This document shows, piece after piece, positions 1-37,653 of a stretch of DNA of 37,653 bases (positions are counted from its first letter, which is position 1; every line of letters starts with the position of its first letter). This stretch comes from Lentimicrobiaceae bacterium (GTDB lineage Bacteria; Bacteroidota; Bacteroidia; Bacteroidales; F082): NCBI GenBank assembly GCA_002708315.1, contig PANC01000022.1:1-37653 (forward strand), in the 5' to 3' direction. The notes beneath the pieces are model-generated. The model was not told the DNA's origin and ran no database searches. It worked only from the letters and a program-made list of their open reading frames with translations. Position numbers and translations under genes: made by a program.

Positions 1-2124
1 AATGTTCGTGGATTTAACCAAAGACATGTGGCTGTTATGATAAACGGTATTCCTGTCAATGATATGGAGAATGGTTGGGTTTATTGGTCAAACTGGGCTG
101 GTCTCGGAGATGCTACAAGAACAATCCAAGTTCAAAGAGGTCTTGGTGCTTCTAAGCTAGCAATTAACTCTGTTGGTGGTACTGTAAATATTATTACAAA
201 AACTACTGACATGAACAAAGGTGGGTCTTTAAAAATGGAAGCTACAGATTTTGGTCGTTTCAAAACCACTTTGGCTTTATCAACAGGTAAATTGAAAAGC
301 GGAACTGCAGTAACATTTGTTGGATCTAGAACATTTGGTACTGGATACATTGATGCTACATGGGCTGACGCATGGTCATATTTCCTTTCTGTTAGTCAAG
401 ATGTAGGTAAAGACCATCAACTTGTTTTAACAGTAATTGGTGCACCTCAGCAACATGGCCAGCGAGACGGTTATTACATGCTTGATTCAGCTAAATATGA
501 AAAATATGGTACTAAATACACTCAAAACTGGGGATATCGTGGAGGTGAAGTTTTGAATGAGCGTGTGAATTATTATCATAAGCCTCAGATGGCGCTAAAC
601 TGGTATTGGACTATAAATGAAAAAGCCTTCTTAGCTACATCAGCTTATCTATCGTTCGGAAACGGTGGTGGATCTGGTCCTTTAGGTTATGGCAGTTATT
701 TAAATGGTAATCAGTATAGTGGTTATTATAAATATGAGCCTCCACAAACTGCAAGTGGACAATATGATTGGGATCAAATGGCTGATATTAACGCAAACGA
801 AGATATGTACTCGGTTAGAGATGGTGATACAACTTGGGTTCCGGCAGGTGAATCAAAACATATTATCCGAAATAGTGTAAACAATCACCTATGGATGGGA
901 GTTTTATCAACACTTACATATAACTTAAGTGATAACCTAGTTTTAACAGCCGGTCTTGATAGCCGTTACTACGAAGGTGAACATTATCGCGAAGTACGCG
1001 ATCTGATTGGTGGTGATTATTGGTCAGATAAAGCCTTTGGGCAGACGAAAGTTGGTGACAAGATTGCTTATTGGAATGATGGTATCGTAACCTATGGAGG
1101 TATTTTTACTCAGCTAGAGTATTCAAAAGGAAATTTTGATGCATTTGTTACAGGAACAGTTTCAAATACATGGACTGCTCGTATTGATTATTATAATTAC
1201 ACTCCAGGAACTGGTGAAAAAAGCGAGACCTTATCAAATATGGGATACAATGCTAAGATTGGTGCCAACTATAACCTAAACGAAAAGAATAACATTTTTG
1301 TTAACGCAGGTTACTATTCAAGGGTTCCATTCTTTAGGTTTATGTTCCTTAATTATAGAAATGACGTTAATCCGGATCTGCAAAATGAAAGTATTATGGC
1401 TGCAGAGTTAGGTTATGGATTTAAATCTAAAAAATTCAGCGCACAATTCAATGCTTATTATTCAGTATGGGATGACATTTCTGTATTAACCTCTTTCCAA
1501 GCTGATAATGGTGCAAATGTAAATGTGTTCATGTCAGACCTTAAAGAAGTTCATACCGGTATTGAACTAAATGCAAACTATGCTGCCACTCGTTGGTTAG
1601 GCATTGGTGGTTTACTAACAATAGGTGATTGGACATATGCCAATGATCCAGAGGCACAATTATTTGATGATGAATCCCTTGAACCAATAGGAACAGGAAC
1701 TTTATACACTAAAGATTTAAAAGTTCCTAATCAACCTCAAACGATGGCAGGATTATTCTTAAATATTCAAGCGACTAAGAGTATAGATTTCGGTCTAAAC
1801 TACCTGTATTATGCAGATATTTATGCTGATTTTACTCCTGAGGATCGCGATACAGAAGCTGACAGAGCGCAATCATGGAAACTTCCTAACTACGGAACAA
1901 CAGACTTTCGTTTTGGATGGAGATTCCAAGTTGCAGGTCTTGATTCATACTTTAACATGAATATATACAACCTATTTAATGTTGAAGCACTTGTGGAAGC
2001 AGAAGATAAACAAGTAAAAATTGAGAATGCTGCCGGTGATGTTATTGGATACGAGCATACATTTAAAAAAGGGTTCTGGAATTGGGGTCGTAACTTTAAC
2101 TTTGCTCTTAAAGTTAATTTCTAA
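1..2124 (+). CDS. TonB-dependent outer-membrane receptor, 5' truncated by the window edge
   Basis: The frame is open from base 1, so the gene begins before the window; the GTG at 28 is an internal valine, not a start. The first visible residues (NVRGFNQRH, then VAVMINGIPVNDMENG) are the TonB plug domain in the form common in Bacteroidota, and SVGGTVNIITK is the conserved end of the plug. The remaining roughly 600 residues alternate short aromatic strands and polar loops, as expected for the 22-strand barrel, and end in ALKVNF with a terminal Phe, the usual signal for outer-membrane insertion. The missing part should contain the signal peptide and probably a carboxypeptidase-regulatory-like domain. 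Such receptors import a bound ligand using TonB-ExbBD energy. No SusD partner follows; the next gene is separated by a strong terminator. The ligand cannot be deduced. Confidence 0.93.
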   Translation, partial: NVRGFNQRHVAVMINGIPVNDMENGWVYWSNWAGLGDATRTIQVQRGLGASKLAINSVGGTVNIITKTTDMNKGGSLKMEATDFGRFKTTLALSTGKLKSGTAVTFVGSRTFGTGYIDATWADAWSYFLSVSQDVGKDHQLVLTVIGAPQQHGQRDGYYMLDSAKYEKYGTKYTQNWGYRGGEVLNERVNYYHKPQMALNWYWTINEKAFLATSAYLSFGNGGGSGPLGYGSYLNGNQYSGYYKYEPPQTASGQYDWDQMADINANEDMYSVRDGDTTWVPAGESKHIIRNSVNNHLWMGVLSTLTYNLSDNLVLTAGLDSRYYEGEHYREVRDLIGGDYWSDKAFGQTKVGDKIAYWNDGIVTYGGIFTQLEYSKGNFDAFVTGTVSNTWTARIDYYNYTPGTGEKSETLSNMGYNAKIGANYNLNEKNNIFVNAGYYSRVPFFRFMFLNYRNDVNPDLQNESIMAAELGYGFKSKKFSAQFNAYYSVWDDISVLTSFQADNGANVNVFMSDLKEVHTGIELNANYAATRWLGIGGLLTIGDWTYANDPEAQLFDDESLEPIGTGTLYTKDLKVPNQPQTMAGLFLNIQATKSIDFGLNYLYYADIYADFTPEDRDTEADRAQSWKLPNYGTTDFRFGWRFQVAGLDSYFNMNIYNLFNVEALVEAEDKQVKIENAAGDVIGYEHTFKKGFWNWGRNFNFALKVNF

Positions 2125-2141
2125 TACCAATTTAGATCTAG

Positions 2142-2175
2142 AAAAAAGCCTTCCAATATTTGGAGGGCTTTTTTT
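2142..2175 (+). terminator. Rho-independent terminator of the TonB receptor gene
   Basis: A 9-bp stem GCCTTCCAA / TTGGAGGGC (one G-T pair) with a 3-base loop is preceded by six A and followed by seven T, starting 17 bases after the stop codon. It separates the receptor from the phosphodiesterase gene. Confidence 0.9.
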
Positions 2176-2208
2176 ATTTTTACACTTTTTAATAAGTATT
2201 TAGATTAA

Positions 2209-3435
2209 ATGAAATATAAACTATCAATGAGCATTACTCTAGTAGTAATAACTATGTTTCTTGGATGTCACAACATTCCGGGAAAACATACAGAACAACC
2301 ATACTTAATAGTATTATCTTTGGATGGATTTAGATGGGATTATCCTGAAAAGGCATACACACCAACTTTGGATTCACTTGCAAATGCTGGATCTAGAGCA
2401 GAATCTATTATTCCATGTTTTCCTACCAAAACGTTTCCAAACCATTATTCAATAGCAACTGGATTGTACCCAGATAACCATGGCCTTGTTTTAAATAACT
2501 TTTATGCAACCGATTTAAAAAGAGAATACTCAGTTTATAAGCGTGAAACTGTGCAAGATGGTGCTTTTTATGGCGGAACGCCAATCTGGAATGCTGCGGA
2601 AAGTAATGGCATAAAATCAGCAACAATGTTCTGGGTAGGCTCAGCTGCGGATATTAATGATAGTAAGCCTTCAATTTGGATGGAATATAATAAACAATTA
2701 TCTCTTGACTCCAGAATTGACACATTGGTTAATTGGCTGACACTCCCTGAGAATATTAGGCCCCATTTTATCATGTGGTACTACTATGAGCCTGATACAC
2801 AAGGACACATACATGGCCCAAATAGCCCACAGGTAATAGAGGAGATAGAAAAACTCGATGATTTTCTTAGCCAGTTTTTCACGGCAATGAGGAAACTACC
2901 AGAATTTGATAAGCTTAATTTCATAATTACTTCTGATCATGGCATGTCTGAGATTTCCTTGGAAAGAGAAATCTTCATAGATCATCTAGTTGACACATCC
3001 CTTATTGAATTTGTGGATGGAGGAAATCCCATTATGAATATCAAAGCAAAAGAGGGCAAGACAGATGAAGTCTATCAAATGTTGTTGAATTCAGGAACAA
3101 ATCTTAAAGCCTGGAAACACGGGCAACTGCCAGACCATTTAAATTATGGAAAAAACATACGTACTCAAGATATAACTGTAGTAGCAGATAGCAGCTGGAG
3201 CATAGGATTTTCATGGCAGAAATATGACGGCAAAGGTACACATGGCTACGATAATAGCATAAGGGATATGCATTCAATATTCTATGCATCAGGTCCTGCC
3301 TTCAAGAGTAATTATCTACACCCTCAATTTAATAACATCGATATTTATCCGTTAATGGGAAGGATACTCGACATTGAGTTACCTGCTAATGACGGAAATA
3401 TGGATAATGTTATTGAGATTCTTAAAGTAAATTGA
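2209..3435 (+). CDS. ENPP-type nucleotide pyrophosphatase/phosphodiesterase lipoprotein (alkaline phosphatase superfamily)
   Basis: A 408-residue enzyme expected to hydrolyse phosphodiester or pyrophosphate bonds outside the cytoplasm. The N-terminus is a lipoprotein signal ending in FLGC with Cys20 as lipid anchor. The metal site of the family is complete: Asp39 in LSLDGFRWD, Thr75 as the likely nucleophile in PTKTFPNHYS, Asp196 and His200 in DTQGHIHGP, Asp243-His244 in TSDHGMS, and a late His in GKGTHGYD. Length and motif order match bacterial ENPP homologues. The stop is one base before the start of the PhoD-like gene, so the two are probably co-transcribed and may act together in scavenging phosphate from organic esters. 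Substrate (nucleotide, phospholipid headgroup or other) cannot be told from sequence. Confidence 0.92.
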   Translation: MKYKLSMSITLVVITMFLGCHNIPGKHTEQPYLIVLSLDGFRWDYPEKAYTPTLDSLANAGSRAESIIPCFPTKTFPNHYSIATGLYPDNHGLVLNNFYATDLKREYSVYKRETVQDGAFYGGTPIWNAAESNGIKSATMFWVGSAADINDSKPSIWMEYNKQLSLDSRIDTLVNWLTLPENIRPHFIMWYYYEPDTQGHIHGPNSPQVIEEIEKLDDFLSQFFTAMRKLPEFDKLNFIITSDHGMSEISLEREIFIDHLVDTSLIEFVDGGNPIMNIKAKEGKTDEVYQMLLNSGTNLKAWKHGQLPDHLNYGKNIRTQDITVVADSSWSIGFSWQKYDGKGTHGYDNSIRDMHSIFYASGPAFKSNYLHPQFNNIDIYPLMGRILDIELPANDGNMDNVIEILKVN

Positions 3436-3436
3436 T

Positions 3437-4765
3437 ATGAAATCTAGAATAACCCTTATTGCAATAATCACGGTATTAAATACCATGATAGGCATATCTC
3501 AAAATGAGTTACTACAATCAGGCCCAATGGTGGGTTACAGTGAAATGCTAGAAGCTGCAGTATGGGTGCAGACAAAAAAAGCAGCATCGGTTACAATGAA
3601 ATATTGGGATGCTGAAAAGAGCAATAAAAAATATACGTCAAATATTTTTAAAACCAAAAAGGATGATGCATTTACGGCTCTGTTAATTGCTGATTCTCTG
3701 ACTCCTGGCAATAAATATTTTTACGACATATATATAGACGATGAGGAGATTATATTGCCCTATGAAACATCTTTTCAAACACAATCCATATGGAAATGGA
3801 GAAGTGATCCTCCCAACTTCAGTTTTGTTATGGGAAGTTGTGCTTACATAAATGAAGATAGATATGACCGTCCTGGAAAAAGGTATGGCGATGGTTACCA
3901 GATATTTAATAGTATGTTGAAACTTAATCCATACTTTATGTTGTGGCTAGGCGATAATGTCTATTTAAGAGAACCCGATTGGAATAGTAAAACAGGAATA
4001 CAACACAGATATACCCATTCAAGATCTACACCTGAAATGCAAGCATTTCTTGCGTCAACGCACAACTATGCTATATTAGATGACCATGACTTTGGTCCTA
4101 ATGACAGTGATAGGGGTTTTTGGAATAAAAATGAAAGCTTGAAAGCATTTGAATTATTCTGGGCTAATCCATCCTATGGTGTAGGAGATATAAGTGGTGC
4201 CATTACATTTTTTCAATGGGGAGATGCAGATTTCTTCTTACTTGATAATAGAACCTACAGAAGCCCAGACAAAAGAAAAACAGGAGAAAAGACACAGTTA
4301 GGTGAAGATCAACTACAATGGCTTTTTGACAACTTAAGTTCTAGCCATGGCACCTTTAAATTTGTTGTTATGGGAGGCCAATTCTTATCAACTTCCCCTA
4401 CTTATGAGTCTTATACAAACTATGGTTTTGATAAGGAAAGGAAAAGAATAATAAATTATATTTACGAAGAGAACATAAAAAATGTTGTATTTCTTACCGG
4501 AGATGTCCATTTTTCTGAATTGGCTGTTTTAAGGAAGAAAGGTATGCCAACTATCTGGGATATAACAAGTTCACCATTGAGTTCAGGAGTTAACACAAAA
4601 GCCAAGGAAAAAGATAATACCCTAAGGCTTGATGAATCTGTAATTATTGAGAGAAATTTTGCAGAATTAAAACTTTCGGGTACAATTGAAGAAAGAATTA
4701 TAGATATTACATATTTTGATGGCGATGGAAACAAAATATGGAATTATTCAATTTCTAGAGAATAG
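3437..4765 (+). CDS. PhoD-like alkaline phosphatase/phosphodiesterase (metallophosphatase)
   Basis: A 442-residue secreted phosphatase of the PhoD family. Residues 1-21 form a signal peptide (hydrophobic stretch ending near GISQ). A fibronectin-like N-terminal region of about 120 residues precedes the metallophosphatase core with GSC (133-135), WLGDNVY (170-176), LDDHDFGPNDSD (214-225), GGQFLS (313-318) and TGDVHFSEL (354-362), the standard PhoD metal-ligand motifs. In characterised PhoD enzymes the site holds Fe and Ca and cleaves phosphomonoesters and diesters. It starts one base after the ENPP-like gene, indicating translational coupling. It converges on aroC with a 9-base gap and I see no terminator hairpin between them. 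I saw no Pho box, but Bacteroidota operators are poorly defined. Confidence 0.92.
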   Translation: MKSRITLIAIITVLNTMIGISQNELLQSGPMVGYSEMLEAAVWVQTKKAASVTMKYWDAEKSNKKYTSNIFKTKKDDAFTALLIADSLTPGNKYFYDIYIDDEEIILPYETSFQTQSIWKWRSDPPNFSFVMGSCAYINEDRYDRPGKRYGDGYQIFNSMLKLNPYFMLWLGDNVYLREPDWNSKTGIQHRYTHSRSTPEMQAFLASTHNYAILDDHDFGPNDSDRGFWNKNESLKAFELFWANPSYGVGDISGAITFFQWGDADFFLLDNRTYRSPDKRKTGEKTQLGEDQLQWLFDNLSSSHGTFKFVVMGGQFLSTSPTYESYTNYGFDKERKRIINYIYEENIKNVVFLTGDVHFSELAVLRKKGMPTIWDITSSPLSSGVNTKAKEKDNTLRLDESVIIERNFAELKLSGTIEERIIDITYFDGDGNKIWNYSISRE

Positions 4766-4774
4766 TATTATCGT

Positions 4775-5866
4775 CTAAAGGAAATTCTCAAGCTTAGAGG
4801 ATGAATTCTGAATTAGATGGTCAGCCAATACAAGCGCTGCCATAGCTTCTACAATAGGCACAGCTCTTGGGACAACACATACATCATGTCGGCCTTTGGG
4901 GTTTATAATCGATTTCTTACCAGACTTATCTACAGTTTCCTGATCCAACATAATAGATGCTACTGGTTTAAAAGCAGCACTAAAGTAAATATCCTCACCA
5001 TTTGATATGCCTCCTTGTATACCGCCCGAATTATTCGTCTTTGTACGAATCCTCCCGTCAGTAAAGTAAAATTCATCATTCAATTCTGAGCCATACATTT
5101 CTGCCGATTTAGAACCACTTCCAATGTTAAATGCCTTAACAGCATTGATACCTAAAATAGCATGTCCCAAATCAGCACTCAATTTATTAAATACAGGCTC
5201 ACCTAGTCCTGGAGGAAGGTTTTTGATAATACATGTAACTTCTCCACCCAGTGTATCTCCTTTCTGGCCAGTTTGTGTAATTAAACTAATCATCTTATCA
5301 CTGGTCTTATTATCTGGGCACCTTACATCTGAGTTCTCAGTATTATTCAAGTCATAACATGAATATTCTTCTTGCAAATAAATACTTCCTATTCGATTTA
5401 CAAATGCAGTGATAGTTATTCCCACCTTGTTCAGGAATAGTTTTGCAATTGCACCTCCAGCAACCCTAGAGAGAGTTTCACGAGCTGAAGACCTGCCACC
5501 ACCTGATGCATCTCTTATTCCATATTTAGCATCCCAAGTATAGTCAGCATGTGACGGTCGATAAGTATTTTCAATTGATTTATAATCTTCGGGTCTAAAA
5601 TCCTTATTTCGCACCATGAAGGCAATCGGAGTACCAAGAGAAATACCATCTTTTAATCCTGATAGAAACTCTACTTGGTCTGGTTCATCACGAGATGAAA
5701 CTATCTTAGATTGGCCTGGTCGTCGTCGAGCAAGTTCTTGTTTAATAAAATCAAAGTCTATTTCTAACCCTGCAGGCAGACCATCTAGTATTCCACCAAT
5801 AGCCTTCCCATGAGATTCGCCAAATGTTGTTAGAGTTAGATTTCTTCCGAATATATTACCTGACAT
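4775..5866 (-). CDS. aroC: Chorismate synthase
   Basis: A 363-residue cytoplasmic enzyme that converts 5-enolpyruvylshikimate 3-phosphate to chorismate, the last common step to aromatic amino acids, folate and quinones, using reduced FMN as a catalyst. Signature motifs are all present: GNIFGRNLTLTTFGESHG at the N-terminus, the RRRPGQS segment, the RPSHADYTW segment, DASGGGRSSARET (FMN/substrate loop) and GISNGEDIYF near the C-terminus. Length matches the family. It stands alone, convergent with the PhoD-like gene and 131 bases downstream of the DUF349 gene; no other shikimate-pathway gene is nearby. Confidence 0.98.
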   Translation of the reverse strand: MSGNIFGRNLTLTTFGESHGKAIGGILDGLPAGLEIDFDFIKQELARRRPGQSKIVSSRDEPDQVEFLSGLKDGISLGTPIAFMVRNKDFRPEDYKSIENTYRPSHADYTWDAKYGIRDASGGGRSSARETLSRVAGGAIAKLFLNKVGITITAFVNRIGSIYLQEEYSCYDLNNTENSDVRCPDNKTSDKMISLITQTGQKGDTLGGEVTCIIKNLPPGLGEPVFNKLSADLGHAILGINAVKAFNIGSGSKSAEMYGSELNDEFYFTDGRIRTKTNNSGGIQGGISNGEDIYFSAAFKPVASIMLDQETVDKSGKKSIINPKGRHDVCVVPRAVPIVEAMAALVLADHLIQNSSSKLENFL

Positions 5867-5997
5867 TGATTAGGTTTTTTATAACTCAAATAATTATTTT
5901 TTTAACTGTATTAATGAAATCGTAGTCATTTATCTCATTGGCAGATTAGAAGCGGTTTATTATTGAATCAATAATTCAAATAACGAATGATAATTAA

Positions 5998-8292
5998 TTA
6001 CTCCGCATCTAGCATTCTTAAGCGAGCTTTTAGCGCATCTATTTCTCCTTTAGCTTTTTGGATTTTTCTTTCAAATTCTTCCTTAAGTTTATTTGATTGT
6101 TTTGAGGATGAAAAGAAACCAATATTGTTTTCCCAAACACCGAGATCTTCTTTCATCTTTCTGACCTTACCAGATATAAATGCTCTCTCCTTAGATATTC
6201 TCTTACCAGCATCTGGACTTGATTTCAGTAAATCAACTTTATTCTTGAAATCACTTGCTGAAAGTTCAGTCTTGTTTACATCCATCTTAGAAATAAGTTC
6301 ATCAATTGCTGACCTGTACTCATTTTGAACTTTCTCTTTATCTTTAAAGGGAACAAATCCTATTTCCATCCATTGTTTTTGAAATTCTTTCAATGCTGTA
6401 AGGTTAGAATCTTTATCTTTTGTAACCTTAAAGCTTGCTACATTCTTAACAAGATCCTTCTTCTTCTTCAAATTATCATCCTCTGATGCATGAATTCCTT
6501 TAAAATGTGAGGACTTTCGGTTAAAAAATTCATCACACATTGCTCTGAATCTTTTCCATATTTTATCAGAATATTTACGTGGTACTGGGCCAATAGCTTT
6601 CCATTCCTTTTGCAAGTTAATTAGTTCTTTTGTTGCCTTACTCCAATCGCTACTACCTTTAAACTCTTCAGCCTTTGTAATTATCTCTAGTTTTAGGTTA
6701 TAATTGTTTAGCTGTTGTTCCTTGAGTTCACTTAAATACTCACGCTTGGAGCCAAAAAATGAATCGAGATAACCTTTGAACGTGCTCCATATTTCATCAT
6801 TCTTAGATTTTGGAGCCCTCCCAATTGTTTTCCATAACTTAAGCAGTTCATTCATCTTGTTTGTTGATGACTGCCATCCTTTTAGAGTTTCAACAGGTTC
6901 ATCTGCAATTTCTTTTGCTCTATCGCATAACGCAAGCTTTGCAGTGTAATTACCCTGCTGCTGATCTTGTAATTCTTTGTAATATTCCTTACGTCTTTGG
7001 TTAATTTTTTCAGTGGTAGCTTTGAACCTCTCCCAAACATCTTCTTTTACATCAGAAGGTACTGGACCTATTTCTCGCCATTTATCATGGTAATGTTGGA
7101 GGAGTTTAAAGGATTTTAATATGGATTTTTCAACTAATAGTTTTTCTGCATTCTCGCACAAAACGATCTTAGCTTCCATGTTCTTTTTAAGGTCAAGATC
7201 ACGCAACTCTCTATTTATCCTAACCTTGTCAAAAAATTTCTCCACAAGAAAATGGTAGCTTTGCCACAAATTTCTTAAATCAGAAGCAGGAACCATACCA
7301 ATAGCTTTCCATCTATCTTGAAGAGATCTAAACTCATCGTAAGTTTTCTTTAACGTTTCTTCAGAGTTTACTAAATTCTTTAGCTCCTCGAGAAGATCAT
7401 GTTTAAGTTGCAGATTTATTTTCTTTTGCTTCTCAAGGTCTTGTGAAAACTTTAATTTATTATTTCTATATACTGACAATGCCGCATCGAACCTTACCTG
7501 CAAAGGGTCAGCCTTATGCTCAAAATCTTCTTCCTTACCACCAGAGGAAATGAAATCCCTTAATGCAGCATCGTTTTCTTCCTTGGTGAATTGATAAAAC
7601 GCAGCATTTATTTTTGATACCTGTCCTTTTATTATGGATATGTCCTTTTCCTTAACAACATTCTCCATTATTTCGACCAACTCCTGCTTATTGAAGTGCT
7701 CAATATCTGCATCATTGTACGTAACATTAGATCCATCACCATTCTTTTCATGAAGCATTAAAATGATACTTTCTTTTTCTTCACCACTAATCTGCTTTTC
7801 AGATGATTTACTCTTGGTTTTACTTTTGGATTTAGCCTCTGGCTTACTCATGTCTGAGTCAATAGCCACTGATTTTTTGTCAGTTTTTTTGCTTGTATCC
7901 GCACTTATGTCGCCTGTTGTCTTTTCAGTAGACTTCTTTTCAGCGACAGTAGTTTTAGACTTGGGAACTACCTTCTTTGTCTCAACTTTAGTAGTTTTTG
8001 ATTTGGGAGCTACCTTCTTTGTCTTTGCTTTTGTCTCAACTTTAGTAGTTTTTGATTTAGGAGCTACCTTCTTTGTCTTTGCTTTTGTTTCAACTTTAGT
8101 AGTTTTTGATTTAGGAGCTACCTTCTTTGTCTTTGCTTTTGTTTCAGCTTTAGTAGTTTTTGATTTAGAAACTACCTTCTTTGTCTTTGCTTTCGTTTCA
8201 ACTTTAGTCTTAGTTGTTTTGGACTTCTCCTCCTGAACTTTTTTCTTTTTAGTCGGCTCAGGATTTTGAATTGGCTCAGCGTTATTTTCCAT
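5998..8292 (-). CDS. DUF349-repeat protein with a Lys/Thr-rich tandem-repeat N-terminus
   Basis: A 764-residue predicted cytoplasmic protein. Residues about 25-114 are a low-complexity basic tail made of an 18-residue unit (KSKTTKVETKAKTKKVAP) repeated about four times plus partial copies, followed by a Lys/Ser-rich linker. The rest is charged, helical and coiled-coil-like, with at least five DUF349 units, each centred on a W(K/R)xIGxxP motif: DRWKAIGMVP near residue 330, DKWREIGPVP near 408, KLWKTIGRAP near 488, KEWKAIGPVP near 567, and KQWMEIGFVP near 642, a spacing of about 78 residues. DUF349 proteins are widespread in Bacteroidota but have no settled function. The histone-H1-like tail suggests binding of nucleic acid or another polyanion; that is inference. 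Alone between aroC and the patatin gene. Confidence 0.88.
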   Translation of the reverse strand: MENNAEPIQNPEPTKKKKVQEEKSKTTKTKVETKAKTKKVVSKSKTTKAETKAKTKKVAPKSKTTKVETKAKTKKVAPKSKTTKVETKAKTKKVAPKSKTTKVETKKVVPKSKTTVAEKKSTEKTTGDISADTSKKTDKKSVAIDSDMSKPEAKSKSKTKSKSSEKQISGEEKESIILMLHEKNGDGSNVTYNDADIEHFNKQELVEIMENVVKEKDISIIKGQVSKINAAFYQFTKEENDAALRDFISSGGKEEDFEHKADPLQVRFDAALSVYRNNKLKFSQDLEKQKKINLQLKHDLLEELKNLVNSEETLKKTYDEFRSLQDRWKAIGMVPASDLRNLWQSYHFLVEKFFDKVRINRELRDLDLKKNMEAKIVLCENAEKLLVEKSILKSFKLLQHYHDKWREIGPVPSDVKEDVWERFKATTEKINQRRKEYYKELQDQQQGNYTAKLALCDRAKEIADEPVETLKGWQSSTNKMNELLKLWKTIGRAPKSKNDEIWSTFKGYLDSFFGSKREYLSELKEQQLNNYNLKLEIITKAEEFKGSSDWSKATKELINLQKEWKAIGPVPRKYSDKIWKRFRAMCDEFFNRKSSHFKGIHASEDDNLKKKKDLVKNVASFKVTKDKDSNLTALKEFQKQWMEIGFVPFKDKEKVQNEYRSAIDELISKMDVNKTELSASDFKNKVDLLKSSPDAGKRISKERAFISGKVRKMKEDLGVWENNIGFFSSSKQSNKLKEEFERKIQKAKGEIDALKARLRMLDAE
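7950..8222 (-). repeat. 54-bp in-frame tandem repeat within the DUF349 gene
   Basis: On the plus strand, copies begin at 7983, 8037, 8091 and 8145, each exactly 54 bases, with partial copies at about 7950-7982 and from 8199. Copies differ at only a few positions (for example GGGAGC versus AGGAGC). The unit encodes 18 residues, so gain or loss of a copy keeps the frame and changes only the length of the basic tail. Confidence 0.93.
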
Positions 8293-8545
8293 TATTATAT
8301 ATTTTTATTAGTCCGATATGCCATAATAGTAGCTACGGTTCACAGATTTTCTATTTGCTTTCTCTTATTGATAGCGACAACAAATTTAATAATAAATGTG
8401 TATTATAATAAGATTATTATCAAAATTGCATCAATGTTGGTTATAGTTAATGATCTGATAAAGACCTCAATTAAAAATTCATTATAGCAATATTTGATCA
8501 AATATAATTACTTTCTAAGTATGGTTTTAGAGGTAAGTAAAGAAA

Positions 8546-10834
8546 TTAGCGGTTCAATTGTGATTTGTTAAAAATCATATATCCTATGTTTAACAGGAAT
8601 CCAAATTTACTACCCGGTTTATCAATGTAGTTTACCGAAGCACTTACAACACCTATGGGAGGGTAAAAAACAACTCTTGCAGAACCTGCAAAATAATTAT
8701 AGTCAAATCGACCACTTTTATATGCATTATTGTGGTCATCAACAAGTATCTTCTCGTATGGAACATAATAATATCCATCCACCCTGAGGTGAAATTTTTT
8801 AATGAAATTATAGTCAAAAACAGTTCCAAAAGCCCCATAAATATTAGCACGATAATTTTCCAAGAATAATGACCTCATAAAAGGTAAGGGCTCATATGGA
8901 GTTGCTAAAAGCAAGGTTGACAAATAATTACTTGACATTGGTTTATCCGAGTATCCGGCATCCATTTTGATTCCTATGGAAAAATTTTGTGCCATCCGAA
9001 AATATTTATGATACTTAAGCGTAAAGCTAATGTATTGAATTTGATCTTCTAAACTCTGTATTGATGATTTTCCGGAGCCTTCCGTATACTTCTCATTACC
9101 TGAGTAGTAACTAAATCCTGCATGAAAGAAATGACCTTTGGTAGAATATAGCTTTTTGTTGAGAGTTCTTGATTCATAAGATATCCATGGGGAAAGAAAA
9201 TAATAATTGGATACATCCGCAGTATCTGTCCTTGAGAAATAATTATCTTGATAATACTGGAAATTAGCGTTAATATTACTTATGCCAGTATGAAGAAGGC
9301 TATTATCTACCAGTGGTATTCCTACGGAGAAATCGAGGTAGTTCTCATCGGAGATAATGTAAGCTGGAAAATTATCTTCGAAAAAATAACGTGCATTACT
9401 AAAATAATTTTTCCTAGAAATAAGCATCTTTAACTTTAAGGTAATAGGAACAAGACTAGGAAACTCAACTTTCGCAATACCATTAACGCTATTGTAAAAA
9501 GTTCCAAAATAGGCACCAATTTGGATATTCTTGGCAACCTTACCAAAATTATTGTACCCAAATCCTATAAATGCTTCATTAACTCCATTTGAAGATATAT
9601 ATCCTCCAATACCAAGACTAAATGGTTCAGACCTTTTCATTAATAAATTGATGGAGAACGAATTTGAGTTAGTATCAGGTATGATCTCTGGATAAACATT
9701 TACAATATTCTCATTATCAATTAAGCAATCATAAAATTTCTTGAAATCATTGGGTGAGTTAAACCTATCATTATCACCAGTCAACCTATAAAAATACTCT
9801 TGCTGTTTAATATTAAGGCCAGATATGGTAATATTATTAATATCGACATAAGGAACTCTATGATCAAATTCTTTGCGTTTTTCTGATATATTACCTTCCT
9901 TTTTATTTAATAGCCTCTTTTTAATGATTTCCATCTGACTTCTGGCAGCGATGTATCCGCTATCTATATATTGTTTTACCTTTGAGTACTGAAAAATTGA
10001 TCCTTCACCAGTATTACTTTCTATAACAATACCCATGGTAGAATCTATTTCAAAGTCTGCTTTTGTCATTAGCATACTCTGTATAAGTGATATTGCATCT
10101 TCGGCATCTGGAGATTCATAATTATTAACTGCTTTACTCCCAATTATTAGATCTGGATTAAATTCATCAATAGCAATATCAACAGGGAAATTATCGTACA
10201 TGCCTCCGTCAAAAAATAAAGTTTCATCAATCTCTATTGGCCTCACAAAGAATGGAAACGTTATGGAAGCTCTAACTGCTTTAGCTATATTACCATCTCT
10301 AAAAACAACTAATCGGCTTGAGTCTATATCAGAGGCTACGCACCTAAAAGGAATCATTAAGTTATCAAAATTTCCATCAGAAGCAGCATATGCATATGCG
10401 AAATAGACCATAAGCTGATAATCTATGGTTTTCATGTCATAAACATTAAGTGGAATTTGAATATTGAATCCTTTCTCAACATCAAAGGTAAAGCTACCAA
10501 AAGATGCATCTAGTTCATCATTCTGATAATAACATGCAGCTTTATCAGAGTTTACGTGCGTAAAAGATAAAAAGTCCTTATTGGTAAGAATACTCTCTAT
10601 TTCACTGGGAGAATATCCAGAAGAATAAAATGCACCTACCAATGCTCCCATAGAGTTACCAACTATGTAATCCACCTCTATGTTTGCCTCTTCTATGGCC
10701 TTTAGGACTCCTATATGCGAGTATGCCTTTGCTCCACCGCCGCTTAGCACAAGTGCTACAGTTTGGGTACGCCCAAAAAATGGTGTTAAGATATAACACC
10801 ATATCAAAATCATATGTAGGACTTTATTATGCAT
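8546..10834 (-). CDS. Patatin-like phospholipase with a C-terminal BamA-like outer-membrane barrel
   Basis: A 762-residue protein. Residues 1-23 look like a signal peptide. The patatin lipase domain follows with the oxyanion loop SGGGAKAYSHIG (31-42), the nucleophile elbow GNSMG (59-63, Ser61) and the catalytic Asp209 in FFDGGMYDNFP, giving a full Ser-Asp dyad. Residues from about 325 include a POTRA-like segment, and from about 400 to the end there are alternating amphipathic strands typical of the bacterial surface antigen/BamA barrel. This architecture resembles PlpD of Pseudomonas and FplA of Fusobacterium, where the lipase is displayed or released at the cell surface. Phospholipase A activity is inferred from the family. 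The C-terminus (NKSQLNR) lacks a terminal aromatic residue. It lies downstream of a terminator, so is probably transcribed separately. Confidence 0.92.
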   Translation of the reverse strand: MHNKVLHMILIWCYILTPFFGRTQTVALVLSGGGAKAYSHIGVLKAIEEANIEVDYIVGNSMGALVGAFYSSGYSPSEIESILTNKDFLSFTHVNSDKAACYYQNDELDASFGSFTFDVEKGFNIQIPLNVYDMKTIDYQLMVYFAYAYAASDGNFDNLMIPFRCVASDIDSSRLVVFRDGNIAKAVRASITFPFFVRPIEIDETLFFDGGMYDNFPVDIAIDEFNPDLIIGSKAVNNYESPDAEDAISLIQSMLMTKADFEIDSTMGIVIESNTGEGSIFQYSKVKQYIDSGYIAARSQMEIIKKRLLNKKEGNISEKRKEFDHRVPYVDINNITISGLNIKQQEYFYRLTGDNDRFNSPNDFKKFYDCLIDNENIVNVYPEIIPDTNSNSFSINLLMKRSEPFSLGIGGYISSNGVNEAFIGFGYNNFGKVAKNIQIGAYFGTFYNSVNGIAKVEFPSLVPITLKLKMLISRKNYFSNARYFFEDNFPAYIISDENYLDFSVGIPLVDNSLLHTGISNINANFQYYQDNYFSRTDTADVSNYYFLSPWISYESRTLNKKLYSTKGHFFHAGFSYYSGNEKYTEGSGKSSIQSLEDQIQYISFTLKYHKYFRMAQNFSIGIKMDAGYSDKPMSSNYLSTLLLATPYEPLPFMRSLFLENYRANIYGAFGTVFDYNFIKKFHLRVDGYYYVPYEKILVDDHNNAYKSGRFDYNYFAGSARVVFYPPIGVVSASVNYIDKPGSKFGFLLNIGYMIFNKSQLNR

Positions 10835-10895
10835 TTTAAAATATAAAAGATATAATTCTACAATCTTAATTCACGAAATTAAGTAAAATTAGGCC

Positions 10896-10919
10896 AAAAA
10901 AAAGCCCATTAGATAGGCT
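10896..10919 (-). terminator. Rho-independent terminator after the PLP enzyme gene
   Basis: Read on the minus strand, AGCCTA TCTAA TGGGCT forms a 6-bp stem (one T-G pair) with a 5-base loop, followed by eight T. It lies about 20 bases after the stop codon of the Cys/Met-metabolism gene and upstream of the patatin gene. Confidence 0.8.
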
Positions 10920-10939
10920 CTAATTATATATTCTAATAA

Positions 10940-12121
10940 TTACACCTTTGACAGAGCATGATTCATATCACTAATGATATCATCCAAGTCCTCAATTCCC
11001 ACTGATAAACGAACAAGTCCATCGGTAATACCTGCATTTTCTCGCGCTTCAGCGGATAATTTTGAATGTGTCATAGAAGCAGGGTGTTGAATAAGGGTCT
11101 CTATTCCTCCCAAAGATACTGCAAGTAATGCAAGCTCAACATTATTCATCATAGTTTTTCCTGCTTGTATACCACCTTTTAATTCAAAGGAAATCATTGC
11201 TCCTGGGCCGTCCATCTGTGCTTCTGCTAAATCATACTGAGGGTGAGATTTCAACCCTGGGTATAGAACCCAGTCAACTTTTGGGTGTGCTTCAAGAAAT
11301 TCGGCCACCTTCATTGAGTTTTCCTGGGCCTTATCTATCCTAATAGAAAGCGTTTTTAGACCACGACGAACCAACCATGCCTGATGTGGATCCATATTGA
11401 ACCCACCATTTATCATTACATACTTTAAATCATGATACAAAGCTTCGTCTTTTGCAACAAGCATTCCAGCTACTATATCAGCATGGCCATTAATAAACTT
11501 TGTCATTGAATGTAAAACAATATCTGCACCAAATTCAATTGGTCTTTGCAAATATGGACTACAAAATGTATTGTCAACACAAACTATTAAATTATGAGCC
11601 TTGGCAATAGCACAAGCGGCTTTCAAATCTGTTATTCCAACTGTTGGGTTTGCTGGTGTTTCAAGGTATAGCAACTTAGTATTGGGTTTGATTGCCTGTT
11701 TTATATTTTCTACATCAGTGCAATCAACAAAATCAGACTCAATACCAAATTTTGGATACAATTTTTCCATAACTCCCCTTGAAGGACCATATAAGGCATC
11801 ATGACCTATCATATGATCTCCCTGAGATAATATGGTGAGATATACTATATTAACTGCTGCCATTCCAGATGATGCAGATATTCCCCCAAAACCTTTTTCA
11901 AGTTCTGCAACTGCAACCTCTAATTCATCAGTATTTGGATTACCCAATCTTGTATAAATGTAACCCTTCTCCTCACCTGAAAAGCATCTTGCACCATGAT
12001 CCGCATCCCTAAATTGAAATGTGGAAGTTTGATAAATTGGTGTAACCGCGCTTCCTTTATCATCAGGTATTGTTCCCGCATGAACTAATTTTGAATTAAA
12101 ACCGGTATTTTTCTTATTCAT
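10940..12121 (-). CDS. PLP-dependent trans-sulfuration enzyme (cystathionine/methionine gamma-lyase or synthase family)
   Basis: A 393-residue cytoplasmic enzyme of the Cys/Met-metabolism PLP family. Visible hallmarks: YTRLGNPNTD (Tyr56, Arg58, which contact PLP phosphate of the neighbouring subunit), SSGMAAV, LYGPSRG (110-116), ETPANPT, CVDNTFCSPYLQRP with the PLP-ring-binding Asp, and HSMTKFINGHADIVAG containing the PLP lysine, Lys208. Methionine gamma-lyases typically carry a cysteine two residues after the active-site Tyr (YGC); here that position is Pro113. This argues against a classical methionine gamma-lyase and leaves cystathionine gamma-lyase or synthase, or O-acyl-homoserine sulfhydrylase-like activity, open. 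The exact reaction cannot be fixed from sequence. The gene is divergent from the amgK-like operon. Confidence 0.88.
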   Translation of the reverse strand: MNKKNTGFNSKLVHAGTIPDDKGSAVTPIYQTSTFQFRDADHGARCFSGEEKGYIYTRLGNPNTDELEVAVAELEKGFGGISASSGMAAVNIVYLTILSQGDHMIGHDALYGPSRGVMEKLYPKFGIESDFVDCTDVENIKQAIKPNTKLLYLETPANPTVGITDLKAACAIAKAHNLIVCVDNTFCSPYLQRPIEFGADIVLHSMTKFINGHADIVAGMLVAKDEALYHDLKYVMINGGFNMDPHQAWLVRRGLKTLSIRIDKAQENSMKVAEFLEAHPKVDWVLYPGLKSHPQYDLAEAQMDGPGAMISFELKGGIQAGKTMMNNVELALLAVSLGGIETLIQHPASMTHSKLSAEARENAGITDGLVRLSVGIEDLDDIISDMNHALSKV

Positions 12122-12145
12122 ATTATTATTTTAAAATTGCTTGAA

Positions 12146-12153
12146 CAAATTTA
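12146..12153 (-). promoter_or_regulatory. Candidate -7 box (TAAATTTG) of the PLP enzyme gene
   Basis: Minus-strand TAAATTTG fits the Bacteroidota -7 consensus TAnnTTTG and ends about 25 bases before the ATG. I found no TTTG/TTG at the expected -33 spacing, so support is partial. Confidence 0.35.
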
Positions 12154-12236
12154 GGATTTTTAAAAACATACTCAGCTTTTTGCTAGTGATTGTTATGATA
12201 AAAGTGTGATTAATGTATTTTTTTTATTTGTATACA

Positions 12237-12266
12237 TTTAGTTTATCTATTGAAGACATATATTTG
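12237..12266 (+). promoter_or_regulatory. Candidate promoter of the amgK-murU-addB operon
   Basis: TATATTTG at 12259-12266 is a perfect TAnnTTTG -7 element. A TTTAG at 12237 lies 18 bases upstream, a near match to the TTTG -33 element. The implied leader before the ATG at 12307 is about 35 bases. Confidence 0.45.
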
Positions 12267-12306
12267 TGACAATTAAACTATCTTAGTTAAAAATTGATGC
12301 TTCAAA

Positions 12307-13728
12307 ATGGCAAACCAACATATAAATAATATAAGGCAATTGATCCGACAAAGTGGCTATAAAAATGAGTATGATATTATTCCGCTGCCAATATCCGGAT
12401 CGAATAGGCTATATTTTCGAGCAATAAATAGGTCAAAACAAAAGGATACGATAATAGCATCATTCAATGAGGATGTAAATGAGAACATTGCACATTATTC
12501 ATTTACTAATCACTTTATGAATATGGGCATTAGTGTTCCGGAGATTATAGCTAGAGACGATTCATATAAATATTTTCTTGTTCAAGACTTGGGAAAAACA
12601 GCACTTTTTGATCTTAATAGACATAAACCCAAAGAGGCCATAGAGTACTATATTAAGGTTGTTAGTGACTTGGTTGAAATACAGGTTGAAGGAATAAAAA
12701 ATATTGATTTAGAGCTAGCCTATCCAGTAAAGCATTTTGATCAAAGGTCGATTATGTGGGACTTGAATTATTTCAAATATTATTTTTTAAAGACTCATAA
12801 TATTAATTTCAACGAAAACCTTCTCGAAATAGATTTTGAAAAATTTACCGAGAAACTGCTACTTAGCGAATCTAAATATTTTAATTACAGAGACTTTCAA
12901 TCCCGAAACATAATGATCCACAAGAATAAACCATGGTACATTGATTTTCAAGGTGGAAGAATGGGACCTCTACAATATGATCTTGTATCTTTACTTAATC
13001 AGGTCAACGCAAAATTAAGTAGTAATGAAAAGAAGATTATTTATACCCATTATCTGAGTGAGTTAAGTAAGAAATTACCAGATAAAGTTGAGATGTTTGA
13101 AAAATATTACCATGATTATGAATATTTTCGTTTAATGCAGGTTATGGGAGCTTACGGTTACAGAGGTATAGTGCAGAAAAAGGCTCACTTTCTTCAAAGC
13201 TTATTACCATCAATAAAATCATTAAATAATTTACTGAAAGGATCTCCTTTTGATGAAGATATGAAGGAGCTGAATAAGATATTTAATCAAATAATAAAAA
13301 TAGATAGCTACTCAACTGTTAAATCTAATACTGTTTTAAATGTTAGCATTAATAGCTTTTCATATAAAATGAAAGGCATACCAATAGATATAACTGGGAA
13401 TGGAGGAGGTCATGTTTTCGACTGCAGAAGCTTACCTAATCCAGGCAGAATAGCCGACTTAAGGGATTTTACAGGCCTTGAGGAGCCAATAATCCAATAT
13501 CTAGAGAAACAAGAGGAAGTTGGTCATTTTTTAAAAAACGCTCACGAAATAATTCTACAAAGTGTAGACAATTACATATTAAGAGGATTTGCTCACCTTC
13601 AAATAAACTTTGGATGTACCGGAGGGAGACACAGGTCTGTTTATTCTGCTAACTTAACACATAAGCTTTTGGAAGATAAGTATCCGAATATTTCCATTAC
13701 TTTAAAACACAATGAATTAAATCAATAG
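12307..13728 (+). CDS. AmgK-like amino-sugar kinase fused to a RapZ C-terminal domain
   Basis: A 473-residue two-domain protein. Residues 1 to about 320 are an aminoglycoside-phosphotransferase-fold kinase: catalytic loop YRDFQSRN (194-201, Asp196, Asn201), metal-binding IDFQGG with Asp213, then RMGPLQYDLVSLL, which closely follows the AmgK pattern (RDxxSRN, IDFQ, GPxxYDLVSLL). AmgK phosphorylates N-acetylmuramate and N-acetylglucosamine at C1. Residues about 345-470 match the C-terminal domain of the RNase adapter RapZ: HVFDCRSLPNP (369-379), a TGLEEPIIQYL segment and INFGCTGGRHRSVY (433-446). The N-terminal P-loop domain of RapZ is absent. A MurU-like gene starts 8 bases after its stop, supporting a role in peptidoglycan-sugar recycling to UDP-MurNAc. 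In E. coli the RapZ C-terminal domain binds glucosamine-6-phosphate and small RNA; here a sensing or regulatory role is inference. Confidence 0.87.
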   Translation: MANQHINNIRQLIRQSGYKNEYDIIPLPISGSNRLYFRAINRSKQKDTIIASFNEDVNENIAHYSFTNHFMNMGISVPEIIARDDSYKYFLVQDLGKTALFDLNRHKPKEAIEYYIKVVSDLVEIQVEGIKNIDLELAYPVKHFDQRSIMWDLNYFKYYFLKTHNINFNENLLEIDFEKFTEKLLLSESKYFNYRDFQSRNIMIHKNKPWYIDFQGGRMGPLQYDLVSLLNQVNAKLSSNEKKIIYTHYLSELSKKLPDKVEMFEKYYHDYEYFRLMQVMGAYGYRGIVQKKAHFLQSLLPSIKSLNNLLKGSPFDEDMKELNKIFNQIIKIDSYSTVKSNTVLNVSINSFSYKMKGIPIDITGNGGGHVFDCRSLPNPGRIADLRDFTGLEEPIIQYLEKQEEVGHFLKNAHEIILQSVDNYILRGFAHLQINFGCTGGRHRSVYSANLTHKLLEDKYPNISITLKHNELNQ

Positions 13729-13736
13729 AAACCCTA

Positions 13737-14474
13737 ATGAAAGCAATAATTCTGGCAGCGGGAATGGGTTCAAGACTGAATCAAATTACAAATGATATGC
13801 CTAAAGCTCTTGTCGAGGTAAACCATATTCCAATGCTTGAAATAACCTTGAACAATTTAAAAAATCAAGGAATAAAGAGCTTTCTCATAAACATTCATCA
13901 TAAAGGTGAGAAAGTAATTGATTTTTTAAGGAGCAAAAATAATTTTGGTGTTGACATTGTTATTTCAGATGAAAGGAATCGACTTCTAGATACTGGTGGT
14001 GCAATTTTAAAAGCTAAAAGTTTTATAAGAGGAGATGAGCCTACTATTGTTCATAACGTTGATATTATATCTAACATTAATATAAATGACCTAAAAGCAT
14101 GCCATTTAAAAAACAATAATACTGCCACTCTCTGTGTAAGAAACCGAAAAACAAGTAGATACCTTTTATTTAATGATAATATGGAATTAACTGGTTGGAA
14201 AAATTCAACCACTGGAGAATTTAGATGGGTAGATAAAGATCAGAAGGAATCGACACCACTTGCATTTAGTGGGATTTATATAATTAGCCCCTCCTTTGCA
14301 GATAACCTTGATATGAATGATAGGTTTTCAATTATTGAAGCATGGTTACAAATGGGGAAAAAGGAAAAAATTATGGCTTATTTGGACGATAGCCCAAATT
14401 GGTTTGATCTTGGAACAATTGAAAGAATAAAAACTGCAGAGAAAAATATAATAGATCGTGAGAACATTTCTTAA
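13737..14474 (+). CDS. MurU-like sugar-1-phosphate nucleotidyltransferase
   Basis: A 245-residue cytoplasmic nucleotidyltransferase. The N-terminal signature MKAIILAAGMGSRLNQIT...MPKALVEV is the nucleotide-binding loop of the family; HNVDIISNI supplies the metal-binding Asp, and FSGIYIISP and WFDLGTIE are late conserved segments. By context, directly downstream of an AmgK-like kinase, the best assignment is MurU, which makes UDP-MurNAc from MurNAc-1-phosphate and UTP, bypassing MurA and the fosfomycin-sensitive route. Sequence alone cannot exclude a GlcNAc-1-phosphate or mannose-1-phosphate substrate, because these enzymes share motifs. It overlaps the next gene by 17 bases, so the three genes form one operon. 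Confidence 0.85.
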   Translation: MKAIILAAGMGSRLNQITNDMPKALVEVNHIPMLEITLNNLKNQGIKSFLINIHHKGEKVIDFLRSKNNFGVDIVISDERNRLLDTGGAILKAKSFIRGDEPTIVHNVDIISNININDLKACHLKNNNTATLCVRNRKTSRYLLFNDNMELTGWKNSTTGEFRWVDKDQKESTPLAFSGIYIISPSFADNLDMNDRFSIIEAWLQMGKKEKIMAYLDDSPNWFDLGTIERIKTAEKNIIDRENIS

Positions 14475-17247
14475 TAGAGTAGCTAAAAAGATAATAGAAG
14501 ATGAAATCAATGGGCCAGAATCCATCGTAATACTTCCCAACAGAAGATCTGAAGTTTTTCTTAAAAAAGAAATAAAATCAATAAATGATTCTGAAATATG
14601 GCTTCCAGATTTCTTTCCCATAGATGTTTTTATTCAAAGAATATCCGAATTAAGAAAAGCTGATAATATCTCTTTAGCTCTAGATTTATTTAAAATTTAT
14701 GACAAACTAGAAGGCGATAATGCAAAGTCATTGGATGAATTTCTAACATGGACTCCAATCATTTTTAGTGACTTCAATGATATTGATAATGCGATGGCTG
14801 ATGCCAAAACTTTATATGAAGACCTATCATCAGTTAAAGCTATTGAACAATGGAGCCCTGGTGAAGAAAAGCTTACTCCACTACAACAAAATTATTTGAG
14901 GTTCTTTAACTCAATGTATGAATACTATAGTTCACTGAGAGAGACCATGATATCCAAAAGTGCTGGATATCAAGGGTTCATAAACAGATATCTTGCTGAA
15001 AATATCCAAGAAAAAAGTATCCCATGGCGCAAATTCCTTATTGTGGGAATAAATGCTCTAACAGAATCAGAATTAATTATATTTAAATATCTAAATGATA
15101 ATTTCAATGTTGAATTTCAATGGGATATTGATGAGTATTATTTTAACGAATCAAACAATAAAATCAACAATGAAGCTGGGAAATACATAAAGTATAATAT
15201 TGATAGGTTAAAGCTTAAAATACCTAATAATATCCATAATTATCTTAGAAGCGAATCCAAAAGGATTAGAATTATTGGGGTACCAAAAAATATTGGTCAG
15301 GTAAAATTTATTGGTCAAGAACTGCTGAATAACAATTCAATAAATAATTCAAAAACAGCCATTGTATTGGGTGATGAAAGGCTAATAGTTCCCCTAATTC
15401 ATTCTCTTCCAGATAATGAAAGCAACAAGTACAATCTAACACTTGGATATCCCCTTAGCAATAGCTCTGCCGAATTTTTTATTGTAAGTCTTTTTGATGT
15501 TTTAGAATCTCAACAAGGTAACAAAAGCAAATTGGAGACATCAATACTTTTAAAACTTTTATCGAATAGTATTACAAAATTAATATTGGGAAATAAGGTG
15601 TGTAATAAATGGTTTAACAACTTTGTTGAAAGTGGAAATTATTATGTAAATATTGAAGATGTTCAATCTATTTCCGATCAATTAGGAAAGAAAACTAACA
15701 ATATCATATCAATAGTATTATTAACCTTTAAGAATGGTAATTTAGGTTATTTTCTCAATCAATTAGAAAATCTTCTCATAGACTGTGTAGATACTGTTTT
15801 TTCGTCTAATATTTTAATAAGAGAAGAAGTTCAATCGCTAATCACGATTATCATAAAAGTTCAGGGGTTAATTGCTTCCTATAAAGATGTTGGAAAATAT
15901 CAGGTTCTTAAAAAGATAATTAAGCAATTATTTATGTTAAGCAAGATAAACCTAATTGGAGAGCCACTAGCAGGAACACAAGTTATGGGAATGCTTGAGA
16001 CTAGAACCCTTGATTTTGAAAATATATACATACTATCTGTTAACGAGGGTGTACTTCCTAAAACTAATTCAATTGATTCATTTATACCATTTGATATTAG
16101 AAGGGAACAGAAACTACCTCTACCATCATATAAATCTGGTGTTTATGCTTATCATTTTTATAGGTTACTGCAAAGAGCTAAAAACATAACGCTACTATAT
16201 AGCACTGATTCTGATAAACTGGGCGGTGGCGAAAAAAGCAGGTTCATCCAACAAATTGAAAATGAACTATCCCTAGTTAATAAAAATGTCACATTAACGA
16301 ATGAAATGCTCACAAGCAATATCAATAACTATGGCAAAGATTTATCAGAAATAGTAATTGAAAAAAACAAAGTAATTATAGGTAAGGTTAGGGATCTATC
16401 AGAAAGAGGATATAGCGCATCATCTCTAATTAGCTATATTACTTGTCCGCTTAAATTTTATTTTCAATATGTATTAAGAATGGACGCCAATTCACCATTG
16501 CTAAAGAATATTGAGGCAAATACATTTGGCCTAGCCATACACGGGGTTTTGGAAAAAATTTATAAGCCATTTAAAGGCTCTAAAGTTGATCATATAAAAC
16601 TTGCTAATCATATTGGGAATACCTCAAAAATGTTACAGGAAGAATTTGAGAAGCTAAATCCTGGAACCGTTATGAGCTCGGGAAAAAATCTTTTGCTGCT
16701 AGAAGTTGCAAAATCATATATTGATAGGTTTCTATTGTGGGATAAAAATAATCAACAACGACAACCATCATTAATAGAAAGTACTGAGGGTAAATACGTA
16801 ACCAAGTTACCGAAGGATAGTAATGTCAATATTAAAGGATATATTGATAGAATTGATCTTGATTTAAGCAGTGGAAAAACAAGGATAATTGACTACAAAA
16901 CAGGCGTGGTTATGCCTAGCGATTTAAAAATAAAAAATACGGATGATTTATTCCTGGACCCAAAACACTCAAAGGCATTTCAGTTAATTTATTATGCCTG
17001 GATTTATAGTATCTCTAATACGGATAAAAACATAGAAACGGGTATAATTTCCATGCGTAAGATATCCAACGGGTTTATTCCATTACAGCTAACAGAGTAC
17101 GATGATTTAAAAGATTACTTTGATGAATTTGGAGAATCCGTTTATGAACTTATACAAGACATTGGGGATACAAAGAAAGATTTTGTTCAGACTACCGAAA
17201 AGAAAAGGTGTGAATACTGCAACTTCAAAACCATATGTAACAGATAA
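14458..17247 (+). CDS. AddB-like PD-(D/E)XK exonuclease/helicase-related subunit
   Basis: A 929-residue protein resembling the AddB subunit of AddAB, the recombinational DNA-break-processing complex. The C-terminal third is a RecB-family nuclease: HGVLEKIY (conserved His), IKGYIDRIDLD (Asp), IIDYKTG (Asp812, Lys814) and the QLIYYAWIY segment. Four cysteines fit the AddB iron-sulfur staple: Cys663 in ITCPLKFYF, then Cys918, Cys921 and Cys927 in RCEYCNFKTICNR. The N-terminal part is a degenerate helicase-like region in which I see no Walker A motif, so catalytic unwinding would come from an AddA partner, not present here. The start is a GTG inside the end of the murU-like gene (17-base overlap); no ATG gives a better N-terminus. 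Confidence 0.85.
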   Translation: MRTFLNRVAKKIIEDEINGPESIVILPNRRSEVFLKKEIKSINDSEIWLPDFFPIDVFIQRISELRKADNISLALDLFKIYDKLEGDNAKSLDEFLTWTPIIFSDFNDIDNAMADAKTLYEDLSSVKAIEQWSPGEEKLTPLQQNYLRFFNSMYEYYSSLRETMISKSAGYQGFINRYLAENIQEKSIPWRKFLIVGINALTESELIIFKYLNDNFNVEFQWDIDEYYFNESNNKINNEAGKYIKYNIDRLKLKIPNNIHNYLRSESKRIRIIGVPKNIGQVKFIGQELLNNNSINNSKTAIVLGDERLIVPLIHSLPDNESNKYNLTLGYPLSNSSAEFFIVSLFDVLESQQGNKSKLETSILLKLLSNSITKLILGNKVCNKWFNNFVESGNYYVNIEDVQSISDQLGKKTNNIISIVLLTFKNGNLGYFLNQLENLLIDCVDTVFSSNILIREEVQSLITIIIKVQGLIASYKDVGKYQVLKKIIKQLFMLSKINLIGEPLAGTQVMGMLETRTLDFENIYILSVNEGVLPKTNSIDSFIPFDIRREQKLPLPSYKSGVYAYHFYRLLQRAKNITLLYSTDSDKLGGGEKSRFIQQIENELSLVNKNVTLTNEMLTSNINNYGKDLSEIVIEKNKVIIGKVRDLSERGYSASSLISYITCPLKFYFQYVLRMDANSPLLKNIEANTFGLAIHGVLEKIYKPFKGSKVDHIKLANHIGNTSKMLQEEFEKLNPGTVMSSGKNLLLLEVAKSYIDRFLLWDKNNQQRQPSLIESTEGKYVTKLPKDSNVNIKGYIDRIDLDLSSGKTRIIDYKTGVVMPSDLKIKNTDDLFLDPKHSKAFQLIYYAWIYSISNTDKNIETGIISMRKISNGFIPLQLTEYDDLKDYFDEFGESVYELIQDIGDTKKDFVQTTEKKRCEYCNFKTICNR

Positions 17248-17272
17248 TCCTTTATCCACTAATTATCACTCA

Positions 17273-17872
17273 TTATAGATTTTCGCGCTGAATTTCAGTC
17301 AACGATTGATGTGAAAACTTTTCTAACTCTGGATAAAATAGCATAAAATGAGATTTAATAGCTTCATAGTTGTCAAGCAAGACTACAACTGCCTTATCCA
17401 TTCCTGAAAGGTAGTTAGTTCGTCTATTCATACCTCTAAATACTCTCTCAAGGTCTTTCAAGTTTGCATAACCCAAAAGCCAATTTTGACCAATCATAAA
17501 TGGTAACATTTTCTTTACTCTAGTGGGCAGTATCCCAAACCTATTGGCCAGAATACTATATACATTATATGTAAAGGCATCTAGTTCTCTATTATCAAAT
17601 AGTAACCAATTAGTAGCTAAGAAGTGGTCATAATAAATATCAATAACTATCCCGGAGAACTTTCCAAAATCACTACTTATAATTTCCCTGCTACTTTTAA
17701 ATATGCTATGGTTGTCTGTGAATGAGTCTATTTTCCTGTGAAGCAAAATACCTGTTACTATATCCTTTCTATATCTTTGATAAGACTTTCCCTTTACCGA
17801 ATCTGCAATAAAGTTTCCAAAAATGATATCATTATTATCACTAGAAAGGTGCGCATGTGCCAAATAATTCAT
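17273..17872 (-). CDS. Acyl carrier protein phosphodiesterase (AcpH/DUF479 family)
   Basis: A 199-residue cytoplasmic protein. MNYLAHAHLS at the N-terminus, GNFIADSVKG, GILLHRKIDSFTDNH and the IVIDIYYDHFLA segment are the conserved His/Asp blocks of the HD-related ACP hydrolase family. AcpH removes the 4'-phosphopantetheine arm from holo-ACP. Length matches the family (about 195 residues). It converges on the addB-like gene with a 25-base gap in which I see no terminator hairpin. A TAnnTTTG-like box (TATTTTTG, minus, 17889-17896) lies just upstream of its ATG, without a clear -33 element. Confidence 0.88.
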   Translation of the reverse strand: MNYLAHAHLSSDNNDIIFGNFIADSVKGKSYQRYRKDIVTGILLHRKIDSFTDNHSIFKSSREIISSDFGKFSGIVIDIYYDHFLATNWLLFDNRELDAFTYNVYSILANRFGILPTRVKKMLPFMIGQNWLLGYANLKDLERVFRGMNRRTNYLSGMDKAVVVLLDNYEAIKSHFMLFYPELEKFSHQSLTEIQRENL

Positions 17873-18119
17873 TTCTTAAAAAATTATTCAAAAATAATCA
17901 ATTTATAATGAAGCCATTTGATTCTACAGTAAATGCAGGGCTTTAAATTTGATACCCGCGCTAAGATAAATATCAAAAGTAAAAGCTACATCCATAGTAT
18001 TTCTTAAGGTGCCAGCATAGCTTGAAATTGCATATGAGTCACTTGAAGATCCTATTAAATTAGTTTTTTACAAAAATGTGATGAATTATATTCAACAAGA
18101 ACGTAAGTGTTACAATGTA

Positions 18120-18998
18120 TTAAGTAATAGAGAGCAATGATTTAAGGCCATCTATCTTGGGTTGATTATCCTCAATCTTGTATGCAGATAAAAGTTCCTT
18201 AATAACTCTATTTATGATATTTACATTCGATGTCGGCAGAAAATACTCTGGCATGAGTTTTAGGTTCATCTGGTTAATGTAATGGCGTACTTCGTTGTGT
18301 GTGAAAACAGCTCCAGCATTTGCAGGATTAATATAAAACATAACATCCTCACCACCATAATTATGTATGTTTTTTTGTTTACCAACATCATCCATGTAAA
18401 CTAATACAAAATGCCCAGGTAAATCAACCCCGTAAACAGGAATATTTAATTTTTGAACAATGGATATATAAAATGTTCCGAGTAGGTATGCATTTCCATG
18501 CTGTTTTTCAGTTAGGCTCTTTAGGGTAAACCCATCGGACTTAGCTGGCAGTTTTGATATGGTGTTTATATTGTTAACGCTGAATAATACATGATTAATA
18601 ACTTTTATTTTTTCAAGTGCCGTGAGGTTATCATTTAGCTCCAGCCATATCTCTTTAAATATTTTCTCAAAATATAGTCCAAATTCATCACCATCCACCT
18701 TTGGATTAATATATTTCATTAGGATTGAATATCCGTCAATTATTTTTGGATCTAGCTCATCCTTCCAAATAGAATAATCCTTTAGCAAAACATTTGTTCT
18801 AATCTCTTCAATAAGGGACTCAATTCTTACCGAATCTGAATCTCCCAAAGTGTTGACCCATGCCTCTTCCAAAACAGGTATTGCATGGTTTCCATATGTT
18901 AGAACTTTGTTGCGAATTTGACTGAACATATCTTCATTTGGCTCATCGATTAAGCTAACCAAAGCATCAAGTTCTTTTATTTCATCAAATTTTATCAT
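18120..18998 (-). CDS. SirB1/transglutaminase-like family protein
   Basis: A 292-residue soluble protein. The central block HGNAYLLGTFYISIV followed by IPVYGVDLPGHFVLVYMDD is the signature of the SirB1 N-terminal, transglutaminase-core-2 family (compare GNPxSLGxLYL...GVNLPGHFL). The N-terminal 100 residues are helical and acidic, and the C-terminus lacks the TPR segment found in many SirB1 proteins. No activity is established for this family; the transglutaminase label describes fold similarity only, and I do not see a convincing Cys-His-Asp triad. It is flanked by unrelated genes. The 205 bases upstream (18999-19203) show no clear promoter box or hairpin. Confidence 0.78.
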   Translation of the reverse strand: MIKFDEIKELDALVSLIDEPNEDMFSQIRNKVLTYGNHAIPVLEEAWVNTLGDSDSVRIESLIEEIRTNVLLKDYSIWKDELDPKIIDGYSILMKYINPKVDGDEFGLYFEKIFKEIWLELNDNLTALEKIKVINHVLFSVNNINTISKLPAKSDGFTLKSLTEKQHGNAYLLGTFYISIVQKLNIPVYGVDLPGHFVLVYMDDVGKQKNIHNYGGEDVMFYINPANAGAVFTHNEVRHYINQMNLKLMPEYFLPTSNVNIINRVIKELLSAYKIEDNQPKIDGLKSLLSIT

Positions 18999-19203
18999 AT
19001 GATATACATATATAATGCAATAAAATTAAATGATATTACAGCATGTTTACAGGTATTCACGTGTATAATTAATCACATGCCAGTGTTAGTAACTAATGAT
19101 ATTAATGTGCTGACAACCTGATACTTGTGCTCCGATAGGAATTAGGAAACTAAGAATTAGGTGGAAATTGCCTTGGTATAGATAATTAGTATGTGGGTAT
19201 AAT

Positions 19204-20499
19204 TTATACCACCTTTACTAAAAAATAATTTTTCTTTCCCTTTTGGACTAGTATGTATTTATTGTTAATTAACGATTGAGAGTTTAACTCATAACTCTCA
19301 TTTATTTTTGATTTATTTATGGAAACTGCATTATCCTTTATCATCCTTTTGGCTTCTCCATTTGATTTAAATGCTCCCGCTTTTATTGATAGAAAATCCA
19401 GTAGTCCTATTCCCATCTCGAATTCATCCTTTGACACCTCACTTTGAGGGACACCCTTAAATATACTCAATAATGTTTTTTCATCAAAGTTCATTAACAT
19501 CTCTGTAGTACCTTTACCAAATAGTATCTGAGAGGCTTCAATGGCTTTATTGTAGGCCTCCCTGCCGTGAACCCTGCATGTTATATCTTTTGCGAGTTCA
19601 TTTTGCAAGTGCCTCAAATGAGGGGCATTTTTATGTTCCTCAATCATTGCTTCAATATCACCTTCTGTAAAAAGAGTGAATATTTTTATGTACTTCTCAG
19701 CATCTTCATCACTTACATTTAGCCAAAACTGGTAGAATTCATAGGGTGATGTTTTTTCAGGATCTAACCAAACATTTCCACTTTCAGTTTTACCAAACTT
19801 CGAGCCATCTGCCTTAGTAATTAAAGGGCATGTAATAGCATAAACATTATGTTCATGGCCAAGCTTTCTTCTAACTAACTCGGTACCTGTTATAATATTA
19901 CCCCACTGATCAGACCCTCCCATCTGCAACTTACAATTCTTATTTTGGTAAAGATGGAGAAAATCTGTTCCTTGCACCAATTGGTAAGAGAACTCTGTAA
20001 ACGACATGCCAGATTTACTATCCGTGCTAATTCTTTTTTTAACAGAGTCCTTTGCCATCATATAATTAACAGTTAGATGTTTTCCAATTTCTCTAATAAA
20101 ATCAAGAAAGGTATAATCCTTCATCCAATCGTAATTATTAACCAATAAAGCCTTATTATTCCCAGTTTTAAAATCGAGAAATTTTGCAAGCTGCTTTTTC
20201 AGGCCATTCTCATTATCCCGTAATACTTTTTCGGATAATAAATTACGCTCTTGTGACTTACCAGATGGATCGCCAATCATACCCGTCGCTCCTCCAACCA
20301 GAGCGATTGGTCTATGACCAGACCTTTGTAAATGGACGAGCATCATAACACCTACTAGATGGCCTATATGCAATGAATCTGCAGTTGGATCAATACCAAC
20401 ATAACCGGAGACCATCTCCTTTAATAATTGTTCTTCTACACCAGGAGTAATATCATGTATCATTCCTCTCCACCTAAGCTCTTCGACAAAATCCTTCAT
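19204..20499 (-). CDS. tyrS: Tyrosyl-tRNA synthetase
   Basis: A 431-residue class I aminoacyl-tRNA synthetase that charges tRNA-Tyr. Visible are the HIGH motif (44-47, in [10 protein letters not shown]), [14 protein letters not shown], the tyrosine and tRNA pocket segments [12 protein letters not shown] and [11 protein letters not shown], the KMSKS equivalent KFGKT, and a C-terminal S4 RNA-binding domain ([17 protein letters not shown]). I place the start at the ATG at 20499 ([13 protein letters not shown]), the usual N-terminus. A longer frame from a TTG at 20526 is unlikely because that TTG is part of a TATCTTTG -7 box. The gene is divergent from the flippase gene. Confidence 0.97.
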
Positions 20500-20523
20500 G
20501 TCTATAATTAATTTAAATCTAGG

Positions 20524-20531
20524 CAAAGATA
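20524..20531 (-). promoter_or_regulatory. Candidate -7 box (TATCTTTG) of tyrS
   Basis: Minus-strand TATCTTTG matches TAnnTTTG and would give a leader of about 18 bases before the ATG at 20499. No clear -33 element was found. Its position helps to exclude the upstream TTG as the tyrS start. Confidence 0.4.
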
Positions 20532-20624
20532 AGTTAAATGTTGCCTTGTATGGTTACACTTACATCATTAAAACAATTTATATGAAACAATGAATTAATG
20601 GTTAAATCGTTTAAATTTGCATAG

Positions 20625-22112
20625 ATGCGAAAGAAGTTTTTAAAAAACCTGGGACTACTCCTCTTTCTTAACTTGCTCGTTAAACCCTTTTGGATACTGG
20701 GAATAGATAGGCAAGTTCAAAATTTAGTAGGGCCAGAAGAATATGGTTTATACTTCACAATTTTTAACTTTTCGTTTCTATTCTATATATTTCTTGACTT
20801 GGGCATAACCAATTTCAATAATAGAAATATTGCTCAGAACAATCAGCTTCTTAACAAGCACCTTCCCGGAATCTCAATGCTTAAATTATTTCTAGGTTTT
20901 TTCTATGGAATTCTTATTTTCTTAATCGGGTTTCTAATAGGTTACAGAGGTGAACAATTATACCTTTTGGCTTGGGTAGGCTTTAATCAGTTTATTCTTT
21001 CATTAATTTTGTACATAAGATCAAACCTATCGGGGTTGCTTTTATTCAAAACAGATTCTTTCATTTCAATACTGGACAGGCTATTGATGATATTTATTTG
21101 TGGATTTTTATTGTGGTTCAATTTTTTTGAAGGAATGTTCACCATTTATTGGTTTGTATATGCACAAACAGCTGCATATCTACTCACATTGTTAATAGCA
21201 CTTATTGCCTTGCTAAGAAAATCAGGTAGCCTAAAGTTCAACTGGAATTATCCTTTCTTTATACTTATCATAAAAAAAAGTCTTCCGTTTGCTCTTCTTG
21301 TATTGCTTATGAGCTTCTATAATAGAATTGATCCAGTTCTAATTGAAAGATTACTTCCTGAATCAATCGGAGAAAACCAATCAGGAGTATATGCACAAGC
21401 ATACAGGCTTCTAGATGCAGGTCAAAACTTTGCTTATCTATTTGCTATTCTACTATTACCACTATTCTCAAAGATGATCAAATACAATGAGTCAACTGAA
21501 AAACTGGTTAAATTAAGTTTTTCAATAATAATTTCTGGAGTTCTTATAATTGCTATAACATCACAATTTTATGCCGATGACCTTATGAACTTGATGTATT
21601 ATCCTTTTGCGGGAGAAACACAAGACCAGTTTGATACGAGGATAATTCAATCAGCACTTATATTTAGACTGCTTATGTTTAGCTTTGTTGCAATTGCTTC
21701 TAACTATATTTTTGGAACATTACTCACTGCAAATAATAATCTGAAACAACTAAATATAATTGCCTTCTGTGGACTAGTAGTAAACCTTACCCTTAACTTT
21801 ATATTAATTCCTCAATATATGGCTGTAGGGTCAGCTTGGGCAAGCGCAGTAACTCAAGTTATGACAGCAATCGCTCAACTTTTTATTGTCCAAAGAGAAT
21901 TTAACTTTAAGCTAAATGTAAGACTCATTACCAACCTAATTACCTTAACAATTACACTATTTGTTTTTGGCTTCATAAGTAACAATTATCTGGACATTAG
22001 ATGGGAGCTGTCATCAATGATTATGATTGTCTTTGGCATATGTTCTGCAATGATGCTTAAACTAATCCACATTAGAGAATTTATTGAAATCATAAACCAT
22101 GACATTAATTAA
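20625..22112 (+). CDS. Polysaccharide flippase (Wzx-like, MOP superfamily)
   Basis: A 495-residue integral membrane protein with about 12-14 hydrophobic segments through the whole length and short charged loops, as in oligosaccharide flippases of the MOP superfamily. The N-terminus (KNLGLLLFLNLLVKPFWILG, then GPEEYGLYFTIFNFSFLF) is the typical family opening, and a second half-repeat carries GVYAQAYRLLDAGQNFAYLFA. It would flip an undecaprenyl-linked glycan across the inner membrane. It begins a plus-strand cluster with two Wzz-like genes and an O-antigen ligase. No glycosyltransferase is in the cluster, so the glycan is unknown. A TAAATTTG box at 20612-20619 lies only 5 bases before the ATG, which would imply a leaderless mRNA if used. 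Confidence 0.88.
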   Translation: MRKKFLKNLGLLLFLNLLVKPFWILGIDRQVQNLVGPEEYGLYFTIFNFSFLFYIFLDLGITNFNNRNIAQNNQLLNKHLPGISMLKLFLGFFYGILIFLIGFLIGYRGEQLYLLAWVGFNQFILSLILYIRSNLSGLLLFKTDSFISILDRLLMIFICGFLLWFNFFEGMFTIYWFVYAQTAAYLLTLLIALIALLRKSGSLKFNWNYPFFILIIKKSLPFALLVLLMSFYNRIDPVLIERLLPESIGENQSGVYAQAYRLLDAGQNFAYLFAILLLPLFSKMIKYNESTEKLVKLSFSIIISGVLIIAITSQFYADDLMNLMYYPFAGETQDQFDTRIIQSALIFRLLMFSFVAIASNYIFGTLLTANNNLKQLNIIAFCGLVVNLTLNFILIPQYMAVGSAWASAVTQVMTAIAQLFIVQREFNFKLNVRLITNLITLTITLFVFGFISNNYLDIRWELSSMIMIVFGICSAMMLKLIHIREFIEIINHDIN

Positions 22113-22165
22113 CCCCGTAAAATGATTATGTTTAATGACATAAAATATGTTAATATAACTTCAGG

Positions 22166-22195
22166 TTGTATTCTATATTTTATTTAGTATTTTTG
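22166..22195 (+). promoter_or_regulatory. Promoter candidate of the wzz-like genes (TTG-N19-TATTTTTG)
   Basis: TTG at 22166-22168, a 19-base spacer, then TATTTTTG at 22188-22195 fit the Bacteroidota consensus closely. The implied transcription start is about 15 bases before the ATG at 22218, so the wzz-like genes probably have their own promoter apart from the flippase. Confidence 0.55.
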
Positions 22196-22217
22196 GAAGC
22201 GAAAATTATAGAAGATA

Positions 22218-23285
22218 ATGAATTCTCAAAACCAATTTCACAAACCTTTTTTATCTGGCGTGCTGATGCAAGTTGTTTATGCTTATAAAAAGCACTTAGC
22301 AATTATAGCTGCATTAGTAATTGTTTTATCAGTAATTTTCTCAGGGCCCTACTTCATAACCCCACTATTTAAGTCAACAGTAATTCTTTATCCCACTGCT
22401 AGTAATTCAATTTCAAAGGTGCTTTTAAGTGATAATTTCAATAATACAAAAGATATACTGGAATTTGGGGAAATTGAGCAAACAGAACAGATGCTGCAGG
22501 TTCTAAATTCAAATAAGATTAGAGATCGAATTATTAGTAAGTACAACCTTCTATATCATTATAATATTGATAATGATTCAAAATATAAAGTTACTAAATT
22601 ATATGAGAGATATGAAAACAACTTTATCTTTAGAAGGACTGAATACATGGCAGTGATGATAACTGTTTATGACAAAGATCCTCAACTTGCTGCATACATG
22701 GCAAATGATGTTGCCGAATTAGTTGATTCAACGATAAATAATATGCAAAAGAAAATAGCACTAAAAGCATATAAGATTGTTGAAGTTGAATACAACCATT
22801 TAAAGAGTGAAATAAGATCCAAAGAAGATTCTCTCACTGTTTTGAGAGAACATGGGGTTCATGATTATGAAAGTCAGTCGGAGATGTTCAACAGACAACT
22901 GGCGATTGAAATGGCAAAAAATAATCAAACAAGCGTATCTAGGTTAGAGAAAAAACTTGAAGTACTTGCAAAATATGGTGGTCCATACGTATCCTTGAGA
23001 GATGCTCTTGAACATGATAAAAAGCAATTAAGTCAGTTGAAAGCAAAATACGAAGAGGCTAAGGTAGATGCAATGGAAAGTCTGCCCCACACATTTGTTA
23101 TAAATACAGCTTATAAGGCAGAGAAAAAATCATACCCAATAAGATGGTTGATAGTTCTTATATCAACATTTACATCACTGCTACTAGCAGTAATAGTATT
23201 TAGTATTATTGACTTATTCTCAGGTAAATTGGGTGAAAATATCAAAAAAAAAAATTTGGACCAAGATTTGAATCGAGAGAAATAA
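22218..23285 (+). CDS. Wzz-like chain-length determinant protein, copy 1 (ends at an 11-A run)
   Basis: A 355-residue inner-membrane protein with the Wzz/PCP topology: a cytoplasmic N-terminus, TM1 at about residues 27-46 ending in SGPYFITPLF, a periplasmic mostly helical region with heptad-like charge patterns, and TM2 after the Pro motif SYPIRWLIVLISTF. There is no cytoplasmic tyrosine-kinase domain. Wzz proteins set polymer length in Wzx/Wzy-type polysaccharide synthesis. The cytoplasmic tail passes through eleven consecutive A (23244-23254) and stops 10 codons later. In the -1 frame the sequence stays open from this run into the downstream paralogue, so the annotated C-terminus may be altered by slippage, mutation or sequencing error. 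It is clearly homologous to copy 2 (shared EQM(L/I)Q(V/I)LNS, YESQS and PIRWLIV). Confidence 0.85.
   Translation: MNSQNQFHKPFLSGVLMQVVYAYKKHLAIIAALVIVLSVIFSGPYFITPLFKSTVILYPTASNSISKVLLSDNFNNTKDILEFGEIEQTEQMLQVLNSNKIRDRIISKYNLLYHYNIDNDSKYKVTKLYERYENNFIFRRTEYMAVMITVYDKDPQLAAYMANDVAELVDSTINNMQKKIALKAYKIVEVEYNHLKSEIRSKEDSLTVLREHGVHDYESQSEMFNRQLAIEMAKNNQTSVSRLEKKLEVLAKYGGPYVSLRDALEHDKKQLSQLKAKYEEAKVDAMESLPHTFVINTAYKAEKKSYPIRWLIVLISTFTSLLLAVIVFSIIDLFSGKLGENIKKKNLDQDLNREK
23244..23254 (+). other. A11 homopolymer, candidate frameshift or slippage site
   Basis: Eleven consecutive A near the 3' end of the first wzz-like gene. The reading frame is AAA AAA AAA AAT; one extra A, or a -1 ribosomal shift, enters the frame of the second wzz-like gene, which is open from 23237 to 24373. 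No downstream pseudoknot or stem was obvious to me by eye. Confidence 0.6.
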
Positions 23286-23422
23286 ATATAGAATTACCAT
23301 CTCTAAATCTAAGGCATTTATTTTTAGAGAAAGAGAGAAATAAAAGAGAATATACCAAACCAGCAAAGTCGCTGGAAAAAGTAGTTGATGAAGATTACAT
23401 TTGGGACATTAATAAAATAGAC

Positions 23423-24373
23423 ATGGATAAATTATTTAATAGTTCGCATATGGTAAAACTTACCGGAAAGTGGAGATATCACCTGCTAGCGATAGTAGTT
23501 GTATCTGCGGTTTTAAGTACGGTTTTATCAGGGCCTACATTTATAACTCCACTATACGAATCATATGCAATAGTATACCCAGCAAATGTTGAACCATATT
23601 CGGACGAAAGTGAAACAGAGCAGATGATTCAAATATTAAATTCCCAGGATATTATCGATAATATGGTAAAGAGATTTGACCTTCCAAAACATTATGAAAT
23701 AGATCCTGAGTATAGATATTTCAAAGCTGCACTTTATGATACATATCATGATCACGTTAATATCTTAAAGACTCCCTATGAATCTGTTAGGGTAGAAGTT
23801 AGAGATAGGAATCCTGATACGGCTTCTATTATGGTTAATGCATTACTCGATCTTTATGATATGAAAATATCCGAAATGCATAAAACCAAATCACTCGAGG
23901 TTATAGAAATGTACGAGAGGCAATTAAAGCAAAAGCGTCAAGTCCTTGATTCCTTGAAAAATGAACTTTACAAATTGGGTACAGAAGAAGGTTTATTGGA
24001 ATATGAATCCCAATCTCAAGAAATAATGAAAGGGTATTTAGGCACTGTTGATGGAGGTAATCAAAACAGAATAAACAAAAAAGAAGTAGATAAGTTAAGG
24101 AAGAATATGGAAAAAGGTAGCGGTCAGTTGATTGAAGTTGTTCAAATGATTGAATTTGAGGCTGCATCCTATGTTGAAGTTAAGATAGACTACGAAATGG
24201 CTCAAAGATTCTACCATTCGAAGTTAACATATAGCAATATCGTTAGCTCTCCCTTCCCCTCTGACAAAAAAGCCTATCCAATAAGGTGGTTAATCGTGGC
24301 TGTATTTACATTAGGAACATTTATCATGGCCCTGATTGTTATCTTTTTTCTTGATAAGAATAAGGAATCGTAA
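23423..24373 (+). CDS. Wzz-like chain-length determinant protein, copy 2
   Basis: A 316-residue paralogue of the preceding gene with the same plan: short cytoplasmic N-terminus, TM1 at about residues 21-40 followed by SGPTFITPLYES, a periplasmic helical region (SETEQMIQILNSQDI, RDRNPDTASIMV, LEYESQSQEI), the Pro motif AYPIRWLIV and TM2, then a very short tail. The ATG at 23423 is the first good start, but 56 further codons upstream in the same frame (23255-23422) have no stop and read as a plausible charged cytoplasmic linker, while the other two frames are closed. The protein may therefore be made separately, or as the second half of a fusion with copy 1. The O-antigen ligase gene begins 11 bases after its stop. 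Confidence 0.85.
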   Translation: MDKLFNSSHMVKLTGKWRYHLLAIVVVSAVLSTVLSGPTFITPLYESYAIVYPANVEPYSDESETEQMIQILNSQDIIDNMVKRFDLPKHYEIDPEYRYFKAALYDTYHDHVNILKTPYESVRVEVRDRNPDTASIMVNALLDLYDMKISEMHKTKSLEVIEMYERQLKQKRQVLDSLKNELYKLGTEEGLLEYESQSQEIMKGYLGTVDGGNQNRINKKEVDKLRKNMEKGSGQLIEVVQMIEFEAASYVEVKIDYEMAQRFYHSKLTYSNIVSSPFPSDKKAYPIRWLIVAVFTLGTFIMALIVIFFLDKNKES

Positions 24374-24384
24374 AAAGTTAATTC

Positions 24385-25830
24385 TTGAAATTGACCGAAA
24401 GATCTAAAATATTGTGGGTTTACCTTATTACAGTTGCTTTCATCGCTGTAAACTTTTACCTGATAGTAGATAAAAATAGCTTTTGGTTATTTTTATTACC
24501 CATAGCTCTAGTAACACTTGTGTATTATCTAGTATCACTGGACAAAATCGTATTGTTCATAACATTTCTAACACCCATTGCAATCGAACTTCGTGACATA
24601 AAAGGTGGTGTTGGATTATCATTGCCAACAGAACCTCTGATGTTCGGAGTTCTTCTGCTATTTCTAGCAAACTTGATCTTTGAGCAGAGATACGACAAAC
24701 GAATATCAAATCATCCTGTTTCCTACATCATTTATGCATCGCTTTTATGGATGCTTATTACAGCAACTACCAGTGAGTTACCGCTTGTATCCTTAAAATA
24801 CCTGCTATCAAGATTGTGGTTTGTAATACCATTTTATTTTGTAGCAGCTTTAATGTTTAAAAAGACATCTAATATTAAGAAGTTCATCTGGCTCTATATG
24901 ATATCCTTGTGTGGAGTTATTATATATACTCTCATACAACATTCTGACTATGGATTTGAAGAAGATGCAGGTCATTGGGTAATGTCACCATTTTATAATG
25001 ACCACACGGCCTATGGTGCAGCAATTGCGATGTTTGTGCCAGCTGCAGTTGGATTTATTTTTTATCCAAGATCAACAAAGAGTTCTAGAGTATTAGCATT
25101 GATTCTTACTGGAATATTAATTATAGGAATAATTTTTTCATATGGACGTGCTGCATGGATTAGCGTTGTTGTTGCTATCATTGTTTTCATATTAATTGTA
25201 TTAAGGATAAAATTTTACGTTATTGCAACTGCATTCATTCTGTTTATGGGAATTTTCTTGACATTTCAGCACCAAATTCTGGATAGGTTATCAAAGAACA
25301 AACAAGACTCATCAGCAAATTTTGCAGAACATGTTCAGTCAATTACCAATATAACATCAGATGCTTCAAACTTAGAAAGAATTAACCGCTGGCAAGCTGC
25401 AGTGAGATTATATAACGAGCGGCCAATACTAGGTTGGGGACCTGGAACCTACCAATTTGTATACTCTCCATTTCAAAGCTCGCAGGAAAAAACAATAATT
25501 AGTACAAACCTTGGTGACAAAGGAAATGCGCATAGTGAATACTTAGGTCCATTATCAGAGATGGGTGTATTAGGTTCTGCTCTCATAATACTGCTCATTG
25601 TGTATTTTATAATAACCGGGCTAAGAGTTTACAAACACGGAACCACTGAAATAAAATTTTTAAGTATGATTACCCTATTGGGACTCATAACATATTTTAC
25701 TCATGGTTTTCTTAATAATTTCTTGGACACTGATAAGTTATCTGTACCAGTATGGGGATTTATAGCAATAATAGTGGCACTTGATATTTACCACAAAACC
25801 AAGGATAGTCCATCTTCAATTGATGGATAA
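24385..25830 (+). CDS. O-antigen ligase/polymerase family membrane protein (WaaL/Wzy-like)
   Basis: A 481-residue integral membrane protein with about 11-12 predicted TM segments. The Wzy_C domain is recognisable: SYGRAAWISVV (equivalent of the SRGxWL motif), then the large periplasmic loop with RPILGWGPGTYQFVY and NAHSEYLGPLSEMGVLG, whose His is conserved in the family. An upstream YNDHTAYGA motif is also typical. Such proteins either polymerise glycan repeat units (Wzy) or attach glycan to lipid A or protein (WaaL, PglL); motifs do not separate these. There is no ATG near the N-terminus; I use the TTG at 24385 (another TTG lies at 24391), 11 bases after the second wzz-like gene and just after an in-frame stop at 24379. 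It is convergent with the lipid A block, gap 6 bases. Confidence 0.87.
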   Translation: MKLTERSKILWVYLITVAFIAVNFYLIVDKNSFWLFLLPIALVTLVYYLVSLDKIVLFITFLTPIAIELRDIKGGVGLSLPTEPLMFGVLLLFLANLIFEQRYDKRISNHPVSYIIYASLLWMLITATTSELPLVSLKYLLSRLWFVIPFYFVAALMFKKTSNIKKFIWLYMISLCGVIIYTLIQHSDYGFEEDAGHWVMSPFYNDHTAYGAAIAMFVPAAVGFIFYPRSTKSSRVLALILTGILIIGIIFSYGRAAWISVVVAIIVFILIVLRIKFYVIATAFILFMGIFLTFQHQILDRLSKNKQDSSANFAEHVQSITNITSDASNLERINRWQAAVRLYNERPILGWGPGTYQFVYSPFQSSQEKTIISTNLGDKGNAHSEYLGPLSEMGVLGSALIILLIVYFIITGLRVYKHGTTEIKFLSMITLLGLITYFTHGFLNNFLDTDKLSVPVWGFIAIIVALDIYHKTKDSPSSIDG

Positions 25831-25836
25831 TGCCTA

Positions 25837-26769
25837 CTAAATATTTAATTTACGAATTAATTCTGGAATTTTTCTAAGTGAAGCAAGGTGCTTCCAGTAC
25901 TGTCTGACTTCCATAACAGGAGAACCCATATAAACCTTACCTCCTTCAACTGATTTATCAACAGCAGATGTGGCAAGTATTACCGCTTTTTTACCAATTA
26001 CAATGTCCTTATTAATTGCAACGCGAGCCCAAATAACAACCTCATCTTCGATTGTTGTAACACCGGCAATTGCTCCAAAAGCTCCAATTAAACAATGCTT
26101 TCCAATTACAGTATCATGCCCTATCTGACATTGATTATCAATTTTTGTCCCCCGACCTATTATAGTATCAGCGGTAACTCCTTTATCTATTGAACACGAG
26201 GCTCCTATTTCGACGTCGTTTTCTATAACTACTTTACCTGCAGATAAGAATTTCACATAACCCTCATTTCTCTTTTGAAAATAATATGCATCACCTCCTA
26301 TAACTGTATTAGAATGTATTATCACATTATCTCCAATCTCACACCCATCATATATACTCACATTGGCATGAATGATACAATTACAACCAATTTTAACATT
26401 ATTACCAATAAAAACGCCTGGTTGAATAACAGTCCCATCACCAATATGGGCACTATCACTTATCATCTGTTTCGATGCCAAAAATGGATTTGAATGCCGA
26501 ATTAGTTTGTTAAATGCATCCATTGGAGAATCGTGAATTATTAACGACTTACCATCAGGAGCATCTACTTCTTTGTTTATTATAACAAAAGAAGCATTGG
26601 ATTCAAGAACTTTCTTATAATATTTAGGGTGATCCACAAAAGTAATATCGCCATTTCTAACAACATGTATTTCGTTAAGACCAATCACAATAGCATCTGA
26701 ATTACCGATAACCTTTCCATCGATTAATCCTGCTATCTCACCTAAAGTAACTGAATTTAGAAAATCCAT
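25837..26769 (-). CDS. LpxD-like N-acyltransferase, second paralogue
   Basis: A 310-residue left-handed beta-helix acyltransferase. An N-terminal LpxD-type nucleotide-binding domain (residues about 1-100, with SLIIHDSPMDAFNKLI) precedes about ten hexapeptide repeats, and IGHDTVIG places His218 at the position of the LpxD catalytic histidine. A C-terminal helical tail (VRQYWKHLASLRKIPELIRK) resembles the LpxD acyl-carrier-binding end. It is shorter and more divergent than the lpxD at 29720-30751 and lies at the end of the lpxC-lpxA-efp unit, 5 bases after efp. A second LpxD-like protein in this position is common in Bacteroidota. Whether it acylates lipid A precursor with a different chain or another UDP-sugar is not known from sequence. 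Confidence 0.82.
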   Translation of the reverse strand: MDFLNSVTLGEIAGLIDGKVIGNSDAIVIGLNEIHVVRNGDITFVDHPKYYKKVLESNASFVIINKEVDAPDGKSLIIHDSPMDAFNKLIRHSNPFLASKQMISDSAHIGDGTVIQPGVFIGNNVKIGCNCIIHANVSIYDGCEIGDNVIIHSNTVIGGDAYYFQKRNEGYVKFLSAGKVVIENDVEIGASCSIDKGVTADTIIGRGTKIDNQCQIGHDTVIGKHCLIGAFGAIAGVTTIEDEVVIWARVAINKDIVIGKKAVILATSAVDKSVEGGKVYMGSPVMEVRQYWKHLASLRKIPELIRKLNI

Positions 26770-26774
26770 AATAG

Positions 26775-27341
26775 TTATGACTTAACGCGTTCAGAGTAAG
26801 CTCCAGTTCTTGTATCTACTTTGATTTTATCTCCCGTATTAATAAATAATGGTACCTTAACAATGGTATTTGTTTCTACAGTAGCATCTTTAAAAGTATT
26901 TGTAGCAGTATTACCCCTTTCGCCTGGCTCGGTATAAGTAACTTCCAAAACAACATACGCAGGCATATCGCACAAAATAGGTGAGTCTGTTTCGCCATGA
27001 TAAGCGATTGTAACTTCTTGACCTTCTTTGAGTAAATCCGGAGCAGGTATTAATGACTTATCCAAAAATGTTTGTTCAAAATTCTCAGTGTTCATAAAGT
27101 GAAAAATGTCTCCATCACTATAAAGGTATTGATACTGACGTCTCTCAACTCTTTGTATTTCTATTTTTACTCCCGAAGTAAATGTATTGGTTAATATTCT
27201 ACCTGTTTTAACATTTCTAAGTTTTGAACGCACAAAAGCAGGCCCTTTGCCTGGTTTAACATGCTGAAATTCTGCAATGGTATACAACTCTCCGTTATGC
27301 AGTATGCAAAGTCCGTTTCTAAAATCTGCTGTTGAAGCCAT
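26775..27341 (-). CDS. efp: Elongation factor P
   Basis: A 188-residue translation factor that relieves ribosome stalling at polyproline stretches by binding between the P and E sites. The three beta-barrel domains have the usual length. The tip of domain I reads VKPGKGPAFVRSKLRN, with the lysine that is modified in many bacteria retained; EpmA-type or other modifying enzymes are not in the window. Domain III ends in the typical GDKIKVDTRTGAYSERV. It lies inside the lipid A unit, 23 bases after lpxA and 5 bases before the second lpxD-like gene, an arrangement seen in other Bacteroidota. Confidence 0.97.
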   Translation of the reverse strand: MASTADFRNGLCILHNGELYTIAEFQHVKPGKGPAFVRSKLRNVKTGRILTNTFTSGVKIEIQRVERRQYQYLYSDGDIFHFMNTENFEQTFLDKSLIPAPDLLKEGQEVTIAYHGETDSPILCDMPAYVVLEVTYTEPGERGNTATNTFKDATVETNTIVKVPLFINTGDKIKVDTRTGAYSERVKS

Positions 27342-27364
27342 AATTTTTTTAGTTACACTATTTA

Positions 27365-28162
27365 TTAACCCCTCTTATCTCTTGTACTGGTGAAACCCTT
27401 CATAATACCACGCTGAGACTTTGATATAAAACTTAAGATGGTATCCCTCTCATCACTGGCACTAATATTTCGTTCAATATATTTTACAGCCTGAGTTACA
27501 TTGTTGCCTTTTAAAAACAATATTCTGTATATCTCCTGTATATAATTAATTAATTCATTGGGAAAACCTCTTCTCCTCAAACCAATTGAATTAACTCCTA
27601 CAAAAGCCAATGGCTCTCGACCGGCCTTGGCATATGGTGGAACATCTTTTGGTACCATAGAACCACCTGCTATCATTGAGTGCTCGCCAATGTGCACAAA
27701 TTGATGTATGGCAGCTAATCCTCCAATTATAGCCCAATCCCCAATCTCAATATGGCCTGCCAAAGTTGCAGCATTTGCCAACACTACGTTGTTTCCAAGA
27801 ATACAATCATGAGCAACGTGAACATAAGCCATGAGTAGACAATTATTACCTATTACAGTTTCATTATTTGCTTTAGTGCCTCTATTAATGGTTACGAACT
27901 CTCTGATTGTAACATTATTTCCAATCTTAACTATGGTTTCTTCTCCATCAAATTTTAGATCCTGAGGAACTGCTGATATTACAGCACCAGGGAAAATACG
28001 GCAGTTTTTTCCAATTCTAGCTCCTTCCATTATGGTAACATTTGATCCAATCCATGTGCCCTCTTCTATAATCACATTCTTTTCAATGTTGACAAAAGGT
28101 TCTATTACAACATTTGGAGCAATTTTAGCCTGCGGATGAACATATGCTAGAGGTTGATTCAT
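27365..28162 (-). CDS. lpxA: UDP-N-acetylglucosamine acyltransferase
   Basis: A 265-residue trimeric left-handed beta-helix enzyme that performs the first step of lipid A synthesis, transfer of a 3-hydroxyacyl chain from ACP to the 3-OH of UDP-GlcNAc. Repeated hexapeptides (for example TWIGSNVTIMEGARIG) fill residues 5-190; MAYVHVAHDC (111-120) includes His118, corresponding to the catalytic His125 of E. coli LpxA. SGAVI-type and GLRRRGFPNELI segments follow, then the C-terminal helical domain. Length is typical. The start is 11 bases after the lpxC/fabZ stop, so it is co-transcribed. Confidence 0.97.
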   Translation of the reverse strand: MNQPLAYVHPQAKIAPNVVIEPFVNIEKNVIIEEGTWIGSNVTIMEGARIGKNCRIFPGAVISAVPQDLKFDGEETIVKIGNNVTIREFVTINRGTKANNETVIGNNCLLMAYVHVAHDCILGNNVVLANAATLAGHIEIGDWAIIGGLAAIHQFVHIGEHSMIAGGSMVPKDVPPYAKAGREPLAFVGVNSIGLRRRGFPNELINYIQEIYRILFLKGNNVTQAVKYIERNISASDERDTILSFISKSQRGIMKGFTSTRDKRG

Positions 28163-28173
28163 TTCTTTTTATT

Positions 28174-29571
28174 TTATTTTTCTTTATTCTTAACAATCTG
28201 TGCAATAAGTTTACCTTCCATAACAACCTTATCGCCTACATAAGCTTTTCCAATCATTGAGCATATTCCTCGTTTTATAGGCCCAGTAAGTTCGATTGAA
28301 AAAATCAATACATCTCCTGGTCCTACTTTAGAGCGAAAACGAACTTCTTCTATCTTCAAGAAGTAAGTGGAATACAGCTCAGGTTCATCAACTGAATTAA
28401 GAACAAAAATACCACCAGCTTGAGCCATTGCTTCAACCTGAAGTACTCCTGGCATGATTGGCTCATCTGGAAAATGACCAACAAAAAATGGCTCGTTTAA
28501 GGTTACTGATTTCATTGCAACAATATGGTCGTCTGTCAATACTAGAACCTTGTCAACAAGGAGAAATGGTGGCCTATGAGGTAATATTTTCTTGATTTGA
28601 TTTATGTCATAATATGGCTCTGCATAAATATCAAAGGGTGGTTTCTTTAACATATGTGTATTATTTAATTCATTAAATATCTTTTGACCAAATTCAGTAT
28701 TTGCCTGATGACCTGGTCTAGAAGCTGTTATTTTTCCTTTAAGAGGCATACCTAACAGCGCCAAATCACCAATTACATCCAGCAACTTATGACGAGCAGG
28801 TTCATTTGAAAAGTGCATGTCAAGGTTGTTCAAGATACCATTTGGTTTTACTTTAACCTTAGGTTTATTAAAAAGTTCAGCAAGATTATCCAACTCCTCC
28901 TGAGATACTGCTCTATTAACAAAGACTATCGCATTGTTTAGGTCTCCACCTTTGATAAGATTATTTTGCAACAGAAATTCAAGCTCATGAAGGAATACAA
29001 AGGTTCTACACTGGGCAATCTCTGATTCAAATTTGTTTATATCGTCCAAGGTTGCTATTTGCTTACCTAATATTTCAGTTTCAAAATCAATTGTTACTGT
29101 AGCTGAGAACTTATCAGCAGGCTCAATTAGCATCTCAATATTCTTATCAGGTATTTTATAGGATATTGGTTCTGTAATTTCAATATACTTTCTATTGGCT
29201 TTTTGTTCAACAATTCCAGCCTCTTTAATTGCATTTATGAAATGTATTGAGGATCCATCCTTAATGGGTATCTCTTCCATATCCACATCAACCATCACAT
29301 TATCAATGCCTAAGCCCATAAAAGCGGCCAATAAATGTTCAATTGTATACAAGCTATAGCCATTTTTTGCAAGCGTAGTGCCCCTGGCTGTGCTTACAAC
29401 AAGATTTATATCTGCATCAATAATTGGTTTTTCATCAATATCAACTCTTCTGAACTTTATGCCATGATTTTCTGGAGCACTGTGAAGTGTTATTTGTCCA
29501 AGCTGTCCAGTATGCAAACCAGTACCACTTAGGGTTATTGATTTATCTATCGTTTTTTGTTTATCAACCAT
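28174..29571 (-). CDS. lpxC/fabZ: Bifunctional LpxC deacetylase / FabZ dehydratase
   Basis: A 465-residue fusion. Residues 1 to about 305 are UDP-3-O-acyl-GlcNAc deacetylase (LpxC), the committed step of lipid A synthesis: zinc ligands His79 (in TIEHLLAA), His261 and Asp265 (in ARHKLLD), with Glu78 as base and His288 in PGHQAN. Residues about 320-465 are (3R)-hydroxyacyl-ACP dehydratase (FabZ): ILPHRPPFLLVD (329-340), catalytic His366 in GHFPDEPIMPG and Glu380 in VEAMAQAGG. All catalytic residues are intact. The fusion is characteristic of Bacteroidota and joins two enzymes that compete for 3-hydroxyacyl-ACP. It starts a unit with lpxA, efp and the second lpxD-like gene and has its own promoter candidate. 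Confidence 0.97.
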   Translation of the reverse strand: MVDKQKTIDKSITLSGTGLHTGQLGQITLHSAPENHGIKFRRVDIDEKPIIDADINLVVSTARGTTLAKNGYSLYTIEHLLAAFMGLGIDNVMVDVDMEEIPIKDGSSIHFINAIKEAGIVEQKANRKYIEITEPISYKIPDKNIEMLIEPADKFSATVTIDFETEILGKQIATLDDINKFESEIAQCRTFVFLHELEFLLQNNLIKGGDLNNAIVFVNRAVSQEELDNLAELFNKPKVKVKPNGILNNLDMHFSNEPARHKLLDVIGDLALLGMPLKGKITASRPGHQANTEFGQKIFNELNNTHMLKKPPFDIYAEPYYDINQIKKILPHRPPFLLVDKVLVLTDDHIVAMKSVTLNEPFFVGHFPDEPIMPGVLQVEAMAQAGGIFVLNSVDEPELYSTYFLKIEEVRFRSKVGPGDVLIFSIELTGPIKRGICSMIGKAYVGDKVVMEGKLIAQIVKNKEK

Positions 29572-29614
29572 CTAAGACTCTAACCTGTTTAAGCTTCTGT
29601 AATAGAGAATTTCG

Positions 29615-29643
29615 CAAAAATAATCAATTTTACAACAATACAA
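29615..29643 (-). promoter_or_regulatory. Promoter candidate of the lpxC/fabZ-lpxA-efp unit (TTG-N18-TATTTTTG)
   Basis: On the minus strand TTG (29643-29641), an 18-base spacer and TATTTTTG (29622-29615) match the Bacteroidota promoter consensus, giving a leader of about 36 bases before the ATG at 29571. A near-palindrome centred on ACAATTGT overlaps the -33 element and could be an operator, but this is weak. Confidence 0.5.
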
Positions 29644-29719
29644 TTGTGTTATTACCTTTATGGAAATTAACATCAAATCGTCTAGGTTAATAGTGCAGCT
29701 TTAAGTTAGGAATCTGTGG

Positions 29720-30751
29720 TTAATCTTTTCCCTTCAGTTTGAATTCTATATCGTTTACTCTTTTAACTATCGAGTCAAATCTGCGAAAATGTATGTAGGA
29801 TCTTTGAAAATCACGATACCCAAAAGCAGGAGAGCCTTCATGAACAGATTTTTCTTCTTTAATACTTTTTCCAACTCCACTTTGGGCGGCAATCATAACA
29901 CCATCAGCTATTTCAAGGTGACCTATTATCCCTACTTGCCCTCCTATCATACAGTTTTTACCAACCTTTGTTGATCCAGATATTCCAGTTTGAGCAGCAA
30001 TAACAGTATTTTCTCCCACAACAACATTATGAGCTATTTGTATCAAGTTATCAATCTTAACACCTCTCTTGATTAATGTTGACCCTATGGTGGCTCTATC
30101 AATCGTAGTGTTAGCTCCAATCTCTACCCTATCCTCCATAACTACATTACCTATCTGAGGAATCTTACGATAATTATTATCGTCCTGGGGCGCAAATCCA
30201 AAACCGTCGGCACCAATTACTGCACCAGCATGTATTGTACATTCATTACCAATAATACATTCATCATAGACATTAACACCGGAATATAATATTGTATCCT
30301 TACCAAAAGCACAGTTCATTCCCACTGTTGTGTTGGGATATATCGCACAGTTATCTCCTATTTTTGTATTATCTCCTATGGATACAAAATCTCCAATGAA
30401 TACATTCTTACCTATGCTCGCTGTTTCAGAAATACTAGCTTTTGATGATATGCCAGTTCTTTTGGGCTTAGTTTGCTCATACATTTCCAATAGACTTGCA
30501 AAAGATGCATAGGCATTTTCTACCCTTACTAAGGTTGCACCTATTTCTTTTTCAGGAACAAAATCATTATTTACAATAACAATTGAAGCTTTGGTATTGT
30601 ATATATGGCTAGTGTACTTTGGGTTGGCAAGAAAACTAAGTGTCCCAGGCGCACCCTCCTCAATTTTACTTAGGCTATTAACCTCAATATCTGGGTTTCC
30701 ATCCACTTTACCATTGAGTGCCTCTGCAATTTGTTTTGCACTAAACTTCAT
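29720..30751 (-). CDS. lpxD: UDP-3-O-acylglucosamine N-acyltransferase
   Basis: A 343-residue enzyme that adds the second, N-linked 3-hydroxyacyl chain in lipid A synthesis. The N-terminal domain (residues 1-100, with AGTLSFLANPKYTSHIY-type sequence) binds the uridine moiety, followed by hexapeptide repeats; NLIQIAHNVVVG contains the catalytic His241, matching His239 of E. coli. ADGFGFAPQD and the end QRSYIHFRRFDSIVKRV are typical. It is full length and the better match of the two paralogues, so is the probable canonical LpxD. It lies 148 bases upstream of lpxC/fabZ. A minus-strand TATTTTTG at 30809-30816 is a candidate -7 box for it. Confidence 0.95.
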   Translation of the reverse strand: MKFSAKQIAEALNGKVDGNPDIEVNSLSKIEEGAPGTLSFLANPKYTSHIYNTKASIVIVNNDFVPEKEIGATLVRVENAYASFASLLEMYEQTKPKRTGISSKASISETASIGKNVFIGDFVSIGDNTKIGDNCAIYPNTTVGMNCAFGKDTILYSGVNVYDECIIGNECTIHAGAVIGADGFGFAPQDDNNYRKIPQIGNVVMEDRVEIGANTTIDRATIGSTLIKRGVKIDNLIQIAHNVVVGENTVIAAQTGISGSTKVGKNCMIGGQVGIIGHLEIADGVMIAAQSGVGKSIKEEKSVHEGSPAFGYRDFQRSYIHFRRFDSIVKRVNDIEFKLKGKD

Positions 30752-30808
30752 ATCAATAATTTTTGGAGCAAGGTAGTTAAAATTGTGAAGTGTAATATCG
30801 GATTACGG

Positions 30809-30816
30809 CAAAAATA
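30809..30816 (-). promoter_or_regulatory. Candidate -7 box (TATTTTTG) of lpxD
   Basis: Matches TAnnTTTG about 58 bases before the lpxD ATG, identical to the box before lpxC/fabZ. No TTG at the standard -33 distance was seen. Confidence 0.35.
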
Positions 30817-30851
30817 AGATGCCATGATCCGATACATATCATTAGTATATA

Positions 30852-31838
30852 TTACTTCTCAGGTTCATCTTCAATTGAAGGGTTTCCTGCAATTGAATCT
30901 CTCATATTTGTATCAGCCTGAATATTTTTATACCTGTAATAATCCATTATACCTAGATTACCCGTTCTGAAGGCTTCCGCAATGGATTTAGGTATTTCAG
31001 CTTCTGCCTGTATTACATTGGCGCTTGCCTCCACAGACTTGGCTTTCATTTCTTGCTCTGCAGCAACTGCCATTGCTCTGCGCTCTTCTGCCTTTGCTTG
31101 GGCAATATTCTTGTCTGCATTTGCTTGATCCATTTGAAGCTCAGCTCCAATATTCTTTCCTATGTCAATATCTGCGATGTCAATTGATAGAATCTCGAAA
31201 GCAGTTCCAGAATCTAGGCCCTTACTGAGAACAACCTTTGATATACTATCTGGGTTTTCCAATACTGCCTTGTGAGAATCTGCAGAACCAATTGATGATA
31301 CTATCCCCTCACCAACTCTTGCAAGCACAGTCTCCTCTCCCGCTCCACCAACTAGTTGATCAATATTAGCACGAACTGTTACCCTTGCCATGGCAATTAA
31401 CTGGATACCATCTTTGGCAACAGCAGCAACTTTTTTAGTATCAATAACCTTTGGATTTACTGACATTTGAACAGCTTCAAGTACATCACGTCCGGCAAGA
31501 TCGATGGCTGTTGCAGTTTTGAAATCAAGTTTAATATTTGCTTTTTCTGCGCTAATTAATGCATTAATAACCAGCTGAACATTACCACCTGCCAAATAGT
31601 GAGCTTCCATGTCATCGCGTGCTAAATTCAACCCAGCCTTTGTTGATGCAATTAAACTATTCACAATTATTCTTGGCGGAACCTTCCTCCATCTCATTAA
31701 AACAAGTTGTAATAATGATATTCTTACATTGGATACTAGGGCTGTGAACCATAACCCGACTGGAACAAAGTACAAGAGTAGCCAGAGTAAAAATATTGCT
31801 CCAATACCTGTTGCTATGAGTACATAAATATTTTCCAT
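30852..31838 (-). CDS. floA: Flotillin-like protein FloA
   Basis: A 328-residue membrane scaffold protein. An N-terminal hairpin-like hydrophobic segment (residues about 4-40) anchors it; [19 protein letters not shown] starts the SPFH/PHB-like domain, and the C-terminal half is an Ala/Glu/Lys-rich coiled coil ([21 protein letters not shown]) ending with [20 protein letters not shown], a highly conserved FloA segment. FloA organises detergent-resistant membrane domains in Bacillus. The start is 2 bases after the nfeD gene, and NfeD proteins are known flotillin partners, so the pair probably functions together. Confidence 0.95.
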
Positions 31839-31840
31839 GA

Positions 31841-32308
31841 TTAATTTTCTATTTTCTTTATAAATATTTTATTTCCTGATATTCTAATAATTTCTACATT
31901 TTCTTCCTGATCTATGAAATCAGATAATGTGCTTACTTCATAGTAGGAATTCTTAAACTTGGCTTTTCCCATGGGAGCACATCTTGATATTGTAACACCC
32001 TTTTCGCCAATTTTTAGGTTTTTTTTATCTATTTGGTTTACCCTACCAGTATTCACAGCCTTTAAAGATGCTTTTTTCCATGTTTTACTCCTTAGTATGA
32101 TAATCAAACCAAGTAAGTTAATTGCAAGGGTTGAAGCTAAAGTAATATGACCCGCCATTATTCCTTCCTTTGAATATGCTAACCATACTCCTGCTGCCAT
32201 TAATACAATGCCTATAAGACCTGCAAATCCTGAACCTGGGATCACAAGAACCTCCATGATCATCATTAGCAAACCTATTAGAATCAAGACTGATATTACC
32301 GTCCACAT
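31841..32308 (-). CDS. NfeD family membrane protein
   Basis: A 155-residue protein with about three N-terminal TM segments (residues 3-75, including a Gly-rich [16 protein letters not shown] loop) and a C-terminal OB-fold domain (residues about 95-155: [20 protein letters not shown], then [20 protein letters not shown]). This is the short NfeD type without the serine-protease domain. Such proteins bind SPFH/flotillin partners; floA starts 2 bases downstream. It starts 11 bases after clpS. Confidence 0.88.
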
Positions 32309-32319
32309 AGTTTTATACT

Positions 32320-32595
32320 TTAAACAATTTCAACTGTTATTTGCCTATTGGTCATTTCAACATAAATTGGTCTAATTACGTCCATATTGCCCTTTTTTAT
32401 GTGGCACTTTCCTTTGTGATGAGCAATAATTGCACAATTCTCAGCTTGATTATGATCATGACCACATACCTCCACAAGTGAGTCTATTATAAAATCAAAC
32501 GTATTATAATCATCATTGTAAAGAATAAGATTTTTTAAGTCGGCTTCTTTTTCAACAACTTCGGGGGTTACGGATGTTTTTTCTTTGGTTCCCAT
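32320..32595 (-). CDS. clpS: ClpS, N-end rule adaptor of ClpAP/ClpCP protease
   Basis: A 91-residue adaptor that delivers substrates with destabilising N-terminal residues to the Clp ATPase. The core matches: LILYNDDYNTFDFIIDSLVE (N-degron pocket Asn-Asp) and HHKGKCHI, containing the His that contacts the substrate amino group. The flexible N-terminal extension is Lys/Glu-rich. I choose the ATG at 32595 (MGTKEKT); a frame open to a TTG at 32616 is unlikely because that TTG belongs to a TAAATTTG -7 box at 32614-32621. It is followed closely by nfeD and floA, an unusual operon partner set. Confidence 0.93.
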   Translation of the reverse strand: MGTKEKTSVTPEVVEKEADLKNLILYNDDYNTFDFIIDSLVEVCGHDHNQAENCAIIAHHKGKCHIKKGNMDVIRPIYVEMTNRQITVEIV

Positions 32596-32613
32596 GTGAT
32601 TTATTATACTAAA

Positions 32614-32621
32614 CAAATTTA
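32614..32621 (-). promoter_or_regulatory. Candidate -7 box (TAAATTTG) of the clpS-nfeD-floA unit
   Basis: Minus-strand TAAATTTG matches TAnnTTTG, with a TATG 19 bases further upstream as a poor -33. The leader would be only about 12 bases before the ATG at 32595. Confidence 0.35.
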
Positions 32622-32740
32622 TGCAAAATATCTTTGATTACATATACTTTTTAAGAGAATATTTACAACCATAATGAAAGCAATAAACGCCCATGAAGAT
32701 ATTAAGATTGTAAGAGTTATTATAACGAAAGCCTTTCTTA

Positions 32741-33433
32741 TCAAACCATTCCAAAATCCGGCAATAACCATATGAGTATTATAATCATTACAAGTGCTGG
32801 AAGAATATTAAGAACTGACATTTTTTTTATGCCTAAAATATCAATACCAAGCCCTATGAGAAGCACACCTCCCACAGCAGACATCTCTGAAATCATTATT
32901 GGCGGGAAAAAATCTCCAAAATACATTGCCATTAGGGTTATGCCACCTTGAAATATGAATAGTGGGATAACCGAAAACATAACTCCAATCCCTAGGGCTG
33001 ATGCAAGAGCGATTGAAGAAACTCCATCCATTATTGATTTAATAAGTATTAAATTTTGATTCCCCGTTAATCCAGCCTCTATGGCACCAATAATTGTTAA
33101 AGAGCCTATGCAATAGAGTAAGAATGCTGTAACCAAACCCTCTGAGAACCTTTCGTTACCAATTTTGAAGCGTTTTTTTAAGTATTCTCCAAAAAACTCT
33201 ACTCGCTTTTGAATATTTAAGTATTCTCCAAGTATACCACCTGTAATTAAAGCAATTACCATGTGTAATATATGAGTTGTTTCCAATGCCATGGATATTC
33301 CAAGAAAAATAGTAAACAATCCTATTACTTGAAAAAATATTTTTATGTATCTTTCGGGTAACCTTCTATTTAATAACATCCCCAAGGAAGTTCCCGCTAT
33401 AATTGCTATTATGTTTACAAATGTACCTTCCAT
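32741..33433 (-). CDS. DUF554 family integral membrane protein
   Basis: A 230-residue inner-membrane protein with about six or seven TM segments. The opening GTFVNIIAIIAGTSLGMLLNRRLPE and the motifs LALG-type/IGGGILGEYLN, VTAFLLYCIGSLTIIGAIEAGL and IKSIMDGVSSIALAS-like segments identify the DUF554 (YdfK/YqgA) family. Function is not established; a transport role has been suggested for the family because of its topology. It lies 145 bases upstream of clpS, is divergent from htpG, and shows no obvious functional link to either. Confidence 0.88.
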   Translation of the reverse strand: MEGTFVNIIAIIAGTSLGMLLNRRLPERYIKIFFQVIGLFTIFLGISMALETTHILHMVIALITGGILGEYLNIQKRVEFFGEYLKKRFKIGNERFSEGLVTAFLLYCIGSLTIIGAIEAGLTGNQNLILIKSIMDGVSSIALASALGIGVMFSVIPLFIFQGGITLMAMYFGDFFPPIMISEMSAVGGVLLIGLGIDILGIKKMSVLNILPALVMIIILIWLLPDFGMV

Positions 33434-33613
33434 AATCTTGCGAATATAAATAAATTGTAATGTATATATACTTTTTAGATAAGGGTTGCCACTATGGTTA
33501 AAATCATGAAAATGGAATAATTAATGGGTAAAAAATATTCAAATCAATATAATGGCATGATACATAAATAGAACAAGGGTTATATCAGCCAAATTATTTA
33601 CGTTGTGGACAAA

Positions 33614-33645
33614 TTGTCACATTCATGCCAATGGCACATACTTTG
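33614..33645 (+). promoter_or_regulatory. Weak promoter candidate of htpG with an 11-bp palindrome
   Basis: TTG at 33614-33616 and TACTTTG at 33639-33645 are separated by 22 bases; the -7 box is one base short of TAnnTTTG. Between them is TGCCAATGGCA (33626-33636), a perfect odd palindrome that could be a regulator site. I see no CIRCE element. Confidence 0.25.
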
Positions 33646-33679
33646 ATAATCAAATAATCAAAATAAAAACACAAGAAGT

Positions 33680-35596
33680 ATGAGTACAGAGAAAGGTAAA
33701 ATAGATATTAAAACGGAGGATATTTTTCCAATTATAAAAAAATTCCTCTATTCAGATCATGAAATATTTCTGCGTGAGTTAATCTCAAATGCAACAGATG
33801 CAACGCAAAAATTAAAAACACTCGCATCATTGGGTAAGATAAGTGGTGAATTGGGTGATTTAACTATTCATATTGTAGTAGACAAGAAAAAGAAAACCAT
33901 CACCATAAAAGACCGTGGAATAGGAATGACAGGTGATGAAGTAAAAAAATATATTAACCAAATAGCATTTTCAAGTGCGGAAGAGTTTGTGAAGAAATTC
34001 AAAACTAAAAGTGAGGCTGAGCATAATGCTATAATTGGACATTTTGGGCTTGGTTTCTACTCAGCATTTATGGTGAGTGACAAAGTTGAGATTAGAACAA
34101 AGACATACAAAAAAGGTGGGTCTACGAAAGCTGTTAGATGGGAATGTGATGGAAGCCCAAATTATCAACTTGAGGAAATCGAAAAAGATGATCGAGGAAC
34201 GGATGTAATACTATACATCGATGATGAAAACAAGGAATTTCTTGAAGACCATAAAATAAATGAGTTGCTTAACAAATATTGTAAATTTTTACCTGTTCCA
34301 ATACAGTTTGGAATGGAGAAAATACAAGAACCAGTAGAAGGTAAAAAAGACAAAGATGGCAACCAAGAGACAAAAGAAGTCGAAAGACCTAAAATAATTA
34401 ATAATCCAAATCCTTTATGGAAAAAGAAACCAAGCGAAGCAACGGACGAAGATTATAAGAATTTCTACAAAGAACTATATCCTTATACGTTTGAAGAGCC
34501 ATTGTTCCATATCCACTTAAATGTTGACTACCCTTTCAACTTAACAGGAATATTATATTTCCCTAAAGTAAAGAAGGATTATGAAATGCAGAAGAACAAA
34601 ATCCAGCTATATAGTAATCAAGTTTTTGTTACTGACTCGGTTGAAGGCATTGTTCCTGATTTTCTAACATTACTACATGGGGTTATTGATTCTCCAGACA
34701 TTCCACTAAACGTAAGTAGGTCTTACCTTCAGAGTGATGGTAATGTGAAGAAAATATCGAATTACATCACTAAAAAAGTAGCTGATAAACTTGAAGAATT
34801 ATTCAAGAAGGACCGTGAAGCATTTGAGAAGAAATGGGATGACATTAAAATATTCATTGAATACGGAATGATATCCGAAGAGAAGTTCTATGAGAAAGCA
34901 GAGAAATTTGCATTACTGAAGAATGTAGAAGGTAAATACTTTACTCTTGACGAATATCAAAAGCACATAGAGAAGACTCAGAAAAACAAGGAAAAGAAAC
35001 TTGTTTACCTATATACTACAAATCAAGAAGAGCAATATAGCTACATTGAAAGTGCTACCAATAGAGGGTATGATGTTCTTATAATGGACGGAGTATTGGA
35101 CAATCATTTTATAAATAGTCTTGAGCAGAAATTAAAAGACTCAACTTTTGCACGTGTTGATTCAAATACCATTGATAAGATCATTGTAAAAGACGATGAA
35201 GCACCATCAAAACTTGATGATAAACAAAAAGAAAGTTTAAAAGAAGTAATTGAGAGAAACATTAGCAAAGAAACATTCAATATTGTGTTTGAAAATATGA
35301 GTGAATCTGATATGCCAGTTACAATTACTCAAAATGAGTTCATGCGTCGAATGAAAGACATGGAAAAAGTAGGAGGTGGTGGTATGATGATGGGAATGGG
35401 TAACATGCCAGATACTTATGAACTCATTGTTAATACAAACAATCCGGTTATCACAAAAATTATGAATGAAAAGAAAGCTGATAAACAGGATATTATTGTT
35501 AAACAACTATATGATTTAGCCAGACTTGCCAAGAATCTTTTGGTTGGGAAAGAGTTAAATGACTTTGTAAAAAGAAATGTAAGCGAAATAAAATAG
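33680..35596 (+). CDS. htpG: Molecular chaperone HtpG (Hsp90)
   Basis: A 638-residue cytoplasmic ATP-dependent chaperone. The N-terminal GHKL ATPase domain shows FLYSDHEIFLRELISNATDA (catalytic Glu and Asn), DRGIGMTGDEV, GHFGLGFYSAFMVSDKV and GTDVILYIDD. The middle domain includes YPFNLTGILYFPK, QLYSNQVFVTD and the catalytic-loop segment NVSRSYLQSD. A charged linker (KKDKDGNQETKEVERPK) lies near residue 225. The C-terminal dimerisation domain contains a Gly/Met-rich stretch (GGGGMMMGMGNMPD), a feature I associate with Bacteroidota HtpG. It is monocistronic, with a strong bidirectional terminator after it. Confidence 0.98.
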   Translation: MSTEKGKIDIKTEDIFPIIKKFLYSDHEIFLRELISNATDATQKLKTLASLGKISGELGDLTIHIVVDKKKKTITIKDRGIGMTGDEVKKYINQIAFSSAEEFVKKFKTKSEAEHNAIIGHFGLGFYSAFMVSDKVEIRTKTYKKGGSTKAVRWECDGSPNYQLEEIEKDDRGTDVILYIDDENKEFLEDHKINELLNKYCKFLPVPIQFGMEKIQEPVEGKKDKDGNQETKEVERPKIINNPNPLWKKKPSEATDEDYKNFYKELYPYTFEEPLFHIHLNVDYPFNLTGILYFPKVKKDYEMQKNKIQLYSNQVFVTDSVEGIVPDFLTLLHGVIDSPDIPLNVSRSYLQSDGNVKKISNYITKKVADKLEELFKKDREAFEKKWDDIKIFIEYGMISEEKFYEKAEKFALLKNVEGKYFTLDEYQKHIEKTQKNKEKKLVYLYTTNQEEQYSYIESATNRGYDVLIMDGVLDNHFINSLEQKLKDSTFARVDSNTIDKIIVKDDEAPSKLDDKQKESLKEVIERNISKETFNIVFENMSESDMPVTITQNEFMRRMKDMEKVGGGGMMMGMGNMPDTYELIVNTNNPVITKIMNEKKADKQDIIVKQLYDLARLAKNLLVGKELNDFVKRNVSEIK

Positions 35597-35611
35597 TTTA
35601 TTTAGCACACC

Positions 35612-35648
35612 AAAAAAGGGGTTGGTTTTAAAATCAGCCCCTTTTTTT
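35612..35648 (+). terminator. Bidirectional Rho-independent terminator between htpG and the ATP-grasp gene
   Basis: GGGGTTG / CAGCCCC (one G-T pair) forms a 7-bp stem around a TTTTAAAA-containing loop that can extend the stem; six A precede and seven T follow. On the minus strand it also ends in a T run, so it can stop the converging ATP-grasp transcript. Confidence 0.88.
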
Positions 35649-35676
35649 ATAAAATTTATTTTGCTCCAGTAATGTT

Positions 35677-36570
35677 CTAATTTTTATTAAGAATTCTCTC
35701 CAGAATATCAACCCATTGATTAAGCGCTTGCTTGCTAAAGTTTAAATATAGGTCTGGCTCTACTAATTCCAATTCCATTATTAAAAACTTACCATTTCGC
35801 CAAATACCATCAAGACGCTGATATAATAATCTATCGTTGAATCTAGTCGTAATTTTATGGCTTAATTGCTTAATCTTAGCATCCACTTCATGTAGCGAAT
35901 AAACTCCTCCAAAATCATTTTGAACCCTATAATCACCCTCTTTGGGAACTTTTTTTATTGAATATGACAAAACCACATCAGAACCTTTACCTGGCTCTGT
36001 AAAAGTAATAGTAGAAATTTCTCCTAATGCAATCTCAGGAACAAACTCCTGAAGCATATATGGTCTATTTTGGAAGTATTGCTCAATTAATCCATCAAAT
36101 TTAGCCTTTTGGCACATATCTAACACAAAGGTATCATATGAACCTGCGCTAATCATAGGCTTGAGCACAGCCTTCTCCCACCCTTTATCCAAAGCCAAAG
36201 AAAAAGAATCTTCACCTGCAAAATTAAATATGGTTGGAATAATGTCATAGCCCTCTGATTCCAATTGCATCAGATATTTCTTATCCATATTCCATCTTAT
36301 TATATCTACGGGGTTCAAGACGTTAATATTTTCATCTTCTAATCTTACCAAAAAGTCATTAAACTCATCTGTTTTTTTATAATAATCCCAGATAGTTCTT
36401 ATTAAAACCAAATCATATTGTTTTAAATGGGCTCTTGATAATTTTAAAACTTCGTCCCAAATTAAAACATCAGTTATAAAACCTCTTTTGATCAATATCT
36501 TTTGCACCTCCTGATCATATGGAAGCATCTCGGGCATCTCTGCACAAGTGAGTATGGCAATTTTTTTCAT
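35677..36570 (-). CDS. ATP-grasp domain protein (DcsG/glutathione-synthetase-like fold)
   Basis: A 297-residue cytoplasmic protein. The N-terminal Rossmann-like domain starts MKKIAILTCAEMPE; LVLIRTIWDYY and LNPVDIIRWNMDKKYL (ATP-grasp entry segment) lead to AVLKPMISAGSYDT (ATP-binding Lys), QEFVPEIALGEIST, DFGGVYSLHEVD and the metal-binding IMELELVEPDLYL. The pattern resembles DcsG, the cyclo-ligase of D-cycloserine synthesis, and uncharacterised homologues annotated as ATP-grasp or glutathione synthase-like. No other cycloserine or peptide-ligase gene is near, so the reaction, probably an ATP-dependent carboxylate-amine or similar ligation, is unknown. A minus-strand TACCTTTG (36599-36606) is a candidate -7 box about 29 bases before the ATG. 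Confidence 0.82.
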   Translation of the reverse strand: MKKIAILTCAEMPEMLPYDQEVQKILIKRGFITDVLIWDEVLKLSRAHLKQYDLVLIRTIWDYYKKTDEFNDFLVRLEDENINVLNPVDIIRWNMDKKYLMQLESEGYDIIPTIFNFAGEDSFSLALDKGWEKAVLKPMISAGSYDTFVLDMCQKAKFDGLIEQYFQNRPYMLQEFVPEIALGEISTITFTEPGKGSDVVLSYSIKKVPKEGDYRVQNDFGGVYSLHEVDAKIKQLSHKITTRFNDRLLYQRLDGIWRNGKFLIMELELVEPDLYLNFSKQALNQWVDILERILNKN

Positions 36571-36598
36571 ATTTCTTAGGAAAATATCTAGTTAATCG

Positions 36599-36606
36599 CA
36601 AAGGTA
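36599..36606 (-). promoter_or_regulatory. Candidate -7 box (TACCTTTG) of the ATP-grasp gene
   Basis: Matches TAnnTTTG with an implied leader of about 22 bases. No -33 element is evident. Confidence 0.35.
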
Positions 36607-36754
36607 TCAAAGTATAAGTCATGTAGCGATAAAATAGAGATCTTATCGTTAAAGATATGTTTAAGCTAATTATGAGGTATATAATTCCCCAATAAAAAAA
36701 ATAGCAACACCTTGATTTATTAGTTCAATATTATCCAAATATTAAAAGACCTAT

Positions 36755-36784
36755 TTTGTTACAAATAAATTATTCTTATATTTG
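36755..36784 (+). promoter_or_regulatory. Strong promoter candidate of the DUF285 lipoprotein gene (TTTG-N18-TATATTTG)
   Basis: TTTG at 36755-36758, an 18-base spacer and TATATTTG at 36777-36784 are close to the ideal Bacteroidota promoter (TTTG-N19-TAnnTTTG). The start of transcription would be about 15 bases before the ATG at 36806. This is the clearest promoter in the window. Confidence 0.65.
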
Positions 36785-36805
36785 GCCTTATCTAAAACAT
36801 TTAAA

Positions 36806-37653
36806 ATGAAAGCATTAAAAATTTTAAGTCTGGTATTATTTACATTATTAATGGTTACTTGTAATACTGATGATGATGTACAACCACAAACAGAGCAATG
36901 GTTATATGCGCATACTGCCTCTCAAGGCATAGCAAATAGTAGCACAACATTTGTTATGCCAGTAACTGATGATATTTTTGGTTTCACCGATAGACCATAT
37001 CGTAAAATAAAGTATATAAGTGGTGATGAATTTGCTTCCTATTGGAATGATTATGATGATGCTAATAGTTTTAAGTTAGACCCACCCAATGCAGTATTAA
37101 CCTATTTAGATGGTGAAGAGACTAAAGAGTTGGAAGTTGTTATTACAGATGCAACTTTTGATAATAGTAACATTACATATACCATTGATAATACTAGCTT
37201 AACAAACAATGAAACTTTTGATGATGCTAGTTTATTTGTAGATGGTAATGGGAGTAATAACAAAATTTATTTAGCCTCTAATGGAGTAACCATTAAGGCA
37301 AGTGCCACTGCAATAGCAGGAGACACAGCGACAATAAATGGTGACCTCTATACTGTAGTAGACAAATCAACTTTAAGCTCAATGATTAATAGCGGAGATA
37401 ACTTAACTAACGTGATTACTTCTTTAGTAACCGATATGAGTGATTTATTTAAGAATAACACTACTTTCAACCAAGATATAAGTACTTGGGATGTGAGTAA
37501 TGTGACTGATATGGGTTATATGTTTTTTAATGCTACTGCTTTTAATCAAGATATAAGTTCTTGGGATGTGAGTAGTGTAACTGATATGAGTGGTATGTTT
37601 GCAAGTACTTCTTTTAACCAAGATTTAAGTTCTTGGGATGTGAGTAATGTGAC
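36806..37653 (+). CDS. Surface lipoprotein with DUF285/BspA-like repeats, 3' truncated by the window edge
   Basis: The frame is open from the ATG at 36806 to the last base (282 complete codons), so the stop lies beyond the window. Residues 1-18 are a lipoprotein signal ending in LMVT with Cys19 as anchor; the mature start CNTDDD has acidic residues just after the cysteine, resembling the Bacteroidota surface-export signal. Residues about 25-200 are a Thr/Asn/Asp-rich region with no fold I recognise. From residue 211 there are 25-residue repeats of the DUF285 type ([23 protein letters not shown]), known from BspA-like and Mycoplasma surface lipoproteins and often associated with adhesion. Function here is inferred only from that family. 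Confidence 0.85.
37436..37653 (+). repeat. 75-bp in-frame DUF285 tandem repeats, continuing past the window
   Basis: Units begin at ATG codons at 37436, 37511 and 37586. The first two are exactly 75 bases; the third, cut by the window end, is one codon shorter at SMFAST-type sequence and otherwise near identical (TTCTTGGGATGTGAGTA is shared). DNA-level similarity is high enough for copy-number change by recombination or slippage. Confidence 0.9.

Follow-up and report, generated by a model that had tools for sequence, protein, structure and literature searches.

A RapZ C-terminal domain fused to an AmgK-like kinase beside murU: a possible cysteine-dependent phosphatase in muramic acid recycling

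What does a RapZ C-terminal domain (RapZ-C) do when it is joined to a kinase and placed next to a murU-like gene? The question is raised by a locus of a Lentimicrobiaceae bacterium (Bacteroidota; assembly GCA_002708315.1), in a window comprising 37,653 nucleotides of contig PANC01000022.1. Here a single forward-strand gene with an ATG start (12307..13728) encodes a 473-residue protein, in which an AmgK-like kinase of the APH fold (residues 1-335, 12307..13311) is followed by RapZ-C (residues 345-471, 13339..13719). A murU-like nucleotidyltransferase of 245 residues (13737..14474, same strand) starts 8 bases past the stop of the fusion gene.

Pfam recognises the two halves as PF01636 (APH) at residues 68-233, scoring 28.9 bits where the cut-off is 23.2 (E 1.2e-6), and as PF22740 (the C-terminal domain of RapZ) at residues 345-471, scoring 102.9 bits where it is 27 (E 1.7e-29), and the RapZ P-loop domain (PF03668) has no Pfam match in the fusion protein. 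The NCBIfam RapZ model matches residues 336-470 with its C-terminal part only (E 9.1e-27, 94.3 bits, below the cut-off of 244), E. coli RapZ structures are matched from residue 344 (E 1.4e-13), and a search of the bacterium's own genome places RapZ-C at 13339..13719 (E 1.9e-30). The NCBIfam AmgK model covers residues 34-276 (E 6.6e-20) at 71.5 bits, below its cut-off of 550, so the equivalog score is not reached. The downstream gene (PF00483, E 3.9e-21) matches two MurU models, both below cut-off (E 1.5e-33 for the NCBIfam model, 116.6 bits against 250; E 8.2e-31 for the other). In the structure predicted by AF2 (mean pLDDT 93.3, pTM 0.80), the best fold match of the kinase half is 3csv (E 3.8e-12; TM 0.53 on the query length, 0.76 on that of the target), and RapZ-C superposes on the E. 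coli RapZ C-terminal domain (RapZ-CTD, 5o5s) with TM 0.83/0.91, 1.8 Å and 32% identity (Foldseek). The original prediction of a single protein that unites an AmgK-like kinase with RapZ-C (residues 345-470), has no P-loop domain and is coupled to murU is thus borne out by Pfam and NCBIfam, and PF03668 is found in none of 61 related genomes, the bacterium's own included.

The motifs quoted in that prediction lie at residues 194-201 (YRDFQSRN), 212-215 (IDFQ) and 220-230 (GPLQYDLVSLL) of the kinase half, and at residues 370-379 (VFDCRSLPNP) and 435-445 (FGCTGGRHRSV) of RapZ-C. RDFQSRN (R195-N201, 12889..12909), presumably the catalytic loop, and DFQ (D213-Q215, 12943..12951), which we take to be the metal site, hold the APH-type catalytic residues R195, D196, N201 and D213; all four are intact and, like Q215, invariant across 72 aligned rows. 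Median identity to the window protein is 49.2% for RapZ-C against 40.1% for the kinase, and RapZ-C is the higher of the two in every one of 71 rows.

Outside the window, 127 of 139 classified loci have the fusion too, which rules out an assembly artefact. The architecture is old and widespread: RapZ-C is present in 53 of the 61 related genomes, and relatives are found in contigs of Elusimicrobia, Marinimicrobia, Chlorobi and KSB1. The expected murU neighbour lies directly downstream in 96 of the 127 fused loci, and also in 8 of the 12 loci where RapZ-C is unfused. In several lineages (loci L135-L140, L143 and L146) the kinase, RapZ-C and murU stand side by side, each as a gene of its own. Two loci (L141, L142) contain orphan rapZ-C genes away from the kinase, which is encoded elsewhere in those genomes. 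A B3/4 domain precedes the kinase in one locus (L147) and looks incidental. Of 12 genomes examined, 4 have a full-length RapZ alongside the fusion (three bear the title Elusimicrobia or Elusimicrobiota, the fourth just 'bacterium'); the fusion therefore does not simply take the place of RapZ, and the idea of a general replacement was rejected. The suggested different wiring of GlmS control is unsupported in that form, and nothing was found linking the fusion to glmS. Among the best-ranked papers of a literature search, none describes the fusion in its title or abstract opening.

RapZ-C shares with the E. coli RapZ-CTD (5o5s, 5o5o, 8b0i) its fold and the C-T-G-G-x-H-R-S pocket loop. In the window protein this loop is CTGGRHR (C437-R443, 13615..13635), corresponding to the C247-R253 anion pocket of E. 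coli. The sequence G-C-T-G-G-x-H-R-S (C-x5-R-S) is present in all 136 complete RapZ-C copies, and in the predicted model the loop sits between a strand and a helix. Compared with E. coli RapZ, the fusion lacks both the P-loop domain and the basic RNA tail, and has gained a glycine-rich insert GNGGG (residues 364-368, 13396..13410), which is a gap in all five full-length RapZ proteins aligned (E. coli and four others) and whose G367 and G368 are kept in 109 of 109 RapZ-C rows. Those five proteins have DVR where the fusion has DCR (D372-R374, 13420..13428), a motif found by pattern in 135 of the 136 complete copies, the remaining one being unmatched by the pattern. B. subtilis YvcJ, unlike the fusion, has a Walker A/B nucleotide-binding part and is not joined to a sugar kinase. 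The pocket loop of RapZ is kept; pocket residue H190 is replaced by Gly in all but 5 of 109 rows (104). Since the four non-E. coli full-length RapZ proteins have Tyr or Asn at this position, its change to Gly is, as far as the alignment goes, no argument by itself against ligand binding.

A strand-Cys-x5-Arg-Ser-helix loop is also common to RapZ-C and the cysteine C-x5-R phosphatases, which include PTP, DSP and Cdc25. Foldseek gave no significant match of RapZ-C to a PTP, rhodanese or LMW-PTP fold; only RapZ was significant, and the PTP-type matches (MKP5) stood at ranks 49 and 50 among the best 50 rows with E 3.0. The C-x5-R loop is therefore a local resemblance and not a sign of fold membership, and a place for RapZ-C in the PTP superfamily is unsupported by Foldseek.

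The explanation that we favour, while holding it short of probable, is that RapZ-C acts as a cysteine-dependent amino-sugar-6-phosphate phosphatase and fills the place of MupP beside AmgK and MurU. It builds on the observed architecture, conservation, spread, invariant loop and gene co-occurrence and on published work on RapZ; that the domain is catalytic, what it and the kinase act upon and in which order the reactions run is inferred. The locus would be a MurNAc salvage unit yielding UDP-MurNAc. The RapZ-C half would act on an amino-sugar 6-phosphate, the likeliest being the MurNAc-6-phosphate that AnmK produces, and would remove the 6-phosphate with the cysteine of its C-x5-R-S loop as nucleophile. 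Once freed, the MurNAc would be phosphorylated at C1 by the kinase half and then joined to UTP by the MurU-like enzyme. The fusion would be a two-step enzyme of the MupP-AmgK type with an unrelated phosphatase domain. It has the APH fold, motifs and murU neighbour in common with AmgK and MurU, and differs in that the unit falls below both equivalog cut-offs and RapZ-C lies beyond the AmgK-model match (34-276). The proposed step is identical to that of MupP, the MurNAc-6P phosphatase of Pseudomonas acting between AnmK and AmgK (excerpt of PMC5371407); MupP, however, is a HAD enzyme, and the fold of RapZ-C is different.

The stronger conservation of RapZ-C relative to the kinase is counted in support of a phosphatase. 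Fusion and fission among neighbouring genes are usual for successive enzymes, so the occurrence of kinase, RapZ-C and murU either fused or as separate neighbours is likewise counted in its favour. The same holds for the invariant loop in its strand-loop-helix setting, together with the essential Cys247 of E. coli: in excerpts of the RapZ literature, sulphate or malonate sits in the pocket loop together with H190, RapZ loses its function in the C247S and C247A variants, and the pocket loop is needed too. Further support comes from the binding of GlcN6P by the E. coli RapZ-CTD (KD 10 nM by SPR, excerpt of PMC7073468) and from activities reported for two other proteins in passages that do not name the responsible domain. 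These are the NTPase and phosphatase activity of YvcJ, a RapZ homologue that, like the RapZ-C of the fusion, has no RNA tail (PMC7525490), and the phosphatase activity of Xanthomonas HpaP (PMC10782981), which is probably a RapZ homologue, judging from the manner of its citation in the excerpt of PMC7073468.

A phylum sample of 296 genomes was scored for AnmK, MurQ, RapZ-C and the kinase. AnmK makes MurNAc-6-phosphate, and MurQ consumes it. RapZ-C is present in 13 of 13 genomes with AnmK and without MurQ (7 families), against 13 of 195 with both (3 of 43 families by hand count), which also supports a phosphatase; the Fisher tests on these patterns ignore descent. The kinase occurs without RapZ-C in 64 genomes, all lacking AnmK and MurQ; this too is counted for a phosphatase, in a contrast that rests on two lineages (63 genomes of family f42 and G069). 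AnmK alone was rejected as a predictor of RapZ-C, being present in 45 of 53 relatives with RapZ-C and 5 of 8 without it (p 0.15, not significant, in 61 relatives). MurQ was added after this test; the AnmK pattern is telling only once MurQ is included, and the combined pattern was tested only in the phylum sample. In the three kinase-only loci read, a murU-like gene lies beside the kinase, and in two of them (L160, L161) a NamZ gene adjoins the pair. NamZ releases free MurNAc, so no phosphatase would be needed there. Presence of NamZ is non-discriminating (285 of 296 genomes), and it has no match in kinase-only genome G069.

Counted against a phosphatase are the absence of a PTP-like fold match, the lack of AnmK in 10 of 36 RapZ-C genomes (7 of these 10 also without MurQ) and the presence of MurQ in 16 (13 with AnmK, 3 without). 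No AnmK-like ORF was found beside the salvage unit in the flanks examined. HAD phosphatases are common, and one of them could be the real MupP. The MupP model (NCBIfam NF009696) gives some match in 46 of 61 relatives, none reaching the cut-off (best 107.6 of 359 bits), an absence that is uninformative because 14 of 14 controls, Caulobacter included, also fall below it. Among 19 HAD_2 matches in five genomes, 10 were scanned, with a best MupP-model score of 74.7 of 359 bits.

HAD genes are also part of the most serious alternative, a plausible one to which we give about a third of our belief: RapZ-C would bind GlcN6P or MurNAc-6P and switch the attached kinase on or off, acting in trans where it is a separate gene, and a HAD phosphatase would carry out the MupP step. 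GlcN6P binding by the E. coli domain fits such a role, as full RapZ acts as a sensor and does not respond to GlcN or Glc6P (excerpt of PMC7073468); the invariant pocket loop, the tight association of RapZ-C with the kinase and the AnmK/MurQ pattern fit it as well. Orphan rapZ-C and separate operon genes are less usual for a regulator acting in cis, the invariant Cys is not obviously required just for binding, and the 64 genomes with a domain-free kinase indicate that the kinase fold does not need RapZ-C. The built-in sensor of the original prediction is thus unsupported in that form, RapZ-C also occurring as a separate operon gene or away from the kinase, although sensing in the wider sense survives. 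The presence of RapZ-C is associated with the way MurNAc-6-phosphate is handled, which fits an enzyme for that metabolite no less well than a sensor.

It is improbable that RapZ-C merely dimerises the kinase or keeps MurU near for channelling, its pocket binding the phosphate of an intermediate without chemistry: strand 179-182 mediates self-interaction of the E. coli domain (excerpt of PMC5737377) and the fusion adjoins murU, but this reading accounts neither for the invariance of the C-x5-R-S loop nor for the orphan genes nor for the AnmK/MurQ link. Least likely, and disfavoured by the missing basic tail, is an RNA-binding or RNase-recruiting role like that of enterobacterial RapZ, also raised by the original prediction: RapZ-C is homologous to an RNA-binding domain whose pocket residues contact RNA in E. 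coli (seven basic contact residues named, excerpt of PMC9841335), and three of the seven positions are mostly basic (R184 kept in 109/109 rows, K170 Lys/Arg in 102/109, R196 Lys/Arg in 82/109), but R238 is Phe/Tyr in 109/109 rows, K251 is Gln in 63/109, K170 is Met in the window protein, K194 and R211 vary, the last 20 residues have a mean net charge of 0.5 (range -4 to 6 in 109 rows) against +7 in E. coli RapZ, no Rfam family reaches its gathering score in the window, and the RNA-binding part of RapZ is reported to be confined to Enterobacteriaceae (excerpt of PMC7073468).

More broadly, and held more loosely than the phosphatase reading of this locus, RapZ-C may represent a new family of cysteine-dependent amino-sugar-6-phosphate phosphatases. 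Bacteroidota, Elusimicrobia and relatives would use it, joined to AmgK, as a non-orthologous counterpart of MupP, and in enterobacteria the same catalytic pocket would have been recruited as RapZ's sensor of GlcN6P and clamp for RNA. If so, an origin in a phosphatase family would explain why Cys247 is essential in enterobacterial RapZ and why the GlcN6P crystal seems to hold a transformed product. The fusion is a concrete candidate for the MurNAc-6-phosphate step in muramic acid recycling by Bacteroidota, and the locus lets the role of the conserved RapZ pocket outside enterobacteria be tested directly. If RapZ-C is a sensor, the fusion would be a direct, enzyme-linked version of amino-sugar feedback; if it is catalytic, a well-studied RNA-based regulator may originate in a cell-wall recycling enzyme.

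The fusion gene (12307-13728, + strand) encodes a 473-residue protein in which an APH kinase match (residues 68-233, E 1.2e-6) precedes the RapZ C-terminal domain, RapZ-C (PF22740, residues 345-471, E 1.7e-29), bearing out the original prediction that an AmgK-like kinase and RapZ-C share one polypeptide. The MurU-like gene predicted 8 bases downstream is likewise present (13737-14474, + strand), and its 245-residue product matches the MurU model (E 1.5e-33); the RapZ, AmgK and MurU model scores of the two proteins all lie below the equivalog cut-offs. The first 17 bases of the next ORF (14458-17247) overlap the end of the murU-like ORF, and its 929-residue product carries a PD-(D/E)XK nuclease domain at the C-terminus, with AddB-type similarity below cut-off. 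On the opposite strand, 5' of the fusion gene, lies the gene of a Cys/Met-metabolism PLP enzyme similar to methionine gamma-lyase (10940-12121), and elsewhere in the window a single 465-residue protein contains LpxC and FabA-like domains (28174-29571).

An AlphaFold2 model of the fusion, built on a 72-row alignment, has a mean pLDDT of 93.3 and a pTM of 0.80. The best fold match of the kinase half is a putative aminoglycoside phosphotransferase (3csv), and R195, D196, N201 and D213 are invariant across the 72 rows. Modelled alone (pLDDT 94.4, pTM 0.89), RapZ-C superposes on E. coli RapZ 5o5s (Foldseek TM 0.83/0.91, 1.8 A, 32% identity). The best 17 Foldseek matches are all E. coli RapZ chains, and among the matches listed those beyond E. 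coli RapZ have E 0.35 or worse, including the phosphatase MKP5 (E 3.0).

The kinase-RapZ-C architecture is real and conserved. PF22740 is present in 53 of 61 relatives and in 36 of 296 genomes of a phylum-wide sample. A tblastn search with the fusion protein against named genome contigs gave 230 relatives, the best 80 of which carry titles including Bacteroidales, Prolixibacteraceae, Muribaculaceae, Chlorobi, Elusimicrobia, Marinimicrobia and KSB1; the closest of these is from a Lentimicrobiaceae MAG (L032, 89% identity over the best segment). In a survey of 139 non-window loci, which excludes re-fetched copies of one place but includes a few apparent near-duplicates (L023/L036 and L024/L039 have identical scores), the two domains are fused in 127. 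The expected murU neighbour lies directly 3' in 96 of these and within 4 kb in 5 more; it was not found in 24 (0.9 to 4 kb downstream examined), and 2 have <700 bases of downstream sequence. Among the 12 unfused loci, kinase, RapZ-C and murU are consecutive in 8, one has the kinase and RapZ-C without murU (L145) and one is interrupted by the contig end (L144). The other two hold orphan rapZ-C genes (L141:3583-3993 and L142:3435-3836), whose 7 kb stretches match neither kinase nor murU, the kinase lying elsewhere in their genomes; the L141 neighbours include an MFS transporter gene. One locus encodes a 736-residue protein with a B3/4 domain N-terminal to kinase-RapZ-C (L147:3073-5283).

The RapZ P-loop domain (PF03668) is absent from the genomes of all 61 relatives. 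When 12 genomes that carry named loci were examined, four proved to contain both the fusion and a full RapZ, in open frames of 291-313 residues with P-loop and RapZ-C domains (L046, L047, L087 and L102; three titled Elusimicrobia or Elusimicrobiota, L046 only 'bacterium'); one more has a weak PF03668 match below cut-off (L083), and the remaining seven show no match. The two proteins can thus be separate players in one cell.

RapZ-C is better conserved than the kinase in 71/71 rows (medians of 49.2% versus 40.1% identity to the window protein; invariant columns 22/126 versus 25/324). Across 109 aligned rows (107 from fusions, the window copy among the rows, and 2 from separate genes, with 2 truncated loci dropped), C373, R374, N378, P379, R426, G436, C437, T438, G439, G440, H442, R443, S444 and H468 are identical. 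The E. coli RapZ pocket comprises H190, T248, G249, H252 and R253, with C247 nearby. Its loop is retained: GCTGGxHRS occurs in 136/136 complete copies (3 partial copies dropped, window not counted). The H190 position is Gly in 104/109 rows and His in 5/109. Fusion-type RapZ-C also differs from E. coli RapZ and four full-length RapZ of other genomes in a Gly-rich insert and in DCR replacing DVR. Seven basic residues of E. coli RapZ contact GlmZ (PMC9841335). Of these positions, R184 never varies (109/109); a basic residue occupies K170 in 102/109 rows (Met in the window protein), R196 in 82/109 and K251 in 45/109, R238 is Phe/Tyr in 109/109, and K194 and R211 are variable. The last 20 residues have a mean net charge of 0.5 (-4 to 6), compared with +7 in E. 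coli RapZ. The RNA-binding part of RapZ is described as limited to Enterobacteriaceae, while the putative GlcN6P site is conserved across diverse homologues (PMC7073468).

AnmK produces MurNAc-6-phosphate (PMC7670621), and MurQ is the etherase that acts on it in the catabolic route (PMC5371407). In the 296-genome sample, RapZ-C was found in 36 genomes, AmgK-like kinase (E <= 1e-15) in 100, AnmK (E <= 0.001) in 208 and MurQ (E <= 1e-40) in 211; wherever RapZ-C was found, the kinase is present too (36/36). RapZ-C occurs in 13/13 genomes with AnmK and without MurQ, a set including the window genome (a 2.0 Mb draft, 77.8% complete), against 13/195 with both (Fisher p 7e-14 per genome, shared descent ignored; one AnmK match is weak, G276, E 1.2e-10). 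Per family the counts are 7/7 against 3/43 (p 1.2e-6, shared descent ignored; 43 and 3 are hand counts, and family f28 falls on both sides). When AnmK alone was compared among the 61 relatives, it was present in 45/53 with RapZ-C and 5/8 without (p 0.15). RapZ-C occurs in 3/16 genomes with MurQ only; of the 72 with neither enzyme, 7 have RapZ-C, 64 the kinase only and 1 neither. All genomes with the kinase but without RapZ-C (63 of family f42, and G069) lack both AnmK and MurQ. The kinase adjoins a MurU-like gene in 3/3 such loci read, and NamZ is nearby in two (L160, L161), with no match anywhere in the genome of the third (G069, L162). In L160 and L161 the order kinase, MurU-like gene, NamZ forms a compact muramic acid salvage cluster; the L160 MurU-like gene ends in hexapeptide-type repeats. 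AmgK and MurU are attributed to T. forsythia (Bacteroidia), with no AnmK predicted (PMC7670621).

A MurNAc-6-phosphate phosphatase, the role of MupP in Pseudomonas, is required wherever a genome combines AnmK, AmgK and MurU without MurQ, and within the kinase-murU unit RapZ-C is the obvious candidate. NTPase and phosphatase activities are reported for YvcJ (PMC7525490), and ATPase and phosphatase activity for HpaP (PMC10782981), which is cited alongside YvcJ in a statement on RapZ in distant species (PMC7073468); the word 'phosphatase' is absent from the main text of the paper describing the E. coli pocket. A sensor of amino-sugar phosphates, for which the E. coli C-terminal domain offers a precedent in binding GlcN6P with a KD of 10 nM (PMC7073468), would be the somewhat less likely role. 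We lean towards a putative phosphatase because the Cys loop is invariant, RapZ-C also occurs as split and orphan genes, and its presence follows the AnmK/MurQ pattern. The 10 exceptions without AnmK, together with the absence of a PTP-like fold, keep this assignment tentative, at slightly less than an even chance. RapZ-C in these bacteria probably serves amino-sugar-6-phosphate metabolism in MurNAc salvage.
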